A stretch of DNA of 64,000 nucleotides from positions 81,138-145,137 of the forward strand of contig NZ_NCQY01000020.1 in assembly GCF_002894645.1 (NCBI RefSeq), given 5' to 3'. The notes beneath the pieces are model-generated. The model ran no database searches, was not told the origin of the DNA, and was given only the letters and a program-made list of their open reading frames with translations. This DNA comes from Salinibacter altiplanensis. GTDB lineage: Bacteria; Bacteroidota; Rhodothermia; Rhodothermales; Salinibacteraceae. Positions within the stretch are counted from its first letter, which is position 1. Every line of letters begins with the position of its first letter. Both the position numbers and the translations under genes were made by a program. This document shows positions 1 through 64,000 of this stretch, in pieces.

Positions 1-1692
1 GATGAGGTGCACATGCTGTCGAAGCAGGCGTTCAACGCCCTGCTGAAGACGCTGGAGGAGCCGCCGGCCCACGCCCTCTTCATCTTTGCGACCACCGAGC
101 CGCACAAGGTGCTGCCCACCATCCTCTCGCGGTGCCAGCGGTTCGATTTTCGCCGCATTCCGGTGCCGGAGATCGTGGAGCGCCTACGCGAGATCTGCGA
201 GACCGAAGGGGTGGAGGCCGACGAGGAGAGCCTCATGCTGCTGGCCCGCAAGGGCAACGGGGCGCTCCGAGACGCCCTCTCGGCGTTCGACCAGGCCCTC
301 TCGCTCTGCGGGGCCACGCTGACCTACGGCGAGCTGACCCAGGCCCTCGGCGTGGTGGACCAGGACCTCTTCTTTCGCCTCACCGACCACGTGGCCGCCC
401 AGAGCACGGCGGGCATGATTGAGCTTGTGCGCCACGTGGTGCGCAGCGGGTACGACCTGCAAGAGATCCTGGTGGGGCTGGCCGAGCACCTGCGCAACCT
501 GCTGGTGGCCCACTCGCTGGGCGGGGAGGCCCTGGAGGAAGTTGCGGAGTCGACCCGCACCCGCTACGCCGAGGAGGCCGAGCGCTTCGACGAGGCCGAC
601 CTGCTGCGCCTGCTTACGATGGCCGCGGACACCGAGGACGACATCAAGCAGAGCCCGCAGCCACGCCTCACGCTGGAGACGACGCTCCTGAAGATGGCAC
701 AGCTCCGCCGCTCGGCCGACCTTCGGGCGGTGCTCGACAAGATTGACCGCCTGGAGCAGATGGCCGAGAACGGCGAGCTTCCTGAGACCGTGCCGGGCGA
801 CGGGGCCACCCCCGCCGAGCCCGACGCCCCGAACGCGACCGCGGAGGAGATCAGAGAAGAGCCCCCCGACGCGGCCGCCGAACCCGTCCCCGACTATGGT
901 CCCGAGTCGATGAAGGCGGCGGAGAACGCCTCTCCGAAGCAGGAGTCGTCTGGCGAGGGGCCAACCGATGATGCCGGTGCCGAAGATCTGTCCTCGGATC
1001 CGCCGGACGACGACTCGCTAGGTGACGACTCGCTGGGCGATGATTCGTCAGACGCTGACACGTCGGACGGCGACGCAGGGGACGCGCCGCCGTCTCCCGA
1101 CGCCCCTGCCGGCGGTGCGGACACGACAGAGCCGGACCCGTCCGTCGAGTACAACGACCTCTTCGGGGCACCCGCACTGGGCGGAGACGAATCTTCGGGA
1201 GGGGAGGAGGCGTCGGGTCCGACGGACGCTCGGGCCTCTGCGCCGGACCCAGGGTCGGAGGACTCGGAGGGGGCGACGGCCGCGGTGGCCGAGCCGGCCG
1301 TTGCGTCCAGGTCAGATGCCGACGGGGTGGCCACCGAGTGGCCCCAGATCGTGCAGTCGGTCAAAGAGAATCACATCAGCCTCGGCTCCTTGCTCGGCGA
1401 GGCCGAGCCCACAGAGTACGTCGACGGTACGCTCACCGTCGCTGTCCCCCGAGCCCTCCACCGCGACACCCTGCGCGACCGGCGACGCGTGCTGCTTCGC
1501 CACATCACCGACGCCGTGGACCCCGCGGTTGAGGACCTGCAGTTCGTCGTCGAGTCCACGAACGACGCTGCTGCCGAGGCCGACGCGTCCGGCGAGCTCC
1601 TCAGCCCCCGTGAACAACTGCAGCAGCTCCGCGATACCTACTCGGCCCTTGACGTGCTCTTCAGCGAGTTTGGGGCCGAGCCGGTGTGGTAG
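1..1692 (+). CDS. dnaX: DNA polymerase III subunit gamma/tau, 3' part (5' end outside window)
   Basis: Clamp-loader ATPase subunit of the replicative polymerase. The reading frame is open from base 1, so the gene begins upstream and the Walker A region is missing. The visible 563 residues start in the AAA+ core (DEVHMLSKQAFNALLKTLEE, then the sensor-1 region FATTEPHKVLPTI and the arginine-finger segment SRCQRFDF), followed by the lid and the collar domain to about residue 250. From about 260 to 440 comes a very Asp/Glu/Ser/Pro-rich linker, then a folded C-terminal tau-like segment (VKENHISLGSLLGEAEP onward). The acidic linker fits halophilic adaptation. No programmed-frameshift slippery site was identified in the visible part. 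Identification is secure. Confidence 0.96.
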   Translation, partial: DEVHMLSKQAFNALLKTLEEPPAHALFIFATTEPHKVLPTILSRCQRFDFRRIPVPEIVERLREICETEGVEADEESLMLLARKGNGALRDALSAFDQALSLCGATLTYGELTQALGVVDQDLFFRLTDHVAAQSTAGMIELVRHVVRSGYDLQEILVGLAEHLRNLLVAHSLGGEALEEVAESTRTRYAEEAERFDEADLLRLLTMAADTEDDIKQSPQPRLTLETTLLKMAQLRRSADLRAVLDKIDRLEQMAENGELPETVPGDGATPAEPDAPNATAEEIREEPPDAAAEPVPDYGPESMKAAENASPKQESSGEGPTDDAGAEDLSSDPPDDDSLGDDSLGDDSSDADTSDGDAGDAPPSPDAPAGGADTTEPDPSVEYNDLFGAPALGGDESSGGEEASGPTDARASAPDPGSEDSEGATAAVAEPAVASRSDADGVATEWPQIVQSVKENHISLGSLLGEAEPTEYVDGTLTVAVPRALHRDTLRDRRRVLLRHITDAVDPAVEDLQFVVESTNDAAAEADASGELLSPREQLQQLRDTYSALDVLFSEFGAEPVW

Positions 1693-1856
1693 CGGCGGGG
1701 CGGCCGGACCCACCGAGAAGCGAGGCCGGGTGCATGATCAGGGATCGGTTCCGCTCGGCGTCCGTTTCCCTCCTCTGTAGACGCTGGTGGGCCCCATTCA
1801 CTTTCGGCAAACGGCCCTCCCCGCACGAGCCTTTGAATTGAAATGACCCTTTAGCT

Positions 1857-2201
1857 ATGGCCAACCCAGGAGGAATGAACATGCAGGACATGTTCGGGAA
1901 GATGATGGAAATGCAAGAAAAGATGAACGCCGCTCAGGATGAGCTTGCGGACAAGACGGTGACCGCAGAGGCGGGCGGAGGAATGGTGAAGGTTACTGCC
2001 AATGGTGCACAGGAGATTACGGGCATCGACATCGACCCGGAGGCCGTCGACCCGGACGACCTAGAGCTTCTGGAGGACCTCGTAATTGCGGGCGTCAACA
2101 AGGCCCTCGAAGATGCATCCGACATGGCCCAGGAGGAGATGAAGAACTCCATGGGCGGCATGCTGCCACAGGGCATGGACCTCAGCCAGCTCGGCCTCTA
2201 G
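1857..2201 (+). CDS. YbaB/EbfC family nucleoid-associated protein
   Basis: Small DNA-binding protein of 114 residues, the usual family length. It begins with a Met/Gln-rich N-terminus (MNMQDMFGKMMEMQEKMNAA), then the family core with the GGGMVKVTANGAQEITGI stretch and ends with a Met-rich tail. The dnaX-ybaB-recR order is conserved across many bacteria and supports the call; in those genomes the three genes are associated with replication and recombinational repair. The start ATG at 1857 is followed by a second ATG six codons later, so the exact start is not certain. Confidence 0.95.
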   Translation: MANPGGMNMQDMFGKMMEMQEKMNAAQDELADKTVTAEAGGGMVKVTANGAQEITGIDIDPEAVDPDDLELLEDLVIAGVNKALEDASDMAQEEMKNSMGGMLPQGMDLSQLGL

Positions 2202-2296
2202 GCAACGGCGAATGACGAGGAGCGAGTGTTGAGTGCCCTTGAGAAACGCCGCCATTTGCGTCTGGACCCTGACATTCGACAGTCGAGATCGTCGCG

Positions 2297-3016
2297 ATGC
2301 AGTACACCTCGGAGTCCGTCGAAGCCCTCGTGGAGCAGTTTACGAAGCTGCCGACGATCGGGAAGAAGACGGCACGGCGACTGGCCAACTACGTCCTGAA
2401 GATGCCTCAAGAGGAGGTTGAGACCATCGCAAGCGCGCTGCGGTCCGTGAAGGAAGACGTGCAGCGCTGCTCGACCTGCTACGTCGTGGCGGATCAGGAT
2501 CCGTGTCCCATCTGTAGCTCAGACAAGCGCGACGCCTCGACAATTTGTGTCGTGGAGGAGTCGAGCGACCTGATCGCCATCGAGCAGACCAACGAGTACC
2601 GGGGCGTGTACCACGTGCTCGGTGGGGTCATCTCACCACTCGATGGCGTTGGGCCCGACGATCTCCGGGTACACGAGCTGGCTGCGCGCATCGACCCGTC
2701 CTTCGAAGACACGGCGGCCGATGCCGCCCCGGCCCCCGAGACCATGCCCGATGGAGAGGCGGACGACGACGCGGACCCGTCGGAAAACGGGCAGGTGCAG
2801 GAGGGGGAGACGGCAGCGCCGGTCGACGAGGTGATTTTGGCCGTTAATCCCAACGTAGAGGGGGATACGACGGCGTACTACATCACTCAGCTTCTTGAGC
2901 CTTTCGATGTCCGTGTTACGCGCATCGCGCGCGGCCTGCCCATCGGCGGAGATCTAGAGTACGCCGACGAGGCGACTCTTTCACGGGCGTTGGAGGGGCG
3001 TGGGCACGTCGACTAG
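2297..3016 (+). CDS. recR: Recombination mediator RecR with acidic insertion
   Basis: RecR acts with RecO/RecF to load RecA at single-strand gaps. The 239-residue protein has the N-terminal helix-hairpin-helix ([14 protein letters not shown], residues 18-30), a Cys4 zinc finger (C58, C61, C70, C73) and a Toprim domain beginning near residue 81 ([14 protein letters not shown]). RecR is normally about 200 residues; the excess is an Asp/Glu/Pro/Ala-rich insertion at about 133-176 inside the Toprim region, just before [20 protein letters not shown]. The insertion has no Lys or Arg and looks like a halophile-specific surface loop. The gene stands 95 bases after ybaB and is probably co-transcribed. 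Confidence 0.96.
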
Positions 3017-3075
3017 TGTCCCCGGCCTGTCCCGTGGGCTCTTCCGTCCGGACCCTTCCAATCCGACGACTGCCC

Positions 3076-4278
3076 ATGACGATCACGGTTCTCGGTGCTG
3101 GATCGATCGGTGCCCCTGTTGTCCGCGAGCTCTGTGTGCGGAGCAGTGAGGTGGAGCAGGTACAGGTCTGTGACACCCGGTCGCAGGCGCTAGAACGCCT
3201 GCACGAGCAGGTTGACGCCGATCAGTCTCTGCGCTCCTTTCAGGTCGATGTCCGCGACACCGGTGTGCTGTCTCAGATTGTGAAGGGCAGCGACTGTGTC
3301 ATCAGTTGCGTGCCGGCGACGTTCAACCCTGGGCTAGCAGAGCTGTGCCTCGACGCCGGGGTGCACTTCTGCGACCTCGGGGGAAACGACTCTCTCGTGG
3401 ACGAAGAACTGGCCCTCGACAGGCGGGCCCGGGAAAAGGGGGTCTGGATCGTGCCGAACTGCGGGCTGGCCCCTGGCCTCGTCAACGTCGTGTGTCTGCA
3501 CGGCATCGATCAGCTCGATCGGGCGGAGGCCGCGTGCCTGCGCGTCGGCGATGTGCCGCTGCACCCAGAGCCCCCATTCGACTTCCGCATCTCCTGGTCG
3601 GCCGAGCGCGTTCTGTCGGACTACACGAACCCGGCACAGCTGATCGAGGACGGACAGGTTGTGGAGGCGGACGCCCTCTCGCGCGAGGAGGAGATCCAGT
3701 TTGAGGAGCCCTTTGGCACGATGGAGGCCTTTTGTACGCAGGGGGGGCTGTCCACCCTCACCGATACGTTGGCCGGGCACGTGGAGGCCCTCGATCACAA
3801 GACGATTCGGTGGCCGGGCCACGCCCACCAGATGCGGTTTGTGCTCGGCCTCGGCCTCGCCGAAGAGCGCAAGATCGGGGTGCGCACGCACCTCACCTAC
3901 CGCGACCTCCTGGTGCGCCGTATGCAAAAGCGGCTCGGCGGCGACTACGAAGACGCGGTGCTCATGCGGGTTCTGCTTCGGGGCGAGCAGGAGGGACGGC
4001 CCACGACCCTGGTCTACGAGATGGTGGAGCGGTACGACGTGGAGACGGAGCAGACGGCCGTGATGCGGTGTACAGCCATCCCCACGGTCGTCGCGGCCCT
4101 GTTCCTGGCCCGTGAGGAGACTGTTTCCGCCGGCGGGGCCGACGTGCCCGAAAAGGTGATCCCGCGCGATCAGTTCCTGGAAAAGGTGGCCGACCGCGGG
4201 CTTATCATTCAGAAGGAGCGGCACGACGACCTCCGCGAGATCACGGCCAAGCGTCCCCTTGACGGGCAGCGAGCCTGA
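3076..4278 (+). CDS. Saccharopine dehydrogenase family oxidoreductase
   Basis: NAD(P)-dependent oxidoreductase of the saccharopine dehydrogenase-like family, 400 residues. The ATG at 3076 places the Rossmann motif at the extreme N-terminus (MTITVLGAGSIGAPVVREL), as is normal; the same frame extends upstream to a GTG at 3016 overlapping the recR stop, which would add 20 non-Rossmann residues. The segment CVISCVPATFNPGLAELCLDAG and the following CDLGG match the family's nucleotide-binding half, and the C-terminal half is the substrate domain. Family members act in lysine metabolism or on related amino-acid conjugates; the substrate here cannot be read from sequence. No lysine-pathway neighbours are present. 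Confidence 0.88.
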   Translation: MTITVLGAGSIGAPVVRELCVRSSEVEQVQVCDTRSQALERLHEQVDADQSLRSFQVDVRDTGVLSQIVKGSDCVISCVPATFNPGLAELCLDAGVHFCDLGGNDSLVDEELALDRRAREKGVWIVPNCGLAPGLVNVVCLHGIDQLDRAEAACLRVGDVPLHPEPPFDFRISWSAERVLSDYTNPAQLIEDGQVVEADALSREEEIQFEEPFGTMEAFCTQGGLSTLTDTLAGHVEALDHKTIRWPGHAHQMRFVLGLGLAEERKIGVRTHLTYRDLLVRRMQKRLGGDYEDAVLMRVLLRGEQEGRPTTLVYEMVERYDVETEQTAVMRCTAIPTVVAALFLAREETVSAGGADVPEKVIPRDQFLEKVADRGLIIQKERHDDLREITAKRPLDGQRA

Positions 4279-4298
4279 CGGACGGGCCGTTCCTGTGC

Positions 4299-4329
4299 TT
4301 GACGAAAGAGGCGGCGCATCTTACGTTTG
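4299..4329 (+). promoter_or_regulatory. Bacteroidota-type promoter upstream of sprA
   Basis: TTG at 4299-4301, a 20-base spacer, and TACGTTTG at 4322-4329 match the Bacteroidota primary sigma consensus (TTG, about 19-21 bases, TAnnTTTG) exactly in the -7 element. Transcription would start near 4335, leaving a leader of about 195 bases before the sprA start at 4531. Confidence 0.55.
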
Positions 4330-4530
4330 CAATGAAGATCCACTGAGGCGAAGTGCAGTGGCACACCTCCAGTTCGCGATCCCTATTCCCGACCCACCGC
4401 TGCGCATCGGCACGAACCGCTACAGGTTTTTTCAGACACGCACCGGGCCTTCTCCGCACGTTGAACCGGAGCGCCGGTGCACGCCGTAGCATCTCGGAGT
4501 CTCATCGGACCCGTGCCGTTGATCTCGATC

Positions 4531-7500
4531 ATGTCGTCGCCGTCCCGGCTCCCCTGTGCAGGGGGGGCGCGACGAGAGCGCGTGTATGTGGTGGCGATGG
4601 CGGTGCTCCTGGCCTGGGGGCTTCCCGGGCTCCTGCCGCTGGCCCGAGCGCAGGTGGTGCCGCTTCCCGATACGACCGCCCCCGACACGACCACTTCTGC
4701 CCCGACCCTGCTCCCGGATGGGCCGCCCTCCCCACTGGGAGACAGTGCGGCGGGGCCAGGGCGGATGAGCGGTGCTCGCGCATCTCAGGGCCAGCGTCTC
4801 ACAGCGTCGCCCCCGCCCCCCGATACAGGCGTCGTCGGTCGGTACCTGCCGGCACGGCGTGGGCGGTCGGTCCGCCTGTTTGAACGAACGTCTCCGTTTT
4901 TGGGGCCGCGTGCCCCGACGGCCGACGCGCAGTCGGTCACGCTGGACTCCACTCAGGCCCGCTATGTGGTGACGGACGATGCACGCCGCGGGCGGAGCGT
5001 GGGGATGGACGACGACGCATACCGGCGTGAACGCTACCGTGCCAACCTGGATAAAAACTGGCGCACCCTCGTCAAGCAGCGGCAGGCGGAAAACACAGAC
5101 GGAGGATTTGGGGTCAACATGGTGGTGCCGGGCGGCCAAGGAAGCACCTTCTCCACCGTCTTCGGCAAGCCCCAGGTGGATCTTCGGGTGAACGGCCAGG
5201 CCGACATCAATGCCGGATTTAAGTACCGGAAGAGCGACCAGCAGGTCAACGTCACGGGCGACGCCAGTCAGCTCAACCCCGACTTCAAGCAGGACCTGCG
5301 GCTCGGCATCACGGGCACGATCGGGGACAAGCTACAGATGAACGTCGACTGGGACACGCAGAGTCAGTTTGACTACCAGAACCAGGTCAAGCTCAACTAC
5401 ACCGGCTACGAAGACGAGATCCTACAGAGTGTAGAGGCGGGCAATGTGTCCATGCAGACGCCCTCGCAGCTTATCAATGGGGGGCAGAGCCTCTTCGGAA
5501 TCAAAAGCGAGTTCCAATTCGGCAACCTGAGCCTCACGACCATTGCGAGCCAGCAGGAGGGGCAGTCCAACAGCCTTAGCATCGAAGGGGGTGCGCAGGA
5601 GACGAAGTTTGATCTCACGCCCACGGACTACGACGAGAACCGCCACTTCTTCCTTGGCTACTACTTCCGCAACAATTGGAACCGGGCCCACGAGGACCCG
5701 ACGACGATCCGGACGTTCGAGGGGTTTGACGAGATTACCGAGGTGGAGGTATGGAAGATTACGCAGCAGGTCGGCAACCAAGAAAACACCCGGCAGGCGG
5801 TGGCCGTGGTGGACCTGGGAGAGAATCCGCGGCTGGTACGTGAGGCGGAGGGCTACAGGGAGACGGTGCTGCCCAGGCCGAACGTGGACCAGTACAACGA
5901 GGCCGACCTGGAGGCCCTCCGTGACGGAGAGCAGCGCGCCTCGTCGTACCTGAGTGACTCGGGCACCATGGAACGGTCCCTGGACACGCAACAGGACCTC
6001 CACGCGGGCGAGTTCAAGCGGCTCACACGTGGGCAGGACTATCGCCTCGACAGCCGTTTGGGCTTCCTGTCGCTTCGACAGCGGCTGCGGCCCGACGAGG
6101 CCCTGGCAGTGGCGTTTCGGTACCGGACGAACGATGGGGCCGTGCGTACGGTCGGCGACTTTACGCAGGGGGGCACCACCGGAGGCATCAACGCCGACCG
6201 CCTCGCGCTGAAGCTGCTCCGCCCCACCGACCCGGTCGCGCCGAGCCAGGAGGGGGGGAGCATCGACCCGGCCGCCTGGTACTTGCAGCTACGGAACGTG
6301 TACGACCTCTCGGGGCGGGACTTCAGTCCGGAGAATTTCGAGCTCGACATTGAGTACCAGGCCTCCGGGCAGGGCGCGCGCACGACGCTGCCGGACGTGG
6401 CGGGGCAGAGCACACTGCTTCGGGTGCTTGGGTTGGACCGGGTCGACCAGAACGGCGCCCCCAATCCGGACGACCAGTTCGACTTTCTTCCCCGGACGAT
6501 CAATGCGGACCGGGGGCTGATCTACTTCCCCTATCTCCAGCCGTTTGGGCGGCGCATCCTGGACGCTGCGGCCGAGAACGGGACCCGGACGGCGGGGGAG
6601 CCCTTCGCATTCACGAATTTGTACACCAAAAAGAAAGACAACGCCCGAAAAGAAGACACGCAGAAAGACGTCTATCACGTGCGGGGCTCGTACACCGGAG
6701 GGGCTCAGCAATTCTATGATCTGGAGGCCTTCACGGGGCTGGTCGAGGGATCGGTCGAGGTCACCTCGGGCGGGCAGACCCTGCAAGAGGGCGTCGACTA
6801 CCGGGTGGACTATCAGGGGGGGACGGTAAACATCACCAACGAGTCGTACCTGACCGCCGGGCGAGACATTGAAATCGACTATGAGCAAAACAGCCTCACC
6901 AACATCCAGAAGAAGACCCTGCTTGGGGCGCGGGCGGACTGGGCGATGCGGGACCAGTTTTCCCTCGGGGCCACCGTCATGCGGCTCAGCCAGCAGTCGC
7001 CCGTCGACAAGTTTCGCATCGGACAAGAGCCGATCCAGAACACCATCTGGGGCCTCAACGGCTCGATGGACCTGGAGCCGCAGTGGGTCACGGAGGCGGT
7101 CGACGCCCTGCCGCTCGTGCAGACGCGGACGGAGAGCCAGCTCTCGGTCTCCGGTGAATTTGCGCAGCTCCGCCCCGGACACACCACCACCGATGCCTAC
7201 GAGCGCACCGTGAGCCGGGTGGAAGACAGCGAGACCGACCGGTACGCGTCGGACGAGCGCAATGGGGTCTCCTACATCGACGACTTCGAGGGCTTTGAAA
7301 ATACATTTTCCCTCCGTCAACAGCCGGGCGCCTGGCAGGTGAGCGCGGCGCCCGACTCGACGGCCAACGCCCCGGGCCTCGATGGAGAGACCCCTGGCAC
7401 CTACGACGACGTTCGGCAGCGAACCCACTGGCGGGGCCGCCTCGGGTGGTACCGCCTCAACGAAAACATTCTGGAAGCGATTGGCACCGAGGAGGGGGGC

Positions 7501-10500
7501 GAGGCCACCGATCTCATCAATACCGAAGAGGTCTTCGTGGGCCGGGACACGCAGGGAGAGGCGAACCCCACCCTCCGGACGCTCGACCTTCACTTCAATC
7601 CCTGGCAGCGTGGGGCCTACAACTACACGGGGAATCTGGTGGACTTCTTTCGGGAGCCGCGGAAGGTGTGGGGCGGCATCACGCGCTCGCTCCCGGAGGG
7701 CTACACCGACTTTTCGGTGCAGAACGTTGAGTTCGTGGAGTTCATCGTGAAGGTGTACCCGGAGAACGGCGAGGTCACCGACGGGTCGCGCCTCTATGTT
7801 GACCTCGGGACGATCTCGGAGGATGTGGTCCCGAACCAGCGCATCGACATGGAGGACGGCCTCTCCCTCAACTTCAACGAAGGGGACCTGGGGACCCTCA
7901 GTCGCATTCCCAATGCCGAGCCAGGTGGGGGGATCGACCTGCGGGGCAGCCGGACCCAGGACCTGGGGCTCGACGGGTTGGTGTCCTACACCGACGGCAC
8001 CTACGACGAGCGCCTGCTTGAGCGAGCCTTCTATGCGGGCTTCGTCGAGCACGCGGACAGCCTGGGGGGGAGCATCGGGCAGCTTGGCCTGTCCGCCGAG
8101 CAGCGGCAGCGCCTGCGGGCGGAGATTGCACGCACCGCCGAGGACCCCTCGGCCGACGACTATCACTTCTACGAGAACGATCGGTTCTTCAACACGACGG
8201 AGTTCTTCCCGGACGGGGCCTCCGTGCAGGAGCGCCTGAGTTGGTATCAGGCGGGCCACGAGCTCAACGGCTTCGAGTCGCAGAACGCGCTGGCCGAGGA
8301 GGCGAGCGTGACGCGGGGCGTCTCCCGCTCCCCAGACCGTGAGGCCCTCGACGGGGTTGGGAGCCAGATCAACATCGACAACAACTACTTTCAGTACGCC
8401 GTCCCGCTCAGTGAACTCGACCGGCGTGCCGAGACCGATGGGGGGCCGACCGACTACGTGGTCAGCAAAGTGGGGGCGGAAGAGGACTGGTACAAGGTTC
8501 GCATTCCGGTACAGGCCTTTACGCGCCAGGTGGGCGCCATCGAGAACTTCGATGACATCAAGTCCATCCGCCTGTGGACGACCGGGCACAGAGCGCCCGT
8601 CACGATGCGGTTTGCGTCCCTGGAGCTGGTGGGCAGCCAGTGGCGCGCCTCGGAGCCGGTGGCCCAGCAGCCCGTGGAGGAGGACAGTACCGTCGATGCG
8701 GGGGCGGGGGAGCTGCGGGTGGCCAGCATCAACAACGAGGAGGACCTGCGCTACGAGCCGCCTGCGGGAGCGGTGGTGGGACAGAACCGCACGTCCCGCG
8801 GCGTGCAGCAGCAAAACCGCGAGCAGGCCCTCTTGCTGAATGTCGACCAGCTCGAGCCCGGGCGACAGCGGGGCGTCTTCAAGACGTTCGGGCAGGGGCT
8901 CGACCTGCTCAAGTATTCGAACCTGCGCATGTATACCCATCTGCACGGAACGTCGAGCAGCGCGCAGGTAAAAGACCGACTCCGCGAAAACCTGCGGCTG
9001 TTCGTGCGTCTGGGCTCCGGGGAGACCGGCGACTACTACGAGTACGAGCAGCCGATGCAGCCGGGCGACGTGCCGATGGACGGCGGGTCGCAGGCCCTGT
9101 GGCCGGAGGAGTTCGAGATGAACCTCGTCCTTGAGCGGCTCAACCGACTCAAGCTCCTCCGCGACCAGAGCGGGAGTCCGACGGACGAGTCGTTTTCAAG
9201 CAACGACGTAAACCTGGACATCGGCGACTTCGCGCCGCCGGAGACGGTGCTTCGGGTGCGGGGCACGCCGTCCCTGCAGAACGTACAGACGATCGTCGTC
9301 GGGGTGCGGCACGCGACGGATCCCAACGAGAACCCGCCGGTGCTGCAGGACTTCGAGGTCTGGCTGAATGAGCTGCGCGTGAGTGGGTTCGACGAGCAGA
9401 AGGGCTGGGCCGCCAACGCCAACGCGAGTCTCGACCTCGCGGACTTTGCGTCGGTGGAGGGCAGCCTCCAGCGCCGGACGGACGGATTTGGGGCCTTGTC
9501 CAGCACACTGAGCGAGCGGAAGCAGTCCGACAACACGAGCTGGAACCTGCGCGCCAACCTCAACCTCGACTCGTTCCTCCCCGAGGACCAGGGCTGGCGC
9601 ATGCCCGTCACCATGCAGGTCCAGTCGAACCGCACGACGCCTCGCTTCGACCCCAACCGGGGCGACGTGGAGGTCCAGAGCGTGGCACGGCAATTCGACG
9701 CCCTGCCCGACAGCGACCTGGATTCGTTGGGCGCCGACCGGTACGACGGAGACCTTTCCAGTGACCAAATTCGGCAACGGCTGAAAGACAGCGTGCGCAC
9801 GGCGGCCGAGACGCGCAGCCTACGCCGCACGATGACGGCCGATGTCTCGAAGCAAGGGTCCGACGCGTGGTGGCTCCGAAAGACCGTCGATGGCCTCTCG
9901 CTGAGCTTTTCCTACCTCGACCAGTCGCGACGCAACCCACAGCGCCGGATCAATGACCGGTGGAGTTGGACGGGCGACGTGCAGTACCAACTCGACTTTG
10001 GGCGGCCCCGGACCGTGAACCCTTTTGGCTTCTTGCCCGACGCGCCGGTGCTTGGCACGCTGGCAGGCCTCTCGTTCAACTATGTGCCCCGCTCGCTCTC
10101 GTTCTCGATGAACGCAGAGCGGGAGGCCCAGACGACTCGAAGTCGCCCCTCGGGGCTCCGTACCACGCAAGACCAACCCCTGCGGGTGGCCTTTCCCCTT
10201 CGGAAGCAGCAGCAGTTCGATCACCGTCGTACCTTTAGCCTCCAGTACGATCCTTTTGGCTTCCTGAGTCTCAGCTTCGACACCAACACACGCCAGAACT
10301 TCGACGACGCCGCCTCACGAAACGAAACGAATGTCATCATCAGCGGCGAACGCGTTCGGGATACGGTGCTTACCGACATTGGCATTCCCCGCGACAGCAC
10401 CGCGGACTTCTTCGACAATCTGGACGACTTTGGGCTGGCCGATCGGGACCTCACCGCCGACGATGAGGGAGACACGGTCTTCTTTGAGAACCGGCTGTTC

Positions 10501-12323
10501 CGGCGGTCGGAGCTCGACGTGTTTCGGGACCTGCTGGCCGGGCGGGTGCGTCCACGTACGAGCGACCATGAGCAGCGATTTGCGGCCACCCTGAGCATGG
10601 GATGGGCCGACCGGGCGTGGCTCAACTGGATCGACCTGCAGGACGTCTCCTACCAGTCCTCCTTCCGGTGGTCCAATGGACCAGAGGGGGGGCTGCAGGG
10701 GGCCAGTGTGCGAAACTCGCTCACCCTTCGTTCGGGCGCGACCCTGCGGCCCAACAGGATCTGGGAGCGGTTCGGGTTCTTCGAGCGGCTAAAGCAGGCG
10801 CAGCGCCAGTCCGGCCGGGACGACCGACGGGATGGCGGGCGGTCCGGTGACGACGGCGGAGACGACGGCGACGGCGAGGACGACGGTGGAGAAGACGAGG
10901 CATCGGGGGACGACGGACTCGGGTGGGAGGACGTCCCCCTCCCGAGTCCGAAGGGCATGCTGCGCGGGCTCGCCCTCATGGTGCTCGACATCAACGACTT
11001 CAGTGTTAACTACAACGGGGACTGGAGTGCCCGCTCCTCCAACGTGGGTCGGTTGAACTCGGATTCGACCGAGGTAGACGTGCACTACCGACTGCTTGAT
11101 GCGGTGCGCGGGGACGGGCCGTCCGTCGGCTACCGGCTCGGGCTCGAGCGCTCCATCGAGCCGGACGGGCGCGTGCTGGACTCGCGGTTTCAGGTGTCGG
11201 ACGCCCTTAGCAACACCCACCGCCTGGAGGGGCGCACGGCCCTGAGCCCGAGCTCGTCCTTTCAGATCGACCTGAGTTGGAATGTGGAGTGGCGCACGCA
11301 GACCGACCGGACCTTCCAGGCGGGCAGTGGCGAGACCGGGAGCGGGGCGGCGGAGGGGCCCTTCACGACCGAGAGTGGTGACAACTCGGCGTCGGTGTGG
11401 GGCTTTGGGTCCGTGGTGGCGCTGGTGGAAGAGCAGGCTCGTCGATCAGCGGGGGCCGGCAACGGATCGGGGGAGGCGCTCCCGGCCGACGAGGTGCCCC
11501 TCACCAACGCGTCGGTTGCGGATGACTTCAAAGCGGCCTACCTGACGGGGGGGGGAGCGTGGGGGCCCACGGGTTCGCTCCGTTTCCCGTGCCCGGGTGG
11601 ACCGTCCGCTATTCGGGACTGGCCGACTGGCCCCTGCTCGGCCGCATCGTGGAAAGTGCGTCTCTCCGGCACAGCTACAACGCGGAGTACCAGTCGAGCT
11701 ACGCCACCGACACGCGGGCCGGCGAAGAAGAGGAGGCCCCGAACGGGCAGACGTTTCTGAATCCGGCGTTCAAGATTGGATCGTCCCGCGTCAGTGAGCA
11801 GTTTCGGCCTCTTTTCGGCGTCAGCATCACGTGGCCCGGCAGTGTCGAGACGAGTGTCGAGTGGAACCAGCAGACGGAGACATTCCTGCGCACGGCCAAC
11901 CTGAAGGTGGAAGAGGTGCAGACAAACCAATTGTCCGGGAGCGTCTCCTATCAGAAACGGGGGATGCGCATTCCCGTGCTCGGCCTCGGGCGTCTCGAAA
12001 ATCAGATCCGGTTTTCGCTCACGGTCTCCCGGTCGGTCAACGACGAGCGAAGCTACAACCTGCGCGGAGCGCTCGCGGACGTTCGAAGCGCGGACGGGTC
12101 GGTCGACCCGGATCGGATAACCGACCCGACCAACGACTACGTTCAGGTGCGCAAGCAGACGACGCGCGTCCAGGTGACCCCTGAGCTCACCTACCGCCTC
12201 AGCGACCGGGTGACGGCGGACCTCCTGGTCGAGTACGAACGGTTCGATGGCGACAGCCGACAGCCCTCCTACACGCGGGTCAATGGGGGGTTCAACGTCA
12301 GCGTAAGCATCTCCCAAAACTAG
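4531..12323 (+). CDS. sprA: SprA-family cell-surface/translocon protein, interrupted by one frameshift
   Basis: SprA is the very large outer-membrane beta-barrel that forms the translocon of the type IX secretion/gliding system. ATG 4531 gives a signal peptide ([21 protein letters not shown], cut before QVVPLPD); the frame is also open to a GTG at 4477. Family hallmarks follow: [45 protein letters not shown], repeated barrel strands, and an acidic Asp/Gly/Glu loop near 10840-10920. The first frame runs to 11760 but loses similarity after a run of nine G at 11547-11555. The true C-terminus continues in another frame from about 11556 ([20 protein letters not shown] ... [10 protein letters not shown]) to 12323. 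One extra G would restore a single product of about 2597 residues, normal for SprA. The break is probably a sequencing or assembly error, although a genuine inactivation or slippage site is possible. Identification of the family is firm; whether the host has a full secretion system cannot be judged here. Confidence 0.9.
11547..11555 (+). other. G9 homopolymer tract at the sprA frameshift
   Basis: Nine consecutive G bases. Upstream coding is in one frame; the conserved SprA C-terminus downstream lies in the frame reached by adding one base. With ten G the junction reads [19 protein letters not shown]. Confidence 0.85.
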
Positions 12324-12385
12324 GTGGGACGTTCCAAGTACCAGGTCGGCCCCGCACGGCCTTTTGTCCACCGCGCCCCAGAAAG

Positions 12386-13156
12386 ATGTCGTCGTCCGCC
12401 CCGAATGAGATTGTTGTATGCCATCTCGGTCGTGTCTCCTACGAGCGGGCGCAGGGGCTGCAAGAGCAGGTGCAGGAGTGCCTGATCGCGGCCAAGCGGG
12501 CGGAGCCGCCGGAGACGCAGCCCCACGTGCTGCTTCTGCTGGAGCATCCGCCCGTCTACACCCTCGGCAAGAGCGGCGACGCCGGGAATCTACTGGTGTC
12601 CGAGGAGCGGCTGGACGCGATCGGCGCCACGTTTCACCGCATTGGGCGTGGGGGCGACGTCACCTTCCACGGCCCCGGCCAACTGGTGGGCTACCCGCTC
12701 TTCGACCTCGATCGGTTCTTTACCGACCTGGGCCGCTACCTGCGCACGCTCGAGGCGATTGTCCTCCGCACCTGCGCCGACTTTGGCGTGACGGGCACGC
12801 GGGTCGACGGACGGACCGGCGTGTGGGTGGGGCCCGACGAGCGGGGCCTGGAGCGCAAGATCTGCGCGATGGGCGTGCGCTGCAGCCGGTGGGTGACCAT
12901 GCACGGGTTCGCGCTGAACGTGACCACCGACCTTGACTACTTCGACCACATTGTGCCCTGCGGCATCGACGACCGCGGCGTCACGTCGCTCGCCGAGGAG
13001 ACCGCCGCGTCGGTGGCCGTCGAGGACGTGCGCGGACCGGTGACGGAGCACGTTGCCGCCCTGTTTGACGCGGAGGTGACGGAGCGCCACGGGGCCGAGG
13101 CCCGGTCATTTTTGGGGGAAGTGACGGGAGAGCACATCGAGGCACTCGGGCGGTAG
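12386..13156 (+). CDS. lipB: Lipoyl(octanoyl) transferase LipB
   Basis: Transfers octanoate from acyl-carrier protein to the lipoyl domains of 2-oxoacid dehydrogenases and GcvH in the cytoplasm, the first step of lipoate assembly. The 256-residue protein has the family signatures [20 protein letters not shown] (residues 85-104) and the acyl-binding catalytic pair, Cys192 in [15 protein letters not shown] and Lys158 in RKICAMGVR. Length and motif order are normal, with a short extra C-terminus. It lies 62 bases after the sprA stop on the same strand, but the functions are unrelated, so co-transcription says little about role. No lipA is in the window. Confidence 0.96.
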
Positions 13157-13229
13157 GGGCGTCCGTTGCGGAGGTGCACTCCGAGGCTTTCTCCGGTTCG
13201 GGTAGCCGCGAGGTGCGACCTGCGGTTCC

Positions 13230-13475
13230 TCATGCCGCGGGGGCCGCGTCCCTGTCCTCGATGATCGCGTCCGCATCCACCGGTGGCAGGTCGTGGTACC
13301 AGTCGTGGTGGGGCGACCAGGCGTGGCACTCTTGGCACTGTGTCTCGCGCCACACCGTGCCGCATTCCGGGCACTGGCCCTGCGTGTCGAATGTGTGCCA
13401 GGCGTGGCCGCACTCGCAGGTCCACGTCGCGCTCGATGGAGGCTCCCACGTGCATCGCGGGCAGTAAATGTCCAT
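13230..13475 (-). CDS. Small zinc-ribbon protein, function unknown
   Basis: An 81-residue protein starting at ATG 13475 (MDIYCPRCTWEP). It carries Cys pairs arranged as CPRC, CECGHAWHTFDT, CPECG and CQECH, enough for two zinc ribbons, with conserved-looking Trp residues. Small Bacteroidota proteins with this layout (zinc-binding, then GHxWNTFDT-like motif) are common but uncharacterised. The frame extends 19 codons upstream, but the upstream residues are Arg-rich and not family-like. It is divergent from the TonB receptor at 13642, sharing a 166-base region with two palindromes. A zinc-ribbon role in nucleic-acid or protein binding is an inference. Confidence 0.8.
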   Translation of the reverse strand: MDIYCPRCTWEPPSSATWTCECGHAWHTFDTQGQCPECGTVWRETQCQECHAWSPHHDWYHDLPPVDADAIIEDRDAAPAA

Positions 13476-13532
13476 ACGTAGATCGGCCGATGAGCGGGGG
13501 ACACGCACATCTCCCCTACGCTCCCTCCGCAA

Positions 13533-13552
13533 CGAAGTTTGCGAGAACTTCG
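13533..13552. promoter_or_regulatory. Palindrome in divergent promoter region (site 1)
   Basis: Perfect 7-base inverted repeat CGAAGTT-TGCGAG-AACTTCG lying between the divergent zinc-ribbon gene and TonB-receptor gene. It is 57 bases upstream of the zinc-ribbon start. Possible operator; the regulator is not identifiable. Confidence 0.4.
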
Positions 13553-13576
13553 CCCCGCAATCCGTTTTTAGCCTTG

Positions 13577-13597
13577 ACTAACAAAAAAGTTGTTAGT
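13577..13597. promoter_or_regulatory. Operator-like palindrome overlapping the TonB-receptor promoter (site 2)
   Basis: Perfect 7-base inverted repeat ACTAACA-AAAAAGT-TGTTAGT, 44 bases before the receptor ATG, set in an A/T-rich island unlike its surroundings. It overlaps a TTGACT (13574-13579) that could be a -35-like element, the geometry of a repressor site. Its form resembles operators of metal-dependent repressors, which often control TonB receptors, but this is inference. Confidence 0.5.
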
Positions 13598-13641
13598 AAA
13601 AACAAAACGGATTGATCTGCTCATCTTCATCCCGAGGCGCC

Positions 13642-15897
13642 ATGGCATTTCGACGACGGACGTTTCTTCTCAGTCTTGTTTTCTTGGGACTCGCAGGGGT
13701 CTCGTTGACCGCTCAGGCGCAGGCCGTCCTGCACGGGCGCGTGACCGACGACACCGGGGCCCCCCTGCCGAACGCGAATGTGTACGTGCATGAGACGGCG
13801 CAGGGCGCGGCCACGGATGAAGACGGGCGCTATCGTCTCGCGTCGCTCCCCGCGGGGACGTATACGGTTGCGGTTTCGGCGATCGGTTTTCAGACGGTAG
13901 ACAAGCGTCTGGCCCTGGAGAAGGGTGAGACGCGCACGTGGAATGTGTCGATGACCACCGACGTGATGCGGCAGGAAGAGGTGGTGGTCACCGGCACGAT
14001 GCGGGAGACCCACGTGAAAGAGTCGCCGGTGAAAGTGGACGTGGTGGGCAGCGAGCGGCTGCAGAAGGGCAAGACAAGCTCAAACTTCATGGACCTGATC
14101 GGCAGCGTGGGGGGACTGACCACTCAACTCAACTGCGGGGTGTGTGGGACGAACGCAATCCGTGTCAATGGCGTCGAGGGGGCCAACACGGCCGTGCTCG
14201 TCGACGGGATGCCCATTATGGGCCCGTTGGCGTCGGTGTACGGCCTCAATGGCATCAGCCCATCGATTATTGACCAGGTAGAAGTGATCAAAGGGCCGCA
14301 GTCCACGCTGTACGGGACGCAGGCCCTTGGCGGCGTGGTGAACGTACTCACCAAGAATCCGGCCAACACGCCCACATTCTCGGCCGACGCCTACGCCAAA
14401 AGCACGAGAGAGGGGAGCGTGACCCTCGCGGCCTCCCCGCAGAAGGGACGTTTCGAGGGGTTTGTGAGTGGCACAGCCGTACGGATGGAGAATGCCTTCG
14501 ATGACAACGGCGACGGCTTTTCGGACGCCCCGAGGCAGTCGCGGCTGTCCCTTTTTGGGAAGGGAACGTTGTCCGGAAAAGACGGAGAGCCTCGGGCCAG
14601 TGCAGGGCTGAAGCTCTACGGCGAGAATCGGACGGGCGGTCCCCCGAACTTTACCGACGACCTCCGGGGCTCGGACGAGATTTATGGCGAGTCGATTTAC
14701 ACCCGGCGGGCAGAACTGATGGCCGAGGCCTGGCCATCAGGGGTCGACCGCCGGCTCCGCTTGAGCGGCGCGCTCACGTACCACGATCAGGACAGCTATT
14801 ACGGAACGGAGCACTACGTGGGTACGCAAAAGATCGCGTTCGGCCAGGCAACCTGGAGTCAGGAGGTTGCGGAGCCCCTTCAGGTGCTGACGGGAGTGAG
14901 CACGCGGTATGACGTGTACAACGACAACACACCCGCCACGACGACCGCTGAGCGGCGCTTCATCCCCGGGGTGTTTGGGCAGGGGGAGTACACCGTCGGG
15001 GCCCTGACGATGCTTGGGGGACTTCGCTTCGACCATCACGGAGAGCACGGCATTGTCACGGCCCCCCGGGTCTCGGCCAAATACAGTCCCACCGAGGCGA
15101 CCACGATGCGCACGAGTGCCGGAACGGGCTTTCGGGTCGTCAACGTGTTCACGGAGGATCATGCGGCCCTTACCGGATCCCGCGAGGTCGTCTTCGAGGA
15201 CGACCTGGCCCCGGAGCGGTCCCGTAGCGTCACGGCCAGTGTGGAGCACATTTTCCCTTTGGGGGCCGCGCCCCTCACCCTAAGCATCGACGGGTTTTAC
15301 ACCCGTTTCTCCAACAAAATCATTCCCAACTACGACCGGTCGCCCAACCTGATTGTCTACAAAAACCTCGACGGATTTTCGGTAACGCGCGGATTTTCGG
15401 TGGCCCTCAACCAGAACTTTACGGCCGTCCCTCTTGCCTACAACACGAGCGTGACGGTGACGGACGTCTACACACAGGAGCGCGGGGACCGACGGTCGGT
15501 GACCTACGCGCCGGACTTTACGGGAAGCGTCGGGGCCACCTACGCCTTTCGGTCTATCGGGACGGAGGTAGAGTACGCCGGGCGCCTCACCGGGCCGAAG
15601 CGCATGCCCGACTACTACGTCGAACGTTTTGGGCGAGACCGGTGGTCGCCGACCCATACGACACACGACCTCAAGGTCACGACGGAGTTTTTGGACGTGA
15701 ACGGACCGACGGGGATGGGGGTGGAGGCGTACGTTTCGGTCGAGAACCTCCTCGACTACACGCAGGGAAGCCCGCTGGTCGACGCGTCGGCGCCTTTCGA
15801 TCGGGACGACAACGGCAAACCGTTCGATACAATCTACACCTGGGGGCCCATCGTAGGGCGCACTGTTTCGGTGGGCATGCGGGTAAATGTGCGCTAG
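13642..15897 (+). CDS. TonB-dependent outer-membrane receptor with CxxC plug
   Basis: A 751-residue outer-membrane active transporter energised by TonB. The chosen ATG 13642 gives a signal peptide (MAFRRRTFLLSLVFLGLAGV, cut after AQA). A carboxypeptidase-regulatory-like domain follows (about 28-108), then a TonB-box-like stretch (EEVVVTG), the plug (about 120-245) and a 22-strand-type barrel. The plug contains LNCGVCGTNAIRVNGVEG, with C165 and C168 forming CxxC just before the conserved RVNG, and VEVIKGPQSTLYGTQALGGV. The two cysteines are unusual in a plug and suggest a metal or disulfide. The downstream thioredoxin-like gene (54 bases away) and the upstream palindrome support a metal- or redox-linked substrate; the ligand is unknown. 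Confidence 0.9.
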   Translation: MAFRRRTFLLSLVFLGLAGVSLTAQAQAVLHGRVTDDTGAPLPNANVYVHETAQGAATDEDGRYRLASLPAGTYTVAVSAIGFQTVDKRLALEKGETRTWNVSMTTDVMRQEEVVVTGTMRETHVKESPVKVDVVGSERLQKGKTSSNFMDLIGSVGGLTTQLNCGVCGTNAIRVNGVEGANTAVLVDGMPIMGPLASVYGLNGISPSIIDQVEVIKGPQSTLYGTQALGGVVNVLTKNPANTPTFSADAYAKSTREGSVTLAASPQKGRFEGFVSGTAVRMENAFDDNGDGFSDAPRQSRLSLFGKGTLSGKDGEPRASAGLKLYGENRTGGPPNFTDDLRGSDEIYGESIYTRRAELMAEAWPSGVDRRLRLSGALTYHDQDSYYGTEHYVGTQKIAFGQATWSQEVAEPLQVLTGVSTRYDVYNDNTPATTTAERRFIPGVFGQGEYTVGALTMLGGLRFDHHGEHGIVTAPRVSAKYSPTEATTMRTSAGTGFRVVNVFTEDHAALTGSREVVFEDDLAPERSRSVTASVEHIFPLGAAPLTLSIDGFYTRFSNKIIPNYDRSPNLIVYKNLDGFSVTRGFSVALNQNFTAVPLAYNTSVTVTDVYTQERGDRRSVTYAPDFTGSVGATYAFRSIGTEVEYAGRLTGPKRMPDYYVERFGRDRWSPTHTTHDLKVTTEFLDVNGPTGMGVEAYVSVENLLDYTQGSPLVDASAPFDRDDNGKPFDTIYTWGPIVGRTVSVGMRVNVR

Positions 15898-15950
15898 GGA
15901 GGACGGAGCGCTCGGCATCCGGTTGATCAACGCACGAGGTGCGCAAAGCA

Positions 15951-16478
15951 ATGCCAACGTATTCTTCGAAATGGGTCGGGGTCGTGTGTGCGGTGGGGCT
16001 TCTCGTGATGGGGACGGCCGCGGGTCAACAGCCTGAGTGGCACGGGTTTGAGGAGGCACTGACTGTGGCGGACTCCACCGGTCGCTTTGTGATGGTGGCT
16101 GTCCACGCACCGTGGTGCGGGTGGTGCCACAAGATGGAGAGCGATGTATATTCCAGCGCAGGGGTGCGTCGGTGCGTGTCCGAGAGCTTTGTGGCCACGC
16201 GTTTGAACCGGGACGACACCGACACGCGCTACCGATATCGAGGGCGTCGTCGGACCCCACGGGCGCTGGCGGCCGCATTTCAGGCCGATGGGGTTCCCGC
16301 GACGGTATTGCTCTCGCCGGAGGGCGAGTACTTGCTACACCTCTCCGGCTTTGTCGAGGCAGAGGCGCTTCGGGTACTGCTCGCGTACGTGTCCACGCAC
16401 GCCCACCGGGATCAGTCCTACGACGCCTTTCGGGCAGATCCAGCTGGGTGTCGATCCCAATCTGCGGGCCCACGCTGA
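15951..16478 (+). CDS. Periplasmic thioredoxin-like protein
   Basis: A 175-residue thioredoxin-fold protein. ATG 15951 gives an N-terminal hydrophobic export signal (VGVVCAVGLLVMGTAAG). The active-site segment is VHAPWCGWCHKMESDVYSS, a CGWC motif in the thioredoxin_7/DsbD-gamma-like context, and a cis-Pro region is visible at DGVPATVLLSPEGEYLLHLSG. It follows the CxxC-plug TonB receptor closely, so a role in keeping the receptor or its substrate pathway reduced is plausible but inferred. The tail after about residue 150 is not conserved-looking. A GTG four codons upstream is an alternative start. Confidence 0.85.
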   Translation: MPTYSSKWVGVVCAVGLLVMGTAAGQQPEWHGFEEALTVADSTGRFVMVAVHAPWCGWCHKMESDVYSSAGVRRCVSESFVATRLNRDDTDTRYRYRGRRRTPRALAAAFQADGVPATVLLSPEGEYLLHLSGFVEAEALRVLLAYVSTHAHRDQSYDAFRADPAGCRSQSAGPR

Positions 16479-16709
16479 AGACGGATGAGCAGGGGAGCCG
16501 AGACCGGTCAAGGCGCCCGAATCGGTTCTGTGATCGGACGATAGGCGCAGAGCGCTGCACGGACAACGCTTCCGTTTCCGTCCGCGGCTCCGCCGAGCAG
16601 TACAGGGATGCTCGTCCGGTTGACATGATCGGCTGGCGTAGATACCCTTCAGGACGCCCAGATCCGTTGTTGCTTTCTCCTCGTTCTTGCACGTACCTCA
16701 GAGCATCCT

Positions 16710-17069
16710 ATGGCCTCCTTTGACCCCGACAACTTTACGACCCGACTGCTCGCCGAGTCGCTATTCTACGACATCGAGTACGGCCTCGTGGGGAGCGTGA
16801 GCCTCATCGATTCCGAGACGGAGCGGGAGCTCTACCTCGCCTCTTTCATGCCGGACGATGGATCGTACCTGGTGGAGGAGGCGACGGCATGGGAGGACGA
16901 GCCGACGCTCGACGACGAGACGGACGTGGCCTATGCCCTCGCCGTTGACAGCGACGTACACGGGCGCTACGAGGTCCCCGAGGCGGCGGCGCAGTCGCTT
17001 TTGGAGCTGGCCCGCGGGCACGATCTTCTGCCGAGTGTGACCGTGCTGTTCGAGGACGAAGAGCTGTGA
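16710..17069 (+). CDS. Acidic hypothetical protein
   Basis: A 119-residue protein of no family I recognise. It is very acidic, with 32 Asp/Glu and only five Lys/Arg, typical of cytosolic proteins in salt-in halophiles and a good sign of real coding. No signal peptide, membrane segment or metal motif. The pattern YDIEYGLVGSVSLIDSETERELYLASF followed by a helical C-terminus (AAAQSLLELARGHDLL) looks like a small alpha/beta domain. The 230 bases before it show nothing recognisable. It is convergent with the DUF423 gene, whose stop lies 33 bases away. Confidence 0.7.
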   Translation: MASFDPDNFTTRLLAESLFYDIEYGLVGSVSLIDSETERELYLASFMPDDGSYLVEEATAWEDEPTLDDETDVAYALAVDSDVHGRYEVPEAAAQSLLELARGHDLLPSVTVLFEDEEL

Positions 17070-17102
17070 CAGCAAGCGGGGGGCCGGGCAACGAGGCCCC
17101 GT

Positions 17103-17477
17103 CTACGACCCTCCGGTGAGCGTGGCCCACGCCAGCAGGGCCCACCCCACGACAAAGGCGACGCCGCCAAGCGGCGTGATGGCGCCGAGCCAGCCCGTGT
17201 CGCTGAGAACAAGCACGTACAGGCTGCCCGAAAAGATCACGATGCCGGCGAGGAAGCAGTAGCCGGCCCAATAGAGGGACGGGCCCCAGCCCTGCGCGGC
17301 GGCCCATCCCACGAAGAGGAGGGCGAGGGCGTGGTACATCTGGTACTGCACGCCCGTGCGAAACGTCTCTACCCGCTCCGGGGACACCCTCCCTTCGAGG
17401 CCGTGTGCGCCAAACGCGCCGAGGACCACGGCGATCAGTGCCGTAATTGCACCGAAGCCGATGAACAATCGAGTCAT
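17103..17477 (-). CDS. DUF423 family inner-membrane protein
   Basis: A 124-residue integral membrane protein of the DUF423 (YgdD-like) family. Start ATG 17477 yields the typical N-terminus MTRLFIGFGAITALIAVVLG followed by the family motif GAFGAHGLEGR, then QYQMYHALALLFVGW and two more hydrophobic segments ending in PLGGVAFVVGWALLAW: four membrane spans in all. The frame is open further upstream, but those residues are not family-like. The biochemical role of the family is not established. It is transcribed alone toward the acidic hypothetical gene. Confidence 0.92.
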   Translation of the reverse strand: MTRLFIGFGAITALIAVVLGAFGAHGLEGRVSPERVETFRTGVQYQMYHALALLFVGWAAAQGWGPSLYWAGYCFLAGIVIFSGSLYVLVLSDTGWLGAITPLGGVAFVVGWALLAWATLTGGS

Positions 17478-18072
17478 CGAGGAGGGGGCTGTTGCCACAG
17501 GCTGTGTCACAGCAGACGCCGCGGCGTGACGAGGCAGTTCGTGAACGGTGGATGTGTTTCCCCGCACGCGGCCTGTGAACAGGGGTTCCGCGCCCGTCGT
17601 CCCCCTCCCCTGTCGACTGCCCTCCTGGTGGGATTTGAAAACGGCTTCTTGCAAGGCCGTATCGACTCCGCATCCACGGCCCGCGATCCGCGACGTACTG
17701 CGCAGGGAGGGGAAACGTTGGTCGCGACCGAATTGCGGTGGATGGGGCCGTCCGTCTCCGGCCGGATGAGGACACCTGTCCCGGCTGTCCCTCTGTGTCC
17801 GGCCCCGCGTGGCTTTTGTCCATTGCTTCGTTCATCGCTTCGCAATCGGGGGCGGACGCTCCCTGCTGATATGCCTCAACAGCGCGACCATGCGTGTGCC
17901 CCCTTCTGTCTGCTTCCGTCCGGGGCCGGTGGGCGTTTTCGCACGGCTTCTTTTTTGCGTAGGGCCCCTCATTTCTTGCCCTTTGGGATGATCTTTAAGA
18001 TAATGTCCAAACCCATGATCAATTGCACGTTGGGTTTGTCTGCAAGAGCCTCTCAAGTCGCCTGTCAACCGA
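17478..18072. other. 595-base region with no recognisable gene
   Basis: Open frames exist on both strands but none has a sensible composition or family. G+C falls noticeably in the last 100 bases (from about 17970), where the promoter for the next gene must lie. I see no tRNA, repeat array or clear insertion-sequence end. Confidence 0.5.
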
Positions 18073-18954
18073 ATGGAACTACGGGACAAGCTGTCTGCCG
18101 TACGGTCAACCGCGAAGGATCAACTTTCACTTCTTAACAGCAAGAGGAAAAGCGAAAATGCGCTTCTTCTTCCCTTTTTTGAGCTACTGGGGTACCATCC
18201 GTTCGATGTCCGAGAGGTTGTCCCAGACTACGTCATTGAGTTGGACGCCGGACGAGAGCGGACGGTCGACTACGTGCTTAAGAAAGACGGCTCCCCGGCT
18301 GTGTTCGTCGAGTCGAAGGAGGTTGGGACTGACCTCGGGGCCTGTGACTCCGCTCCGCTCCTTCGGCTGCTCAAAAAGTCGAAGGCTCCCATCGGGGCGC
18401 TGACCAATGGAATCGAATACCATTTTTTCGCAGACCTGGAGCGGTTTTACTCGGTTCTGGAGGGGGCCACCGTCCCTGACACCCGGCCGTTTTTGACCTT
18501 CGATGTCTTCCACTACGAAGACGATGAGGTGGAAGACCTAGAGTGTCTAACGAGGTCGGAGTTCGATGCCGATGGGATTCTTCCGCACGCCCACCGGCTC
18601 AAGTACAAACGCCTCTTTCGAATGTACCTCTCGGAGCAGGTCGAGGAGCCCACCGAGGAGTTTGTGAAGTTCCTTGCCAAACAGGTTCACGACGGAGAGG
18701 CCTTCGAAGACATGGGAATGTACAAGTCGTGTGCGCGAGAGGCCGTCCGTGAGCTGTTTGGGAACGGGGGGGGAGGCGAGGCGCAGGGGCAACATTCAGT
18801 TCAGGGGGGGACGAAGGAGGATGAGGACAAGAGGCTCCGGGTACAGGGAGAAGAAGGGATTCACGAACGCGACAGCAACGGCGCGTCGGAGGCCGGCCTC
18901 GTGCTCGAGAATCATCGTGAGCCGCGCCTCGAACGGGAGCTGGGGGACACGTAG
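18073..18954 (+). CDS. Restriction-endonuclease-like protein (HsdR N-terminal-like domain)
   Basis: A 293-residue protein whose first 240 residues resemble stand-alone proteins related to the N-terminal nuclease domain of type I restriction R subunits. Visible core: an early helix with SENALLLPFFELLGY, then a PD-(D/E)xK-type site formed by D66 (TVDYVL) and E80-x-K82 (VFVESKE), with a following TNGIEYHFFADLE strand. Methylase, specificity and helicase partners are absent, so this is not a complete restriction system. After a G8 tract at 18766-18773 the sequence becomes low-quality Gly/Gln/Glu-rich residues, hinting at a frameshift or degenerate 3' end. Its base composition is less G+C-rich than its neighbours, suggesting horizontal acquisition. 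Role unknown. Confidence 0.72.
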   Translation: MELRDKLSAVRSTAKDQLSLLNSKRKSENALLLPFFELLGYHPFDVREVVPDYVIELDAGRERTVDYVLKKDGSPAVFVESKEVGTDLGACDSAPLLRLLKKSKAPIGALTNGIEYHFFADLERFYSVLEGATVPDTRPFLTFDVFHYEDDEVEDLECLTRSEFDADGILPHAHRLKYKRLFRMYLSEQVEEPTEEFVKFLAKQVHDGEAFEDMGMYKSCAREAVRELFGNGGGGEAQGQHSVQGGTKEDEDKRLRVQGEEGIHERDSNGASEAGLVLENHREPRLERELGDT

Positions 18955-19429
18955 GAGAGGGCACCCGCAATCGTTGCGTTGCCTCTCTTCGGCGGTCCCC
19001 TTCCCCAGTGGCAGATGGGTGCGACGATTGAGAAGGAAGAGGGACAGAGGCCAGACCGGATCCTACGGGGAGTGCCCGAGACGAGTCGCCTCCCTCTCCG
19101 TGGGGGGAGAAAAGAGCCTCCACGAGGCACTACGGGGCCGAAGAGAAACCACGTACTCTCGAAGACGCACTGCGGCCCCGCAGGACCGTTTGCGATCTTG
19201 TCGGGGGCCTCGTTCCTTTTCTTTGAAGATAAGTAAAGGAATCAAACAGAACCCTGGGGAGCTGTTTGCTGGATTGATGTTCAGCCGAGACACAGTGGGC
19301 GAAGCTGCAAAATGGTGCCCAAGTGAGTCTCTGTAGCGGAGCTACCGGGCGAATGCAGAAGCCCTTTTGCACGAGATCCACAAAGTCGCAGGCCACAGAG
19401 CGTCCGCCAAACAGCTTCTGAAAGCTGCA
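18955..19429. other. 475-base region with no recognisable gene
   Basis: Part of the same gene-poor, lower-G+C stretch. Short frames only; nothing resembling a family, an RNA gene or a transposon end was found. It may hold decayed 3' sequence of the upstream nuclease-like gene. Confidence 0.45.
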
Positions 19430-19747
19430 ATGACCAACATTCGCTTCACGGGAAGCTTCGGGCACTTCAGCATCGTGTCGATCGGGCTTGTGCTACTGAG
19501 CATCGTCACCCTTGGACTTGCCCTCCCGTATCTCTCCTACTGGACGACGCGGTATTTCTTTACAGAATTGGAGGTTGGGAACCGCCCCATCGAGTTCACG
19601 GGGTCTTTCGGCGAATACTTTCTCGTCTCGCTCGGCCTAATTCTTTTGAGCATCGTGACCCTCGGTCTGGCGCTGCCGTACTATGGCTACTGGAACGTGA
19701 AGTACTTCGCATCCAATCTGCAAGTCCGGGGCGAGTTGGCGGCGTAG
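19430..19747 (+). CDS. Small membrane protein with internal duplication
   Basis: A 105-residue protein from ATG 19430 made of two tandem copies of one unit of about 47 residues. Each unit begins I(R/E)FTGSFG, continues into a hydrophobic span containing LLSIVTLGLALPY and ends with an aromatic YW..(R/K)YF stretch. The pattern FxG...(hydrophobic)...TLG(L/I)..PY.. recalls DUF898/YjgN-like membrane proteins, but the similarity is too short to be sure. The frame is open 21 codons upstream to another ATG (19367), but those residues do not match the repeat unit. Likely an inner-membrane protein of unknown role. Confidence 0.65.
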   Translation: MTNIRFTGSFGHFSIVSIGLVLLSIVTLGLALPYLSYWTTRYFFTELEVGNRPIEFTGSFGEYFLVSLGLILLSIVTLGLALPYYGYWNVKYFASNLQVRGELAA

Positions 19748-20191
19748 GGAGGCCTGAGCCGACCGTGCGCGCTGCTTTGCTGTTCAGTTCGCGGTGCCCA
19801 TTCCTGGAGGTTGCACGGGAACGGTGAACCGGGGCCCTCTGTCAGGGAACGGAACGCGCAGGATTTTGGCCCCCGGCCCGGTGTAGAAGACGACGTGGAA
19901 GACAGGCACGGCCCGGAACATCTGTCTCGGCTGAACGCGATCGCCACGTCGCTCACCCCCGCGGATCGCCTGGAACGCCGTCGTCAGGGCACGGCGACCT
20001 GCGGCGGGCAGCACCTCTGATCGCTGCGGTGGTCAGTGGCCAGGTCGGGGCGGGACGCTCTTCCCGACACATCTCGACAGGGGCACCCAGAGCGGACTGT
20101 GCAGCGCGACAGAGAGCCCGCCCGTGCCTCTCGCCGGCGGACTGCCCCGGCGCCCGCGCAGGGGAATGGGAGGCGGCCGACGAGAAGGGGG
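19748..20191. other. 444-base region with no convincing gene
   Basis: A minus-strand frame at 19784-20014 encodes 76 residues with an aromatic stretch (FRAVPVFHVVFYTGPG) but has no recognisable homology and Arg-rich ends; it could be the remnant of a gene. It lies downstream of rsfS on that gene's strand. No terminator of standard form was seen. Confidence 0.4.
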
Positions 20192-20659
20192 CTACGTCGC
20201 ATCCGAGGACTGTTGCAGAAGGGTCTGCAGAAGGGTGAGGTCCGAGGCGTCGCCGTCTTCCGGCACGATCTCCGAGTCGGCCTCTCCCCAGAGGCGGTCG
20301 ATGCGGTAGTGTTCTCGTTTCTCGGGGAGGAAGATGTGCGCGACCACATCCACGTAGTCGAGCACGACCCACTGAAGGTGATTCGTGCCTTCCTGCTTCC
20401 AGGGCTGCTCCCCGCATGTTTCTGCGACCTGATCCGTGATGCCCTTGGCAATGGCCTTTACCTGAAGGTCCGACTCGCCGGTGCCGAGGACGAAGAAGTC
20501 CGCCATGCTGCTTACCTCGCGCAGGTCGATCACACTGATGTCCACGGCTCGCTTGTCGGCCATGGCATTTACGACCTGCGCGGCAAGCACAGGACTGGGA
20601 TTGTCGGGGGTTCGGCGGACGGACGGGTCTGCGGAGGAGGACTGGTCGGGGGAGGCCAT
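20192..20659 (-). CDS. rsfS: Ribosome silencing factor RsfS
   Basis: Binds ribosomal protein uL14 and blocks subunit joining when nutrients are short. The 155-residue protein, from ATG 20659, has the family core VVNAMADKRAVDISVIDLRE, then MADFFVLGTGESDLQVKAIA and LQWVVLDYVDVVAHIFLPEKREHYRIDRLWG. About 30 Ser/Pro-rich residues precede the core and an acidic tail follows it. It is the last gene of a leftward group with the LytR_C protein (60 bases upstream) and the putative outer-membrane protein. Confidence 0.94.
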   Translation of the reverse strand: MASPDQSSSADPSVRRTPDNPSPVLAAQVVNAMADKRAVDISVIDLREVSSMADFFVLGTGESDLQVKAIAKGITDQVAETCGEQPWKQEGTNHLQWVVLDYVDVVAHIFLPEKREHYRIDRLWGEADSEIVPEDGDASDLTLLQTLLQQSSDAT

Positions 20660-20719
20660 ATGGATCAGGACATTGGTGCGGGGGATCGTGAGAGAAAACG
20701 AATACACGCCGAGTGCAGG

Positions 20720-21187
20720 CTAGCGGGTTTCCCGAAACGGGCGGAGCTCTGCATAATCGCGGCCGAGAATTACGGAGGCGTCGAGGTAGTACGCTGGTTT
20801 GATGTTCTGACGCACACGGGAGGGCGGAATCCCAAGGGCCTCCGCGACGTTCCGGGCGGCTTCAAGATTGCCAATCCGATCGATTACGACCGATTGGTCC
20901 TGGTCGAACGACGAGTGGTTGCCCATGTCGACCACGTCAAAGCCGCGGTCGCGGAGGTACTGCGTGGTCCGCTCGGCGAGGTGATCCACCCCGGCGCCGT
21001 TGCGCACCTCCACCTGAATAATCTGGCCCACGAGTTCCGACGTGTCGGAGGGGGGGCGCTCCGGGCGTGAGCCCGTGAAGACGGTCTGGCCCGCGAAGGC
21101 GTACAGCAGCACTGCCGCGCCCAGCCCAACCGCCATGAGCACAACGTTCAGCAGTCCGTTCGTGAAGCGGGAGGACCCTTGAGCCAT
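20720..21187 (-). CDS. Membrane-anchored LytR C-terminal domain protein
   Basis: A 155-residue protein with one N-terminal membrane span (LLNVVLMAVGLGAAVLLYAFAG, about 12-33) and a LytR_C domain (IIQVEVRNGAGVDHLAERTTQYLRDRGFDVVDMGN, then ARNVAEALGI and a C-terminal ASVILGRDYAELRPF). The catalytic LytR-CpsA-Psr domain is absent; only the C-terminal domain, often found alone next to rsfS in this phylum, is present. Its biochemical role is not established. It sits between the putative outer-membrane protein and rsfS on the same strand. Confidence 0.88.
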   Translation of the reverse strand: MAQGSSRFTNGLLNVVLMAVGLGAAVLLYAFAGQTVFTGSRPERPPSDTSELVGQIIQVEVRNGAGVDHLAERTTQYLRDRGFDVVDMGNHSSFDQDQSVVIDRIGNLEAARNVAEALGIPPSRVRQNIKPAYYLDASVILGRDYAELRPFRETR

Positions 21188-21274
21188 AGGTGCCGGAGCA
21201 ACCAGGCCGATTCGGCAGGGGGCCCGTGCACGGGCCGCTGCATCTACCGATCGGCACCGAGAGAAGAGGGCGGC

Positions 21275-21784
21275 TTAGTTCGGCAACAGGGGGGCAGTAG
21301 AGGCAAAAGCGCCTCGTCGGTGCCGATATCCATACGGGCTTGCGTACCGGCCGTGCGGACTCTGACGTACCTGGAAGTGAATCTTCATGTTGTCGGTCGG
21401 GGTGTAGGCCACCTCCGCGTTGCGGAGAAAGACCTTCGCCCTCTGGTCCCCAAAGGCGTTGCCGCTCGCGAGCGGATGGGACACCCCCACGTCCACCCGG
21501 GCGGCCAGGTCGGAATTGAACTGCCACATCATGGAGTTGGTGTACATGCCCGCCGAGGATGTATTGCCGCCAAACGAGGAGAACGACATCTGGTAGCTGT
21601 GGCTCATCCGAAACTCTTCGGCCCCGAACAGACTGCCGAGGGCATTGGTCGCGTCCGAGCCAGCGTCGTACAGCTGGGTCACAACCGAAGAGTTCTTTTG
21701 GGCCGTTTCACGAAGCTGAGCGTGCGCCGGGGCAGTGGCGCTCAGCACAAACACGAGACACAGGAGCGGCAAGATCGTTCGCAT
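21275..21784 (-). CDS. Secreted, probably outer-membrane-associated, hypothetical protein
   Basis: A 169-residue protein with a clear Sec signal (MRTILPLLCLVFVLSATAPAHA, cut before QLRET). The mature part has alternating short strands (RMSHSYQMSFSSFGG, SMMWQFNSDLAARVDVGVSHP, AEVAYTPTDNMKIHFQVRQS) like a small beta-barrel or barrel fragment. No family name can be given with confidence. It is first in the leftward group ahead of the LytR_C gene and divergent from tsaD across 189 bases. Confidence 0.75.
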   Translation of the reverse strand: MRTILPLLCLVFVLSATAPAHAQLRETAQKNSSVVTQLYDAGSDATNALGSLFGAEEFRMSHSYQMSFSSFGGNTSSAGMYTNSMMWQFNSDLAARVDVGVSHPLASGNAFGDQRAKVFLRNAEVAYTPTDNMKIHFQVRQSPHGRYASPYGYRHRRGAFASTAPLLPN

Positions 21785-21973
21785 AGAACCCTCGTTTGTC
21801 GGTGTGAAGGCGTTGCGGAGTGCGGATCGCCGGGACTTGTGTGTACTACTTTGGAGCCATCGGTTTGTTCGCGCTTCATCCCGGGGTGGGATCCAGGCCC
21901 GAGGCGGTTCGTGCGAAAGGCGCAATCGCACGCCGGGGCCAGTCCGGCATTGCGCAAATGAAACGACGGTCCC

Positions 21974-22978
21974 ATGCTTGTGCTTGGCATTGAGTCCTCG
22001 TGTGACGATACGGCCGCGGCCGTTTGGGAGGACGGGACGGTGCGGGCGAACGTGGTGTCTTCGCAGGCGGATCTTCACGAAGAGTACGGCGGTGTGGTGC
22101 CGGAGCTGGCCTCCCGGAACCACCAACGGCTCATCGTGCCTGTCGTGCAGCGGGCCCTCACGAAGGCCGAGGTCGACGTGGAGGGGCTCGACGCCGTTGC
22201 GGTGACCTACGGGCCGGGACTCCCCGGCTCTCTTCTCGTGGGACTCAGCTTTGCGAAGGCGTTTGCACGAGGGCTCGACGTCCCGTTGATCGGGGTGAAC
22301 CACCTGGAGGGGCACGTCTGCTCAGTCGACCTGGAGGGGCCTCGTCCGGGCCGCCCGTTTTTGTGTCTCGTCGTGTCTGGGGGGCACACCGAGCTCGTAC
22401 GCGTCGACGAAAACGCTCAGCACGAGGTGCTTGGGCGCACCCGCGACGATGCGGCCGGGGAGGCGTTTGACAAGGTAGCCCAGCTGTTCGGGCTCGGGTA
22501 TCCTGGGGGGCCCGACATCGACCGCCACGCGGAAACTGGAGATCCGGCCTTTCACGACTTCCCCCGGAGCCGGCTCGATGGCTTCGACTTTTCGTTCAGC
22601 GGCCTGAAGACCTCGGTTCTCTACTACCTTCGCGACCGGTCTGCCGCGGAGCGCAAGCGCCTGCTCGCCGATCACCTCGACGACCTGTGCGCCGCGGTGC
22701 AGGCCGCGGTGGTGGACGTGCTCGTCGATGCCATGCGACGGGCCGTCGAGGAGACCGGGGGCGAGCACGTGGCCGTCGTGGGAGGGGTGGCGGCCAATTC
22801 CTCGCTCCGGCGGCGAATGGGCGCCCTCGGGCGCGAGGCAGGCGTGGACGTATCGGTGCCCGCCCTGACGTACTGCATGGACAATGCCGCCATGATCGCT
22901 CAGGCGGGGGCGCGGCGTCTTGCGGCCGGCCACACGAGCCCAGCGGCGCTGGACGTGCACCCGAATCTTCAGTTGTGA
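21974..22978 (+). CDS. tsaD: tRNA N6-threonylcarbamoyladenosine transferase TsaD
   Basis: Catalytic subunit of the t6A37 tRNA modification complex; it transfers threonylcarbamoyl from the TsaC product onto A37 of ANN-decoding tRNAs. The 334-residue protein has the ASKHA N-terminus MLVLGIESSCDDTAAAVWED, the iron-binding NHLEGH (H110, H114), the signature VVSGGHTELVRV, GEAFDKVAQLFGLGYPGGP, and the late GGVAANSSLRRRM and YCMDNAAMIAQAG. Length and order are standard. TsaB and TsaE are not in the window. Confidence 0.97.
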   Translation: MLVLGIESSCDDTAAAVWEDGTVRANVVSSQADLHEEYGGVVPELASRNHQRLIVPVVQRALTKAEVDVEGLDAVAVTYGPGLPGSLLVGLSFAKAFARGLDVPLIGVNHLEGHVCSVDLEGPRPGRPFLCLVVSGGHTELVRVDENAQHEVLGRTRDDAAGEAFDKVAQLFGLGYPGGPDIDRHAETGDPAFHDFPRSRLDGFDFSFSGLKTSVLYYLRDRSAAERKRLLADHLDDLCAAVQAAVVDVLVDAMRRAVEETGGEHVAVVGGVAANSSLRRRMGALGREAGVDVSVPALTYCMDNAAMIAQAGARRLAAGHTSPAALDVHPNLQL

Positions 22979-23094
22979 CGCGAGGGCAATCCGTCGGGCC
23001 CCGAAACGAGGCGACGGAACGAAAAGTATTCCCCCACGCCCTCTGCCGGGGCCGGTGCCCCTTCGCCTGATCTGTCGTTCGCCCTGCCCCCTTC

Positions 23095-24120
23095 ATGCAC
23101 GCCCGCAGTCGCTTCGGACTCGTCGCTGTCGTCTTGTTCGTCGGGGGACTCGCCATCGGGGGAGGCGGCACGCTGATCTTTGGGCCCAACACGGGCGGGT
23201 ACGACACACCCCGGAGCGTGTACATCGCACAGGAAGCCACGCTCGACGCCACGATCGATTCGCTGACGCAGGCCGATGTGCTCGTCGTGCCCGCCGCGTT
23301 CCGGCTTGTGGCGTGGGCGACCGGGTGGGGGCAGCAGATCAAACCGGGCCACTATCGCGTCGCGCCCGGGCGGTCCAACTACCACCTCCTCGACAAGCTG
23401 CGGCGCGGGCTACAAGACCCGGTGCGGCTCACGGTTCCCCCCGGTGTGCAGCGCGAGCGGCTTGCGTCGGTACTGGGGCGGCGGCTGGAACGAGAGCCCA
23501 CTGCGTTCCGCACGGCCCTTCGCGATACGAGCCTTGCCGGGGACCTGGGCAGCACCCCCGGGCGGCTCTTCGGCTACATGCTCCCCGAGACGTATGACCT
23601 CTACTGGCAGACGCCCCCCAAGACCGTCGTTCGGCGCATCAAACGAGGGTTCGACCGCTTCTACGAGCGGGAGCTTGCCGCCGGGGCCGACAGCCTCGGG
23701 CTCACGAAGCGGGCGGTCGTCACGCTCGCGTCGATTGTGGAGTGGGAGGCCCTCCGCGACGCCGAGAAGCCGGCGATCGCAGGGGTGTACTTGAACCGGC
23801 TCGACCGCGGGTGGCCCCTCCAGGCCGACCCGACCATTCAGTACGTCCTGCTCGACACGAACGGGGAGCGCGTGGGCCGGGTGCTCCACGAGCATCTTGA
23901 GATTGACCACCCGTACAATACCTACCAGCATCAAGGCCTGCCGCCCGGCCCCATCACCAATCCGTCGCCCTCCAGCCTTCGGGCCGTGGCCGCCCCTGAG
24001 CGGCACGGATACCTCTACTTCGCAGCCGACGGGACGGGGGGGCATACCTTCAGCCGCACACTCCGGGAGCACAACCGGGCGGCAGAGAAGTACCAGCGCA
24101 TGCTCGACGAGCGTCGGTAG
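23095..24120 (+). CDS. mltG: Endolytic murein transglycosylase MltG
   Basis: Cleaves nascent peptidoglycan glycan strands at the inner membrane and so sets strand length. The 341-residue protein has an N-terminal signal anchor (GLVAVVLFVGGLAIGGGGTL, about 8-27), a LysM-like subdomain, then the YceG core: GRLFGYMLPETYDLY, the catalytic-Glu motif ASIVEWEA (E216), AGVYLNRLDRGWPLQADPTIQY, and YNTYQHQGLPPGPITNPS. The usual ASIVEKE reads ASIVEWE here, a small variation. It follows tsaD by 116 bases on the same strand. Confidence 0.95.
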   Translation: MHARSRFGLVAVVLFVGGLAIGGGGTLIFGPNTGGYDTPRSVYIAQEATLDATIDSLTQADVLVVPAAFRLVAWATGWGQQIKPGHYRVAPGRSNYHLLDKLRRGLQDPVRLTVPPGVQRERLASVLGRRLEREPTAFRTALRDTSLAGDLGSTPGRLFGYMLPETYDLYWQTPPKTVVRRIKRGFDRFYERELAAGADSLGLTKRAVVTLASIVEWEALRDAEKPAIAGVYLNRLDRGWPLQADPTIQYVLLDTNGERVGRVLHEHLEIDHPYNTYQHQGLPPGPITNPSPSSLRAVAAPERHGYLYFAADGTGGHTFSRTLREHNRAAEKYQRMLDERR

Positions 24121-24157
24121 CCTCAGAACGTGGATGCGAGGCGTCCCGGATAAGGAG

Positions 24158-25768
24158 TCAAAAGGAATAGCGCAGGCCAACCCGAATCTGGTTCCGGACG
24201 ATGTCTTCATCCACGACCGGGATGTCAATCGCTGCGGACTCACCGGGGGGCGTGACGCTTGAGTAGGGGGCAAACTGGTCTTCCGAGCGCTCCTGCATCC
24301 AGGCGGCGTTCACGGACAGATGCTCGCTTAGCGGCAGTCCGGCGCCCGCGGATAGAAAGAGGCGCGAACGGTCGGTTTCCTCCCCGTCAGCGAGGGTGAA
24401 ATCAAAACCGCGGGCGCCCGGCCGGTATGCGATTCCCCCCCGCAGGGAAAAGCCGTTTTCCGAACGATATTCGACGCCGCCCCGCCAGTTGACCACGTAG
24501 TCGTATTCTTCGAGATTCTCATTTGCCACGTCGAACGCCGTGGCGTCCGCATCGAGGCTCGTCTGTGACCAGTCGACGAACTCGACGTCGGCCGAAATGA
24601 GGAATGGAGCGCGCGTATAGCTCACGCCGGTGCTGAGACGCCACGGGGTCTGCAGGCGGTAGTCAAACGCCCCACGGGCAGCGTCCTCCCCGGAATCGTC
24701 GCCGTAGGTCAGTGTCCCGTTTCCAAACTCCGTGCGGATGAACGCGTCTGTAAACGTCTCGTCGATGGAATACCAGGTGGGCGTCTCTACCGTAAAGCCG
24801 ACCCGAAGGTGCTCGACCGTGTTGGCCGAGAGGCCCAGGCGAAGGTTGAATCCGGTGAGGTCGGAGGTGAATCGCTCTCGGAAGAGCATGCTCTGGAAGT
24901 CTTCCAGCAGCCCGTCGCCCGCAACGACCGAGTACGCATCCTCCCCGTCGAGGTCTATTTCCGTCAGCTCGTTTTCGAACGCATACGTGCCGTATGAGAG
25001 GCTGGCACTTCCCCCAACCATCACGTTCGGGGCCACTTCGAGGGCACCGGCGAAGCTCAGTTCGTTCATGGAGCCGCCCCGCGTTACCGTGCCGTCCTGT
25101 CGAATGCTGCGGCCCGGCGCAACAGCCTGGAGAAATGGGTACTGGTCGTCCTGAAATCGAGAGTCGAAAAACTCGGTGGCGCCTGCCTGAAAGGCGACGA
25201 ACGGGACGATGGGAATGACGTCGATGGTGGTGGTGCCGTCTTCCTCCGAAATCTCGAATTCGTCTCCGGACGGCAAAAACGTATCCGTAATCGAGCTGAC
25301 AGAGTTTTCTCCGGTGTAGGTCAGCTCTCGGTCGAACGCAGACGTCCGGTTGAAGCCGAGTGCGAAGACGAGCGATCCCTGTTCTGTGTCGACGTTGTAC
25401 ACGCCTGTCAGGTGGCCGAGCCGCGCGGTCACATCGTCCCCTGTCTCTTGGGAGGCCGGTCCGTCGGAAAAGATCTGGTAGGTGGATTCATCTCGACTGA
25501 GCAGTCCGCTGAGGCTCCCACTGACCTCCGACGCCTGGTAGTACCCGAGGCCGGCCGGGTTGGTGTACAGGGCACTCGGGTCGGCCCATCCGCCCACCCC
25601 GCCGGCGCCGCTCATGCCGCTTGCTCGGGGGCCCACCGCCGAGAATCGGGTGGAAAAGCGGTACACATCGTCCGCTGTTTGCCCGGCGGCGATGGACGGA
25701 AGAAAAGCGATGACGAGGCCAACCAGAAGAAGTGATCGGGACCGGGGGCAAACGGGCCGTACACGCAT
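24158..25768 (-). CDS. OmpP1/FadL/TodX family outer-membrane protein
   Basis: A 536-residue barrel of the FadL family, which takes up hydrophobic compounds across the outer membrane. A signal peptide (SLLLVGLVIAFLPSIAAGQT) precedes the typical N-terminal hatch region TRFSAVGPRASGMSGAGGVGGWADPSALYTNPAGLGYY, the hallmark of Bacteroidota members. Long beta-strand stretches follow, ending in the aromatic terminus IRVGLRYSF expected for outer-membrane insertion. Extracellular loops are acidic. Convergent with mltG, stop codons 37 bases apart. The substrate is unknown. Confidence 0.93.
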   Translation of the reverse strand: MRVRPVCPRSRSLLLVGLVIAFLPSIAAGQTADDVYRFSTRFSAVGPRASGMSGAGGVGGWADPSALYTNPAGLGYYQASEVSGSLSGLLSRDESTYQIFSDGPASQETGDDVTARLGHLTGVYNVDTEQGSLVFALGFNRTSAFDRELTYTGENSVSSITDTFLPSGDEFEISEEDGTTTIDVIPIVPFVAFQAGATEFFDSRFQDDQYPFLQAVAPGRSIRQDGTVTRGGSMNELSFAGALEVAPNVMVGGSASLSYGTYAFENELTEIDLDGEDAYSVVAGDGLLEDFQSMLFRERFTSDLTGFNLRLGLSANTVEHLRVGFTVETPTWYSIDETFTDAFIRTEFGNGTLTYGDDSGEDAARGAFDYRLQTPWRLSTGVSYTRAPFLISADVEFVDWSQTSLDADATAFDVANENLEEYDYVVNWRGGVEYRSENGFSLRGGIAYRPGARGFDFTLADGEETDRSRLFLSAGAGLPLSEHLSVNAAWMQERSEDQFAPYSSVTPPGESAAIDIPVVDEDIVRNQIRVGLRYSF

Positions 25769-25845
25769 AGGATGGGTGTTGTCGGACGGAGTGGAGAGGC
25801 GTGATGCAGGGCGAGAAGTGGACTCCCCTTCAGGGGCGAGGCAGA

Positions 25846-27261
25846 CTACGAATCGTCCTCGTCGTTCCGGCTGCTGCGATCCGACCCTTCACGATTCGAT
25901 CCTCCGCGGTCCGACCGAGAAGACCGTGTGCCCCGGGAGGCCGAAGAGGAGCGATCCGAGCGCGACGACTCGGCCCGAGAGGATGACCGCGACGACCGAG
26001 AGGTTGATTGTGAGCGGGAGCGGTTCGGGGAGCGAGAGCGCTCAAACGAGAAGGGATCGGTTCGATCAGAGAAGCGCACGGTCTCGGACTGGGAGTGTCT
26101 CCAGTTCAGGGTGCGGCGGGACGCTCGCTGCTTCCGCCGGAGGCGTTTTCGCTGTTGCTCGTAGCGGCCGGTGTCGAGGCGATTCGGGGTGTAGCGATTC
26201 AGAAGAAGCCGGTCTCCCGTTTCCCTGGAGCGGGACCGGTCGCCGCGGCTCGACCGAGAGCGCTCGTTCCCCGACCGTTCGCCCGACCGTGCCCTCCGAC
26301 CGTCCGAGCCCGAAGACCGTCGTGCCTGCCGGCTTGCGTCCCGGCCCGTAGAACGATCGGACCGCTGGGCTTCCGTGTCGTCGGCCCGGCGGCTCCGTCG
26401 AGGGGTGCGCGAACGCGACCGGTTCTGCGAGGAGCGCCTTCGAGCCGTGCGGTCGCGGTCCACGGCACGGCGCCCAATGCGTCCACGCGACGATCGAGGC
26501 CGGTTGCTGCGTTCCAGGCGAGCGCGCCGGGTCCGCTCGGCACGTGATGACCGTGAGCGGCGTGCCTCCTCGCCCCGGTCGGCCGAGCGGCGACCGATGC
26601 GGCCGTCTGACTCATCACGGCGGGTGGCCACCGCGCGTCTGTCGTTCCGTGACCGTGCATCACGCCGGTCGGCGCCCGAGACGCCCCGTCCGACCGTCCC
26701 TCCCCGTGGGCGGTAGTCTCGTTTCCCTGTCACATCTTCCGACGTGCCCACATAATACGGACTGCCGTAGCCCAGCCCGTAGGCGGGGCCGACGGAGGAG
26801 ACGGTGCCGTATCGGTATCCGTAAAAGGGGCGCCCGAACGGGTCGAGGTAGAAGGATCGATAGTACCGGGGCCGTACGGAAACGTACGGCGTTCCGAAGC
26901 GGAAAGAGAACGAAAACTGCGAGCCGTACGGGCGGTGGTAGAATGGCTCGTGGAAGAAGGGGTCGTAGTGCGACCAGCTATGCGTCACACCCCGGTCGTA
27001 GAAGTGGTAGTTGTACTCACGCGTCGTGGTCTCGTGCGTCTCGCCCCGCCGACGGGCCTCCCGGCGATACTCGCGCCGGTACTCATCGGCGTATTGCTGC
27101 GCACTCGCCGGTTTCTGCTCGGCGCGGGCGTGCTGGTTCGACGTGTCCGCCGTCTCCAGCTGCGTGTAGCAGCCCGTGAGGCCGAGGGCCGACACGGCGA
27201 GAACGAGCAGCAGTCCTGCGGAGCGCGATGAGGAGCGGGGAAACCAGTCGGCGTGAATCAT
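25846..27261 (-). CDS. Arg/Ser-rich (SR-like) lipoprotein
   Basis: A 471-residue predicted lipoprotein. Start ATG 27261 gives a signal peptide with lipobox LGLTGC (C31). Residues about 60-80 are Arg/Glu-rich, about 80-175 are Tyr/Phe/Gly-rich (YHFYDRGVTHSWSHYDPFF, RPYGSQFSFSFRFGTPY), and from about 180 to the end the protein is a low-complexity Arg/Ser/Asp region with many RSRS, SSRS and RRS units. This makes it extremely basic, unlike the acidic proteins around it. The complementary strand is also open, but the lipobox and aromatic segment make this strand the coding one. I know no bacterial family with this exact layout. An anionic surface-binding or matrix role is speculation. Confidence 0.72.
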   Translation of the reverse strand: MIHADWFPRSSSRSAGLLLVLAVSALGLTGCYTQLETADTSNQHARAEQKPASAQQYADEYRREYRREARRRGETHETTTREYNYHFYDRGVTHSWSHYDPFFHEPFYHRPYGSQFSFSFRFGTPYVSVRPRYYRSFYLDPFGRPFYGYRYGTVSSVGPAYGLGYGSPYYVGTSEDVTGKRDYRPRGGTVGRGVSGADRRDARSRNDRRAVATRRDESDGRIGRRSADRGEEARRSRSSRAERTRRARLERSNRPRSSRGRIGRRAVDRDRTARRRSSQNRSRSRTPRRSRRADDTEAQRSDRSTGRDASRQARRSSGSDGRRARSGERSGNERSRSSRGDRSRSRETGDRLLLNRYTPNRLDTGRYEQQRKRLRRKQRASRRTLNWRHSQSETVRFSDRTDPFSFERSRSPNRSRSQSTSRSSRSSSRAESSRSDRSSSASRGTRSSRSDRGGSNREGSDRSSRNDEDDS

Positions 27262-27683
27262 AACGGGACACCTCCAGCCGCGGACAGTTGTTAGAATGTC
27301 GTGGAAGATCAGTACACCGTAGAAGGCCAAAGGTTGCACGGGACGTGCGCTCCAATCGGCCTGGCAACCCCATCGGGGCACTACTCAGGGCCTTCGTTGT
27401 CTATGGCCGCCGAAAGAAACCCGGAAGTAACGAACGAAGCGGAAGCAGTCCCAACACCGAGAACGGGGGCTTTTCGGACGGCGCGTGCGGAGGGTCTCAT
27501 CGGGACGAGATGCGATCGCCGTGAACACCACCCTGGGTCGTTGATATCTGCGACGTGAGACGCCTATATTTCTTTGTACGGCGCCAACACCCGAAACGGC
27601 AACCCCGACGAAAAGAGACGCTGTTGTTGCCGTGGGTGCCCGTCCCTTGCTTGCTTTCCATCGGTCCCCAACGCCCCGACGAC
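27262..27683. other. 422-base intergenic region between divergent lipoprotein gene and proS
   Basis: Holds the promoters of both divergent genes; the proS promoter candidate is listed separately. Several open frames cross it but none has sensible composition. Confidence 0.5.
27541..27572 (+). promoter_or_regulatory. Putative proS promoter
   Basis: TTG at 27541-27543, 21 bases, then TATATTTC at 27565-27572, one mismatch from the Bacteroidota TAnnTTTG element. It lies about 110 bases before the proS start. Confidence 0.4.
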
Positions 27684-29156
27684 ATGGCAGACGCAGTTAC
27701 CCCCCGTGATGAGGACTACTCGCAGTGGTACCAGGACGTCGTGCGCAACGGCCAACTGGCCGAAAATTCCCCCGCCCGTGGGTGTATGATCATCAAGCCC
27801 AACGGCATGGCCCTGTGGGAGAACATGCGCGACCAGCTGGACCAGATGTTCAAAGACACGGGCCACGAGAACTATTACTTCCCGCTCTTCATCCCGGAGC
27901 GCTACATGGAGCGGGAGGCGGAGCACGTGGAGGGCTTCGCGAAGGAGTGCGCCGTGGTGACCCACTCCCGCCTCACGCAGGACGAGGAGGGCGATCTCAT
28001 CCCCGACCCGGAGTCGGAGCTGGGCGAGAACTACATCGTGCGCCCCACCTCCGAGACCATCATCTGGGACACGTACTCGAAGTGGATCCAGTCGTACCGC
28101 GACCTGCCCCTGCTCTACAACCAGTGGGCCAACGTCGTCCGGTGGGAGATGCGGCCGCGCCTCTTCCTGCGCACCGCCGAATTTCTGTGGCAGGAGGGGC
28201 ACACGGCCCACGCCACGGAGACGGAAGCGATCGAAGAGGCCGAACGGATGCTCGACGTCTACGCCACGTTCGCCGAGGAGTACATGGCGATGCCGGTGTT
28301 GCAGGGACGAAAGACGGAGAGCGAGCGATTTCCGGGCGCCGTGGACACCTACTGCATCGAGGCGATGATGCAGGACGGCAAGGCGCTGCAGGCCGGCACG
28401 AGCCACTTCCTCGGCCAGAACTTTGCAAAGGCGTTCGACTGCACCTTCACCAACGAGGACAATGAGGAGGAGCATGTGTGGGCCACCTCGTGGGGCGTGT
28501 CCACGCGCCTCATCGGCGGCCTTATCATGACCCACTCCGACGACCAGGGCCTCGTGCTGCCGCCCAAGCTGGCGCCCCATCAGGTTGTGATCGTGCCCCT
28601 CTTCTTTGACGATGATCAGGAGAGGCCGGTGATGGAGAAATGCGAACGCCTCCAAGAGATGCTGGAGGCGCACGGCATTCGCGTAAAGATGGACGACAAC
28701 CACACGCAGAGCCCCGGCTGGCGCTTCAGCGAGCACGAGCTGCGCGGGGTGCCGCTGCGCCTTGCCGTGGGGCCGCGCGACCTGGAGAACGACAACGTGG
28801 AGATGGCCCGTCGCGATACGCAAGAGAAAGACGTGGTGCCGCAGGAAGGTATTGTGGAGCGGGTGTCCGACACGCTCGACAACATTCAGCAGTCTCTCTA
28901 CGAGCGGGCCGAAGAACGACAGGCGAGCAACACCCGTGTCGTCGAGGACTACGACGCGTTCCGCGAGGTCATCGGGCGCGGGGGCTTCGCGTGGGCCCAT
29001 TGGGACGGCACGCCGGAGACCGAGGCCCGCATCCAAGAAGAGACCTCCGCCACCATTCGGCTCATTCCCTTCGACCGCGACGAGCACGAAGAGGGAGACG
29101 ACATGCTCACGGGTGCGCCCTCGAAGGGCCGCGTGCTGTTTGCACAGGCGTACTGA
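27684..29156 (+). CDS. proS: Prolyl-tRNA synthetase, archaeal/eukaryote-like type
   Basis: Charges tRNA-Pro with proline; class II aminoacyl-tRNA synthetase. The 490-residue protein from ATG 27684 begins [31 protein letters not shown] and shows motif 1/2 features ([67 protein letters not shown]) and the anticodon-binding domain ([11 protein letters not shown]). There is no YbaK-type editing insertion and the C-terminal zinc-binding-like domain is present ([14 protein letters not shown] end), the short type III layout shared with archaea and eukaryotes and found in some bacteria including this phylum. In-frame sequence upstream of 27684 is not family-like. Confidence 0.96.
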
Positions 29157-29326
29157 GGGAGGCATGGGGGATTTCGTGTTGCGTACTTCGTCCGCTCGCA
29201 GGTCATCACGCGACACGCGCCGCGCAGCACGTCCCCACGGCCGTAACATTCTCGGGCCTCGTGCGTGATTGAAGAGGGCACGGAAGACATCCCTTCTTCG
29301 ATCACTGCCTATTTCCCTCGGTCGCG

Positions 29327-30538
29327 ATGAGTGCTCCGCCGCTCGGCTCTGAGTCCGGCCGTCCCGAGGACGATCCGCTGGAAGGCCCCGGCAACGAGGG
29401 ACCGTCCGGGCAGGCCGCGTCGAACCCGGACGAGGCGCGGGCCGCCGCCGAGGATGCCCTGGCGCAGATCGAGGCGATGGCGGATCTCGACGACGAGCCG
29501 GACACGAGGCGAGAGGATCGGGACGAAGGATCTGCCCCCGATTCGTCGTCCGGTCCGCCCGACTCGGACGCCCCTTCTCCGTCCGGGGCCCCCGAAGATC
29601 AGTGTGAGAACTGTGGGGCCCTCCTGCACGGGCCGTACTGTTCGCAGTGTGGGCAGAAGGCCGCCGACCGGGTCGTGCCCCTCTGGCACATGCTCAATGA
29701 GGCGCTGGAGGCCGTCATTGAGCTCGACATGCGGGTGCTCTGGACCCTGCCCAAATTCCTGTTCTTGCCCGGTCGGCTCACAAAAGAGTACATCAACGGG
29801 CGGCGCAAACGCTACATCCGGCCCTTTCGGCTGTACCTGTTTACGACGTTCGTCCTGTTTACCGTTCTTGCCCTCACCGCCGGGGGAGGGGTGCAGGTGC
29901 CCTTCAATCCGCAGATGTCGCCCCCCCAGGCGGACACGGTCCAGGCGGGAATGGGGACGGTCGGGATGGACACGACCGCCGTGGCCTCGGCGCCCTGGTT
30001 TTTCGGCAGTCTTGAGCAGCGAGAGCGATGGGCGCGGTCATTTCGCCAGAACCCAGGCACAGTGGACGTGCTGTTCGGAGATTCGGAGACGCAGGCACGT
30101 CTCGAGCCGCTTCTCCGCGCGAAGGTTGCCGATGCGATCCGGACCCCCCGAGACCTGATTGAGAGCATGATTGATCGGGGGCCGTACGTCATGTTCCTGA
30201 TGCTGCCCGTCTTTGCCCTCCTGCTCAAGCTGCTTTACATCCGGCGGGGGCGTCTCTACGTGGAGCACCTCATCTTCAGTCTCCACCTGCACGCGTTTTC
30301 CTTTTTCGCCTTCACCGTCGGCATCCTCCTCGGCGAGACCGAGACCGCGTGGCTCCAAACCGCCGCGACTTGGGTTGAGTTGACACCCCTCCTGTACCTC
30401 GTCGTTGCGATGGGACACGTCTACGACCAGGGACTCATCAAATCCACGATTAAGGCGTCCCTCCTGCTTTTCGTATATTCGATCATTCTGACGGTCGGTC
30501 TCATTCTGCTCGTCCTCGCAGCCGTAATGCTGATGTAG
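29327..30538 (+). CDS. DUF3667 family zinc-ribbon membrane protein
   Basis: A 403-residue membrane protein. A long Asp/Glu/Ser/Pro-rich N-terminus (1-88) leads to a zinc ribbon, CENCGALLHGPYCSQCGQK, then the DUF3667 segment DMRVLWTLPKFLFLPGRLTKEYINGRRKRYIRPFRLYLF and a membrane span. A poorly conserved loop follows, then further spans around MFLMLPVFALLLKLLYI and the C-terminal SLLLFVYSIILTVGLILLVLAAV. Family function is unknown, though members are very common in Bacteroidota. The acidic N-terminal extension is longer than usual. It precedes the PAP2-like gene by 40 bases, suggesting one transcript. Confidence 0.9.
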   Translation: MSAPPLGSESGRPEDDPLEGPGNEGPSGQAASNPDEARAAAEDALAQIEAMADLDDEPDTRREDRDEGSAPDSSSGPPDSDAPSPSGAPEDQCENCGALLHGPYCSQCGQKAADRVVPLWHMLNEALEAVIELDMRVLWTLPKFLFLPGRLTKEYINGRRKRYIRPFRLYLFTTFVLFTVLALTAGGGVQVPFNPQMSPPQADTVQAGMGTVGMDTTAVASAPWFFGSLEQRERWARSFRQNPGTVDVLFGDSETQARLEPLLRAKVADAIRTPRDLIESMIDRGPYVMFLMLPVFALLLKLLYIRRGRLYVEHLIFSLHLHAFSFFAFTVGILLGETETAWLQTAATWVELTPLLYLVVAMGHVYDQGLIKSTIKASLLLFVYSIILTVGLILLVLAAVMLM

Positions 30539-30578
30539 GCGAAGCGCGTGCACGCCGACGCCCCGCTGATCTAGACGC

Positions 30579-31262
30579 ATGTCGTCCCCCAACCCCACCG
30601 CATCCCGGACCGACGCCCCCGGTGGACTCGGCCTGTGGGTCGCTATCGTCGTGAGTTACGTGGTCAGTCCCCTCGCCCTGCCCCCGCTGGTATACGGACT
30701 GGCACTGGCCCACGTAGGGGCGCCTCACGGCGATGTCGTGTGGGGCGCAGGGATCGGGTTTGTGTTCCTGTCCATCGTGCCGCTCGTGTACGTCGGAGGG
30801 ATGCGCCTGCAGAGGCGCATCGAGTCCCTGGAGATTCGGGACCGGTCGAGGCGGACTGAGCCGTTCCTCGTGGCGCTTGCGGCCAGTGGGACAGCCTTGG
30901 CGGCGGTGCTCAGCATTGACATTGCGGGGCGTCGGCTGCTGGCGGCGCTGGTGGTGTGCCACGCCCTCAATACGACCCTCCTCTTCCTCATTACCATGCA
31001 GTGGAAGATCTCGGTGCACTGTGCGTCGGTGGCCGGGGCGGTGTCTACGCTTGCGTTCGTGCAGGGGCACGTTCCGGGGCGGGTGCTTGCCGCTGCGGGG
31101 CCTGCGGTGCTGATCGGCGGGGCAGGGCTAACGGGACTTGTGCTCTGGGCCCGCGTTCGAGGCCGGGCCCACACCATGGGGCAGGCCGTGGCGGGAGCGG
31201 GGGTGGGGCTCGTGGCGCCGTACCTGGAACTGATGGCCCTGTCAGGCGCGATTGGGGGATAA
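30579..31262 (+). CDS. PAP2-like integral membrane protein
   Basis: A 227-residue protein with six or so hydrophobic spans. The segment QWKISVHCASVAGAV followed by RVRGRAHTMGQAVAGAGVG matches the last two phosphatase motifs of divergent PAP2 proteins (KISxH, and R-x5-HT-x2-Q in place of SRxxxxxHxxxD). The usual first motif (KxxxxxxRP) is not obvious, so activity on lipid phosphates is uncertain. It lies directly after the DUF3667 gene and is probably co-transcribed. An undecaprenyl- or phosphatidate-phosphatase role is only an inference. Confidence 0.75.
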   Translation: MSSPNPTASRTDAPGGLGLWVAIVVSYVVSPLALPPLVYGLALAHVGAPHGDVVWGAGIGFVFLSIVPLVYVGGMRLQRRIESLEIRDRSRRTEPFLVALAASGTALAAVLSIDIAGRRLLAALVVCHALNTTLLFLITMQWKISVHCASVAGAVSTLAFVQGHVPGRVLAAAGPAVLIGGAGLTGLVLWARVRGRAHTMGQAVAGAGVGLVAPYLELMALSGAIGG

Positions 31263-31315
31263 AATGTGGCGTGGCGGGTTGGATCACACCGTATTGTTTC
31301 GTTTCTTAACAAACG

Positions 31316-31337
31316 GGCCCGTCGTCCCGACGGCCCA
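31316..31337 (+). terminator. Possible terminator hairpin after the PAP2-like gene
   Basis: GGGCC-C-GTCG / TCC / CGAC-GGCCC forms nine base pairs with one bulged C and a three-base loop. A TGTTTTGT stretch follows only after seven bases, so intrinsic termination is uncertain. A TATAAT at 31351-31356 follows but no matching upstream element was found. Confidence 0.35.
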
Positions 31338-31422
31338 TTCGCTGTTTTGTATAATCATTTCCCCGTGCCCTCTGACGGATTGATACCGCACACCCTGGCT
31401 CATTGAACGCATTCTGTCGCCC

Positions 31423-33918
31423 ATGCGTCTGTCCCGTGTCTTCATCCTTGCGGCCTGTTGGGGGCTTTTAGGAAGTGCGTCCGTCCATGCTCAAACCTGG
31501 GGCTCCGTCACGGGAACCGTCACCGATTCGGTCGCCGGCGAGCCCTTGCCGGGGATAACGGTCCTGGTCCAGGGAACCGACTTTGGCACCGCCACCACCG
31601 CGGACGGGGACTACCGCCTTGAGCTGCCGACCGGTCGCTACGCCCTCCGCTTCTCGGCGATTGGCTTCGCGACGCACGTCGACTCGGTGACGGTGACGGA
31701 CGGGGCGACCCGGCTGGACGTCACCCTCGCCGCCACTGTCCTAGAGATGGATGAACTGATGGTGACGGAGGGACAGGCCCAGCGGCCCGGCGTCTATGAG
31801 GTGGATCCGGCCGACGTGCAGAACATGCCCACGCCCTTCAAGGACGGCTTTCGGGCGCTGAAGACGATGCCTGGGGTGGCCACCAACAGCGAGCTTACCC
31901 AGCAGTATTCGGTGCGCGGGGGCGGCTACAACGAGAATCTCGTCTTTATCAACGGCTTCGAGATTTTCTTCCCGTTTCGGCCCCGACAGGGCGAACAGGA
32001 GGGAATGGGCCTGCTCAATCCGGCCCTCGCCTCCGACATCACGTTCTACACGGGCGGCTTTCCGCCGGAGTACGGGGGCAAGCTCTCCTCTGCGCTCGAT
32101 GTGCAGTACGCCCAGCCCGGCGGCGAGGGGGCGGGAGAGAAGCCCCTCAGTGGCTCCGTCGACCTCTCTACGCTCGACGCCAGTGCTCATCTTCAATCGT
32201 CGGCCCTGGGGGGCGACCTGGGGTGGGCCCTTGGAATGCGGCGGGCGCAGCCCGGGCGGTTTTTCGGGACGCAGGACCTGAAGGGGGACTACAGTCCCCG
32301 CTTCACGGACGTGCAGGGCACCGTGGAATATCGAGTGTCCGACCGCGTCTCGGTGGAAGCCCTGGGCATCTGGGCGGACAACACCTTTGAGTTGGAGCCG
32401 GAAGAGCGGACCACCTACTTCGGGGTCATCAGTCTCGACCCGGAGCGGCCGTCGGACTTCAAGGCGCTTCAGGCATCCTTGAGTGGAGCCCGCACCGACG
32501 GGTACACCACCACGTTCGGGGGCGTGCGGCTCCGCACCGAGCTTTCCGATCGGCTCACGTTGGAGCACGACGTCGCGCACTTCAGCACCGGGGAGACCGA
32601 GAGCTTCGACATCCAGAGCGACCGGCGGGTGTGCCAGGTCGATCCGACACAAGGGGCCAATCCTGCAAACTGTTTCCTGCGGGGCGAATCCTCGGTCACC
32701 CGGTTTGCCGACAACGTCGTGAACGTCCGGCGCCGCACGGCCCGGGGGCGTTACGAGCTGGACCTAGGCCGGCAGACGCTAAAGGGGGGATGGCACCTCC
32801 GGGACCTGCGCTTCGATGATCAGCTGGAGGAGAAGACCATCATCCAAGGGACCGATCAGGGGACCCTCGATCCCGTCCGCATCCGGGTGGACAGCCTCAC
32901 CGACCAGTCGGTGTTCAACGAGCAACAGTTCGGGGCTCACCTGCAGGACGCCGTCGACGTGCTCCCCACCCAGGGGCGGCTCACGGTGACTGGGGGACTC
33001 CGGGCCGACTACTTCTCGTTCAACGACGAGTGGACCGTGTCCCCGCGCCTGTCGACTCGCTTCGGGGTCACCGATCGCCTCACCCTCACCGGCGCGTGGG
33101 GCATATATCATCAGAAGCCGACCTACCGGGAGCTTCGGGGCAGTCTGGAGGGGGCCACCTCCATCGAAGAAACGCTCAACCGGGACATTGAGTCGCAGCG
33201 GTCGGTTCAGTACGTGCTCGGAGGCGAGTACTTCTTTCCCGAGCAGCGTCTCTACCTTCGGGCCGAAGCCTACTACAAGGACCTGGACAACCTCATTTCC
33301 TATACCATCGAGGACGTGCGCGTGAACTACTCCGGGGAGAACGACACCTACGGGTACACCTACGGACTGGACCTGCAGGTCCGAGGGGAGCTGGTGCCGG
33401 GCCTGGAAAGTTGGTTCAACTACAGCTACCTGGTGGCCCGAGAGCGCTTCACCGAAGGGGCGCTCGGTTCGTACACCAACCGGCTGCGGGATGCCCGGCA
33501 GGGCCGCTTGCCGCGCCCGGCCGACCAGCGCCACACCTTCTCGGCGTTCGTACAAGACTACGTGCCGGGAGACGAGTCGTGGAAGGTTCACATGCGCCTG
33601 CTTTACGGCAGCGGACTGCCGTACACGCCCACGAACCCGGGCCCAGAGGTGGCTGATGGCGTGCAGACGCGGGTGCCGGCCGATCGGATGAGCGGGCGGC
33701 TTCCGTCCTACCGGCGCGTGGACGTGGGGGCGACGAAGCGCATCGAGGTCGTCCGAAACGGGATCGGCGGGCCGGTCCACCTGGAGCTCACGCTTGAGGT
33801 GCTGAACCTCTTCGACATGGACAACACTGTCGACTACAGCTGGACGCGGGGCTTCGAGCGGGTGCCGAAGCGGCTCACGCCCCGTACCCTCAATGCTCGC
33901 CTCCACCTCACCTTTTAG
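31423..33918 (+). CDS. TonB-dependent outer-membrane receptor with carboxypeptidase-like N-terminal domain
   Basis: An 831-residue outer-membrane transporter. Signal peptide (MRLSRVFILAACWGLLGSA, cut after VHA), a carboxypeptidase-regulatory-like beta-sandwich (about 25-110: GTVTDSVAGEPLPGITVLVQ), the plug (KTMPGVATNSELTQQYSVRG, FINGFEIFFPF, GGFPPEYGGKLSSALDV) and a barrel ending in the aromatic terminus LNARLHLTF. No SusD partner is adjacent. The next gene, 23 bases on, encodes an ArsR-type regulator and is probably in the same transcript. The ligand is unknown; the plug type is common in halophilic Bacteroidota. Confidence 0.93.
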   Translation: MRLSRVFILAACWGLLGSASVHAQTWGSVTGTVTDSVAGEPLPGITVLVQGTDFGTATTADGDYRLELPTGRYALRFSAIGFATHVDSVTVTDGATRLDVTLAATVLEMDELMVTEGQAQRPGVYEVDPADVQNMPTPFKDGFRALKTMPGVATNSELTQQYSVRGGGYNENLVFINGFEIFFPFRPRQGEQEGMGLLNPALASDITFYTGGFPPEYGGKLSSALDVQYAQPGGEGAGEKPLSGSVDLSTLDASAHLQSSALGGDLGWALGMRRAQPGRFFGTQDLKGDYSPRFTDVQGTVEYRVSDRVSVEALGIWADNTFELEPEERTTYFGVISLDPERPSDFKALQASLSGARTDGYTTTFGGVRLRTELSDRLTLEHDVAHFSTGETESFDIQSDRRVCQVDPTQGANPANCFLRGESSVTRFADNVVNVRRRTARGRYELDLGRQTLKGGWHLRDLRFDDQLEEKTIIQGTDQGTLDPVRIRVDSLTDQSVFNEQQFGAHLQDAVDVLPTQGRLTVTGGLRADYFSFNDEWTVSPRLSTRFGVTDRLTLTGAWGIYHQKPTYRELRGSLEGATSIEETLNRDIESQRSVQYVLGGEYFFPEQRLYLRAEAYYKDLDNLISYTIEDVRVNYSGENDTYGYTYGLDLQVRGELVPGLESWFNYSYLVARERFTEGALGSYTNRLRDARQGRLPRPADQRHTFSAFVQDYVPGDESWKVHMRLLYGSGLPYTPTNPGPEVADGVQTRVPADRMSGRLPSYRRVDVGATKRIEVVRNGIGGPVHLELTLEVLNLFDMDNTVDYSWTRGFERVPKRLTPRTLNARLHLTF

Positions 33919-33941
33919 CGCTCGTCCATTGATCGTCCGTC

Positions 33942-34253
33942 ATGGATCGCTCCCTGCTCCCGTCCGATGAGGTTGAGGCCGTGGCCCGCCGTTTCGACGT
34001 GCTGGGCGTGCCGGCCCGGCTGCGGCTGCTCAGCGCACTGCACGCGAAGGGCGAGCAGACGGTAGGGGCGCTGGTCGAGGCGACCGGGTTCCGGCAGTCC
34101 AATGTCAGCAAGCACCTTGGCCGCCTGACGGAGGAGGGACTGCTGGCGCGGCGGCGAGAGGGGGTGCACGTCTACTACACGCTCGACGATCCCACGCTCG
34201 GGGCCCTCTGCATGCTCGTGTCCCGTCGGCTGCGCGACGAGGCCGAGCGGTAG
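33942..34253 (+). CDS. ArsR-family winged-helix transcriptional regulator
   Basis: A 103-residue DNA-binding protein. Helix-turn-helix: LGVPARLRLLSALHAKGEQT followed by the recognition helix GFRQSNVSKHLGRLTEEGLL, and the beta-wing LARRREGVHVYYTL. The classic metal-sensing ELCVCD cysteine site of ArsR helix 3 is absent (GALVEAT instead), and the single Cys is in the C-terminal helix (GALCMLVSRRL), so it is probably not an arsenic or cadmium sensor of the standard type. Its position after the TonB receptor suggests autoregulation of that transport operon. Confidence 0.9.
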   Translation: MDRSLLPSDEVEAVARRFDVLGVPARLRLLSALHAKGEQTVGALVEATGFRQSNVSKHLGRLTEEGLLARRREGVHVYYTLDDPTLGALCMLVSRRLRDEAER

Positions 34254-34333
34254 GGCCCCGGGCCGCCGCACGTGCCGCGTGGGGAGAGGGGCTACTCTTC
34301 GCTGAATGCGTCCCCGAACTCGGCGCCGGCGGG

Positions 34334-35746
34334 CTACAGCGACCACTCTCCGCGGTAGTCCCGGCGCAGGTACCGCTCCGCCTCCGGCGCGTTGGGAATG
34401 TTCATCGAGCGCGGGTCGTACCGCACCGGCGTTCCGGCCTGGAGGGACACCACGCCCAGAAGAAGGGCCTCGGTCAGCGGCGCCGCGTAGTCGAAGGGAC
34501 ATGTTGCCTCGGCCTGTTCCTTGCAGGCCTCCGCCCAGTTCGCCTGATGGCCCGTGCCGACCCGGGGAAGCTCCTGAGGCGCGTCGCTGTGCTGGGCCTC
34601 CAACGCCTTGGGATAGAGGCGGGGCGTCCGGCCATAGGTATCGTGCATCAAAATCCCGTCCTCTCCGACCCAGATCGCGCCGCCCCAAGAGGGGGGCGGT
34701 CCGTCCTCGTCCGGGCCGAGTTCCCGCACCAGCGGCACGTCGTCCGGCAGGGCCTGCGGGCGGGGCGGGAGAAGGCCGCCGTCGTACCAGGTGAGCTCGA
34801 CCGGATCTCGACCGCCCCGCCCGAACGTGTAGTGCACCGTCTCGGCGGTGGGCCAGGAGACCTGCTTGCCGTCGCTCGTGCCGAAGGCGTTCGACGAGCC
34901 CCACACCTCGGTCGGGGGGCCGAGGTCGAGGGCCCACATCGCGTGGTCGATGAGGTGCGCCCCCATGTCGCCGAGGGCCCCGGTTCCATAGTCGACCCAT
35001 CCGCGCCAGTCGAACGGGTGGTAGGCGTCGTGGTAGGGCACCTCCGGGGCCGGGCCCAGAAAGAGGTCCCAGTTTACCCCATCGGGGGGCGACATTGAGC
35101 CCTCTGGACGGGAGCCCCCCTGCGGCCACCAGCTCGCCGGCCGGTCGGTCCAGGCGTGAATCTCGTGCACGGGCCCGATGGCCCCGTCCCACACCCACTC
35201 AATCGCACGACGTCCGTCCGGATGGGTGTGGCCCTGATTCCCCATCTGGGTTACGACCCCGGTCTCGTCGGCCGTCTCCATCAGCGTTCGTGCCTCCCGG
35301 ACGGTCCGCGTGAGCGGCTTCTCCACGTAGACGTGGAGCCCCCGCTCCATCGCCTCCTTCGCGGCGACAGCGTGCAGGTGGTCCGGGGTGGAAATGACGA
35401 CTCCGTCGAGGTCGTCCGCCAGGTCGTCGAACATGCGGCGGTAGTCGGTGTAGCGCTCGGCCTGCTCGTAGGCCTCGTGGAGGGCCCGGAGCCCGTCCGC
35501 AACGGTTCCGTCTTCACCGCGCAGGGTTCGGTCGACATGACCAAAGTCGACGTCGCAAACGGCCACGATATTTTCGCCGGTCAGGGCGTTCATGTTGCTG
35601 GCCCCTCGTCCCCCAACGCCAATGCCCGCGATGTTGAGGGTGTCGCTGGGGGCCTGGTGGCCGGCGCCGCCCAGAACGTGGCGGGGCACCACACTGAGGC
35701 CCGCGGCGGTCAGGGCCGATTCCTTCAAAAACGTGCGTCGGTCCAT
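34334..35746 (-). CDS. Exported (Tat) Gfo/Idh/MocA family oxidoreductase
   Basis: A 470-residue NAD(P)-dependent sugar oxidoreductase. ATG 35746 opens a twin-arginine signal (MDRRTFLKESALTAAGLSVVP). The Rossmann core follows (LNIAGIGVGGRGASNMNAL, VAVCDVD), with the conserved Lys-Pro of the family in VYVEKPLTRTVREA, then the C-terminal substrate domain with DYGTGALGDMGAHLIDHAMWALDL. The Tat signal implies export folded with bound cofactor, as in glucose-fructose oxidoreductase. It is last in a leftward group with DUF1080 (101 bases upstream) and a second Gfo/Idh/MocA protein. A role in making or using keto-sugars is inferred from the company. Confidence 0.92.
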   Translation of the reverse strand: MDRRTFLKESALTAAGLSVVPRHVLGGAGHQAPSDTLNIAGIGVGGRGASNMNALTGENIVAVCDVDFGHVDRTLRGEDGTVADGLRALHEAYEQAERYTDYRRMFDDLADDLDGVVISTPDHLHAVAAKEAMERGLHVYVEKPLTRTVREARTLMETADETGVVTQMGNQGHTHPDGRRAIEWVWDGAIGPVHEIHAWTDRPASWWPQGGSRPEGSMSPPDGVNWDLFLGPAPEVPYHDAYHPFDWRGWVDYGTGALGDMGAHLIDHAMWALDLGPPTEVWGSSNAFGTSDGKQVSWPTAETVHYTFGRGGRDPVELTWYDGGLLPPRPQALPDDVPLVRELGPDEDGPPPSWGGAIWVGEDGILMHDTYGRTPRLYPKALEAQHSDAPQELPRVGTGHQANWAEACKEQAEATCPFDYAAPLTEALLLGVVSLQAGTPVRYDPRSMNIPNAPEAERYLRRDYRGEWSL

Positions 35747-35847
35747 CGTGTCAGTGTCTACGAGTGAACGATCGTGGCAACGAGGAACGCGTCGGCCCCA
35801 TGAGGACACGCGGCGGGGGGCTGTGCGTCCACAGGGACGGCGCGTCG

Positions 35848-36603
35848 CTAAAGCTCCTTGATCTTGATGTTGCGGAAGTGGGCCGTCGTGCCATGGTCCT
35901 GAAGGCCGATGTGCCCCTCCCGCGCGTCCCCGAACTCCGGATGCGTCCGAAATTTGCTGTCGCGAATCATGCGGTACCAGTCGGGCGTCCACGTCTCGTA
36001 CTCCAGCACCTTCTGGCCGTTGAGCCAGTGCTCGACGTGGCTGCCCTCCACGACGATCATGACGTCCTGCCACTCGCCGGCGCCGGAGAACGTCTGGGGA
36101 GCGGCCGGAATCAAGTCGTAGAGCGAGCCGGCCTTCCGATTTCCGTTTTCGCCCCGCGCTGCGTCCGGGTGGTTGGCATTGTCCAGCACCTGCATCTCCG
36201 GGGCCGACCAGTAGATGGGCTGTTCCGGCTGCTCGATGGCGCGGTAGAAGATGCCGCTGTTGCCGCCCTCGGAGATCTTCCACTCCAGCTTGAGGACAAA
36301 GTCCTCGTACGTCTCGGTCGTGATGATGTCGCCCCCGGATCCGCTCACGCCCCCGTCGGACCCTTCGATGGTGAGGACGCCGTCCTCGATTGTCCATCCA
36401 GTGTCGGGGAATGCATCATCATTGTAGCCGCGCCATCCCTCGGCCGTCTCTCCGTCGAACAGCAGCTCCCAGCCGTCGGCCCGCTCCTCCGCCGTCAGTG
36501 TGTTGTGGTCGTCCATCTCCTGAGCGCTTGTGGGCGTGGCTAAAAGAAGGACGGATGAGAGTGCGATAAGGAGCGTAGCTGTTCGCGTCGTGTGTCTGGT
36601 CAT
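35848..36603 (-). CDS. Secreted DUF1080 protein (3-keto-disaccharide hydrolase-type)
   Basis: A 251-residue protein with a Sec signal (TATLLIALSSVLLLATPTSA, cut before QEMDD). The DUF1080 jelly-roll core shows LTAEERADGWELLFDGETAEGWRG, then WTIEDGVLTIEG, TYEDFVLKLEWKISEGGNSGIFYR, APEMQVLDNANHPD, the EWQDVMIVVEGSHVEHWLNG strand pair and the end HIGLQDHGTTAHFRNIKIKEL. Members are found beside Gfo/Idh/MocA oxidoreductases and act on 3-keto-glycosides. Start ATG 36603 is favoured over an ATG further upstream because it gives a clean signal peptide. Confidence 0.94.
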   Translation of the reverse strand: MTRHTTRTATLLIALSSVLLLATPTSAQEMDDHNTLTAEERADGWELLFDGETAEGWRGYNDDAFPDTGWTIEDGVLTIEGSDGGVSGSGGDIITTETYEDFVLKLEWKISEGGNSGIFYRAIEQPEQPIYWSAPEMQVLDNANHPDAARGENGNRKAGSLYDLIPAAPQTFSGAGEWQDVMIVVEGSHVEHWLNGQKVLEYETWTPDWYRMIRDSKFRTHPEFGDAREGHIGLQDHGTTAHFRNIKIKEL

Positions 36604-36701
36604 GGGGGAAGGGGGGAAAAGAAAACTGTGTATGAGGTTGGGCATCGATCCGAAACGGATGGTCGACAGCTGTAGGGAAATGGGATGTGGGATGCGAAGT
36701 G

Positions 36702-37877
36702 TTACGTGTGGGGCGGCGTGTAGGAGGCGTCGACCCAGGCCTGCTTCTCGCTGCTTTCGAGCGCGGTCTGGATGAAGTGGACGCCGGTAGCTCCGTCCTG
36801 TACCGTCGGGAAGTCGCGGGCCCACGGGGGGGGAGCTTCCCCGGCCTCGTGGGCGGCGATGGCGTGGGCCACGCTATGATAGAGGTTGGCAAACGCCTCA
36901 ATGAAGCCTTCGGGGTGGCCCTGCGGGGTGCGGACAAAGGGCTGCACCGAGTCGGCAAGGGAGGCGCGGCCGTGGCTGTAGATTTTTTGGGGGGCCTCGC
37001 CGTTGATGTCGGTGAGGAGCGTGAGGCGGTGCGGGTCCTCCTGGCGCCAGTCGAGCCCGGCCTCGGTGCCGTAGACCCGAAGGCGAAGGTTGTTTTCCTC
37101 GCCCGCCGCGATCTGCGAGAAGTGGATGAGGCCGCGCACGCCCCCCTCGTACCGGGCCAGGATGCTGGCGTCGTCGTCGACGGGGCGCCCCGCCACGACC
37201 GTCCCCACGTCGGCGCACATGCGCTCCAGAGACAGGCCCGTCACGTACCGGGCCAGGTGCTCGGCGTGGGTCCCGATGTCGCCCAGCGCGCCGGCCCCGG
37301 CCTTCTCCGGGTCGGTTCGCCAGGCGGCCTGCTTGTTGCCCTCGTCTTCGAGGCGCCGGTTGAGCCAGCCCTGCGGGTACTCCACCACGACCTTGCGCAG
37401 CTCGCCGAGGCGGCCCTGCTCCACCAGTGCCCGCGCCTGCTTCACCAGTGGGTAGCCGGCATAGTTGTGCGTGAGGCAGAACACCACGTCCTGCTCGTCG
37501 ACGCGCCGACACAGGTCTTCGGCGTCCTCGAGGGTGGTTGTCATCGGCTTGTCGCAGATGATGTGGACCCCCTGGTCGATGAAGGTGCGGGCCACGTCGT
37601 GGTGCAGGAAGTTGGGTGTGACGATGGAGACGACGTCGATCCCGTCGGGCCGTCGGGCCTCCGCGCGCGCCATTTCCTCGTAGGTGTCGTAGACCCGGTC
37701 GGGGTCGAGGTGTAGGTTGGCGCCCTGGCGCCGGGACTTTTCGGGGACGGAGGAAAAGGCACCGGCGACGAGGTTCATCTCTCCATCCAGGGCGGCGGCG
37801 GAGCGGTGCACGGCACCGATGAAGGCGTCAGGGCCGCCTCCGACCATGCCGTAGCGAATTGGGCGATCAAGAGCCAT
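36702..37877 (-). CDS. Cytoplasmic Gfo/Idh/MocA family oxidoreductase
   Basis: A 391-residue oxidoreductase without signal peptide, beginning MALDRPIRYGMVGGGPDAFIG. The catalytic Lys-Pro appears as HIICDKPMTTTLEDAEDL, followed by FCLTHNYAGYPLVKQARALV and the substrate domain (KAGAGALGDIGTHAEHLARYV, with His typical of the active site). Close relatives oxidise or reduce keto-sugars or inositols; substrate unassigned. It is transcribed toward DUF1080, 98 bases away. Unlike the first Gfo protein it would act in the cytoplasm, so the two are not simple duplicates. Confidence 0.93.
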   Translation of the reverse strand: MALDRPIRYGMVGGGPDAFIGAVHRSAAALDGEMNLVAGAFSSVPEKSRRQGANLHLDPDRVYDTYEEMARAEARRPDGIDVVSIVTPNFLHHDVARTFIDQGVHIICDKPMTTTLEDAEDLCRRVDEQDVVFCLTHNYAGYPLVKQARALVEQGRLGELRKVVVEYPQGWLNRRLEDEGNKQAAWRTDPEKAGAGALGDIGTHAEHLARYVTGLSLERMCADVGTVVAGRPVDDDASILARYEGGVRGLIHFSQIAAGEENNLRLRVYGTEAGLDWRQEDPHRLTLLTDINGEAPQKIYSHGRASLADSVQPFVRTPQGHPEGFIEAFANLYHSVAHAIAAHEAGEAPPPWARDFPTVQDGATGVHFIQTALESSEKQAWVDASYTPPHT

Positions 37878-38357
37878 GAAGACCGTTGAGGGACGTGAAA
37901 CGAGTGCCTTCGAGAGACTGAAGGGAGTTCGAAGAAGCCCCGTGTGTGCCACCTGGCGACCGGGGCTTCTGGGCGAGTGTACGGGGGCGAGGAGACGAGA
38001 AAACGATGTGGGACGGAGGGCCGGGCCACACGAGAGACCCCTTGCCTCTGAAGAGTCGCCTCGCCGCGGTGGACGATGCATACACCGAGGCAGGGACGAC
38101 CCCGTGTCGTGCAGTCAAAAGTCGTGTGTCGCCCCGTCAATCTCAAACGCTGGTCAATTGGAAACACCGAGTATGTCCCGATGCGGCAGCGGGCGTCTCA
38201 TGGGGGGCGGCCCGAACCGGAGGCCTCGAGACAACCGGCGGACGCGCCCCGAATATGCCCCCGAATTTTGGTCGTCAATCCTGCTGCTCCCACAGCCGGA
38301 AGGTCTTGGTCCAGGAGCCCTGGCGGGAATTCCGCCCGATCCCGAGCCCCTCGTTGT
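37878..38357. other. 480-base intergenic region between Gfo gene and epimerase-like gene
   Basis: No gene seen. Both flanking genes are on the minus strand. The region holds a 10-base-pair inverted repeat (listed separately) and the presumed promoter of the Gfo/DUF1080/Gfo group. Confidence 0.5.
37933..37970 (-). promoter_or_regulatory. Strong inverted repeat in the leader of the Gfo/DUF1080 group
   Basis: AGAAGCCCCG (37933-37942) and CGGGGCTTCT (37961-37970) are perfect complements with an 18-base loop, 55 bases before the Gfo start at 37877. No T-tract follows on either strand, so it is less like a terminator than an operator or a structured leader. Confidence 0.4.
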
Positions 38358-39326
38358 TCAAGGAGACGCGTTCTCGAGCTGGTTGCGCACGTCGACGAGA
38401 AGCTGCTTCGTTGCCCGAATGCCCTCCCGCTCACTCAGTCCGTCGCCCTCGTATTCGATGCCCACGTGGCCCCGATACCCCGCGTCGAGCACGATGCGCA
38501 TTAGCTTCGCGTAGTCGAGGGTGGCCTCCTGCCCCTGGTCGTTGAATTCATATGTCTTTGCGCTGATGGCCTGCGCGTGGGGCATGAGGGTGCGGACTCC
38601 GTCGTACGGGTCGTACGACTCCCCCTCGCGGATCTGCCAGTTCCCAAAGTCCGGGAGTGTCCCACAGCGCGCATGGTCCACCGCGTTCATCACGCCGGCA
38701 AGCCATTCTGCATCGGACGAGAGGCCGCCGTGGTTCTCGACGAGTACGTTGATCTCCCGCTCGGCCGCAAACGCGGTGAGGCGACGAAGCCCGTCTGCCA
38801 CGCGCTTTTTCTGCTCGGGGGGCGATCCCTTGCCCCTCGTCTGAGCGTTCACGCGGATGGAGTGACACCCGAGGGCGGCGGCGGCCTCGACCCACTTGTG
38901 GTGGTTGGCCACGGCGGCGGCCCGCTCGGCCGAGTCCGGATGCCCGAGGGCCCCCTCCCCGTCGCACATGATGAGCAGGCTCTCCACCCCCGCGTCCTCG
39001 GCCCGGGTCTTCATTTCTTGCAGGTACTGTGCGTCCGTTGCCCGGTCCATGAAGAACTGGTTCACGTACTCGACAGCCCCGATGTTAAACGCGTCACGGG
39101 CCGCGCGGGCAAAGTCGAGGGGGGCGAGATCGCCGTCGAACAGGGCCCGGTGCAGGGACCACTGCCCGAGGGAAATGTCGTAGCGGGCACCCTTCCCGGT
39201 GGCGTCGCCCTCGCGCCCAGCCGTATCGGGGGGGCCCTCCGAGACACAGCCTCCCACGGGGAGGGCGGTGCCGAGGGCAACGGCGGCGGAGGTTTTCAGA
39301 AACGAGCGTCGGCTCGAAGCGGACAT
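38358..39326 (-). CDS. Tat-exported sugar phosphate isomerase/epimerase-like TIM-barrel lipoprotein
   Basis: A 322-residue protein of the xylose-isomerase-like TIM-barrel family. N-terminus [20 protein letters not shown] is a twin-arginine signal followed by PVGGC, a lipobox with C27. The barrel contains [47 protein letters not shown] (metal-ligand Glu and His), [12 protein letters not shown] and [18 protein letters not shown]. Such proteins isomerise or epimerise sugars or keto-sugars; an exported form beside Gfo/DUF1080 genes supports keto-glycoside metabolism. It is separated from the Gfo gene by 480 bases and is followed on the upstream side by nagB. Confidence 0.9.
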
Positions 39327-39411
39327 GGGAGCACACAGGAGAGAGGAGAAGAAGGCGATGCCCGACCGATTGCAGCCCCACCGCCCATCGCCCCACGGTG
39401 CCGATGGAGCG

Positions 39412-41379
39412 TCAGGGCATGTCGTGGGTCGTCACGAACGCCTCGGCGGCGTAGAATTCCGGGAGGCCCAGGCCGTTCAGGGCGTCGGCGGTGTCGCGGT
39501 TGCGGTCGCGGGCTCGCTCCCAGAACTCGCGGTCGTCGTAGGCCCCGGGAAACATCGCCCGATCCTTCTGGCTCTCGTGCTTGAAGATGGCCTCCACCTT
39601 GCGGTCGAGGTCGGCTTTGGAGAGGGGCACGAACACGTCGGCCTCGTGGAGCGGCCACTCCTGCCACGCCCCTCGATACAGCCACACGAGGGGCCGAGGA
39701 CGGGGCATTTCGCTTGTGTCGGGGGCCTCTCCATTGGCCCCAGCTGGCACGCTGGTCTCGTCGGTGTACTGTCGGAGGGCCTGCTTGATGGCCTTGTAGC
39801 ACATCCGGTGCGTACCGTGGGGGTCCGAGAGGTCCCCGGCCACGAAGATGTGTGTGGGCTCGACCGCTGTCAGCAGGTCGTGCACCACCTCCACGTCCGC
39901 CTCCGTAATCGGATCCTTGCGCACGCGCCCCGTCTTGTAGAAGGGCATGTCCAGAAACTCGGCGTGATCGGCGTCCAGTCCCATGACCTCGATCGCCGCG
40001 ATCGCCTCGCCGTACCGGATGTGGGCCTTGAGGGTTTGTACCTCCGAGGGGTCTACCTCGGCCGGGTTCCGCCTGGCAAAAAAGGCCTCGATTTCGTCGC
40101 GTCGGCCGCGGAAGCCCGACAGGTCCTCTTCGCTCATGTTGAGCGTGTCGCTGCTGAGGCCGATGAAGCGGAGGTAGCGGCGCACGTCGGCGTCGAAGAC
40201 GGCCACCGACCCGTTTGTCATATACGAGACGGTGACGTCGTTGCCGTTCGACACGAGCGCATCGAACATGCCCCCCATCGAAATCACGTCGTCGTCCGGG
40301 TGGGGACTGAAGATGAGGACGCGCTCGTCGGAGGGCAGGTGCTCGCGGTACGTGATGCGCTGGCGCAGGTCCTCGAAGACCTCCCGGGCCAGATCGTCGA
40401 CGTCATCGTAGCGGTGCACCAGGCTGTGAAGCTGGTTCTGGTAGTAGTCGGACGCCTCGAGGCGAGGGATTGGGGTGTCGAGCGTCTCGGACAGCCAGAT
40501 GACGGCGCGCTTGGCCTTCTGGTCGGTCCAGTCGACCTCGCGGACGCGCCACGGCATCTTTTCGCGCGTGAGTTCGCCGGCGGCCGCCCGGTCGAGGTAA
40601 AAGGTGGCGTTGGGGTGGTCCTGCAGGTAGCTGGCCGTGACTTCCCGGGAGGGGGGCTCCTCTACGGCCCGCTGCACGATGGGGGCCTTGTGCTCGCCCG
40701 TCGCCATGAGCACAATCTCGTCGCAGTCGAGAATGGTGCCCACCCCCATCGTGATGGCTTCCTGGGGCACGTTGGCCTCCCCAAAAAAGTCGCTCGCAGC
40801 GTCCTTGCGCGTGATCTCGTCGAGGATCACCTGGCGGGTGCGCGTCTGCCGCCCGGAGCCCGGCTCGTTGAAGCCCACGTGGCCGGAGCGCCCGATGCCG
40901 AGCAGCATGAGGTCGATCCCGCCGGCCTTCTCGATCTCGTGCTCGTACTCCACACAGTGGCGCTCCACGTCGTCCGAGGGAATGTCGCCGCGAGGGATGT
41001 GGATCTGATCCCTCGGAATATTGACGTGGTTGAAGAGGTTCTCGTCCATGAACCGGTGGTAGCTCTGCAGGCTATTCGGGTCCATGGGGTAGTACTCGTC
41101 GAGGTTGAACGTCACCACGTTCGAGAGGTCGAGCCCGTCCTCTCGGTGCATCCGGACGAGCTCCTGATACACGCCAATGGGGGTGGACCCGGTCGGCAGC
41201 CCCAGCACTGCCTGCTGCTCGACGGCCTGTCGTTCCTCAATGAGGGTGGCAATGCGCCGGGCCACGCGGTGGGCCATCTCGCCTGGGTCATCGAAGATGA
41301 GGGTCTCGACCCGCTCGTGTTGCGTGTCGGGCCGAGTGGCATGATCGGAGGCGTTGACCGGGGGGGAGTACGAGTCCAT
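39412..41379 (-). CDS. nagB: Glucosamine-6-phosphate deaminase fused to a PIG-L/LmbE-type deacetylase domain
   Basis: A 655-residue two-domain enzyme. Residues about 25-290 are Nag[53 protein letters not shown] and [16 protein letters not shown], converting glucosamine 6-phosphate to fructose 6-phosphate and ammonia. After a linker of about 70 residues comes a PIG-L/LmbE domain with the zinc motif [14 protein letters not shown] and the distal His in [13 protein letters not shown], suggesting N-deacetylation of a sugar. The fusion is known in Bacteroidota. The frame is open past the chosen ATG 41379, but upstream residues are not family-like. Divergent from the GMC gene. Confidence 0.94.
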
Positions 41380-41564
41380 GGCTCGGGGGCGGCGGTGATT
41401 TGTAGCGGAGGAACGCGCAGGGGGGCGTGGCGCTCGGGCCATGCATGATAGAAGACGGGACCCTCTGTAACAATATCGAGGGAAGTTCGGGACCGCTTCC
41501 AGATTGCACGGCCCGCGGAACCGGTTCCAATTTTCGACATGTCGGCCCAGGCCGAGACATTTGG

Positions 41565-41596
41565 TTGCGTCTGAATCCGCCTCGTAATTACGTTTC
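41565..41596 (+). promoter_or_regulatory. Putative promoter of the GMC dehydrogenase operon
   Basis: TTG at 41565-41567, 21 bases, then TACGTTTC at 41589-41596, one mismatch from TAnnTTTG and similar to the sprA -7 element. It is 37 bases before the GMC start. Confidence 0.4.
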
Positions 41597-41632
41597 AGGG
41601 GCGTTCGTCCCTCTTCACGTCTCCTTGCCTGC

Positions 41633-43366
41633 ATGCCCTTCATTCAAGAGACCCCCGACACGTACGATGTCTGCATTGTCGGCTCCGGAGCGGGAGGCAG
41701 CATGGCCGCAAAGGTGTTGGCGGAGGCTGGGGCCGACGTGGTGGTCCTGGAGGCCGGCCCCGAGTGGAGCGTCGAGGAGGACGGAGCGATGTTTGACTGG
41801 AACTACTCCTCGCCCCGCCGGGGCGCCTCGACGACGGCCCGTCCCTTCGGGGAAAAAGACGCCTGCCTCGGCGGGTGGGACATTGAGGGGGAGCCGTACA
41901 CGACCGCCGAGGGCACCAACTGGAACTGGTTCCGGGCCCGGATGCTGGGCGGGCGCACCCATCACTGGGGGCGCATCTCCCTTCGCTTCGGGCCGGACGA
42001 CTTCAACGGGCGGAGCGTGGACGGCCACGGGGAGGACTGGCCCATCGACTACTCAGACCTGAAGCCGTACTACGACCGGGTCGACCGGCTGATCGGCCTC
42101 TTCGGGTCGGAGGAGGGATTCTACAACGCCCCCGACGGGATTTTTATGGAGCCGCCCGAGCCCCGCTGCTACGAGAAGTTCATCAAACAGGGCGCGGAGG
42201 ACGTTGGCGTTCCGGTGATCCCGTCCCGCCTCTCAATCCTGACCGAGCCGCACAACGGCCGCGCTCCCTGCCACTACTGTGCGCAGTGCAACCGGGGCTG
42301 CACCACCCACTCGAACTTCTCGGCGCCGCCGGTGCTGCTGGACCCGGCCCTGCAGACCGGCAACGTGACCCTGGTCACCCACGCGATGGCCCGGGAGGTG
42401 ACGACCGACCAGGAGGGGCAGGCCACCGGCGTCTCTTACGTCGACACCCGGAGCCGCCGGGAGCAGAAGGTAAAGGCCGACGTGGTGGTCCTGGCCGCCA
42501 GCGCGTGTGAGTCGGCCCGCCTCCTCCTGAACTCTACCTCCCGCCAGCACCCGAACGGCCTGGCCAACTCCAGCGGCGCGGTTGGGCGCTACCTGATGGA
42601 CTCGACGGGGGCGACCGTCATGGGCGTGGCCCCGCAGCTGATGGACCAGCCGGCCCACAACTGCGACGGGGTCGGGGGCATGCACGCCTACATCCCGTGG
42701 TGGGCCCACGACCAGGCCCTCGACTTCCCGCGGGGCTACCACTTTGAGCTGTGGGGCGGGCGCGGCATGCCGGGCTACGGCTTTGGGAGCGGCATTCAAA
42801 ACCTCAACGGCCTGTTTCCCGGCGACGAGGAGACGAAGAAGAAAGGCGGGGGTGGCTACGGCCAGCAGCTGAAGAACGACTACCGTCGCTTCTACGGCGC
42901 CACGGTGGGAATGTCCGGGCGGGGCGAGTCGATTGCCCGCCGGGACAACTACTGCGAGATCGACCCGGACACGCGCGACGAGTACGGCATTCCGGTCCTT
43001 CGCTTTCATCATTCTTGGGGGGAGGAGGAGTACCGGCAGGTCAAGCACATGCAGGAAAAGGGGCGCGAGATTCTGCGGTCGGCCGGGGCCGAGCCGCTCG
43101 GGTCGGTGCCGAGCAAAGAGGACGGGTACGGCATCACCATGCCCGGGGAGATCATCCACGAGTCCGGCGTGACCCGCATGGGCACCGATCCGGAGACCTC
43201 AGTGCTCAACGCGCAGTGTCAGGCCCACGACGTGGACAACCTGTTCGTGGCCGACGCCGGGCCGTTCACGTCGATGCCGCACAAGAACCCGACCTGGACC
43301 ATCCTCGCCCTCTCGATGCGCACCTCGGAGTACATCATCGACCAGCGTACGAAGGGCAACATCTGA
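41633..43366 (+). CDS. GMC-family oxidoreductase, gluconate-dehydrogenase-type FAD subunit
   Basis: A 577-residue flavoprotein. FAD-binding start YDVCIVGSGAGGSMAAKVLA and VVVLEAGPEW; a loop WNWFRARMLGGRTHHWGRIS typical of GMC enzymes; a Cys-rich segment CHYCAQCNRGCTTHSNF; and the C-terminal active-site regions HESGVTRMGTD and MPHKNPTWTILALSMR with the His-Asn pair. It has no signal peptide and is followed 98 bases on by a subunit-3 gene with a Tat signal, which in this family carries the FAD subunit across the membrane. Likely oxidises a sugar or glycoside in the periplasm, perhaps to the 3-keto form. Confidence 0.93.
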   Translation: MPFIQETPDTYDVCIVGSGAGGSMAAKVLAEAGADVVVLEAGPEWSVEEDGAMFDWNYSSPRRGASTTARPFGEKDACLGGWDIEGEPYTTAEGTNWNWFRARMLGGRTHHWGRISLRFGPDDFNGRSVDGHGEDWPIDYSDLKPYYDRVDRLIGLFGSEEGFYNAPDGIFMEPPEPRCYEKFIKQGAEDVGVPVIPSRLSILTEPHNGRAPCHYCAQCNRGCTTHSNFSAPPVLLDPALQTGNVTLVTHAMAREVTTDQEGQATGVSYVDTRSRREQKVKADVVVLAASACESARLLLNSTSRQHPNGLANSSGAVGRYLMDSTGATVMGVAPQLMDQPAHNCDGVGGMHAYIPWWAHDQALDFPRGYHFELWGGRGMPGYGFGSGIQNLNGLFPGDEETKKKGGGGYGQQLKNDYRRFYGATVGMSGRGESIARRDNYCEIDPDTRDEYGIPVLRFHHSWGEEEYRQVKHMQEKGREILRSAGAEPLGSVPSKEDGYGITMPGEIIHESGVTRMGTDPETSVLNAQCQAHDVDNLFVADAGPFTSMPHKNPTWTILALSMRTSEYIIDQRTKGNI

Positions 43367-43464
43367 GCCGCCAGGCCTTCGGTCTTTGTCGCCGACAACC
43401 GGTGAGGCCGGACGCGTCCCCCGTCCCTTTCTGCACTCGTTCCCTCAACGTGTTCCCGACGCCC

Positions 43465-44091
43465 ATGAGCGACCTCAGCCGCCGCGACGCCCTCAAACTG
43501 CTGGGCCTTATGGCGGCCGCGCCCACCTTCAGCGTGGCCTGTTCCTCCGAAGAAGTGCAGCGGGCCCGCGAGCAACAATCGCAGTCGGCCCCGACCCAGC
43601 CGGAGCCGCAGGACTACGACCGCCGGCTTTTCACGGACCACGAGCATGAGACCGTCTGCGTCCTCGTCGATTGGATCATCCCGGCCGACGACCGCTCCGG
43701 CAGTGCCACGGACGCGGGCGTGCCGGCATTTATCGACTTCATCCTGACCGATGAGGCGCTGCCGGATCGGGACGAGCAGCAGGCCGCCTTCCGCGGGGGA
43801 CTGGCGTGGGTCGACTACACGTGCCTCGACCGGCACGACGCCCCTTTTATCGAGTGCACCGAGGCCCAACAGCAGGCCCTGCTCGACGACATCGCGTGGC
43901 CGGAGGCCGCCGGGCCGACGATGCGGCCCGGGGTGGAGTTCTTCAACAGCCTCCGCGACCTGACCGCGTCGGGCTTCTTTAGCTCAGAGATGGGAATGGA
44001 GGATCTGCAGTACCAGGGCAATCAGTTCGTGGCCGAATGGACCGGCTGCCCCGACAGGGTGATTCAGCACATCGGGCTGGACGCGACATGA
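43465..44091 (+). CDS. Gluconate 2-dehydrogenase subunit 3 family protein
   Basis: A 208-residue partner of the GMC flavoprotein. MSDLSRRDALKLLGLMAAAP is a twin-arginine signal, followed by TFSVAC, a lipobox-like Cys26. The family core reads HEHETVCVLVDWIIPADDRSGSATDAGVPAFIDFI with FRGGLAWVDYTCLDRH after it. The family's third component, a multihaem cytochrome c, is not adjacent, so the electron acceptor is unknown. The stop codon is followed within a few bases by the left end of an apparent insertion-sequence remnant. Confidence 0.92.
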   Translation: MSDLSRRDALKLLGLMAAAPTFSVACSSEEVQRAREQQSQSAPTQPEPQDYDRRLFTDHEHETVCVLVDWIIPADDRSGSATDAGVPAFIDFILTDEALPDRDEQQAAFRGGLAWVDYTCLDRHDAPFIECTEAQQQALLDDIAWPEAAGPTMRPGVEFFNSLRDLTASGFFSSEMGMEDLQYQGNQFVAEWTGCPDRVIQHIGLDAT

Positions 44092-44402
44092 GGGTTGAGA
44101 ACCTGTTTCAATTTCTGTCTCGGGGCTCCGAGCGGCAGTGAGGGCCTACACATCGCCTCCGGTCTTGGGCGGCAGCACTCTGAACGCACTTCACGGCACG
44201 GCAGCACTAGCTTCGCGTCGCGTCGCTGGCGCTCAGGGCGCTCCACGACAGCCCTCGACCCTGAGTCGATTGTCGGCTCATCGATGCTCGCTCCCCCCAT
44301 CCGATCCAAAATCAACATACCAGGTTCTGAGACACGCCCCCCAGAGGCTTGTGCCCATCCTTCGAACTCCAGGTATGGGGAAGCAAGACCGGCCTGTATG
44401 CT
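44092..44402. mobile_element. Probable insertion-sequence remnant or MITE-like element
   Basis: A gene-free 311-base stretch. AGAACCTG at 44098-44105 (in TTGAGAACCTGTTTCA) and its complement CAGGTTCT at 44321-44328 (followed by GAGACACGCCCC) face each other about 230 bases apart. Ends of this kind (GAGAACCTGTTTC) occur in IS5-related elements. One plus-strand frame between them encodes STTALDPESIVGSSM, which recalls the IDSQSV region of IS5-family transposases, but it is too short and decayed to be sure. No target-site duplication was established. Confidence 0.45.
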
Positions 44403-45749
44403 TCAGCGGAAGGTCGCCTCGATGGCGTTCGTGAAGTGAACCGCCGCGTCGCTATAGATGTTGACCTGATAGGGCCGAAACACATCGCCCGAGATGATTT
44501 GGGAGGCGTCGCTCCAGCTCTCTGTCGTGCGCAGGCGCTTCAGGACGTCCCGGTAGGCGTCCCGGTCGCCGTCGAAGAGGGCCTCTACGTACACCTCGCG
44601 CTTCGGCGTGTGCGACGGCCCGAACACCTCCTGTTCCAGGGCCGACAGGTCGTCATCGGGGTCGGAGACGGGCGATCGTCCGTCCGACGACGAGGATGGT
44701 ACGTCGGTGGGAGATGATGTGTCGGGCTCCACGGGTTTGTCCGAGGGACTCTGTTGAAACTGGGCCCAGAGGGGCTGGGCATCCTCGTCGGACGCGTCCG
44801 TCTCGGTACGCCGTTGGCCGGCGTGTTGCTCGAACTGCTTCCACATCGGGGTGGCCTCGGGGGCGGCCTCCGACGAAGCGTTCGGGGACGGATCGGAGGC
44901 CCCGTCGGCCGACGTGTGGAGGTCGGGGTCCAGGGGGGCGTCCGGCACGTCGCGAGGCTCGGTGGTGTGGTTGGGGGAGACATCCCCGGTAGAGGCGGTG
45001 TCGAGGAGGCGTTGAAGCGTGTCGGGGGATACAGTGTTGGCGTCCTCGGTCCGTTCGTGGGTGGTGAGGCGCTCCACGAGGGGGGCGGCGTTCTTTTCCT
45101 CAAAGAACGTGCGCAGGAGAGAGAGCGGGACTTGCGTCCGCCCGGTGGCGCAACGGGCCGTCTCGAAGAGGGGATCGAGGAGGTCGAGCCAGCGGCCCGC
45201 CTCGAAGTCCGCCGTTATGCGCTCGTCGACGCGCCGGAGGACGTGCTCAAAGGCGTCCGGGGAGAAGGCGTCCCGGTCCTGCTTCTCGGCGGAGGCCTGC
45301 ACGGCGTTCCGAAGGTAGGCGTACGGCCCGAAGAAGCGCATGCGCCACTGCACCTGCGGCACCGGCACCGCCCCGGCCGCGTCCTCGAAGACAAAGGCGC
45401 TCAGCGTGGGGACCGGGCGCACGAGGTAGTTCGTCGTGCGGCGGGCGGCGGTGCGAAGCGTGTCGGTCCACTGGCCGCGCGGCACCTGCAGGTGCTGTTC
45501 CGCCGCGTCGAGGAACGCGTGGGTGGCGTCTTCCATCTCCGGATGGTCGTAGTCCACCCAGTCGGTCCGGGCCCGGCGCAGCTGGCGCGTTTCGCGTCGG
45601 TGGTGGTGCCGAAGAAGATGGGACAGGTAGTGTCGGAGAGGGGCCGGCATTGCGTCCGCCGTCCAGTCCGTTTTCGTGTAGGCCCGGTCGGCGGGAAAGG
45701 CGTCGAGCAGGCGCTCCGAGAGGGCGTCGGCGAGCGAACGCGTGGACAT
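44403..45749 (-). CDS. Hypothetical protein with Asp/Ser/Pro-rich middle
   Basis: A 448-residue protein I do not recognise. Residues 1-220 are mainly helical with His/Arg-rich stretches (APLRHYLSHLLRHHHRRETR, QWRMRFFGPYAYLRNAVQ); 220-370 are a disordered Asp/Ser/Pro-rich region with two short similar motifs, TPMWKQFEQHAG and QPLWAQFQQSPS; and 370-448 form a compact end (EREVYVEALFDGDRDAYRDV-like, VFRPYQVNIYSDAAVHFTNAI). No signal or membrane span. ATG 45749 was chosen; an ATG 11 codons upstream (45782) also works. Divergent from the membrane protein at 45983. Confidence 0.7.
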   Translation of the reverse strand: MSTRSLADALSERLLDAFPADRAYTKTDWTADAMPAPLRHYLSHLLRHHHRRETRQLRRARTDWVDYDHPEMEDATHAFLDAAEQHLQVPRGQWTDTLRTAARRTTNYLVRPVPTLSAFVFEDAAGAVPVPQVQWRMRFFGPYAYLRNAVQASAEKQDRDAFSPDAFEHVLRRVDERITADFEAGRWLDLLDPLFETARCATGRTQVPLSLLRTFFEEKNAAPLVERLTTHERTEDANTVSPDTLQRLLDTASTGDVSPNHTTEPRDVPDAPLDPDLHTSADGASDPSPNASSEAAPEATPMWKQFEQHAGQRRTETDASDEDAQPLWAQFQQSPSDKPVEPDTSSPTDVPSSSSDGRSPVSDPDDDLSALEQEVFGPSHTPKREVYVEALFDGDRDAYRDVLKRLRTTESWSDASQIISGDVFRPYQVNIYSDAAVHFTNAIEATFR

Positions 45750-45982
45750 GTGGGGCGCGGCGGACAGTGCGGAGCAGTGCATTGAACCGTGGTGTCTACG
45801 TGCAGGTTGGAGAAGAGGTTTTCGGAAGGGAGACGGCGCCGCATTTCTCTTTTCGGGAGACAGTGTGTTCGGTGCGGCCAGGGGGCATTTGGTCTGATTT
45901 TCCCAGGGGCGCATGGACACGGAGGCCTGCTTGGCAATACGTTCTCTCAACCATTGGCTCCCCAAAACCCTCTCCCGCTGTC

Positions 45983-47245
45983 GTGCCGTCTCGTTCCCTG
46001 CCGGCCCCGATTCGTCACGTCCGTGGGGGAGCCTCCCGGCTCGCCTACGGGCTGCTCCTGGGGGTGCTGAGTGCGGCGGCCCTGCTGCTGGCCGCTGGGG
46101 CCGACCCGGGGACGCGGGCCGCGGGCCTTCGGTTGTGGGCGCTCGCGGGAGCGGGGATGTTTGCCGTAGCGCCCCCGAACGTGCTGTTCCCAGATCCGAA
46201 CGTCTCGATGCTGCAGCGGCTGAACCGGACGCCCGCGGGGCTCCTGCGCTACCAGGCGCGCCGGTTGGGGCCGCTCGTGCTCCTGGCGGTGGGGCCGGCG
46301 GTCCTCGTGGCGTACGGCGATCCCGGGGGGCCCCTTCAGTACCTCGGGGCAAAGACCGTGGCCCTGGGGCAGGCGCTCCTCCTGATTGGGGGCACGGCGC
46401 TGGACAGCTTCGTGCACTTCGCCACCCTCGGGGCCCGGTCGCAGGCCTGGCACGAGGGCCGGGCCGGGCAGTGGTATGCCCGAGCCGTGGAGGAGCAGGG
46501 ACAGGGGATTAGTCTCCCGCGGGGGCTCGTGCCGGCCCTCTTCGCCACCACCCGGTGTTTCGTGGTGGGCGTCGGCGTCGTCATCGCCACCGCAGCGGCC
46601 GCCACAAACGGACTAACCGTATGGGCGTGGGTGCCCGGCCTTCTCCTCGTGGGCTGGGCCGGCGTCCGCCTGCGACAGTCGCGCCCTGCCTACGACCGGC
46701 ACTTCTACCACACCACGGCCTTTTACGCGGAAGTGATGGGCGGGGGCACTGTGGCGGCCACCGATCGTGCGCCGGTGCCCTACGACGCGCTCTACTGGGT
46801 GCCTTCACGGTGGCGTCCGGCCGTCTGGGCGAGCGTGCGACAGCTCGACCGCCGTTTGCCCCTTGGCCGCCTCGTGGCAGTGGCCCACCTGGGCCTGTGG
46901 CTCTTCTGCGTCCGGGGGGTGTCCCCCGCCTTCATTACGACATACCTGACACTGATTTTCACTGGGCAGGTGGCGGCCTGCGCGGTGCTCGGGACTCCTT
47001 CGGCAGCCCCCCAGCCGTTCCAGCGGGCTCTGCAGTCGGTGGGCGACTGGATTGGGACCCGCACGTTCGTCAACCTGCGCTGGTTTGGGCCGCACATGGG
47101 GAGCCTCGCGCTCGTGGTGCTATTCGGCACCACCTACGGCTGGGCCTGGGTGGCCACCTGGGCGGCCGTTCACGTCGGGCTGTCGGGGGCAGCGGCCACG
47201 GCCGTGACCCTCGCAACGGAAGGACGGATGCGCCCCGCGGCGTAG
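45983..47245 (+). CDS. Multi-span membrane protein paired with an ABC ATPase
   Basis: A 420-residue hydrophobic protein with about eight membrane spans (for example LLLGVLSAAALLLAAGAD, GPLVLLAVGPAVLVAYG, FVVGVGVVIATAAAAT, MGSLALVVLFGTTYGWAWV). No ATG is available in frame near the N-terminus; GTG 45983 starts a short basic lead (VPSRSLPAPIRHVRGGASR) before the first span. No family recognised. The ABC ATPase 73 bases downstream suggests it is the permease-like partner of an exporter, an inference from position only. Confidence 0.72.
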   Translation: MPSRSLPAPIRHVRGGASRLAYGLLLGVLSAAALLLAAGADPGTRAAGLRLWALAGAGMFAVAPPNVLFPDPNVSMLQRLNRTPAGLLRYQARRLGPLVLLAVGPAVLVAYGDPGGPLQYLGAKTVALGQALLLIGGTALDSFVHFATLGARSQAWHEGRAGQWYARAVEEQGQGISLPRGLVPALFATTRCFVVGVGVVIATAAAATNGLTVWAWVPGLLLVGWAGVRLRQSRPAYDRHFYHTTAFYAEVMGGGTVAATDRAPVPYDALYWVPSRWRPAVWASVRQLDRRLPLGRLVAVAHLGLWLFCVRGVSPAFITTYLTLIFTGQVAACAVLGTPSAAPQPFQRALQSVGDWIGTRTFVNLRWFGPHMGSLALVVLFGTTYGWAWVATWAAVHVGLSGAAATAVTLATEGRMRPAA

Positions 47246-47318
47246 CCCTCGCTTCGTCCCGACGACGATGCGACGAGCCGCCGGCCCACACGTTTTCTTC
47301 TCCACACCGATTTGCGCC

Positions 47319-47975
47319 ATGGCTGTCCCACTCACGCTCGACGCCCTTTCCAAGCGGTACGGCGACGGGCCGTCCATCCTATCGAGCCTCTCGCGGTCGT
47401 TTGAGCCGGGGACGCTCACGCTCCTGGTGGGACCGAACGGCGCGGGCAAGACCACGCTCCTGCGCCTGCTGGCCGTGCAGGCCTACCCCACGAGTGGAAC
47501 GGTCCGCTACGGCGAGATCGATGTGCACGACGCGCCCTACCGCTACCTCCAGCGAGTCGGGCTCGTCCATGCCGGGCCCGAACTGCCCGAGCACCTCACG
47601 GCCGAAGAGCTGCTGGAATGGATCCTGCGCAGCCGAGGACAATGGACCGACGAGGAGGGCTCGGCCCGGATCGCGGCCCTGCTCGACCGCCTCCGGCTCG
47701 ACGAGCGCCGCGAAAACCTCATTGGCACCTATTCGAGCGGCATGACGCAGAAGGCGCAGGTGGCCGCCGCGTTCGTGGCCGAGCCGGCGGTCGTGCTCAT
47801 GGACGAGCCCCTCCGCAGCCTCGACACCGCCACCACCGAGGCCACCGTCGATCTTCTGAACGAGTTCGTGGCGGACGGCGGGCTTGCCCTCGTGGCCAGT
47901 CACCTCACCGACGCGCTACGCCCGCACGCCGACGCGGTGGTGCGCCTCGGGGAGGAGTCGCCTGTATCCGTTTAG
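47319..47975 (+). CDS. ABC transporter ATP-binding protein
   Basis: A 218-residue ATPase. Walker A GPNGAGKTTLLRLLA, a signature region YSSGMTQKAQVAAAF in place of the usual LSGGQ, Walker B AVVLMDEPLRSLD with the catalytic Glu, and a H-loop ASHLTDAL. ATG 47319 gives the normal N-terminus MAVPLTLDALSKRYGDGPS. An SSGM signature is typical of ABC-2 type exporter ATPases. Only one candidate membrane partner, the gene just upstream, is present. Substrate unknown. Confidence 0.92.
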   Translation: MAVPLTLDALSKRYGDGPSILSSLSRSFEPGTLTLLVGPNGAGKTTLLRLLAVQAYPTSGTVRYGEIDVHDAPYRYLQRVGLVHAGPELPEHLTAEELLEWILRSRGQWTDEEGSARIAALLDRLRLDERRENLIGTYSSGMTQKAQVAAAFVAEPAVVLMDEPLRSLDTATTEATVDLLNEFVADGGLALVASHLTDALRPHADAVVRLGEESPVSV

Positions 47976-48001
47976 AATGGGGCAACGAGGCGGTCGTCGG
48001 G

Positions 48002-49279
48002 TTACTCCGCCGTCTGGGCGGCCGCAGGAGTCAAGAGCGGCCGCGCTGCTTCCAACCGCCCGTCGTTGGGGGCCGGTTCTACGTCAAGCAGGGCGGACAT
48101 CAGTTCGTAGAGGTGGATCAGGGAGAGCTGGTCGATCGTGGTTGAGGATCGGAACGCGGGGCCATGGGCCACGAGGAGGGTGTGCATCGACTCGTGTCGG
48201 GGATCGTAGCCGTGCGTGCCGCCGCCGGTCCAGTCCGGGTTCTCATCCATCCACGCCTGTGTCCGGATGCTCCACCGGTCGTCGGCAATGGCGACCACGG
48301 AGGGAATGCGGCGGTGCCCGTCGAAGTGGAGCGTGTCGGGCAGGGTCCCCTTCCGGTACGTCGAGAGGTGCGGGGCGCGGTCCAGGGCCGTCACTACCGA
48401 GTCGACCGGTACGTCGGGCGTGGGCTCCATCATCGCCACCGGATTCCGGGCGGTGATCCGCACGTCGTCGGGGTCGATGTAGTCGTCGAGCACGATGGTG
48501 CGGTCACGAGAGATCGGACTCATGCCGTGGTCGGACGTCACGATGAGGTTGACGTCGTCCTCCATGCCGCGGGCGTCGAGGCCGTCGAGCAGGCGCCGGA
48601 CGAAGCCGTCCACCTCGTGCAAAGCGGCGGCGACCGAGTCGGAGCGCGGGCCGTGGTAGTGCCCCTTCGTGTCGACGCGGCTGAAGTAGAGTGTGATGAG
48701 GTCCGGGCGCGTGTCCGCCGGGCGGTCGAGCCACTGGAGGGCCCGGTCGACCCGCGTGGTGCCGGGCACGCTCTCGTCATAGGTGAACCACTCGGCGGGC
48801 CGGGTGCCCTGGACGGGCGCCTCGGAGCCAGGCCAGAAGTACGTGGCCGCGGTGCGCCCCTGCTGCTCGGCCGTCACCCAGATCGGCTCCCCGCCCCACC
48901 AGTCCGGGTTCTCGACGGCCTCCCGGTCGCTCAGGCTGAAGGAGGCGTCCATCGCCGGGTCGTACATCGTGTTCGCGATGATGCCGTGGGCGGACGGATG
49001 AAGGCCCGTGACGGTGCTGTAGTGATTGGGAAAGGTCTTCGTGGGGAAAACCGGTGTCAGGTGCTCGACGTGGGTCCCATCCTCCGCGAGACGGGAGAGG
49101 GTCGGCGCCTCGTGCAGGTCGAGGTAGTCCCAGCGGAGGCCGTCGATGGAGACGACGATGAGCGGATCGGGGGAGTCCGCCGTCTGCGCGTTCGCCGACT
49201 GGGCCATTGAAGGGGGTGCGGCCCCGGCGACCGGGAGAAGCAGCAGGTAGAGAAGAGGGAGTGTGCGTGAGGCGCTCAT
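48002..49279 (-). CDS. Secreted nucleotide pyrophosphatase/phosphodiesterase-like enzyme (alkaline phosphatase superfamily)
   Basis: A 425-residue enzyme with a signal peptide (TLPLLYLLLLPVAGAAPPSMAQ) from ATG 49279. Metal-binding and nucleophile motifs of the NPP branch are present: VSIDGLRWDYL (Asp ligand), FPTKTFPNHYSTVTGLHPSAHGI (Thr nucleophile in KTFPN), YFSRVDTKGHYHGP, NLIVTSDHGMSP and GGTHGYDPRHESMHTLLVAHGP (His and Asp ligands). Acts in the periplasm or outside the cell on phosphodiesters or pyrophosphates; which one is unknown. Convergent with the ABC ATPase gene, stops 26 bases apart. Confidence 0.93.
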   Translation of the reverse strand: MSASRTLPLLYLLLLPVAGAAPPSMAQSANAQTADSPDPLIVVSIDGLRWDYLDLHEAPTLSRLAEDGTHVEHLTPVFPTKTFPNHYSTVTGLHPSAHGIIANTMYDPAMDASFSLSDREAVENPDWWGGEPIWVTAEQQGRTAATYFWPGSEAPVQGTRPAEWFTYDESVPGTTRVDRALQWLDRPADTRPDLITLYFSRVDTKGHYHGPRSDSVAAALHEVDGFVRRLLDGLDARGMEDDVNLIVTSDHGMSPISRDRTIVLDDYIDPDDVRITARNPVAMMEPTPDVPVDSVVTALDRAPHLSTYRKGTLPDTLHFDGHRRIPSVVAIADDRWSIRTQAWMDENPDWTGGGTHGYDPRHESMHTLLVAHGPAFRSSTTIDQLSLIHLYELMSALLDVEPAPNDGRLEAARPLLTPAAAQTAE

Positions 49280-49374
49280 GGAGCCGTGAAAACAGTGGGA
49301 TTGGACAGATACGACCACCGCCAGCGTAGCCATCACGGCGGGCGGCCGTGTAAAGTGCGGTGAAAGGACGGCAC

Positions 49375-50157
49375 TCAGTCAGCGACGTGGCAGTAGGCAG
49401 CGGTCGAGTCCGTAGCCCGGACAATCCCGGGCTCGCCGGGCCGCAGCACGAACTCGCTGGGACCCACCTCGTCGGTCGCCGGATTCCAGTCGTAGGTGTA
49501 GCCGAGGCCGGTGAAAGGGTAGCCGTCCGGGCCGTAGGAGGTTGCTTTCAGCTCCCGAAACCAGTTCTGGTGGGCATCACTGACCTGTGCGTGTGCCGCG
49601 GGGGCAGGAGACTGCAGTTCGCACTCGCGGTCCGTCACTTCGGGGTCGGGGCAGGGGCGCACGAGGTCCCGGGGCCGGACCCAGAGCTCCACGAAGCGGT
49701 CGTAGTCCGCGGTTGGCGGCAGGCCGAGGCGCTGGGCGAGGCGGAGCCGGAGGGCGTCGCCGTCGCGGTCGAGGCCGCGGCAGAACTGTCGGATTTTGGG
49801 CACGGCGGTCACCCACACGTCGTGCTCGGCCGTCACCGTGTCGCCGGCCGTTGCCTCGGGCAGCGTGTCGGCCCCGCCCCAGGTCACCATGAGCACCTGC
49901 CAGGTCGAGTCCCTTCCCGTGCGCCAGACAAGCGCGTCGTTATACGGGACGAGGGGTGTAAGGCCGGTCGTGATCTCCGACGGCTCGGCCGTGCGGGCAT
50001 CCTCGACGGCGGCCCGGTACTGTGCCTCCGGAGTCGAGTCGGTGGCGGACTGGGTGCCGCCACAGGCCACGAGCAGGCCGGTCACGAGCGCAGCAACGAT
50101 TCCACGGAGGAGAGGGGCCACGGCGTCTTGTCTGCACATCCACGGGTCCAGTTGCAT
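49375..50157 (-). CDS. Hypothetical lipoprotein
   Basis: A 260-residue predicted lipoprotein; signal region RGIVAALVTGLLVACGG supplies a lipobox with the acylated Cys (LLVAC). The mature part contains two or three further Cys (FCRGLDRD, RPCPDPE, ECELQ) and ends YCHVAD. A short motif QNWFRELKATSYGPDGYPFTGLGYTYDW looks structured, but I do not recognise a family. ATG 50139 is an alternative start six codons in. Starts six bases after the stop of the PLDc_N gene, so the two form one transcript. Confidence 0.75.
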   Translation of the reverse strand: MQLDPWMCRQDAVAPLLRGIVAALVTGLLVACGGTQSATDSTPEAQYRAAVEDARTAEPSEITTGLTPLVPYNDALVWRTGRDSTWQVLMVTWGGADTLPEATAGDTVTAEHDVWVTAVPKIRQFCRGLDRDGDALRLRLAQRLGLPPTADYDRFVELWVRPRDLVRPCPDPEVTDRECELQSPAPAAHAQVSDAHQNWFRELKATSYGPDGYPFTGLGYTYDWNPATDEVGPSEFVLRPGEPGIVRATDSTAAYCHVAD

Positions 50158-50163
50158 TTCTCG

Positions 50164-50451
50164 TTACCCGCGGCCAAAAATGAAGTACAGGAGCACGCCG
50201 CCTACGGGAAAGAAGATGATGAGGAGCGCCCAGATGACGGTACTGGTTGTCTCTCGGCCCCCGTCCCCGAGCAGGTCCACCAGCGCCACGAGATCGAGCA
50301 CAATGACGATGGTGCCCCAGAGGCCCCAGTTCGTGGCGCCGAGGCGATCGAGAAGGTTGGGCCCGCCGCAGCCGGTGAGCAGGATCGTGAGCGGGGCGAG
50401 CAGGGCGAGCGAGAGCGAGCGAAGAACGGACGGGCGGTGTTCGTCGGACAT
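50164..50451 (-). CDS. PLDc_N domain small membrane lipoprotein
   Basis: A 95-residue protein: signal with lipobox LLTGC, then a PLDc_N-type two-helix membrane domain (WGTIVIVLDLVALVDLL and VIWALLIIFFPVGGVLLYFIFGRG, with the conserved FFP..G..LY). PLDc_N usually precedes cardiolipin-synthase domains, but here stands alone. Small stand-alone members are common and uncharacterised. First gene of a leftward pair with the hypothetical lipoprotein. Confidence 0.85.
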   Translation of the reverse strand: MSDEHRPSVLRSLSLALLAPLTILLTGCGGPNLLDRLGATNWGLWGTIVIVLDLVALVDLLGDGGRETTSTVIWALLIIFFPVGGVLLYFIFGRG

Positions 50452-50685
50452 GGAGGCGAAGAGGGTTGAGGAGAGAGAAGCCGTGCACCCAACCTACGAA
50501 CGCGCGGTCGGAATGGGTACAGTGCCGGAGAACGGACGAAAGGGGGGAGTGGGAGAAGGAGGGGCGGGAGAAAGACGTTCCCTCCTTCCAGTGTGCCAAC
50601 GCGCTCCTGGAACCACCGCCCGTGCCGAATGTGTTTTTACACTCTTCGTAGCACGTCGTTACAATCCGGATTCGATCCCGTCCCG

Positions 50686-51825
50686 ATGCGCATCGGCCAC
50701 CTCGACTTCGACGACCGGCCCCTCTTCCTCGCGCCCATGGAGGACGTGAGCGATCCGCCGTTCCGCATCCTCTGCAAGCGGTATGGGGCCGACATGATGT
50801 ACACCGAGTTCGTCTCCTCCGCGGGCCTCCTCCGCGAGCAGGAGCACGAGCACCAGAAGCTGGAAATTTTCGACGAGGAGCGGCCCATCGGCATCCAGGT
50901 GTGGGGCGGCGGCATCGACGAGGTCCGGAACGCGACGCCGATGGTCGACGCCGCCGGGCCGGACGTGATCGACATCAACTTCGGCTGTCCCGTCCGCAAG
51001 ATCGTGCAGAAGGACGGGGGGGCCGGGGTGCTGCGCAACCTCGACAAGATGCGCAACATCACGGCGGCGGTGATGGAGGAGGCCACCCGCCCGGTGACCG
51101 TCAAGACGCGCCTCGGCTGGGACGACGACTCGATCCACATCGTGGACGTGGCCCGCATGCTGGAGGACATGGGCGTGGCGGCGCTCACGGTCCATGCCCG
51201 CACCCGCGAGCAAAAATACAAGGGCGACGCACGCTGGGAGTGGCTCCGAAAGATTAAGGAGGAGGGCACCCGCGACATGCCCTTCATTGGGAACGGCGAC
51301 GCGCTGGACCCGGAGGCCATCGAGGCGATGTTCGAGGAGACGGGCGTGGACGGCGTCATGCTGGGGCGGGGCGCGCTGGGCAACCCGTGGATTTTTGACC
51401 GGGCCAAGAAATACATGGAGACCGGCGAGCTGCCCCCGCCCCCGGACTGGGAGGAGCGCGTGCAGGTGGTGGCCGAGCACCTGTCGCTCAAGTGCGAGTG
51501 GCTTGGGGAGCGCACCGGCGTGATGGAGATGCGCAAGAACTACAGCAGCTACTTCAAGGGCTTCCACAACGCCTCGACGCTGCGCCACGAGCTGATGCAG
51601 CCGGAGACGAAGGCGGGCGTGCTGGAGGTGATGCTCAACTTCAAGCCCGACGCGCCCGACATCCAGGTGCCGGCCGCCAAGCTGCCGGAGCAGACGGCCG
51701 ACCCGGACGCGGTGGAGACCAAAAAGCCGGACGTGCCCGACGACCTGCCCACGCCGGGCGGCGATGGGGCGTCCGAGGAGGTGGGGACGAAGAAGGCGGA
51801 GCTGCCAGCCTCGATGGCCTCGTAG
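50686..51825 (+). CDS. dusB: tRNA-dihydrouridine synthase DusB-like
   Basis: FMN enzyme that reduces uridine to dihydrouridine in tRNA D-loops. The 379-residue protein from ATG 50686 has the Dus core FLAPMEDVSDPPFRILCKRYGADMMYTEFVSS, the catalytic Cys in DINFGCPVRKIVQKDGGAGVL, VTVKTRLGWDD, ALTVHARTREQKYKGDARWEW and FIGNGDALDPEA with GVMLGRGALGNPWIF. After the family end near residue 315 it has an Asp/Pro/Lys-rich tail (about 320-379) without known function. Divergent from the PLDc_N gene across 234 bases. Confidence 0.93.
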   Translation: MRIGHLDFDDRPLFLAPMEDVSDPPFRILCKRYGADMMYTEFVSSAGLLREQEHEHQKLEIFDEERPIGIQVWGGGIDEVRNATPMVDAAGPDVIDINFGCPVRKIVQKDGGAGVLRNLDKMRNITAAVMEEATRPVTVKTRLGWDDDSIHIVDVARMLEDMGVAALTVHARTREQKYKGDARWEWLRKIKEEGTRDMPFIGNGDALDPEAIEAMFEETGVDGVMLGRGALGNPWIFDRAKKYMETGELPPPPDWEERVQVVAEHLSLKCEWLGERTGVMEMRKNYSSYFKGFHNASTLRHELMQPETKAGVLEVMLNFKPDAPDIQVPAAKLPEQTADPDAVETKKPDVPDDLPTPGGDGASEEVGTKKAELPASMAS

Positions 51826-51989
51826 CGCACGGACTGCGTGGTGTCGACGCATCTCCGACGCTACATCGAGCGTCTCCCTCGTGATGACGAAGGGGTTCCC
51901 AACTACCTCTCCTCGTCGGTCGCGGTGATGCTCTGGGTACCGGAGTGCAGTTGGGAGGAGTCCGGGCGTCCACACCGCAGGGGCCAAGG

Positions 51990-52466
51990 CTACTGGAGGT
52001 CGAACACCGCCGCGGCCTCGTCCTCCAGCACGGGCCCGATGACCTCCACCTCGTGGTTGCCCCGGGCGAGCACGTCCTCGCAGGACAGGGCCAACTGGCG
52101 CCCGGCGGTGCCCTTCATGTCGTAGAGGCGCTCGGCGCGCAGCCCAAATACGACGTGCCCGATGCGGGCCCAAAAGAGGGCCCCGGCACACATGGGGCAC
52201 GGCTCCGTGCTGGCGTAGAGGGTGGCCTTCGCGAGCCGCTCCGGCGCGTATTCGCGGGAGGCGACGCGGACGAGGTTGGTCTCGGCGTGCCCGGTGCAGT
52301 CGCCCGTGCGCCCCTCCGTGTTGCCGGCCCGATCCAGAACCGTCCCGTCCGGGCCCACCAGTACGGCGCCGAACGGCGGGTTTCCGGCCGCCTGGGCCGC
52401 GGCTGCCTCGTCGATGGCGGCCCGGACGAATTGCTCGTGATCGAGGGCGTCGACGGAGTCGGGCAT
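51990..52466 (-). CDS. Nucleoside/nucleobase deaminase (CMP/dCMP deaminase fold)
   Basis: A 158-residue zinc deaminase. HAE motif in DCTGHAETNLVRVASR and the PCxxC in STEPCPMCAGALFWARIGHVVFG are both present, with NPPFGAVLVGPDGTVLDRAGN before them. The sequence is closer to guanine deaminase-like/nucleoside deaminases than to TadA, but the substrate (guanine, cytosine or tRNA) is not certain. Start ATG 52466 chosen on family length; the frame is open upstream through non-coding-like sequence. Confidence 0.9.
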   Translation of the reverse strand: MPDSVDALDHEQFVRAAIDEAAAAQAAGNPPFGAVLVGPDGTVLDRAGNTEGRTGDCTGHAETNLVRVASREYAPERLAKATLYASTEPCPMCAGALFWARIGHVVFGLRAERLYDMKGTAGRQLALSCEDVLARGNHEVEVIGPVLEDEAAAVFDLQ

Positions 52467-52601
52467 GCAGTAGTGGAGCTGTGCGAAAGAGAAAGAGGTG
52501 GGGGCCAGAAGCCCAGTCCGAAGTGCCACGGCCCGATCCCGGTGGTGTGTGCCCGGTCCCGGTCGCCCCTGTGTCCAAACGTCTACGGACCACACAAACG
52601 A

Positions 52602-52619
52602 GCCCGAACGCGTTCGGGC
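52602..52619 (-). terminator. Palindromic terminator-like hairpin
   Basis: GCCCGAACGCGTTCGGGC is a perfect 18-base palindrome: a seven-base stem with a CGCG loop. Read on the minus strand it is followed by TCGTTTGTGT, a T-rich stretch, 46 bases past the stop of the small membrane protein gene. Weak intrinsic terminator or a palindromic protein site. Confidence 0.5.
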
Positions 52620-52665
52620 GTTCCGGCTCTTCCGAGGCGGGAGGCATGCGTGGTGTGCGCTCGTC

Positions 52666-52989
52666 CTACGACGCCGGAGTGTCCTCCATTCTTCCGGACT
52701 GGGGGTCAGCACTTTTCGTCCACGCCATGTACACACGGTATCCGCCCATGGCGGCCAACGAAAGCAGGACCCCGGCGGAGAACAGGTCGGTGGGGGCGCC
52801 TCTTGATGTGACCCCCTCCAGAATGCCAAGCCCTACGAGCGTCGGGGTGAGGAGCAGGGTCGCATGATCTCTCGGCCGGAGGGCAGCGAGCCGTGCCCTG
52901 AACGAAAGGTCCGGGTGCTTGTCTGCTGAGGTCACGCCCATCGGCGTCCGGGACTGTCGGAGAGGGGACGACAGTGGAACCAACGTCAT
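52666..52989 (-). CDS. Small hypothetical membrane protein
   Basis: A 107-residue protein with two hydrophobic segments (HATLLLTPTLVGLGILEGV and FSAGVLLSLAAMGGYRVYM) joined by a short loop, after a soluble N-terminus (MTLVPLSSPLRQSRTPMGV). Start uncertain: ATG 52989 is used, ATG 52941 is also possible, and the frame is open much further upstream. No family recognised. It is followed by the palindromic hairpin, supporting transcription on this strand. Confidence 0.55.
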   Translation of the reverse strand: MTLVPLSSPLRQSRTPMGVTSADKHPDLSFRARLAALRPRDHATLLLTPTLVGLGILEGVTSRGAPTDLFSAGVLLSLAAMGGYRVYMAWTKSADPQSGRMEDTPAS

Positions 52990-53236
52990 CGCTACTGCAC
53001 ATAAGCCTGCACTGAGCAGACCGTTCCTAGCCCCCCAATTGAGGCCATAGGGTCCGAGTGGTGCAGGGAAGATGGGAGGCGGAACGGTACGCCGGTCGGC
53101 GCTGAAGGGCCTGTAACAACTCCGCCCGTTCCGCCGTGAAGGGACATACGGGAAACAGCAAAAATCCGCAGACTCCATTCTCTGGCACACGGACGGGGCG
53201 TGCCGGCCTGCGGCCCGGCATTCGGGGACACGCTCT

Positions 53237-53266
53237 TTATACAAGCATCGATTATACAAGCATCGA
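53237..53266. repeat. Tandem 15-base direct repeat ahead of the SPFH pair
   Basis: TTATACAAGCATCGA occurs twice back to back (53237-53251 and 53252-53266), ending ten bases before the start codon at 53277. Could be a duplicated promoter or operator element, or slippage. Confidence 0.7.
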
Positions 53267-53276
53267 CCATTTCCCC

Positions 53277-54965
53277 ATGGATTCTGTGATAGGGATTACC
53301 GAAAAGCAGGGCAGCTACCAGGAAGCGCTCCGGCGGATTGGGCAGCAGGACCAGGACGGGCAGACCATCGGCATTGTCTACGTCGGGAGCGGGATGCTCA
53401 GCTTCTTTCCGACGTTCTTTCGGGCCCTCGGCCTCGTGTTTGTCCTCTCGGTGTACTTTCTGAACCAGCCGCTCGGCGTTCTGCCGGAGGGGGTGCACTG
53501 GACGATCGATGCGCTCCATGGGTGGGAGGTGGTGTCGCTCGGGACGTGGCTGACCGCCGTCCTGCTCTATCTGCTGTACTTCGGGTTCTCGCTGGTGAAG
53601 AACAACCTCTACACCGGCCAGCCCGGGGCCGAGATTCACTTCATGAAGCACGAGAAGATCGTCAAGACGCTCCGGCCCGGCGAGTGGAGTTTCGTCCTGG
53701 ACCCGCGGGTTCAGCCCTACGCGGTGGTCTCCTCGAAGCTGATCGTGTTGGAGATGCCGGAGATTGACGGCAACACCAGCGAGAACATTACCCAGAAGTA
53801 TCGGGGCGCCATTCGCATGCGGGTCACCGATACGTACCGCCTCCTCGAGCGGGGCGGCTTCGAGAAATTCCTCCGCCAGCTCCGGGAGGTCTACGAGAGC
53901 ATCATCAAGGACGCGGTGCTGAAAATCAGCGCGCGGGAGTTTAACCAGTTCATGGTCGAGTCGGTGGCGGTGCCGGAGATTGAGGGGGAGAGCGTCACAG
54001 AGCGCCTCGACAGCCTGGAGTCGAGCGACCTTTCGGTCGAGTACCTCACGGGCGCCTCCCAGATCGAAGAGATCGACATCTCGCGGTTTGACCTTGAGGA
54101 GTCCGACGACCCGGACCGGCGCCAGATCCTGGATCGGCTGCAGCGGTTGGGGTCGGACTACGGCATCGAAATCATCGACCACATCCCGGTGGGCAACCTG
54201 ACGAGCGGGGACTACCTGCGCACGCTGGCCCTGCCGCTCGTGTCGTCGATCACGCGGCTGCGCCAGGCCACCGAGACGCTGCGCGAGATTACCGAGGAGG
54301 AGATCGACGAGGAAATCCAGGCGAAGGTGGCCGAGCTCAAGCTGGCGGTGCGGGAGACCGACCAGGTCCTCCGCGAGATCAAGTCGATGCGGCAGACGCT
54401 CAACGACGAGAAGAACAAGGAAGCCATCATGCAGGCCCGCGAGGCCACCATCGAGAACGCGGCGCAGGAGGAGATCGCCCCCGCCATCTCGCTCATCGAG
54501 TCCCTGCAGGCGCAGATTCGGGCCAAGGAGATGAGCACGATCGGAGCGATTGAGCGATTCAACTCAGAGTGGGAGCAGGTTTTGGACGAGCTCGAAACCA
54601 AGCTGCCGGAATACGTCCCACAGGTCGAGTCCGTCGTCGTGGGGGGGGTAAACGAGGACATCATCCCCGGGGAGGATGTGGTCCAGCGCGTACTGGAGGA
54701 CACCGGAACGCTGCAGCAGCTCGAACGCCTCGTTGAGGAGGCCGGCGACTCCTACACCGAGGCGGAGATTGAGGAGATCATCCAAGAGATCGAGACGAAG
54801 GCCGAGAACGTGAACGTCGACGAGATTATGGGGCGTCTCCAGACGGCCCTCGATCGGATCTCGTCCGCGTCGGAAATCTCGACCGAGCGGTTTTCGCTGG
54901 ACAACGTTGAGGCGCGGCTCGAAGAAATTTCCGAGGACGTCGAAGCGTCGCTGCAGGAGGACTAG
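53277..54965 (+). CDS. SPFH/band-7-like membrane protein with long coiled coil (first of pair)
   Basis: A 562-residue protein. Two membrane spans near the N-terminus (about 41-62 and 87-106), then an SPFH-like segment (about 115-330: EIHFMKHEKIVKTLRPGEWSF, KLIVLEMPEIDG, RGAIRMRVTDTYRLLERGG, DAVLKISAREFNQF), then a long charged coiled coil (about 335-545: TETLREITEEEIDEEIQ, ETDQVLREIKSMRQTLNDEK). SPFH proteins assemble membrane-associated oligomers that scaffold microdomains or regulate proteases. The assignment rests on topology and segment pattern rather than one clear signature. The second SPFH-like gene begins 61 bases after its stop, indicating an operon. Confidence 0.7.
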   Translation: MDSVIGITEKQGSYQEALRRIGQQDQDGQTIGIVYVGSGMLSFFPTFFRALGLVFVLSVYFLNQPLGVLPEGVHWTIDALHGWEVVSLGTWLTAVLLYLLYFGFSLVKNNLYTGQPGAEIHFMKHEKIVKTLRPGEWSFVLDPRVQPYAVVSSKLIVLEMPEIDGNTSENITQKYRGAIRMRVTDTYRLLERGGFEKFLRQLREVYESIIKDAVLKISAREFNQFMVESVAVPEIEGESVTERLDSLESSDLSVEYLTGASQIEEIDISRFDLEESDDPDRRQILDRLQRLGSDYGIEIIDHIPVGNLTSGDYLRTLALPLVSSITRLRQATETLREITEEEIDEEIQAKVAELKLAVRETDQVLREIKSMRQTLNDEKNKEAIMQAREATIENAAQEEIAPAISLIESLQAQIRAKEMSTIGAIERFNSEWEQVLDELETKLPEYVPQVESVVVGGVNEDIIPGEDVVQRVLEDTGTLQQLERLVEEAGDSYTEAEIEEIIQEIETKAENVNVDEIMGRLQTALDRISSASEISTERFSLDNVEARLEEISEDVEASLQED

Positions 54966-55025
54966 CGTGTTCTCTTCGTCCTCCGTAGTTCACTTCGCAT
55001 TGGCATCGAAGAAGCCCACCCCGTT

Positions 55026-56387
55026 ATGGAACGCGTACAGGACGCCGCCGGCGACATCGCGAGCGACGTAGGCGACAAGGCCTCGGACGAGCTCCAGGCC
55101 TCGATCGAGGAAGGACGGAGGAAGGTTCAGGGGGAGATCGAGGACAAGCTCGGGGCGATGGTCGGGATGGTGACCGACTCGGCCCGCGAAACCCTCAAGG
55201 AGCAATTTCGAGGGATCGACGAGGAGGAGGTGCTCAAGTTTGTCCCCGACCAGCGTCGATTTGCGGGCATCGGGCCCCTGCTCATGGGGCTCTTCCTGCT
55301 GGTCCTGCTGCCCTCGATCCTCAACGTGGTCGCCTACCTGTTTTTCCTCGGCGGCGCCCTGGCGTTCGGGCTCCGGTATCTGCTCAACGCCAAGGTGGAC
55401 GTGCCGGAGGGCTACGAGGGGGTCCTCTGTCGATTCGGGGAGCCCTACGAAGACAAAGAGACCCGCAACGGGCGCAACTGGCTGTTTCAGTTCTCCGACT
55501 ACATCCCCTACCTCGTCTCGAAGCGGGACCAGGTGGTGGACATGCACAACGCGAACTTTACCGCCGACTACGCGAGCATCGGCATCTCCAGCCAGATTGT
55601 CTTCCAGGTGGTCGACTCGAAGAAGTTCATCGCGAACACGACCCCAGCGGGCATCATGAAGAGCCTCAACCTCTACGCCTCCTACATCGCGCTGCGCATC
55701 ATTACCTCCGTGGAGGACGCCCGCGTGAAGTTCAGCGGCCGCGACTCGCTCGACAACATCGTGGCGGCGCTCAACGACCACCTGTCCGACGACTTCGGCA
55801 TCGAGGTGACGAACGTGAGCATGCCCTCGGCCAACAATCAGATTCTGGAGGACCTCGAAGAGATCCGCACGCTGCTCAAGGAGATCGACGCCATGAAAGA
55901 AAAGCGGCAGGTGCGGCTCGAATCGGCGGTGAAGGCCGTCGAGTCCGAGCTTCGCACGAAGCGGAAGCAGGCCCGTCGCCTGACCCCGGAGCTGCAGCAG
56001 GCCAAGATCTCGCTGGACACTGACATCACCGAGCTGGTCAACGAGAAGCGCCAGGAGGTCCTCATCGAGGCGCGGCGAAAGCTGGAGGAGGGGGCGTCGG
56101 AGCTGGACCGGGACCTGGCCAACTTCCGGGCGCGGCTCAAGAAGGCCATCTCGCTGCAGAGCTCCCTGGAGGCGCTCAGGCGCAGCTTTGAGCTCCGGAC
56201 GTCGAAGCTCAAGCGCCGTGCGTTCAATCTTATCGGCCCCGATCAGGTGACGGTGCTCGGCGCGTCCGGCATCGGCACCGGCGTGGGGCTGGGCATGAGC
56301 ACGGACGTCGTCAAGAAAATTCTAGGCAACGGGGCCGACACGCTCGTTGAGCAGGACCCAACGGTCCAGGATCCGGCAGCGGGATAG
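55026..56387 (+). CDS. SPFH/band-7 membrane protein with coiled coil (second of pair)
   Basis: A 453-residue protein. An amphipathic, acidic N-terminus (1-80) precedes two adjacent spans (about 82-120), then an SPFH domain starting VDVPEGYEGVLCRFGEPYE with YLVSKRDQVVDMHNANFTAD, SIGISSQIVFQVVDSKKFI, YIALRIITSVEDARVKF and DDFGIEVTNVSMPS, then a coiled coil (about 275-400) and a glycine-rich end (VTVLGASGIGTGVGLGMS). The SPFH signature is clearer than in the upstream gene. The two could form a hetero-oligomer. Convergent with the HDOD gene, 37 bases between stops. Confidence 0.8.
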   Translation: MERVQDAAGDIASDVGDKASDELQASIEEGRRKVQGEIEDKLGAMVGMVTDSARETLKEQFRGIDEEEVLKFVPDQRRFAGIGPLLMGLFLLVLLPSILNVVAYLFFLGGALAFGLRYLLNAKVDVPEGYEGVLCRFGEPYEDKETRNGRNWLFQFSDYIPYLVSKRDQVVDMHNANFTADYASIGISSQIVFQVVDSKKFIANTTPAGIMKSLNLYASYIALRIITSVEDARVKFSGRDSLDNIVAALNDHLSDDFGIEVTNVSMPSANNQILEDLEEIRTLLKEIDAMKEKRQVRLESAVKAVESELRTKRKQARRLTPELQQAKISLDTDITELVNEKRQEVLIEARRKLEEGASELDRDLANFRARLKKAISLQSSLEALRRSFELRTSKLKRRAFNLIGPDQVTVLGASGIGTGVGLGMSTDVVKKILGNGADTLVEQDPTVQDPAAG

Positions 56388-56424
56388 GGCACCTGTGCCG
56401 CCCAACTGCGGGGCCGAGCTCGAA

Positions 56425-57258
56425 TCAGAATATGCCCAGGTTCGCGGCGTAGTCCGTCGCGTCCTCGGCGGCGAGGGCCACGGGCTCGTCCGACAGGGGC
56501 GTGTTGGCCGTCGACAGGTCTTGGGGCAGTGCCAGCGGGGTGCCGGCCAGGTCTTGCAGGGCGAGGGCGCTGCCGGCCCGAACGGCGACTGCCAAGGTGC
56601 GCTGCCGACCGGCAGGCCGCCCTGCGAGGTCGATGGCCGTATCCAGGATCGAGCAGACGCGGTCCGACAGGTTCCAGTGCCTACTGGCCTGCAGGGCAAG
56701 GGCGCGGTGACTTTCTCCGAGGAGACGATGCTCCTCGTCTGCTTCCGGAAGGGGCGCGTCTTTTTCGGCGGCCAACGCCCCGTATGGATCCGGGGCGGAG
56801 TACAGAAGCACGAGCCGACCCATCATGTGGATGAGGCCCACCGAGAAGGCCAGGTGCGTCCACGCGTCGTCCAGGTCAAGTTGGCGGGCCAGCTGCTGCG
56901 TGAACCGCCCGGTGAAGATGGAGGCGTACAGGATGCGGTCGAGGAGGTCCGTGTGGTTCGTGAGCTGCTCCCGCATTTCGTTGGCGCCTTCGAGGATGAC
57001 GATGGACGTGACCTCGATGAACCCGAGGAGACGCACCGCCTGCCCGACGCTCTCGACCTCGTGTCGCAGCCCGTAGTACGCGGAGTTTGCCCGGCGGAGG
57101 ATGTTGAGGGACGCGGACGGGCAGTGCTTGACGATGTCGATCAGCTGTGCAGGATCGGTCTGCCCGGACGCAATCAACTCCTCGACCTCCTCAATTCTGG
57201 ATGGGAGTGTGGGAAACGATACATCCAGCAGTTCGGGCTCCACAGCACGTGTGCTCAT
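56425..57258 (-). CDS. HDOD domain protein
   Basis: A 277-residue protein with an HDOD domain, the non-catalytic relative of HD phosphohydrolases found in bacterial signalling. Core: FPTLPSRIEEVEELIASGQTDPAQLIDIVKHCPSASLNILRRANSA with YGLRHEVESVGQAVRLLGF and later AFSVGLIHMMGRLVLLY and HRALALQASRHWNLSD. The catalytic HD pair is absent in the family. Start ATG 57258. It follows the sensor kinase gene by 58 bases on the same strand, so they probably form one signalling transcript. Confidence 0.9.
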   Translation of the reverse strand: MSTRAVEPELLDVSFPTLPSRIEEVEELIASGQTDPAQLIDIVKHCPSASLNILRRANSAYYGLRHEVESVGQAVRLLGFIEVTSIVILEGANEMREQLTNHTDLLDRILYASIFTGRFTQQLARQLDLDDAWTHLAFSVGLIHMMGRLVLLYSAPDPYGALAAEKDAPLPEADEEHRLLGESHRALALQASRHWNLSDRVCSILDTAIDLAGRPAGRQRTLAVAVRAGSALALQDLAGTPLALPQDLSTANTPLSDEPVALAAEDATDYAANLGIF

Positions 57259-57316
57259 GATCGAAAGGAACGAGGAACGTGATGCGAGGAGTGCGGACCC
57301 GTGTCCGCACCCGGTG

Positions 57317-59086
57317 TTATTTCGTGAGGGATCCCCGGTTGTTCGGCGACGGAGCAGTCTCCTCCACGGGCTGTTCGGCAGAGTCGTCTCCACGGCGCTG
57401 CGCATTGCAGTCGGTCGTTGGAAGTTGGGCGAGGAACCGGCTGCCCGTTCCGGCCTCGGTCTCCACCTCAATCGCCCCGCCCATCTGCTCGGTCGCTTCT
57501 TTGGTCACCGCCAGCCCGACCCCGGCGCCCTCGTACTCACGCCCCAGTCCCGTGGAGGCTTGGCGAAACGGCTCAAAGAGCTGGTCAACCATCGCCGGCT
57601 CCATCCCGGCCCCGTCGTCTTCGACCTCCAACACGGCGCAGTCCGGCTCCGAATAGGTCCGTACCTCCACCGTGCCGCCCTCCGTCGTGTACTTGATGGC
57701 GTTGTCCAGCAGGTGTTGCAGCACGAGCTGGACCCCGTTTTCGTCGGCGCGCGCCTCCACCGGGGCCGCGTCCAGCCGCAGGTCGATCTCCTTTGCCTGG
57801 GCGTCCGCCCGATACTCCGCGACGGCCCGGCGGGCCTGCTCGGCGAGGTTGACTGCCTCGACGCCGAGTGCCATCTCCTGTGCCTCCAGCTGCGCGAGGT
57901 CCAAAATGTTCTCGAGGGTTTTGAGCAGGCGCTTTCCGCTCTCCTCGATCAGGTCGGCGTAGCCGGGTAGGGGCGTGGCCTCCGGCAGCTCCAGCTCGCT
58001 GGCCCGCGTGCCGATTGCCTCGGCGAACCCGATGATCGCGGTCAGGGGAGTGCGGATTTCGTGGTTCATGTTTGCCAGCAGGGCGGACTTGAGGCGATCG
58101 GCCTCCGCGGCCTCCTTTTCGGCCTGCTGGAGGGCCTCCTCCCGGTGCTTCCGGGCCGTCACGTCTTCGAAGTGAAAGATGGCCTCGCGGATCTCACCAT
58201 CCGTTCCCCATACCGGGGCCCCGCTTACCGACAGTGTGCGCTGGGTCCCATCTGGGGTCCTCAGCAGGCACTTTCTGTTGTGCACGCTGCGCCCCGCCTG
58301 GAAGACCTGCGAGATGGGATGCCTCGCATCCGGCGTCCCGTTTTCCCCGACAAGGGATGCCTCCGCGGCCGTGGGGTCGTGTTGGGGACCAAAAAGCGCA
58401 TCCACCTCGGGGCCAAGCATCCCTTCGGCCCGGTCGCTCACGTCGATGGGCGTTCCGCGCTCGTCGACCCGAACAACCGCGTGGGGGGTTGTCTCCACGA
58501 GACGGTCCAGAAGATTCCGCTGCTCGCGGAGGCCCTGCCTCTGGGTCCGAAGCCGATCGCACATCGACCGTGCCCACCGTATGGCCCCTCCCTCCGCGAG
58601 GGCCACAACGGCCAGGGCTCCGCTCAGGGCCCACGGGCTCGTCTGAAGGGTTGGGGGCCACAGCAGTCCCCCCCCGACGGCCAGGGCGCCCACGACGAGA
58701 AACGACAAGACGGGGCGCATCGAGGCACTTCCGAGGGCCACCAGTCCCCCAAAAACGGCGTACATGAGAAGAACGCCCAGCGCATACTCCCCGGCAAACT
58801 CATTCAGCGCCGCCAGCACCACGGTCCACGCCATCATGCAGCAGAGGAGGCCCCACGTGATCCCCACGTGACGACGACGGATCTCTTCCGACACGTAGGA
58901 GGCCGCGAGCAAGACCACGAGCAGTCCCGCAACGCCGAGGTGAATCCACCAGCCCGGGGCGGCCTCAGTGCTGGCAGGGCGGTGCAATGGGGCATACAGC
59001 GATGCCAGAATGGCCCCGAGCAGGCACAGCAGCCGGGTGACTCGAACGTGGGCACGTTGACCGACAGGAAGCGTCTCGCCGTCCAT
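57317..59086 (-). CDS. Membrane PAS-sensor histidine kinase
   Basis: A 589-residue kinase. ATG 59086 starts a membrane region with six or so spans (about 17-170), then a PAS domain (about 190-315: LDRLVETTPHAVVRVDERGTP, VSGAPVWGTDGEIREAIFHF), the phosphoacceptor H-box LLANMNHEIRTPLTAIIGFAE, N-box QLVLQHLLDNAIKYT and G-boxes VEDDGAGM and GREYEGAGVGLAVTKEA. No receiver domain and no response regulator gene nearby. Its transmitter closely resembles that of the divergent kinase at 59921, implying duplication. The HDOD gene downstream may be its output. Confidence 0.92.
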   Translation of the reverse strand: MDGETLPVGQRAHVRVTRLLCLLGAILASLYAPLHRPASTEAAPGWWIHLGVAGLLVVLLAASYVSEEIRRRHVGITWGLLCCMMAWTVVLAALNEFAGEYALGVLLMYAVFGGLVALGSASMRPVLSFLVVGALAVGGGLLWPPTLQTSPWALSGALAVVALAEGGAIRWARSMCDRLRTQRQGLREQRNLLDRLVETTPHAVVRVDERGTPIDVSDRAEGMLGPEVDALFGPQHDPTAAEASLVGENGTPDARHPISQVFQAGRSVHNRKCLLRTPDGTQRTLSVSGAPVWGTDGEIREAIFHFEDVTARKHREEALQQAEKEAAEADRLKSALLANMNHEIRTPLTAIIGFAEAIGTRASELELPEATPLPGYADLIEESGKRLLKTLENILDLAQLEAQEMALGVEAVNLAEQARRAVAEYRADAQAKEIDLRLDAAPVEARADENGVQLVLQHLLDNAIKYTTEGGTVEVRTYSEPDCAVLEVEDDGAGMEPAMVDQLFEPFRQASTGLGREYEGAGVGLAVTKEATEQMGGAIEVETEAGTGSRFLAQLPTTDCNAQRRGDDSAEQPVEETAPSPNNRGSLTK

Positions 59087-59165
59087 TCGAAGCAGAAAGA
59101 AAAGTCTCAGGGTTGGCGCATTGGACAACACCGAACGACGCAGACCAGTGTGCCAGTCGCCGGTG

Positions 59166-59267
59166 GTGGTCAGTATCTCTTTGCTCTGCGACAAGAATTT
59201 CACCCGAGTGAAGTCCGCCCTGACCACTCCGCAATCGGTCACTTCGAGGACGCCTGCGACCGAAGTG
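59166..59267. promoter_or_regulatory. Cluster of inverted repeats upstream of the PAS kinase gene
   Basis: GTGGTCAG (59166-59173) pairs with CTGACCAC (59220-59227); inside it TTCAC-CCGA-GTGAA (59199-59212); and next to it CACTTCG (59240-59246) with CGAAGTG (59261-59267). Together they could fold as a structured leader of the leftward transcript or serve as binding sites. Confidence 0.35.
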
Positions 59268-59730
59268 CCCGAGGGCGCTCGAGGAAAAATCTCTTCGAGT
59301 CCAGAGAAGGGTGGGGCCTCGTGACCCGTAGTGAGATTTTTGTCGTGCAGTGTGTAGTGGCTCAGTCCCGTGTCCCCAAAGCACTCCCCTCACTGGATTG
59401 CAGTTATCGGCTCGACCGGCAAAGCATTAAAGGCCTCGCGTCGGACCGCCCGTCCTCCGGGCTCAACTTCGCTTCGGACAATCCCCACCCTGCCTGCGAG
59501 AGTACCCGCCGAGGCCGGAATTCTTCCCTCGAAGGTGACGACAAAGCCGCCCACGGGCCCACGCAGGTGGAACCGAAAACAGGAATGGGAGGGAGGGCCG
59601 GGGGCAACTGAAAGACTGAAAAGCAAATGAACACCGAACGAGTGCCGGGCCGTGGTGGGAAAAATGCCCTACGCCTGGCTCAGTGCCGCAGCGTGCATGC
59701 CCAAATTTTCCGGCGATCAGTAGCTGTGAA

Positions 59731-59776
59731 AGGACCTCCCCGAAGGGCGGTTCCCCAATACAGGACCCCCCGAAGG
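59731..59776 (+). repeat. Direct repeat upstream of the 7TM histidine kinase
   Basis: AGGACCTCCCCGAAGG (59731-59746) and AGGACCCCCCGAAGG (59762-59776) are spaced about 31 bases apart, roughly three helical turns, 145 bases before the kinase start. Candidate regulator sites. Confidence 0.4.
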
Positions 59777-59920
59777 ACGAAATTCGACGGGGGCCGTGAC
59801 GACGCACGTCGAGTTTGACGAGTCCGATACGGATCCGATAGCGGAGCATTTTCGGCGCTCTTCTTGCTCCAAAAGAGCACGCACCATGTCGCGGTGAGTG
59901 TTCTGCACGACAGTCCAATC

Positions 59921-62146
59921 ATGACCGGAAGCCTGATCGATACATTCCCCTCCCTGACGTACGTGGGGTACCTTCTTGCCTTCGTCGTTGCGGCGGTCGT
60001 CTGCCTCGGGGCGGGGTGGCGGGCCCGGTCGGCAGTGTCCGATCCGGAGACGCGACGGGCCCTGACGTGGTTTTTTCTGGGCAGCGGGGGCTGGGCCGGG
60101 GCCTACGTTGGGTTTTTGCTGGTGGAGACGGCCCTCGGGAAGCATCTGTTCTACCAGTTCAGCCTGATCGTCGGCTTTGGCACCGTCTTCGCCTGGCTCT
60201 GGTTCTGCTCCGCCTACAGCGGGCGCACTCTCCACCGAAACCGGACGGTTCAGTGGTTTGCGGCGGCGGTCTACCTTGCCGTGACGGGCCTGAAGGTGAC
60301 CAATCCGTGGCATGGCCTCTACTACGGGCTGGAGCCGACCGGCGGGGCGTTTGGCCTGGTCGTGACCCACGAGACGCTCTACTGGGTCGTAATGGCCGTG
60401 GCGTACGCCCTGTCGGCCGCCGGCTACCTGATGATCTACGAGCTGTTTCTGAAGGCGGAGGCGAACGTGGTGCCCCTGGCGGCCCTGACCGGCCTGACGG
60501 CCCTGCCGGCAGCCTTCAACGTGATCGGGCACGTTGAGCCGTCTCTGCTAGACATCACCCACGAGCCGCTGGGGGTGTCGGTGTTTGCCGCCGGGCTGTT
60601 GTTCGTGTATGAGACGCAGCTTAGCGTCGTGCAGCTGGCGGGGAGTGCCCAGGCCCCAAGCCTCACGGTCGGGGGGGAGGGGCGGATCCGAGGGCTCGGG
60701 GGTGGGGTCACGGACGCTGTGCCGCCCCTCGGGGAAGAGGATCTTGGCCGGCCCCTGGCAGAGGTGCTCCCGGGGCTGGTGAAGACGATTCGGGACGGGC
60801 GGTCGGTGTGGACGGTCGAGTTCAACGGCCGTCATCCAGAGAGGGGACGCCGGCGTGTCGATCCGGGACGTGGGAGTCGGTATTTCCAAGTGGTACAGGC
60901 CGGCCTGCGCGAGTCTGGGGACACCCAGACGGTAATCCTGTCGGACATTACGGAGCGGAAGCGGCGGGAGCGAGAGTTAAGGGAGAGCGAACGGCGCTTT
61001 CAGGCGATGCTGAACGACCCCAACATCCTTGCGGGCGTGCTTGCGCCAAATGGGACATTCCAGAAAGTCAACGACACGGCTCTGGAGTATATCGAGGCGA
61101 CCCGGGAGGATATTCTCGGCCAGTCCTTCTGGGACACGCCCTGGTGGAAAGCGGAGGACAAGTCGGCTGTTCAGGAGAAGGTAAAGAGCGCGGCGGAGGG
61201 GGAATACGTGAGTTTCGAGGCCGAGCATGTGACGCCGAGCAGAGAGGCGCGGAACGTCACCGGAATCATGCGCCCGGTCACCGGTGAAGAGGGGGAGGTC
61301 GTCTCGATTTTTGTCACGGCCCGAGACATCACCGAGCGGAACCGGAAGGCTCGGCGGCTCAAACAGGCGAAGGAGCAGGCCGAGCTCTCGAAGCTAGAGG
61401 CCGAGGAGGCCAGCCGGATGAAATCGGCGATGCTCGCAAACATGAGTCACGAGATCCGCACTCCGTTGACCGGCATCATCGGGTTCGCCGAGGCGATTGG
61501 GGACGAGATTGAGGGGGACGACGGAGTGGCCCACTTCGCAGACCTGATTGAAGACAGCGGGCGCCGGCTGTTGGACACCTTGGACGCGGTGCTCAACCTT
61601 TCGAAGCTAGAGGCCGGACAGATGACCCTGGAGTCCCGGCCGGTCGATCTGGCGGAGCAGGCCCACCAGGTGGCCAAGGGGTTTGCGGCCGAGGCCACGG
61701 AAAGCGGGCTTGCGCTGGAGGTCGAAGCCAGCGCGGCCGGCGTCCGGGCCGATGCGGGCGGGCTTCAGATTGTGCTCCAAAATCTTCTCTCCAACGCGAT
61801 CAAGTACACCGAGGACGGGACGGTTCAGGTGCGGACGTATCAGGAAAGTAACGAGGCTGTGTTGGAGGTCGAAGACACGGGAATTGGGATGAATCCGGGG
61901 GTGGCCGACTCGCTCTTCGAGCCGTTCCGGCAAGGGTCTGAGGGGTTGTCCCGTGAGTACGAAGGAACGGGCATTGGACTGGCGGTGACGAAGAAAGCGA
62001 CTGAGCAGATGGGCGGATCGATCGAGGTGGAAACGGAGAAGGGGGAGGGGAGCACGTTTACCGTACGGTTCCCGGCGAGACACGGGGCTGATGAGGGCCC
62101 AGCGGGGAATCGAAGGGAATCAGGCCGCCTCGATCGCCACGCGTAG
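59921..62146 (+). CDS. 7TM/PAS sensor histidine kinase
   Basis: A 741-residue kinase. ATG 59921 starts a seven-span region (about 1-225, HisKA_7TM-like: YVGYLLAFVVAAVVCLGAGW, WLWFCSAYSG, NPWHGLYYGLEP, HETLYWVVMAVAYALSAAGY). Two PAS domains follow (about 245-345 ending VILSDITERKRR, and 350-475 ending VTARDITERNRK), then H-box MLANMSHEIRTPLTGIIGFAEAIG, N-box LQIVLQNLLSNAIKYT, and G-boxes VEDTGIGM and YEGTGIGLAVTKKA. No receiver. It is paralogous to the divergent kinase in the transmitter and lies just before the sensory rhodopsin gene, 388 bases away. Confidence 0.93.
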   Translation: MTGSLIDTFPSLTYVGYLLAFVVAAVVCLGAGWRARSAVSDPETRRALTWFFLGSGGWAGAYVGFLLVETALGKHLFYQFSLIVGFGTVFAWLWFCSAYSGRTLHRNRTVQWFAAAVYLAVTGLKVTNPWHGLYYGLEPTGGAFGLVVTHETLYWVVMAVAYALSAAGYLMIYELFLKAEANVVPLAALTGLTALPAAFNVIGHVEPSLLDITHEPLGVSVFAAGLLFVYETQLSVVQLAGSAQAPSLTVGGEGRIRGLGGGVTDAVPPLGEEDLGRPLAEVLPGLVKTIRDGRSVWTVEFNGRHPERGRRRVDPGRGSRYFQVVQAGLRESGDTQTVILSDITERKRRERELRESERRFQAMLNDPNILAGVLAPNGTFQKVNDTALEYIEATREDILGQSFWDTPWWKAEDKSAVQEKVKSAAEGEYVSFEAEHVTPSREARNVTGIMRPVTGEEGEVVSIFVTARDITERNRKARRLKQAKEQAELSKLEAEEASRMKSAMLANMSHEIRTPLTGIIGFAEAIGDEIEGDDGVAHFADLIEDSGRRLLDTLDAVLNLSKLEAGQMTLESRPVDLAEQAHQVAKGFAAEATESGLALEVEASAAGVRADAGGLQIVLQNLLSNAIKYTEDGTVQVRTYQESNEAVLEVEDTGIGMNPGVADSLFEPFRQGSEGLSREYEGTGIGLAVTKKATEQMGGSIEVETEKGEGSTFTVRFPARHGADEGPAGNRRESGRLDRHA

Positions 62147-62534
62147 ACGGAGGAACGGGCCGCTTCCGAGCCGCCCCCTGCGCCGGCCCCCACAAACCGT
62201 CCGCCTGACGTCGGTATTGGGAAAGAGATGCACGAAACGCACCCATGCACGATGCGAGCCCGCAATGTGTTTTGTCGTCCTGTATCGGGCACAACGCACT
62301 GAGTCTCGTGTGCTCGACTTAAAAACGGCCCACTAAACCCGATAACTCAGTACTGAAGAGTACTCCGGTTGACTCTGGGGCTAGCAGAAGCGTTGTGGGA
62401 GACAAGTGGGCCCGCACGTCCTCCTCCCCTAAAATCTTGTTGCAAGAATGGCCCTGTGCGAGGCGGAGCCGAAAGGCCCCTTCGTCTGGCAAAAGCACGA
62501 AACGTTCTCTCCAAACCTTGAGATCAGTACTTTC
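62147..62534. other. 388-base region upstream of sensory rhodopsin
   Basis: No gene. G+C falls toward the rhodopsin start. Holds two adjacent palindromes CAGTACTG and GAGTACTC and a third related site (see separate entry). Confidence 0.5.
62348..62531. promoter_or_regulatory. AGTACT sites in the sensory rhodopsin upstream region
   Basis: Perfect palindromes CAGTACTG (62348-62355) and GAGTACTC (62358-62365) lie two bases apart, and CAGTACT recurs at 62525-62531, four bases before the rhodopsin ATG. In a G+C-rich genome three copies of AGTACT in 185 bases are unlikely by chance. Candidate operator. Confidence 0.4.
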
Positions 62535-63254
62535 ATGGACCCGATTACGGTCATTTACATCGTCGGCACCCTCGGAATGCTCATCGGGATTCCCCCGGCC
62601 CTGTCGCTCATGGGCGACGAGGTGGGGCTGGACTTCGATTATCTTTGGGCCATCCCGGGAATTGCGGCCCTGATGTACCTGCTGATGGCGTTTGACATCG
62701 GCTCGGTGCAGTTCCAGGGCTACCATGTCCCGATTCCCCGGTACATCGACTGGGCCCTTACGACGCCCCTGCTGGTGGGATATACCGCCTACGTCGCGGG
62801 GGCTGGCCGGAACACGATTATAGGTATTGCCCTTGCGGACTTCCTGATGATCGTGCTTGGCGTAGGGGCCGCGGCCTTTTCCTCTCCGACCCAGTGGATG
62901 TTCTTCGGGCTCTCCTCGGTGTGCCACGTGGCCATCCTCGTCTCCCTATACGGGCCAGTGCGCAGTTCTGCGCTGGAGGAGCCGCCCTCCCACCGACGGC
63001 TCGGGCGGCTTCTTCTGAACTACATTGGGCTTCTCTGGCTGGCGTACCCGCTGGTGTGGCTCTTCGGGCCGGGGCTGCAGTGGGTCGACGCGACGGGGAT
63101 CGCGGTCATCATCAGCTACCTGGACGTGACGGCGAAGGTCCCCTTCGTCTACTTCATCTACCGGGCCCGGCAAAACTTCGTCCAGGTGCAGGACAAGGTG
63201 CCCGAGGCCGCCTCCCCACAGGACAGCACGGCGGCGGTCCCGTCTGCTGCCTAA
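62535..63254 (+). CDS. Sensory rhodopsin I
   Basis: Retinal-binding seven-helix photoreceptor of 239 residues, for phototaxis rather than ion pumping. ATG 62535 gives MDPITVIYIVGTLGMLIGIP. Helix C carries RYIDWALTTPLL with D72 as counterion, and the position of the pump's proton donor is Tyr83 rather than Asp, the mark of sensory rhodopsin I. Helix G has YLDVTAKVPF with the Schiff-base Lys201. His131 is also present, at the position reported as important for anion effects in the Salinibacter protein. The next gene is its transducer. An upstream ATG at 62448 would add 29 non-rhodopsin residues. This closely matches the bacterial SRI described from Salinibacter. Confidence 0.96.
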   Translation: MDPITVIYIVGTLGMLIGIPPALSLMGDEVGLDFDYLWAIPGIAALMYLLMAFDIGSVQFQGYHVPIPRYIDWALTTPLLVGYTAYVAGAGRNTIIGIALADFLMIVLGVGAAAFSSPTQWMFFGLSSVCHVAILVSLYGPVRSSALEEPPSHRRLGRLLLNYIGLLWLAYPLVWLFGPGLQWVDATGIAVIISYLDVTAKVPFVYFIYRARQNFVQVQDKVPEAASPQDSTAAVPSAA

Positions 63255-63330
63255 ACTCGATCCCCTGCAGCATTTTCCCCTGTGGCACTTCCCGCTTCAC
63301 TGTTCCGGTTCTACAACGCCCTGATCCCCT

Positions 63331-64000
63331 ATGCAACGGTTCCTGACGAAATACATTTTCTGGTATGTGCTCACTGGCATCATGATCGTGGCAACGGTCC
63401 TGGTCACGCAAAGTCCCCTCGCCAGCGGGCTGGCGACGTTCGTCGGCTTCCTCACGATCGGGTCGATTACGGGGACGATCACGATCACCACGCTCACGGA
63501 CCTGCGCCACGTGACCTCGAGGCTTGCGGAGGGCAACCTCGACAAGTCCATCCGGACCGGGCGCAGCGACGAGTTCGGCGACGTGTACCGGGCGGTTGAC
63601 GACCTCCGGCAGTCGCTTCTCAATCGCATTGAGGAGGCCGAAGAGCGGAAGGCCGAGGCACAAGAGACGAAAAGCAGGGCGGAGTCCCTCGCTGAGCAGC
63701 GGGCGGAGGAAAAAGAGGCCTTGTCGGAAGAGGTGGACCGAATGGTCGAGGCGATGGACCGCTTCGCCGCGGGGGACTTGACGGTTCAGGTGGGCACTGA
63801 GATGGACGGAGAGCTGGCGTCGAAGATGGAGGCCTCCCAGGCCGAGGAGATCGCCCGCCTGCAACGCAGGTTCAACCAGTCGGTGCAGAACATCCGGCAG
63901 GTGTTTGGCCGTCTTACCGAAGCGATCGACCAGACCGACGCGGTCGCCAACCGGCTCGCCGGCTCCGCTGACCAGCTCAATGCTGGGGTCCAGACGCAGG
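63331..64000 (+). CDS. Sensory rhodopsin transducer (HtrI-like), 5' part
   Basis: ATG 63331 opens a frame with no stop to the window edge (223 codons). Two membrane spans (about 9-27 and 33-53) are joined by a very short loop (SPLAS), then a HAMP domain (LTDLRHVTSRLAEGNLDKSI, DEFGDVYRAVDDLRQSL), a charged helix, and a second HAMP-like segment (MVEAMDRFAAGDLTVQVGTE), leading into the start of a methyl-accepting domain (ARLQRRFNQSVQNIRQVFGRL). The tiny periplasmic loop fits a transducer driven laterally by its rhodopsin, not by a ligand. It begins 76 bases after the rhodopsin stop, in the same operon. The signalling tip is outside the window. Confidence 0.93.
   Translation, partial: MQRFLTKYIFWYVLTGIMIVATVLVTQSPLASGLATFVGFLTIGSITGTITITTLTDLRHVTSRLAEGNLDKSIRTGRSDEFGDVYRAVDDLRQSLLNRIEEAEERKAEAQETKSRAESLAEQRAEEKEALSEEVDRMVEAMDRFAAGDLTVQVGTEMDGELASKMEASQAEEIARLQRRFNQSVQNIRQVFGRLTEAIDQTDAVANRLAGSADQLNAGVQTQ

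Follow-up and report, generated by a model that had tools for sequence, protein, structure and literature searches.

We propose, at a probability of about 0.5, that LIP, a lipoprotein of Salinibacter altiplanensis with a long tail rich in arginine and serine, resides in the outer membrane and forms a functional unit with the FadL-family barrel encoded downstream. This two-protein outer-membrane unit is the best-supported statement that emerges from our analysis, and the adjoining FadL-family gene, on which the preliminary description is silent, is the main clue to LIP. The window, i.e., the whole stretch of 64,000 nucleotides analysed (contig NZ_NCQY01000020.1, positions 81,138 to 145,137 of the forward strand), comes from a genome of 3.59 Mb.

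The gene and its predicted product

The features of the pair are the following (positions in the window).

24158..25768, minus strand: FadL-family (Toluene_X) outer-membrane beta-barrel, the partner gene, 536 aa (PF03349)
25769..25845, minus strand: gap of 77 bp between the LIP stop and the FadL start (simple consensus terminator scan)
25846..27261, minus strand: coding sequence of the Arg/Ser-tailed lipoprotein (LIP), 471 aa, ATG at 27261, stop included (orthologues, dN/dS)
27169..27261, minus strand: type II signal peptide, residues 1-31, with lipobox LTGC (Cys31; LTGC-YTQL) and a predicted helix at 9-35 (sequence)
27157..27171, minus strand: CYTQL motif at the lipidation site, residues 31-35 (conservation in 38 aligned proteins)
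26998..27105, minus strand: charged predicted helix, residues 53-88 (SAQQYADEYRREYRRE...) (AlphaFold2 model)
26710..26979, minus strand: Tyr/Phe-rich segment, residues about 95-184 (...YDPFFHEPFYH...FSFSFRFG...) (alignments A1, A2 and A5)
26686..26709, minus strand: junction motif PRGGTVGR, residues 185-192 (comparison within the order)
25849..26709, minus strand: Arg/Ser(/Asp) low-complexity tail, residues 185-471, 287 aa (composition; predicted disordered)
26116..26211, minus strand: tail island at residues 351-382, RLLLNRYTP... and then a predicted helix (364-382; alignment, AlphaFold2)

The preliminary description had seen here a lipobox protein in which a Tyr/Phe-rich segment precedes an Arg/Ser/Asp low-complexity tail, and this is the layout of the 471-aa open reading frame. 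The signal peptide, the lipobox and the conserved Cys identify LIP as a lipoprotein at the sequence level, and the lipobox Cys is also present in the distant relatives L233-L235; we infer that the protein carries a lipid and is anchored in the outer membrane. The junction motif recurs in many relatives of the order as PR with GR, GQ or GG close by. The orthologue from G013 was included in alignments A1, A2 and A4, and A5 was built without L142.

The AlphaFold2 model of LIP has a pLDDT of 46 and gave no fold, with most of the tail below 45 and hence predicted to be disordered; the model was built on a shallow alignment of 38 sequences, so the low values may partly reflect too few sequences. Two parts scored higher, the charged helix at residues 53-88 (up to 86 per ten residues) and the island helix at 364-382 (75-80). 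The island is shared by LIP of the window and the three congeners nearest to it.

Three other coding regions of the window can be recorded here as separate observations. The plus strand at 4477-11757, about 12 kb from the LIP-FadL pair, encodes a protein of 2427 aa in which two stretches match SprA_N (PF14349), the family of the type 9 secretion translocon. A single open reading frame at 39415-41643 (minus strand) combines glucosamine-6-phosphate isomerase-like and PIG-L deacetylase domains, and a coding-like 649-aa frame at 44406-46352 (minus strand) has no Pfam match at E 1e-5.

Coding frame and selection

Coding statistics favouring another frame had been named at the outset as an outcome that would speak against the protein; such statistics do not decide the matter here. 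The GC content by codon position (0.65/0.72/0.73) does not single out any frame in the tail. Substitutions do support the annotated frame: the dN/dS of the tail is 0.24, 0.32 and 0.24 against the orthologues of G015, G014 and G011, respectively, and third-position changes are 2.1 to 2.7 times as many as first-position changes in three congeners. The other five frames of the tail contain 1 to 9 stops each, with the exception of one reverse frame, which is open in two of four species. We accepted the annotated frame because of the dN/dS values and the stops in the other frames, with codon-position GC left undecided, and the same two lines of evidence rule out a misread-frame artefact. For the remainder of the protein, dN/dS is 0.16-0.24 in the aromatic segment and 0.41-0.42 in the first 95 residues, and the FadL neighbour gave 0.13 (one congener compared). 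LIP is a real gene under purifying selection.

Composition and charge of the tail

The 287-aa tail contains 87 Arg, 59 Ser, 24 Asp, 15 Glu and 2 Lys residues (30% Arg, 21% Ser, 14% Asp plus Glu). RS and SR dipeptides number 52, compared with 35.7 +/- 4.6 (maximum, 53) in 2000 composition-preserving shuffles of the tail, and RSRS occurs six times in the protein, counting overlaps. A tail of about 290 residues rich in RSRS had been described before, and both the length and the excess over the shuffled expectation bear this out. So does the contrast noted then between a basic protein and its acidic neighbors: the pI of LIP is 11.5 versus a median of 5.16 for 36 coding-like frames of at least 150 aa in the window, of which 6 exceed pI 8. 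This set was chosen roughly by codon-position GC; it omits the LIP gene itself and tsaD and includes at least one probable nongene, 22322-22960 (minus strand), opposite tsaD.

Among the 38 aligned LIPs, the last 150 residues are always net positive and Arg always outnumbers Lys, from 33% to 69% GC, including the loci of 33-34% GC. Arg content increases with GC (r = 0.59 across the 38 proteins), so composition bias contributes to the tail. The length and sequence of the tail vary strongly among relatives, and in some distant ones (L234, L236) abundant Pro or Gly takes the place of Ser.

Median Asp plus Glu content of the tail is 14.7% in the genus of the window (n = 12), 8.0% in the rest of the family (n = 7), 0.7% in the rest of the order (n = 12) and 6.7% outside the order (n = 7). 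Relatives of the order beyond this family have net-positive tails almost without acidic residues. The basic tail is thus not peculiar to the genus of the window, and our reading of the sequences is that this halophilic genus may have partly neutralised a basic tail. As a separate observation, the difference between about 15% acidic residues in the genus and a median below 1% in the rest of the order could indicate how far a disordered protein is adapted to salt.

Distribution of the family

A search with the whole protein matched 19 of 27 genomes of the family and 12 of 13 of the genus. At E 0.01, a profile of 25 N-terminal regions matched 166 of the 244 genomes searched in the class, and at E 0.001 it matched 105 of 392 genomes sampled across the phylum; with more distant members added, the profile found matches in 158 of 392 genomes of an equal-sized phylum sample. 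In a collection of named genomes, an alignment used as the query recovered 18 relatives, among them Salinivenus iranica, S. lutea, Longimonas halophila and a Melioribacteraceae genome, and the single N-terminal region of the window protein recovered none in that collection. The distant relatives L233-L235 have a lipobox, a Tyr/Phe/Gly-rich segment and a tail in which Arg, Ser or Gly occurs, and each of them adjoins a FadL gene. Absence of orthologues had been put forward as a possible refutation; relatives throughout the family, class and phylum samples show otherwise and also rule out an oddity of one genus. Some relatives in Bacteroidia are annotated as "vitellogenin II precursor."

Four draft contigs (L076, L077, L142 and L157) end within or beside the LIP gene. 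Perhaps the repetitive tail breaks the assembly at such places.

Pairing with the FadL gene

The two genes lie on the same strand, and a simple consensus scan found no terminator-like site in the 77-bp gap. We examined 98 loci selected for LIP or FadL matches, with distances taken between stop-to-stop frames. Of the 82 genomes with a LIP HMM match, 72 have a same-strand FadL gene no more than 3.5 kb downstream (35 of 43 in the order and 37 of 39 elsewhere). G058, G059, G060 and G096, four of these 72, had been selected through FadL and the remainder through LIP. The gap between frames is below 170 bases in 64 of the 72 paired genomes, three of these short gaps being measured from a second small lipoprotein located between LIP and FadL. 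The ten unpaired genomes include four contig ends (G406, G079, G039 and G082) and G055, where a wrong locus with a weak match had been examined and LIP and FadL are in fact together on contig C68. True separations, with contig remaining, are found in G005, G006, G023, G027 and G347; in the first three a FadL orthologue is present elsewhere in the genome.

The genes typically follow one another within the order as ProRS (divergent), LIP, FadL and MltG/TsaD (convergent). At 28 tested loci outside the order, ProRS, MltG and TsaD were never found, whereas FadL was present in 25. LIP is thus paired with one FadL group in most of the genomes covered, including those that lack the other neighbors of the window.

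Twelve genomes of the order have a FadL orthologue and no match to the LIP profile. The region upstream of FadL was examined in 11 of them, leaving out G102, in which FadL begins 8 bases into the contig. We found five complete LIPs and three R/S-rich frames cut by the contig end; two further genomes have less than 450 bases upstream, and in one (G023) there is nothing there. The LIP of G023 was located beside ProRS by means of a CYT DNA pattern, which matches 88 of 114 order genomes and, since the reversed control also matches many, was used for locating candidates only. In G070, which has no profile match for either protein, a LIP was found between FadL and ProRS. The prediction that LIP stands upstream of FadL in profile-negative genomes of the order held.

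The 12 genomes of the 98-locus count that have no LIP HMM match can be broken down in the same way. A LIP-like lipoprotein is present by motif in G091, G057, G097 and G070, and an R/S-rich frame cut by the contig end in G069, G071 and G044. The LIP profile match of G085 and G100 is on a different contig, G035 and G036 have less than 450 bases ahead of FadL, and G072 yielded no LIP in the class-wide profile search either.

Additional lipoproteins occur at some of these loci. In two congeners, an extra Arg/Ser-rich lipoprotein (GCYTKL, 449 aa) is encoded just upstream of LIP, on the side of ProRS (L058:10285-11634, minus strand; L060:6889-8238, plus strand), and the tail of the L058 copy is net neutral. 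Genomes outside the order encode the second small lipoprotein, GCYT(I/V), between LIP and FadL (L139:8682-9203, L145:6293-6805, L150:8629-9153 and L163:4981-5592), with a tail rich in Ser, Asn or Arg.

The partner barrel

The partner passes the PF03349 model (40.5 bits; cut-off, 29.7), and its AlphaFold2 model is well folded (pLDDT 88.5). The best Foldseek matches of this model were the FadL homologue 3dwo (E 3e-17) and the BamG chains 9hiv_F and 9n2d_B, about equal, with a TM of about 0.5 by query length; it also matches the transporters FadL, TodX and TbuX. By sequence, there was no match in the PDB at E 0.1. The partner remains below the cut-offs of the BamG model NF053685 (40.1 bits; cut-off, 250) and of the PorV_fam model NF033709 (37.1 bits; cut-off, 90), and seven further partners scored at most 64 and 51 bits, respectively, both under the cut-off.

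The best BamG-like gene of the genome is a different one, G000:C21:9033-10274, which at 232.4 bits also falls slightly short of the cut-off. When 49 FadL-family proteins were placed in one tree, 38 partners, 6 BamG-like proteins (of which only that of G024 exceeds the family cut-off) and 5 members of a third paralogue formed three separate groups, the branch of the partners having a support of 99/98; the program cautioned that BamG and the third group are joined through long branches. The partners in the tree include two FadLs that do not adjoin LIP, L204 (G023) and L213 (G005). The better BamG-like gene elsewhere and the separation in the tree rule out that the partner is BamG and the pair a BAM component.

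The putatively lipidated N-terminus and the side of the membrane

In alignment A4, whose 38 members were partly chosen by the lipobox-CYT pattern, C, Y and T of CYTQL are present in 38/38 proteins, Q in 37/38 and L in 33/38. An invariant CYT beside the lipid is probably unusual for a lipoprotein. The distant relatives L233-L235 have CSTSQ, CSVNR and CATTY instead, which rules out that CYTQL is invariant across the phylum. The CYT shared by LIP and the extra CYT lipoproteins would be a candidate barrel-docking motif; duplication would explain it too.

In the surface lipoproteins BamH-K, two or more of the six residues that follow the Cys are acidic (PMC12578637, partial text), and the export signal of Bacteroidota has been described as K-(D/E)2 or Q-A-(D/E)2 (PMC5080379, partial text). 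None of the 38 aligned LIPs has two acidic residues in these six positions; 36 have none and 2, the window protein included, have one. Since the surface-export signature is absent, we take periplasm-facing as the default for LIP. The signature rule was derived in other Bacteroidota, so its absence is not proof, but the earlier idea of a tail outside the membrane finds no backing in any of the 38 proteins.

Possible roles of the pair

We propose that the lipidated N-terminus (CYTQL) of LIP would dock on the FadL-family barrel, by analogy with BamH on BamG. More speculatively, the flexible chain of the aromatic and Arg/Ser-rich parts might act as a sticky tether of a multivalent kind; probably lying on the periplasmic side, it could bind anionic polymers of the envelope (peptidoglycan, head groups of lipid A or sulfonolipids) or else itself through Arg-Tyr/Phe contacts. 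Such a tether may keep the barrel in place or gather barrels into clusters. Two points stand against an electrostatic tether: molar salt weakens simple electrostatic binding, and the tail in the genus of the window has much Asp and Glu. Arg-rich chains can, however, phase-separate again at high salt (PMC9705477, partial text), and on this ground a condensate-like coat could work even in saturated brine. It is nevertheless a long shot that the Bacteroidota have in this pair, beside BamG and PorV, a further FadL-platform machine that has gone unrecognised, with the Tyr/Phe- and Arg-rich LIP chain coating the outer membrane around the barrel in this way, as a counterpart in the bacterial envelope of phase-separating SR/RGG proteins.

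The similarity of the partner to FadL, TodX and TbuX and its membership in PF03349 would also fit a transporter of hydrophobic compounds with LIP as its accessory, the Tyr/Phe segment, a regular part of LIP, receiving or buffering the substrate of the barrel on the periplasmic side. We consider this rather unlikely, since the regular neighbors in the order are ProRS, MltG and TsaD instead of catabolic genes, and the long basic tail would have no obvious role. The same barrel and the same logic of a conserved lipidated N-terminus (PMC12611786 and PMC12578637, partial texts) could instead point to a second FadL-platform complex resembling BamGH, with LIP in the place of BamH and a function in folding or retaining outer-membrane proteins; the model of the partner does fit the BamG structures about as well as FadL. 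Its score of 40 against 250 bits, the separate BamG-like gene (232 bits) in the same genome, the lack in LIP of the BamH-K surface signature and of a folded canopy domain in its model make this explanation improbable.

LIP might also act apart from the barrel and be a tether between outer membrane and peptidoglycan in its own right, replacing Lpp-type links, the FadL neighborhood being mere co-regulation. The lipobox, the missing surface signature and the 287 residues of predicted disorder would suit such a tether, as would the three genomes that keep LIP with the FadL orthologue elsewhere, but the pairing persists where the other neighbors of the window are gone and the Lpp/OprI model NF040598 gives only 13.1 bits (cut-off, 43), so we hold it to be quite unlikely as well. 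Far less credible is a purely compositional origin of the tail, as a functionless, drifting extension driven by GC or a misread frame. The large differences in tail length and sequence, the uninformative codon-position GC and the Arg-GC correlation of 0.59 can all be cited for it; against it are the purifying selection on the tail (dN/dS 0.24-0.32), the islands conserved among close congeners and the net-positive charge in 38/38 proteins across 33% to 69% GC. We retain the unit of lipoprotein and barrel as the most likely reading.

Relation to known systems and implications

LIP and the relatives scanned gave no significant match in Pfam, NCBIfam and the PDB. For LIP itself, no Pfam family was found at E 0.1 (RRM included) and no relative in the PDB by sequence; a profile match to 2y35 (E 0.027) was set aside as a likely low-complexity match. 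A literature search, with most subscription journals outside its scope, found nothing on the family. The earlier impression that no bacterial family of this kind had been described agrees with these searches. LIP is a new family, and the arrangement of a FadL-type barrel with a lipoprotein is of a kind already known.

FadL-like barrels also act as platforms in the type 9 secretion system (PorV and PorQ), and not only as transporters. We know of no FadL, TodX or TbuX transporter, with which the partner shares the fold and the PF03349 family, that is encoded together with a disordered basic lipoprotein. PorV is likewise described as a FadL-like barrel serving as a platform (PMC12578637, partial text), but the partner of LIP scores 37 bits against the PorV_fam cut-off of 90. 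In the closest parallel on paper, BamG-BamH, a FadL-family barrel is similarly combined with a lipoprotein conserved at the lipidated Cys (PMC12611786 and PMC12578637, partial texts), and the lipidated N-terminus of BamH packs against the FadL-like BamG (PMC12611786, partial text). Unlike BamG, the partner does not reach the BamG cut-off, and its genome has a BamG-like gene at a different locus; unlike BamH, which was compared by description only, LIP lacks the surface signature and a predicted folded domain. With eukaryotic SR proteins LIP shares a disordered, low-complexity tail rich in RS and SR, an analogy of composition only; it differs from them in having no RRM, in its lipobox export signal and in the position of the tail after a Tyr/Phe segment.

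One half of the pair has been without a family model, and the barrel has been known only as a generic FadL. FadL-like BamG was recently shown to be the platform of a large machine, and the LIP pair adds another conserved combination of barrel and lipoprotein. The LIP tails provide a natural series of Arg/Ser-rich disordered chains whose acidic content differs strongly between the genus of the window and the rest of the order. Because the pair is kept widely in a large phylum, even without the neighbors seen in the window, it should serve a basic function of the envelope.
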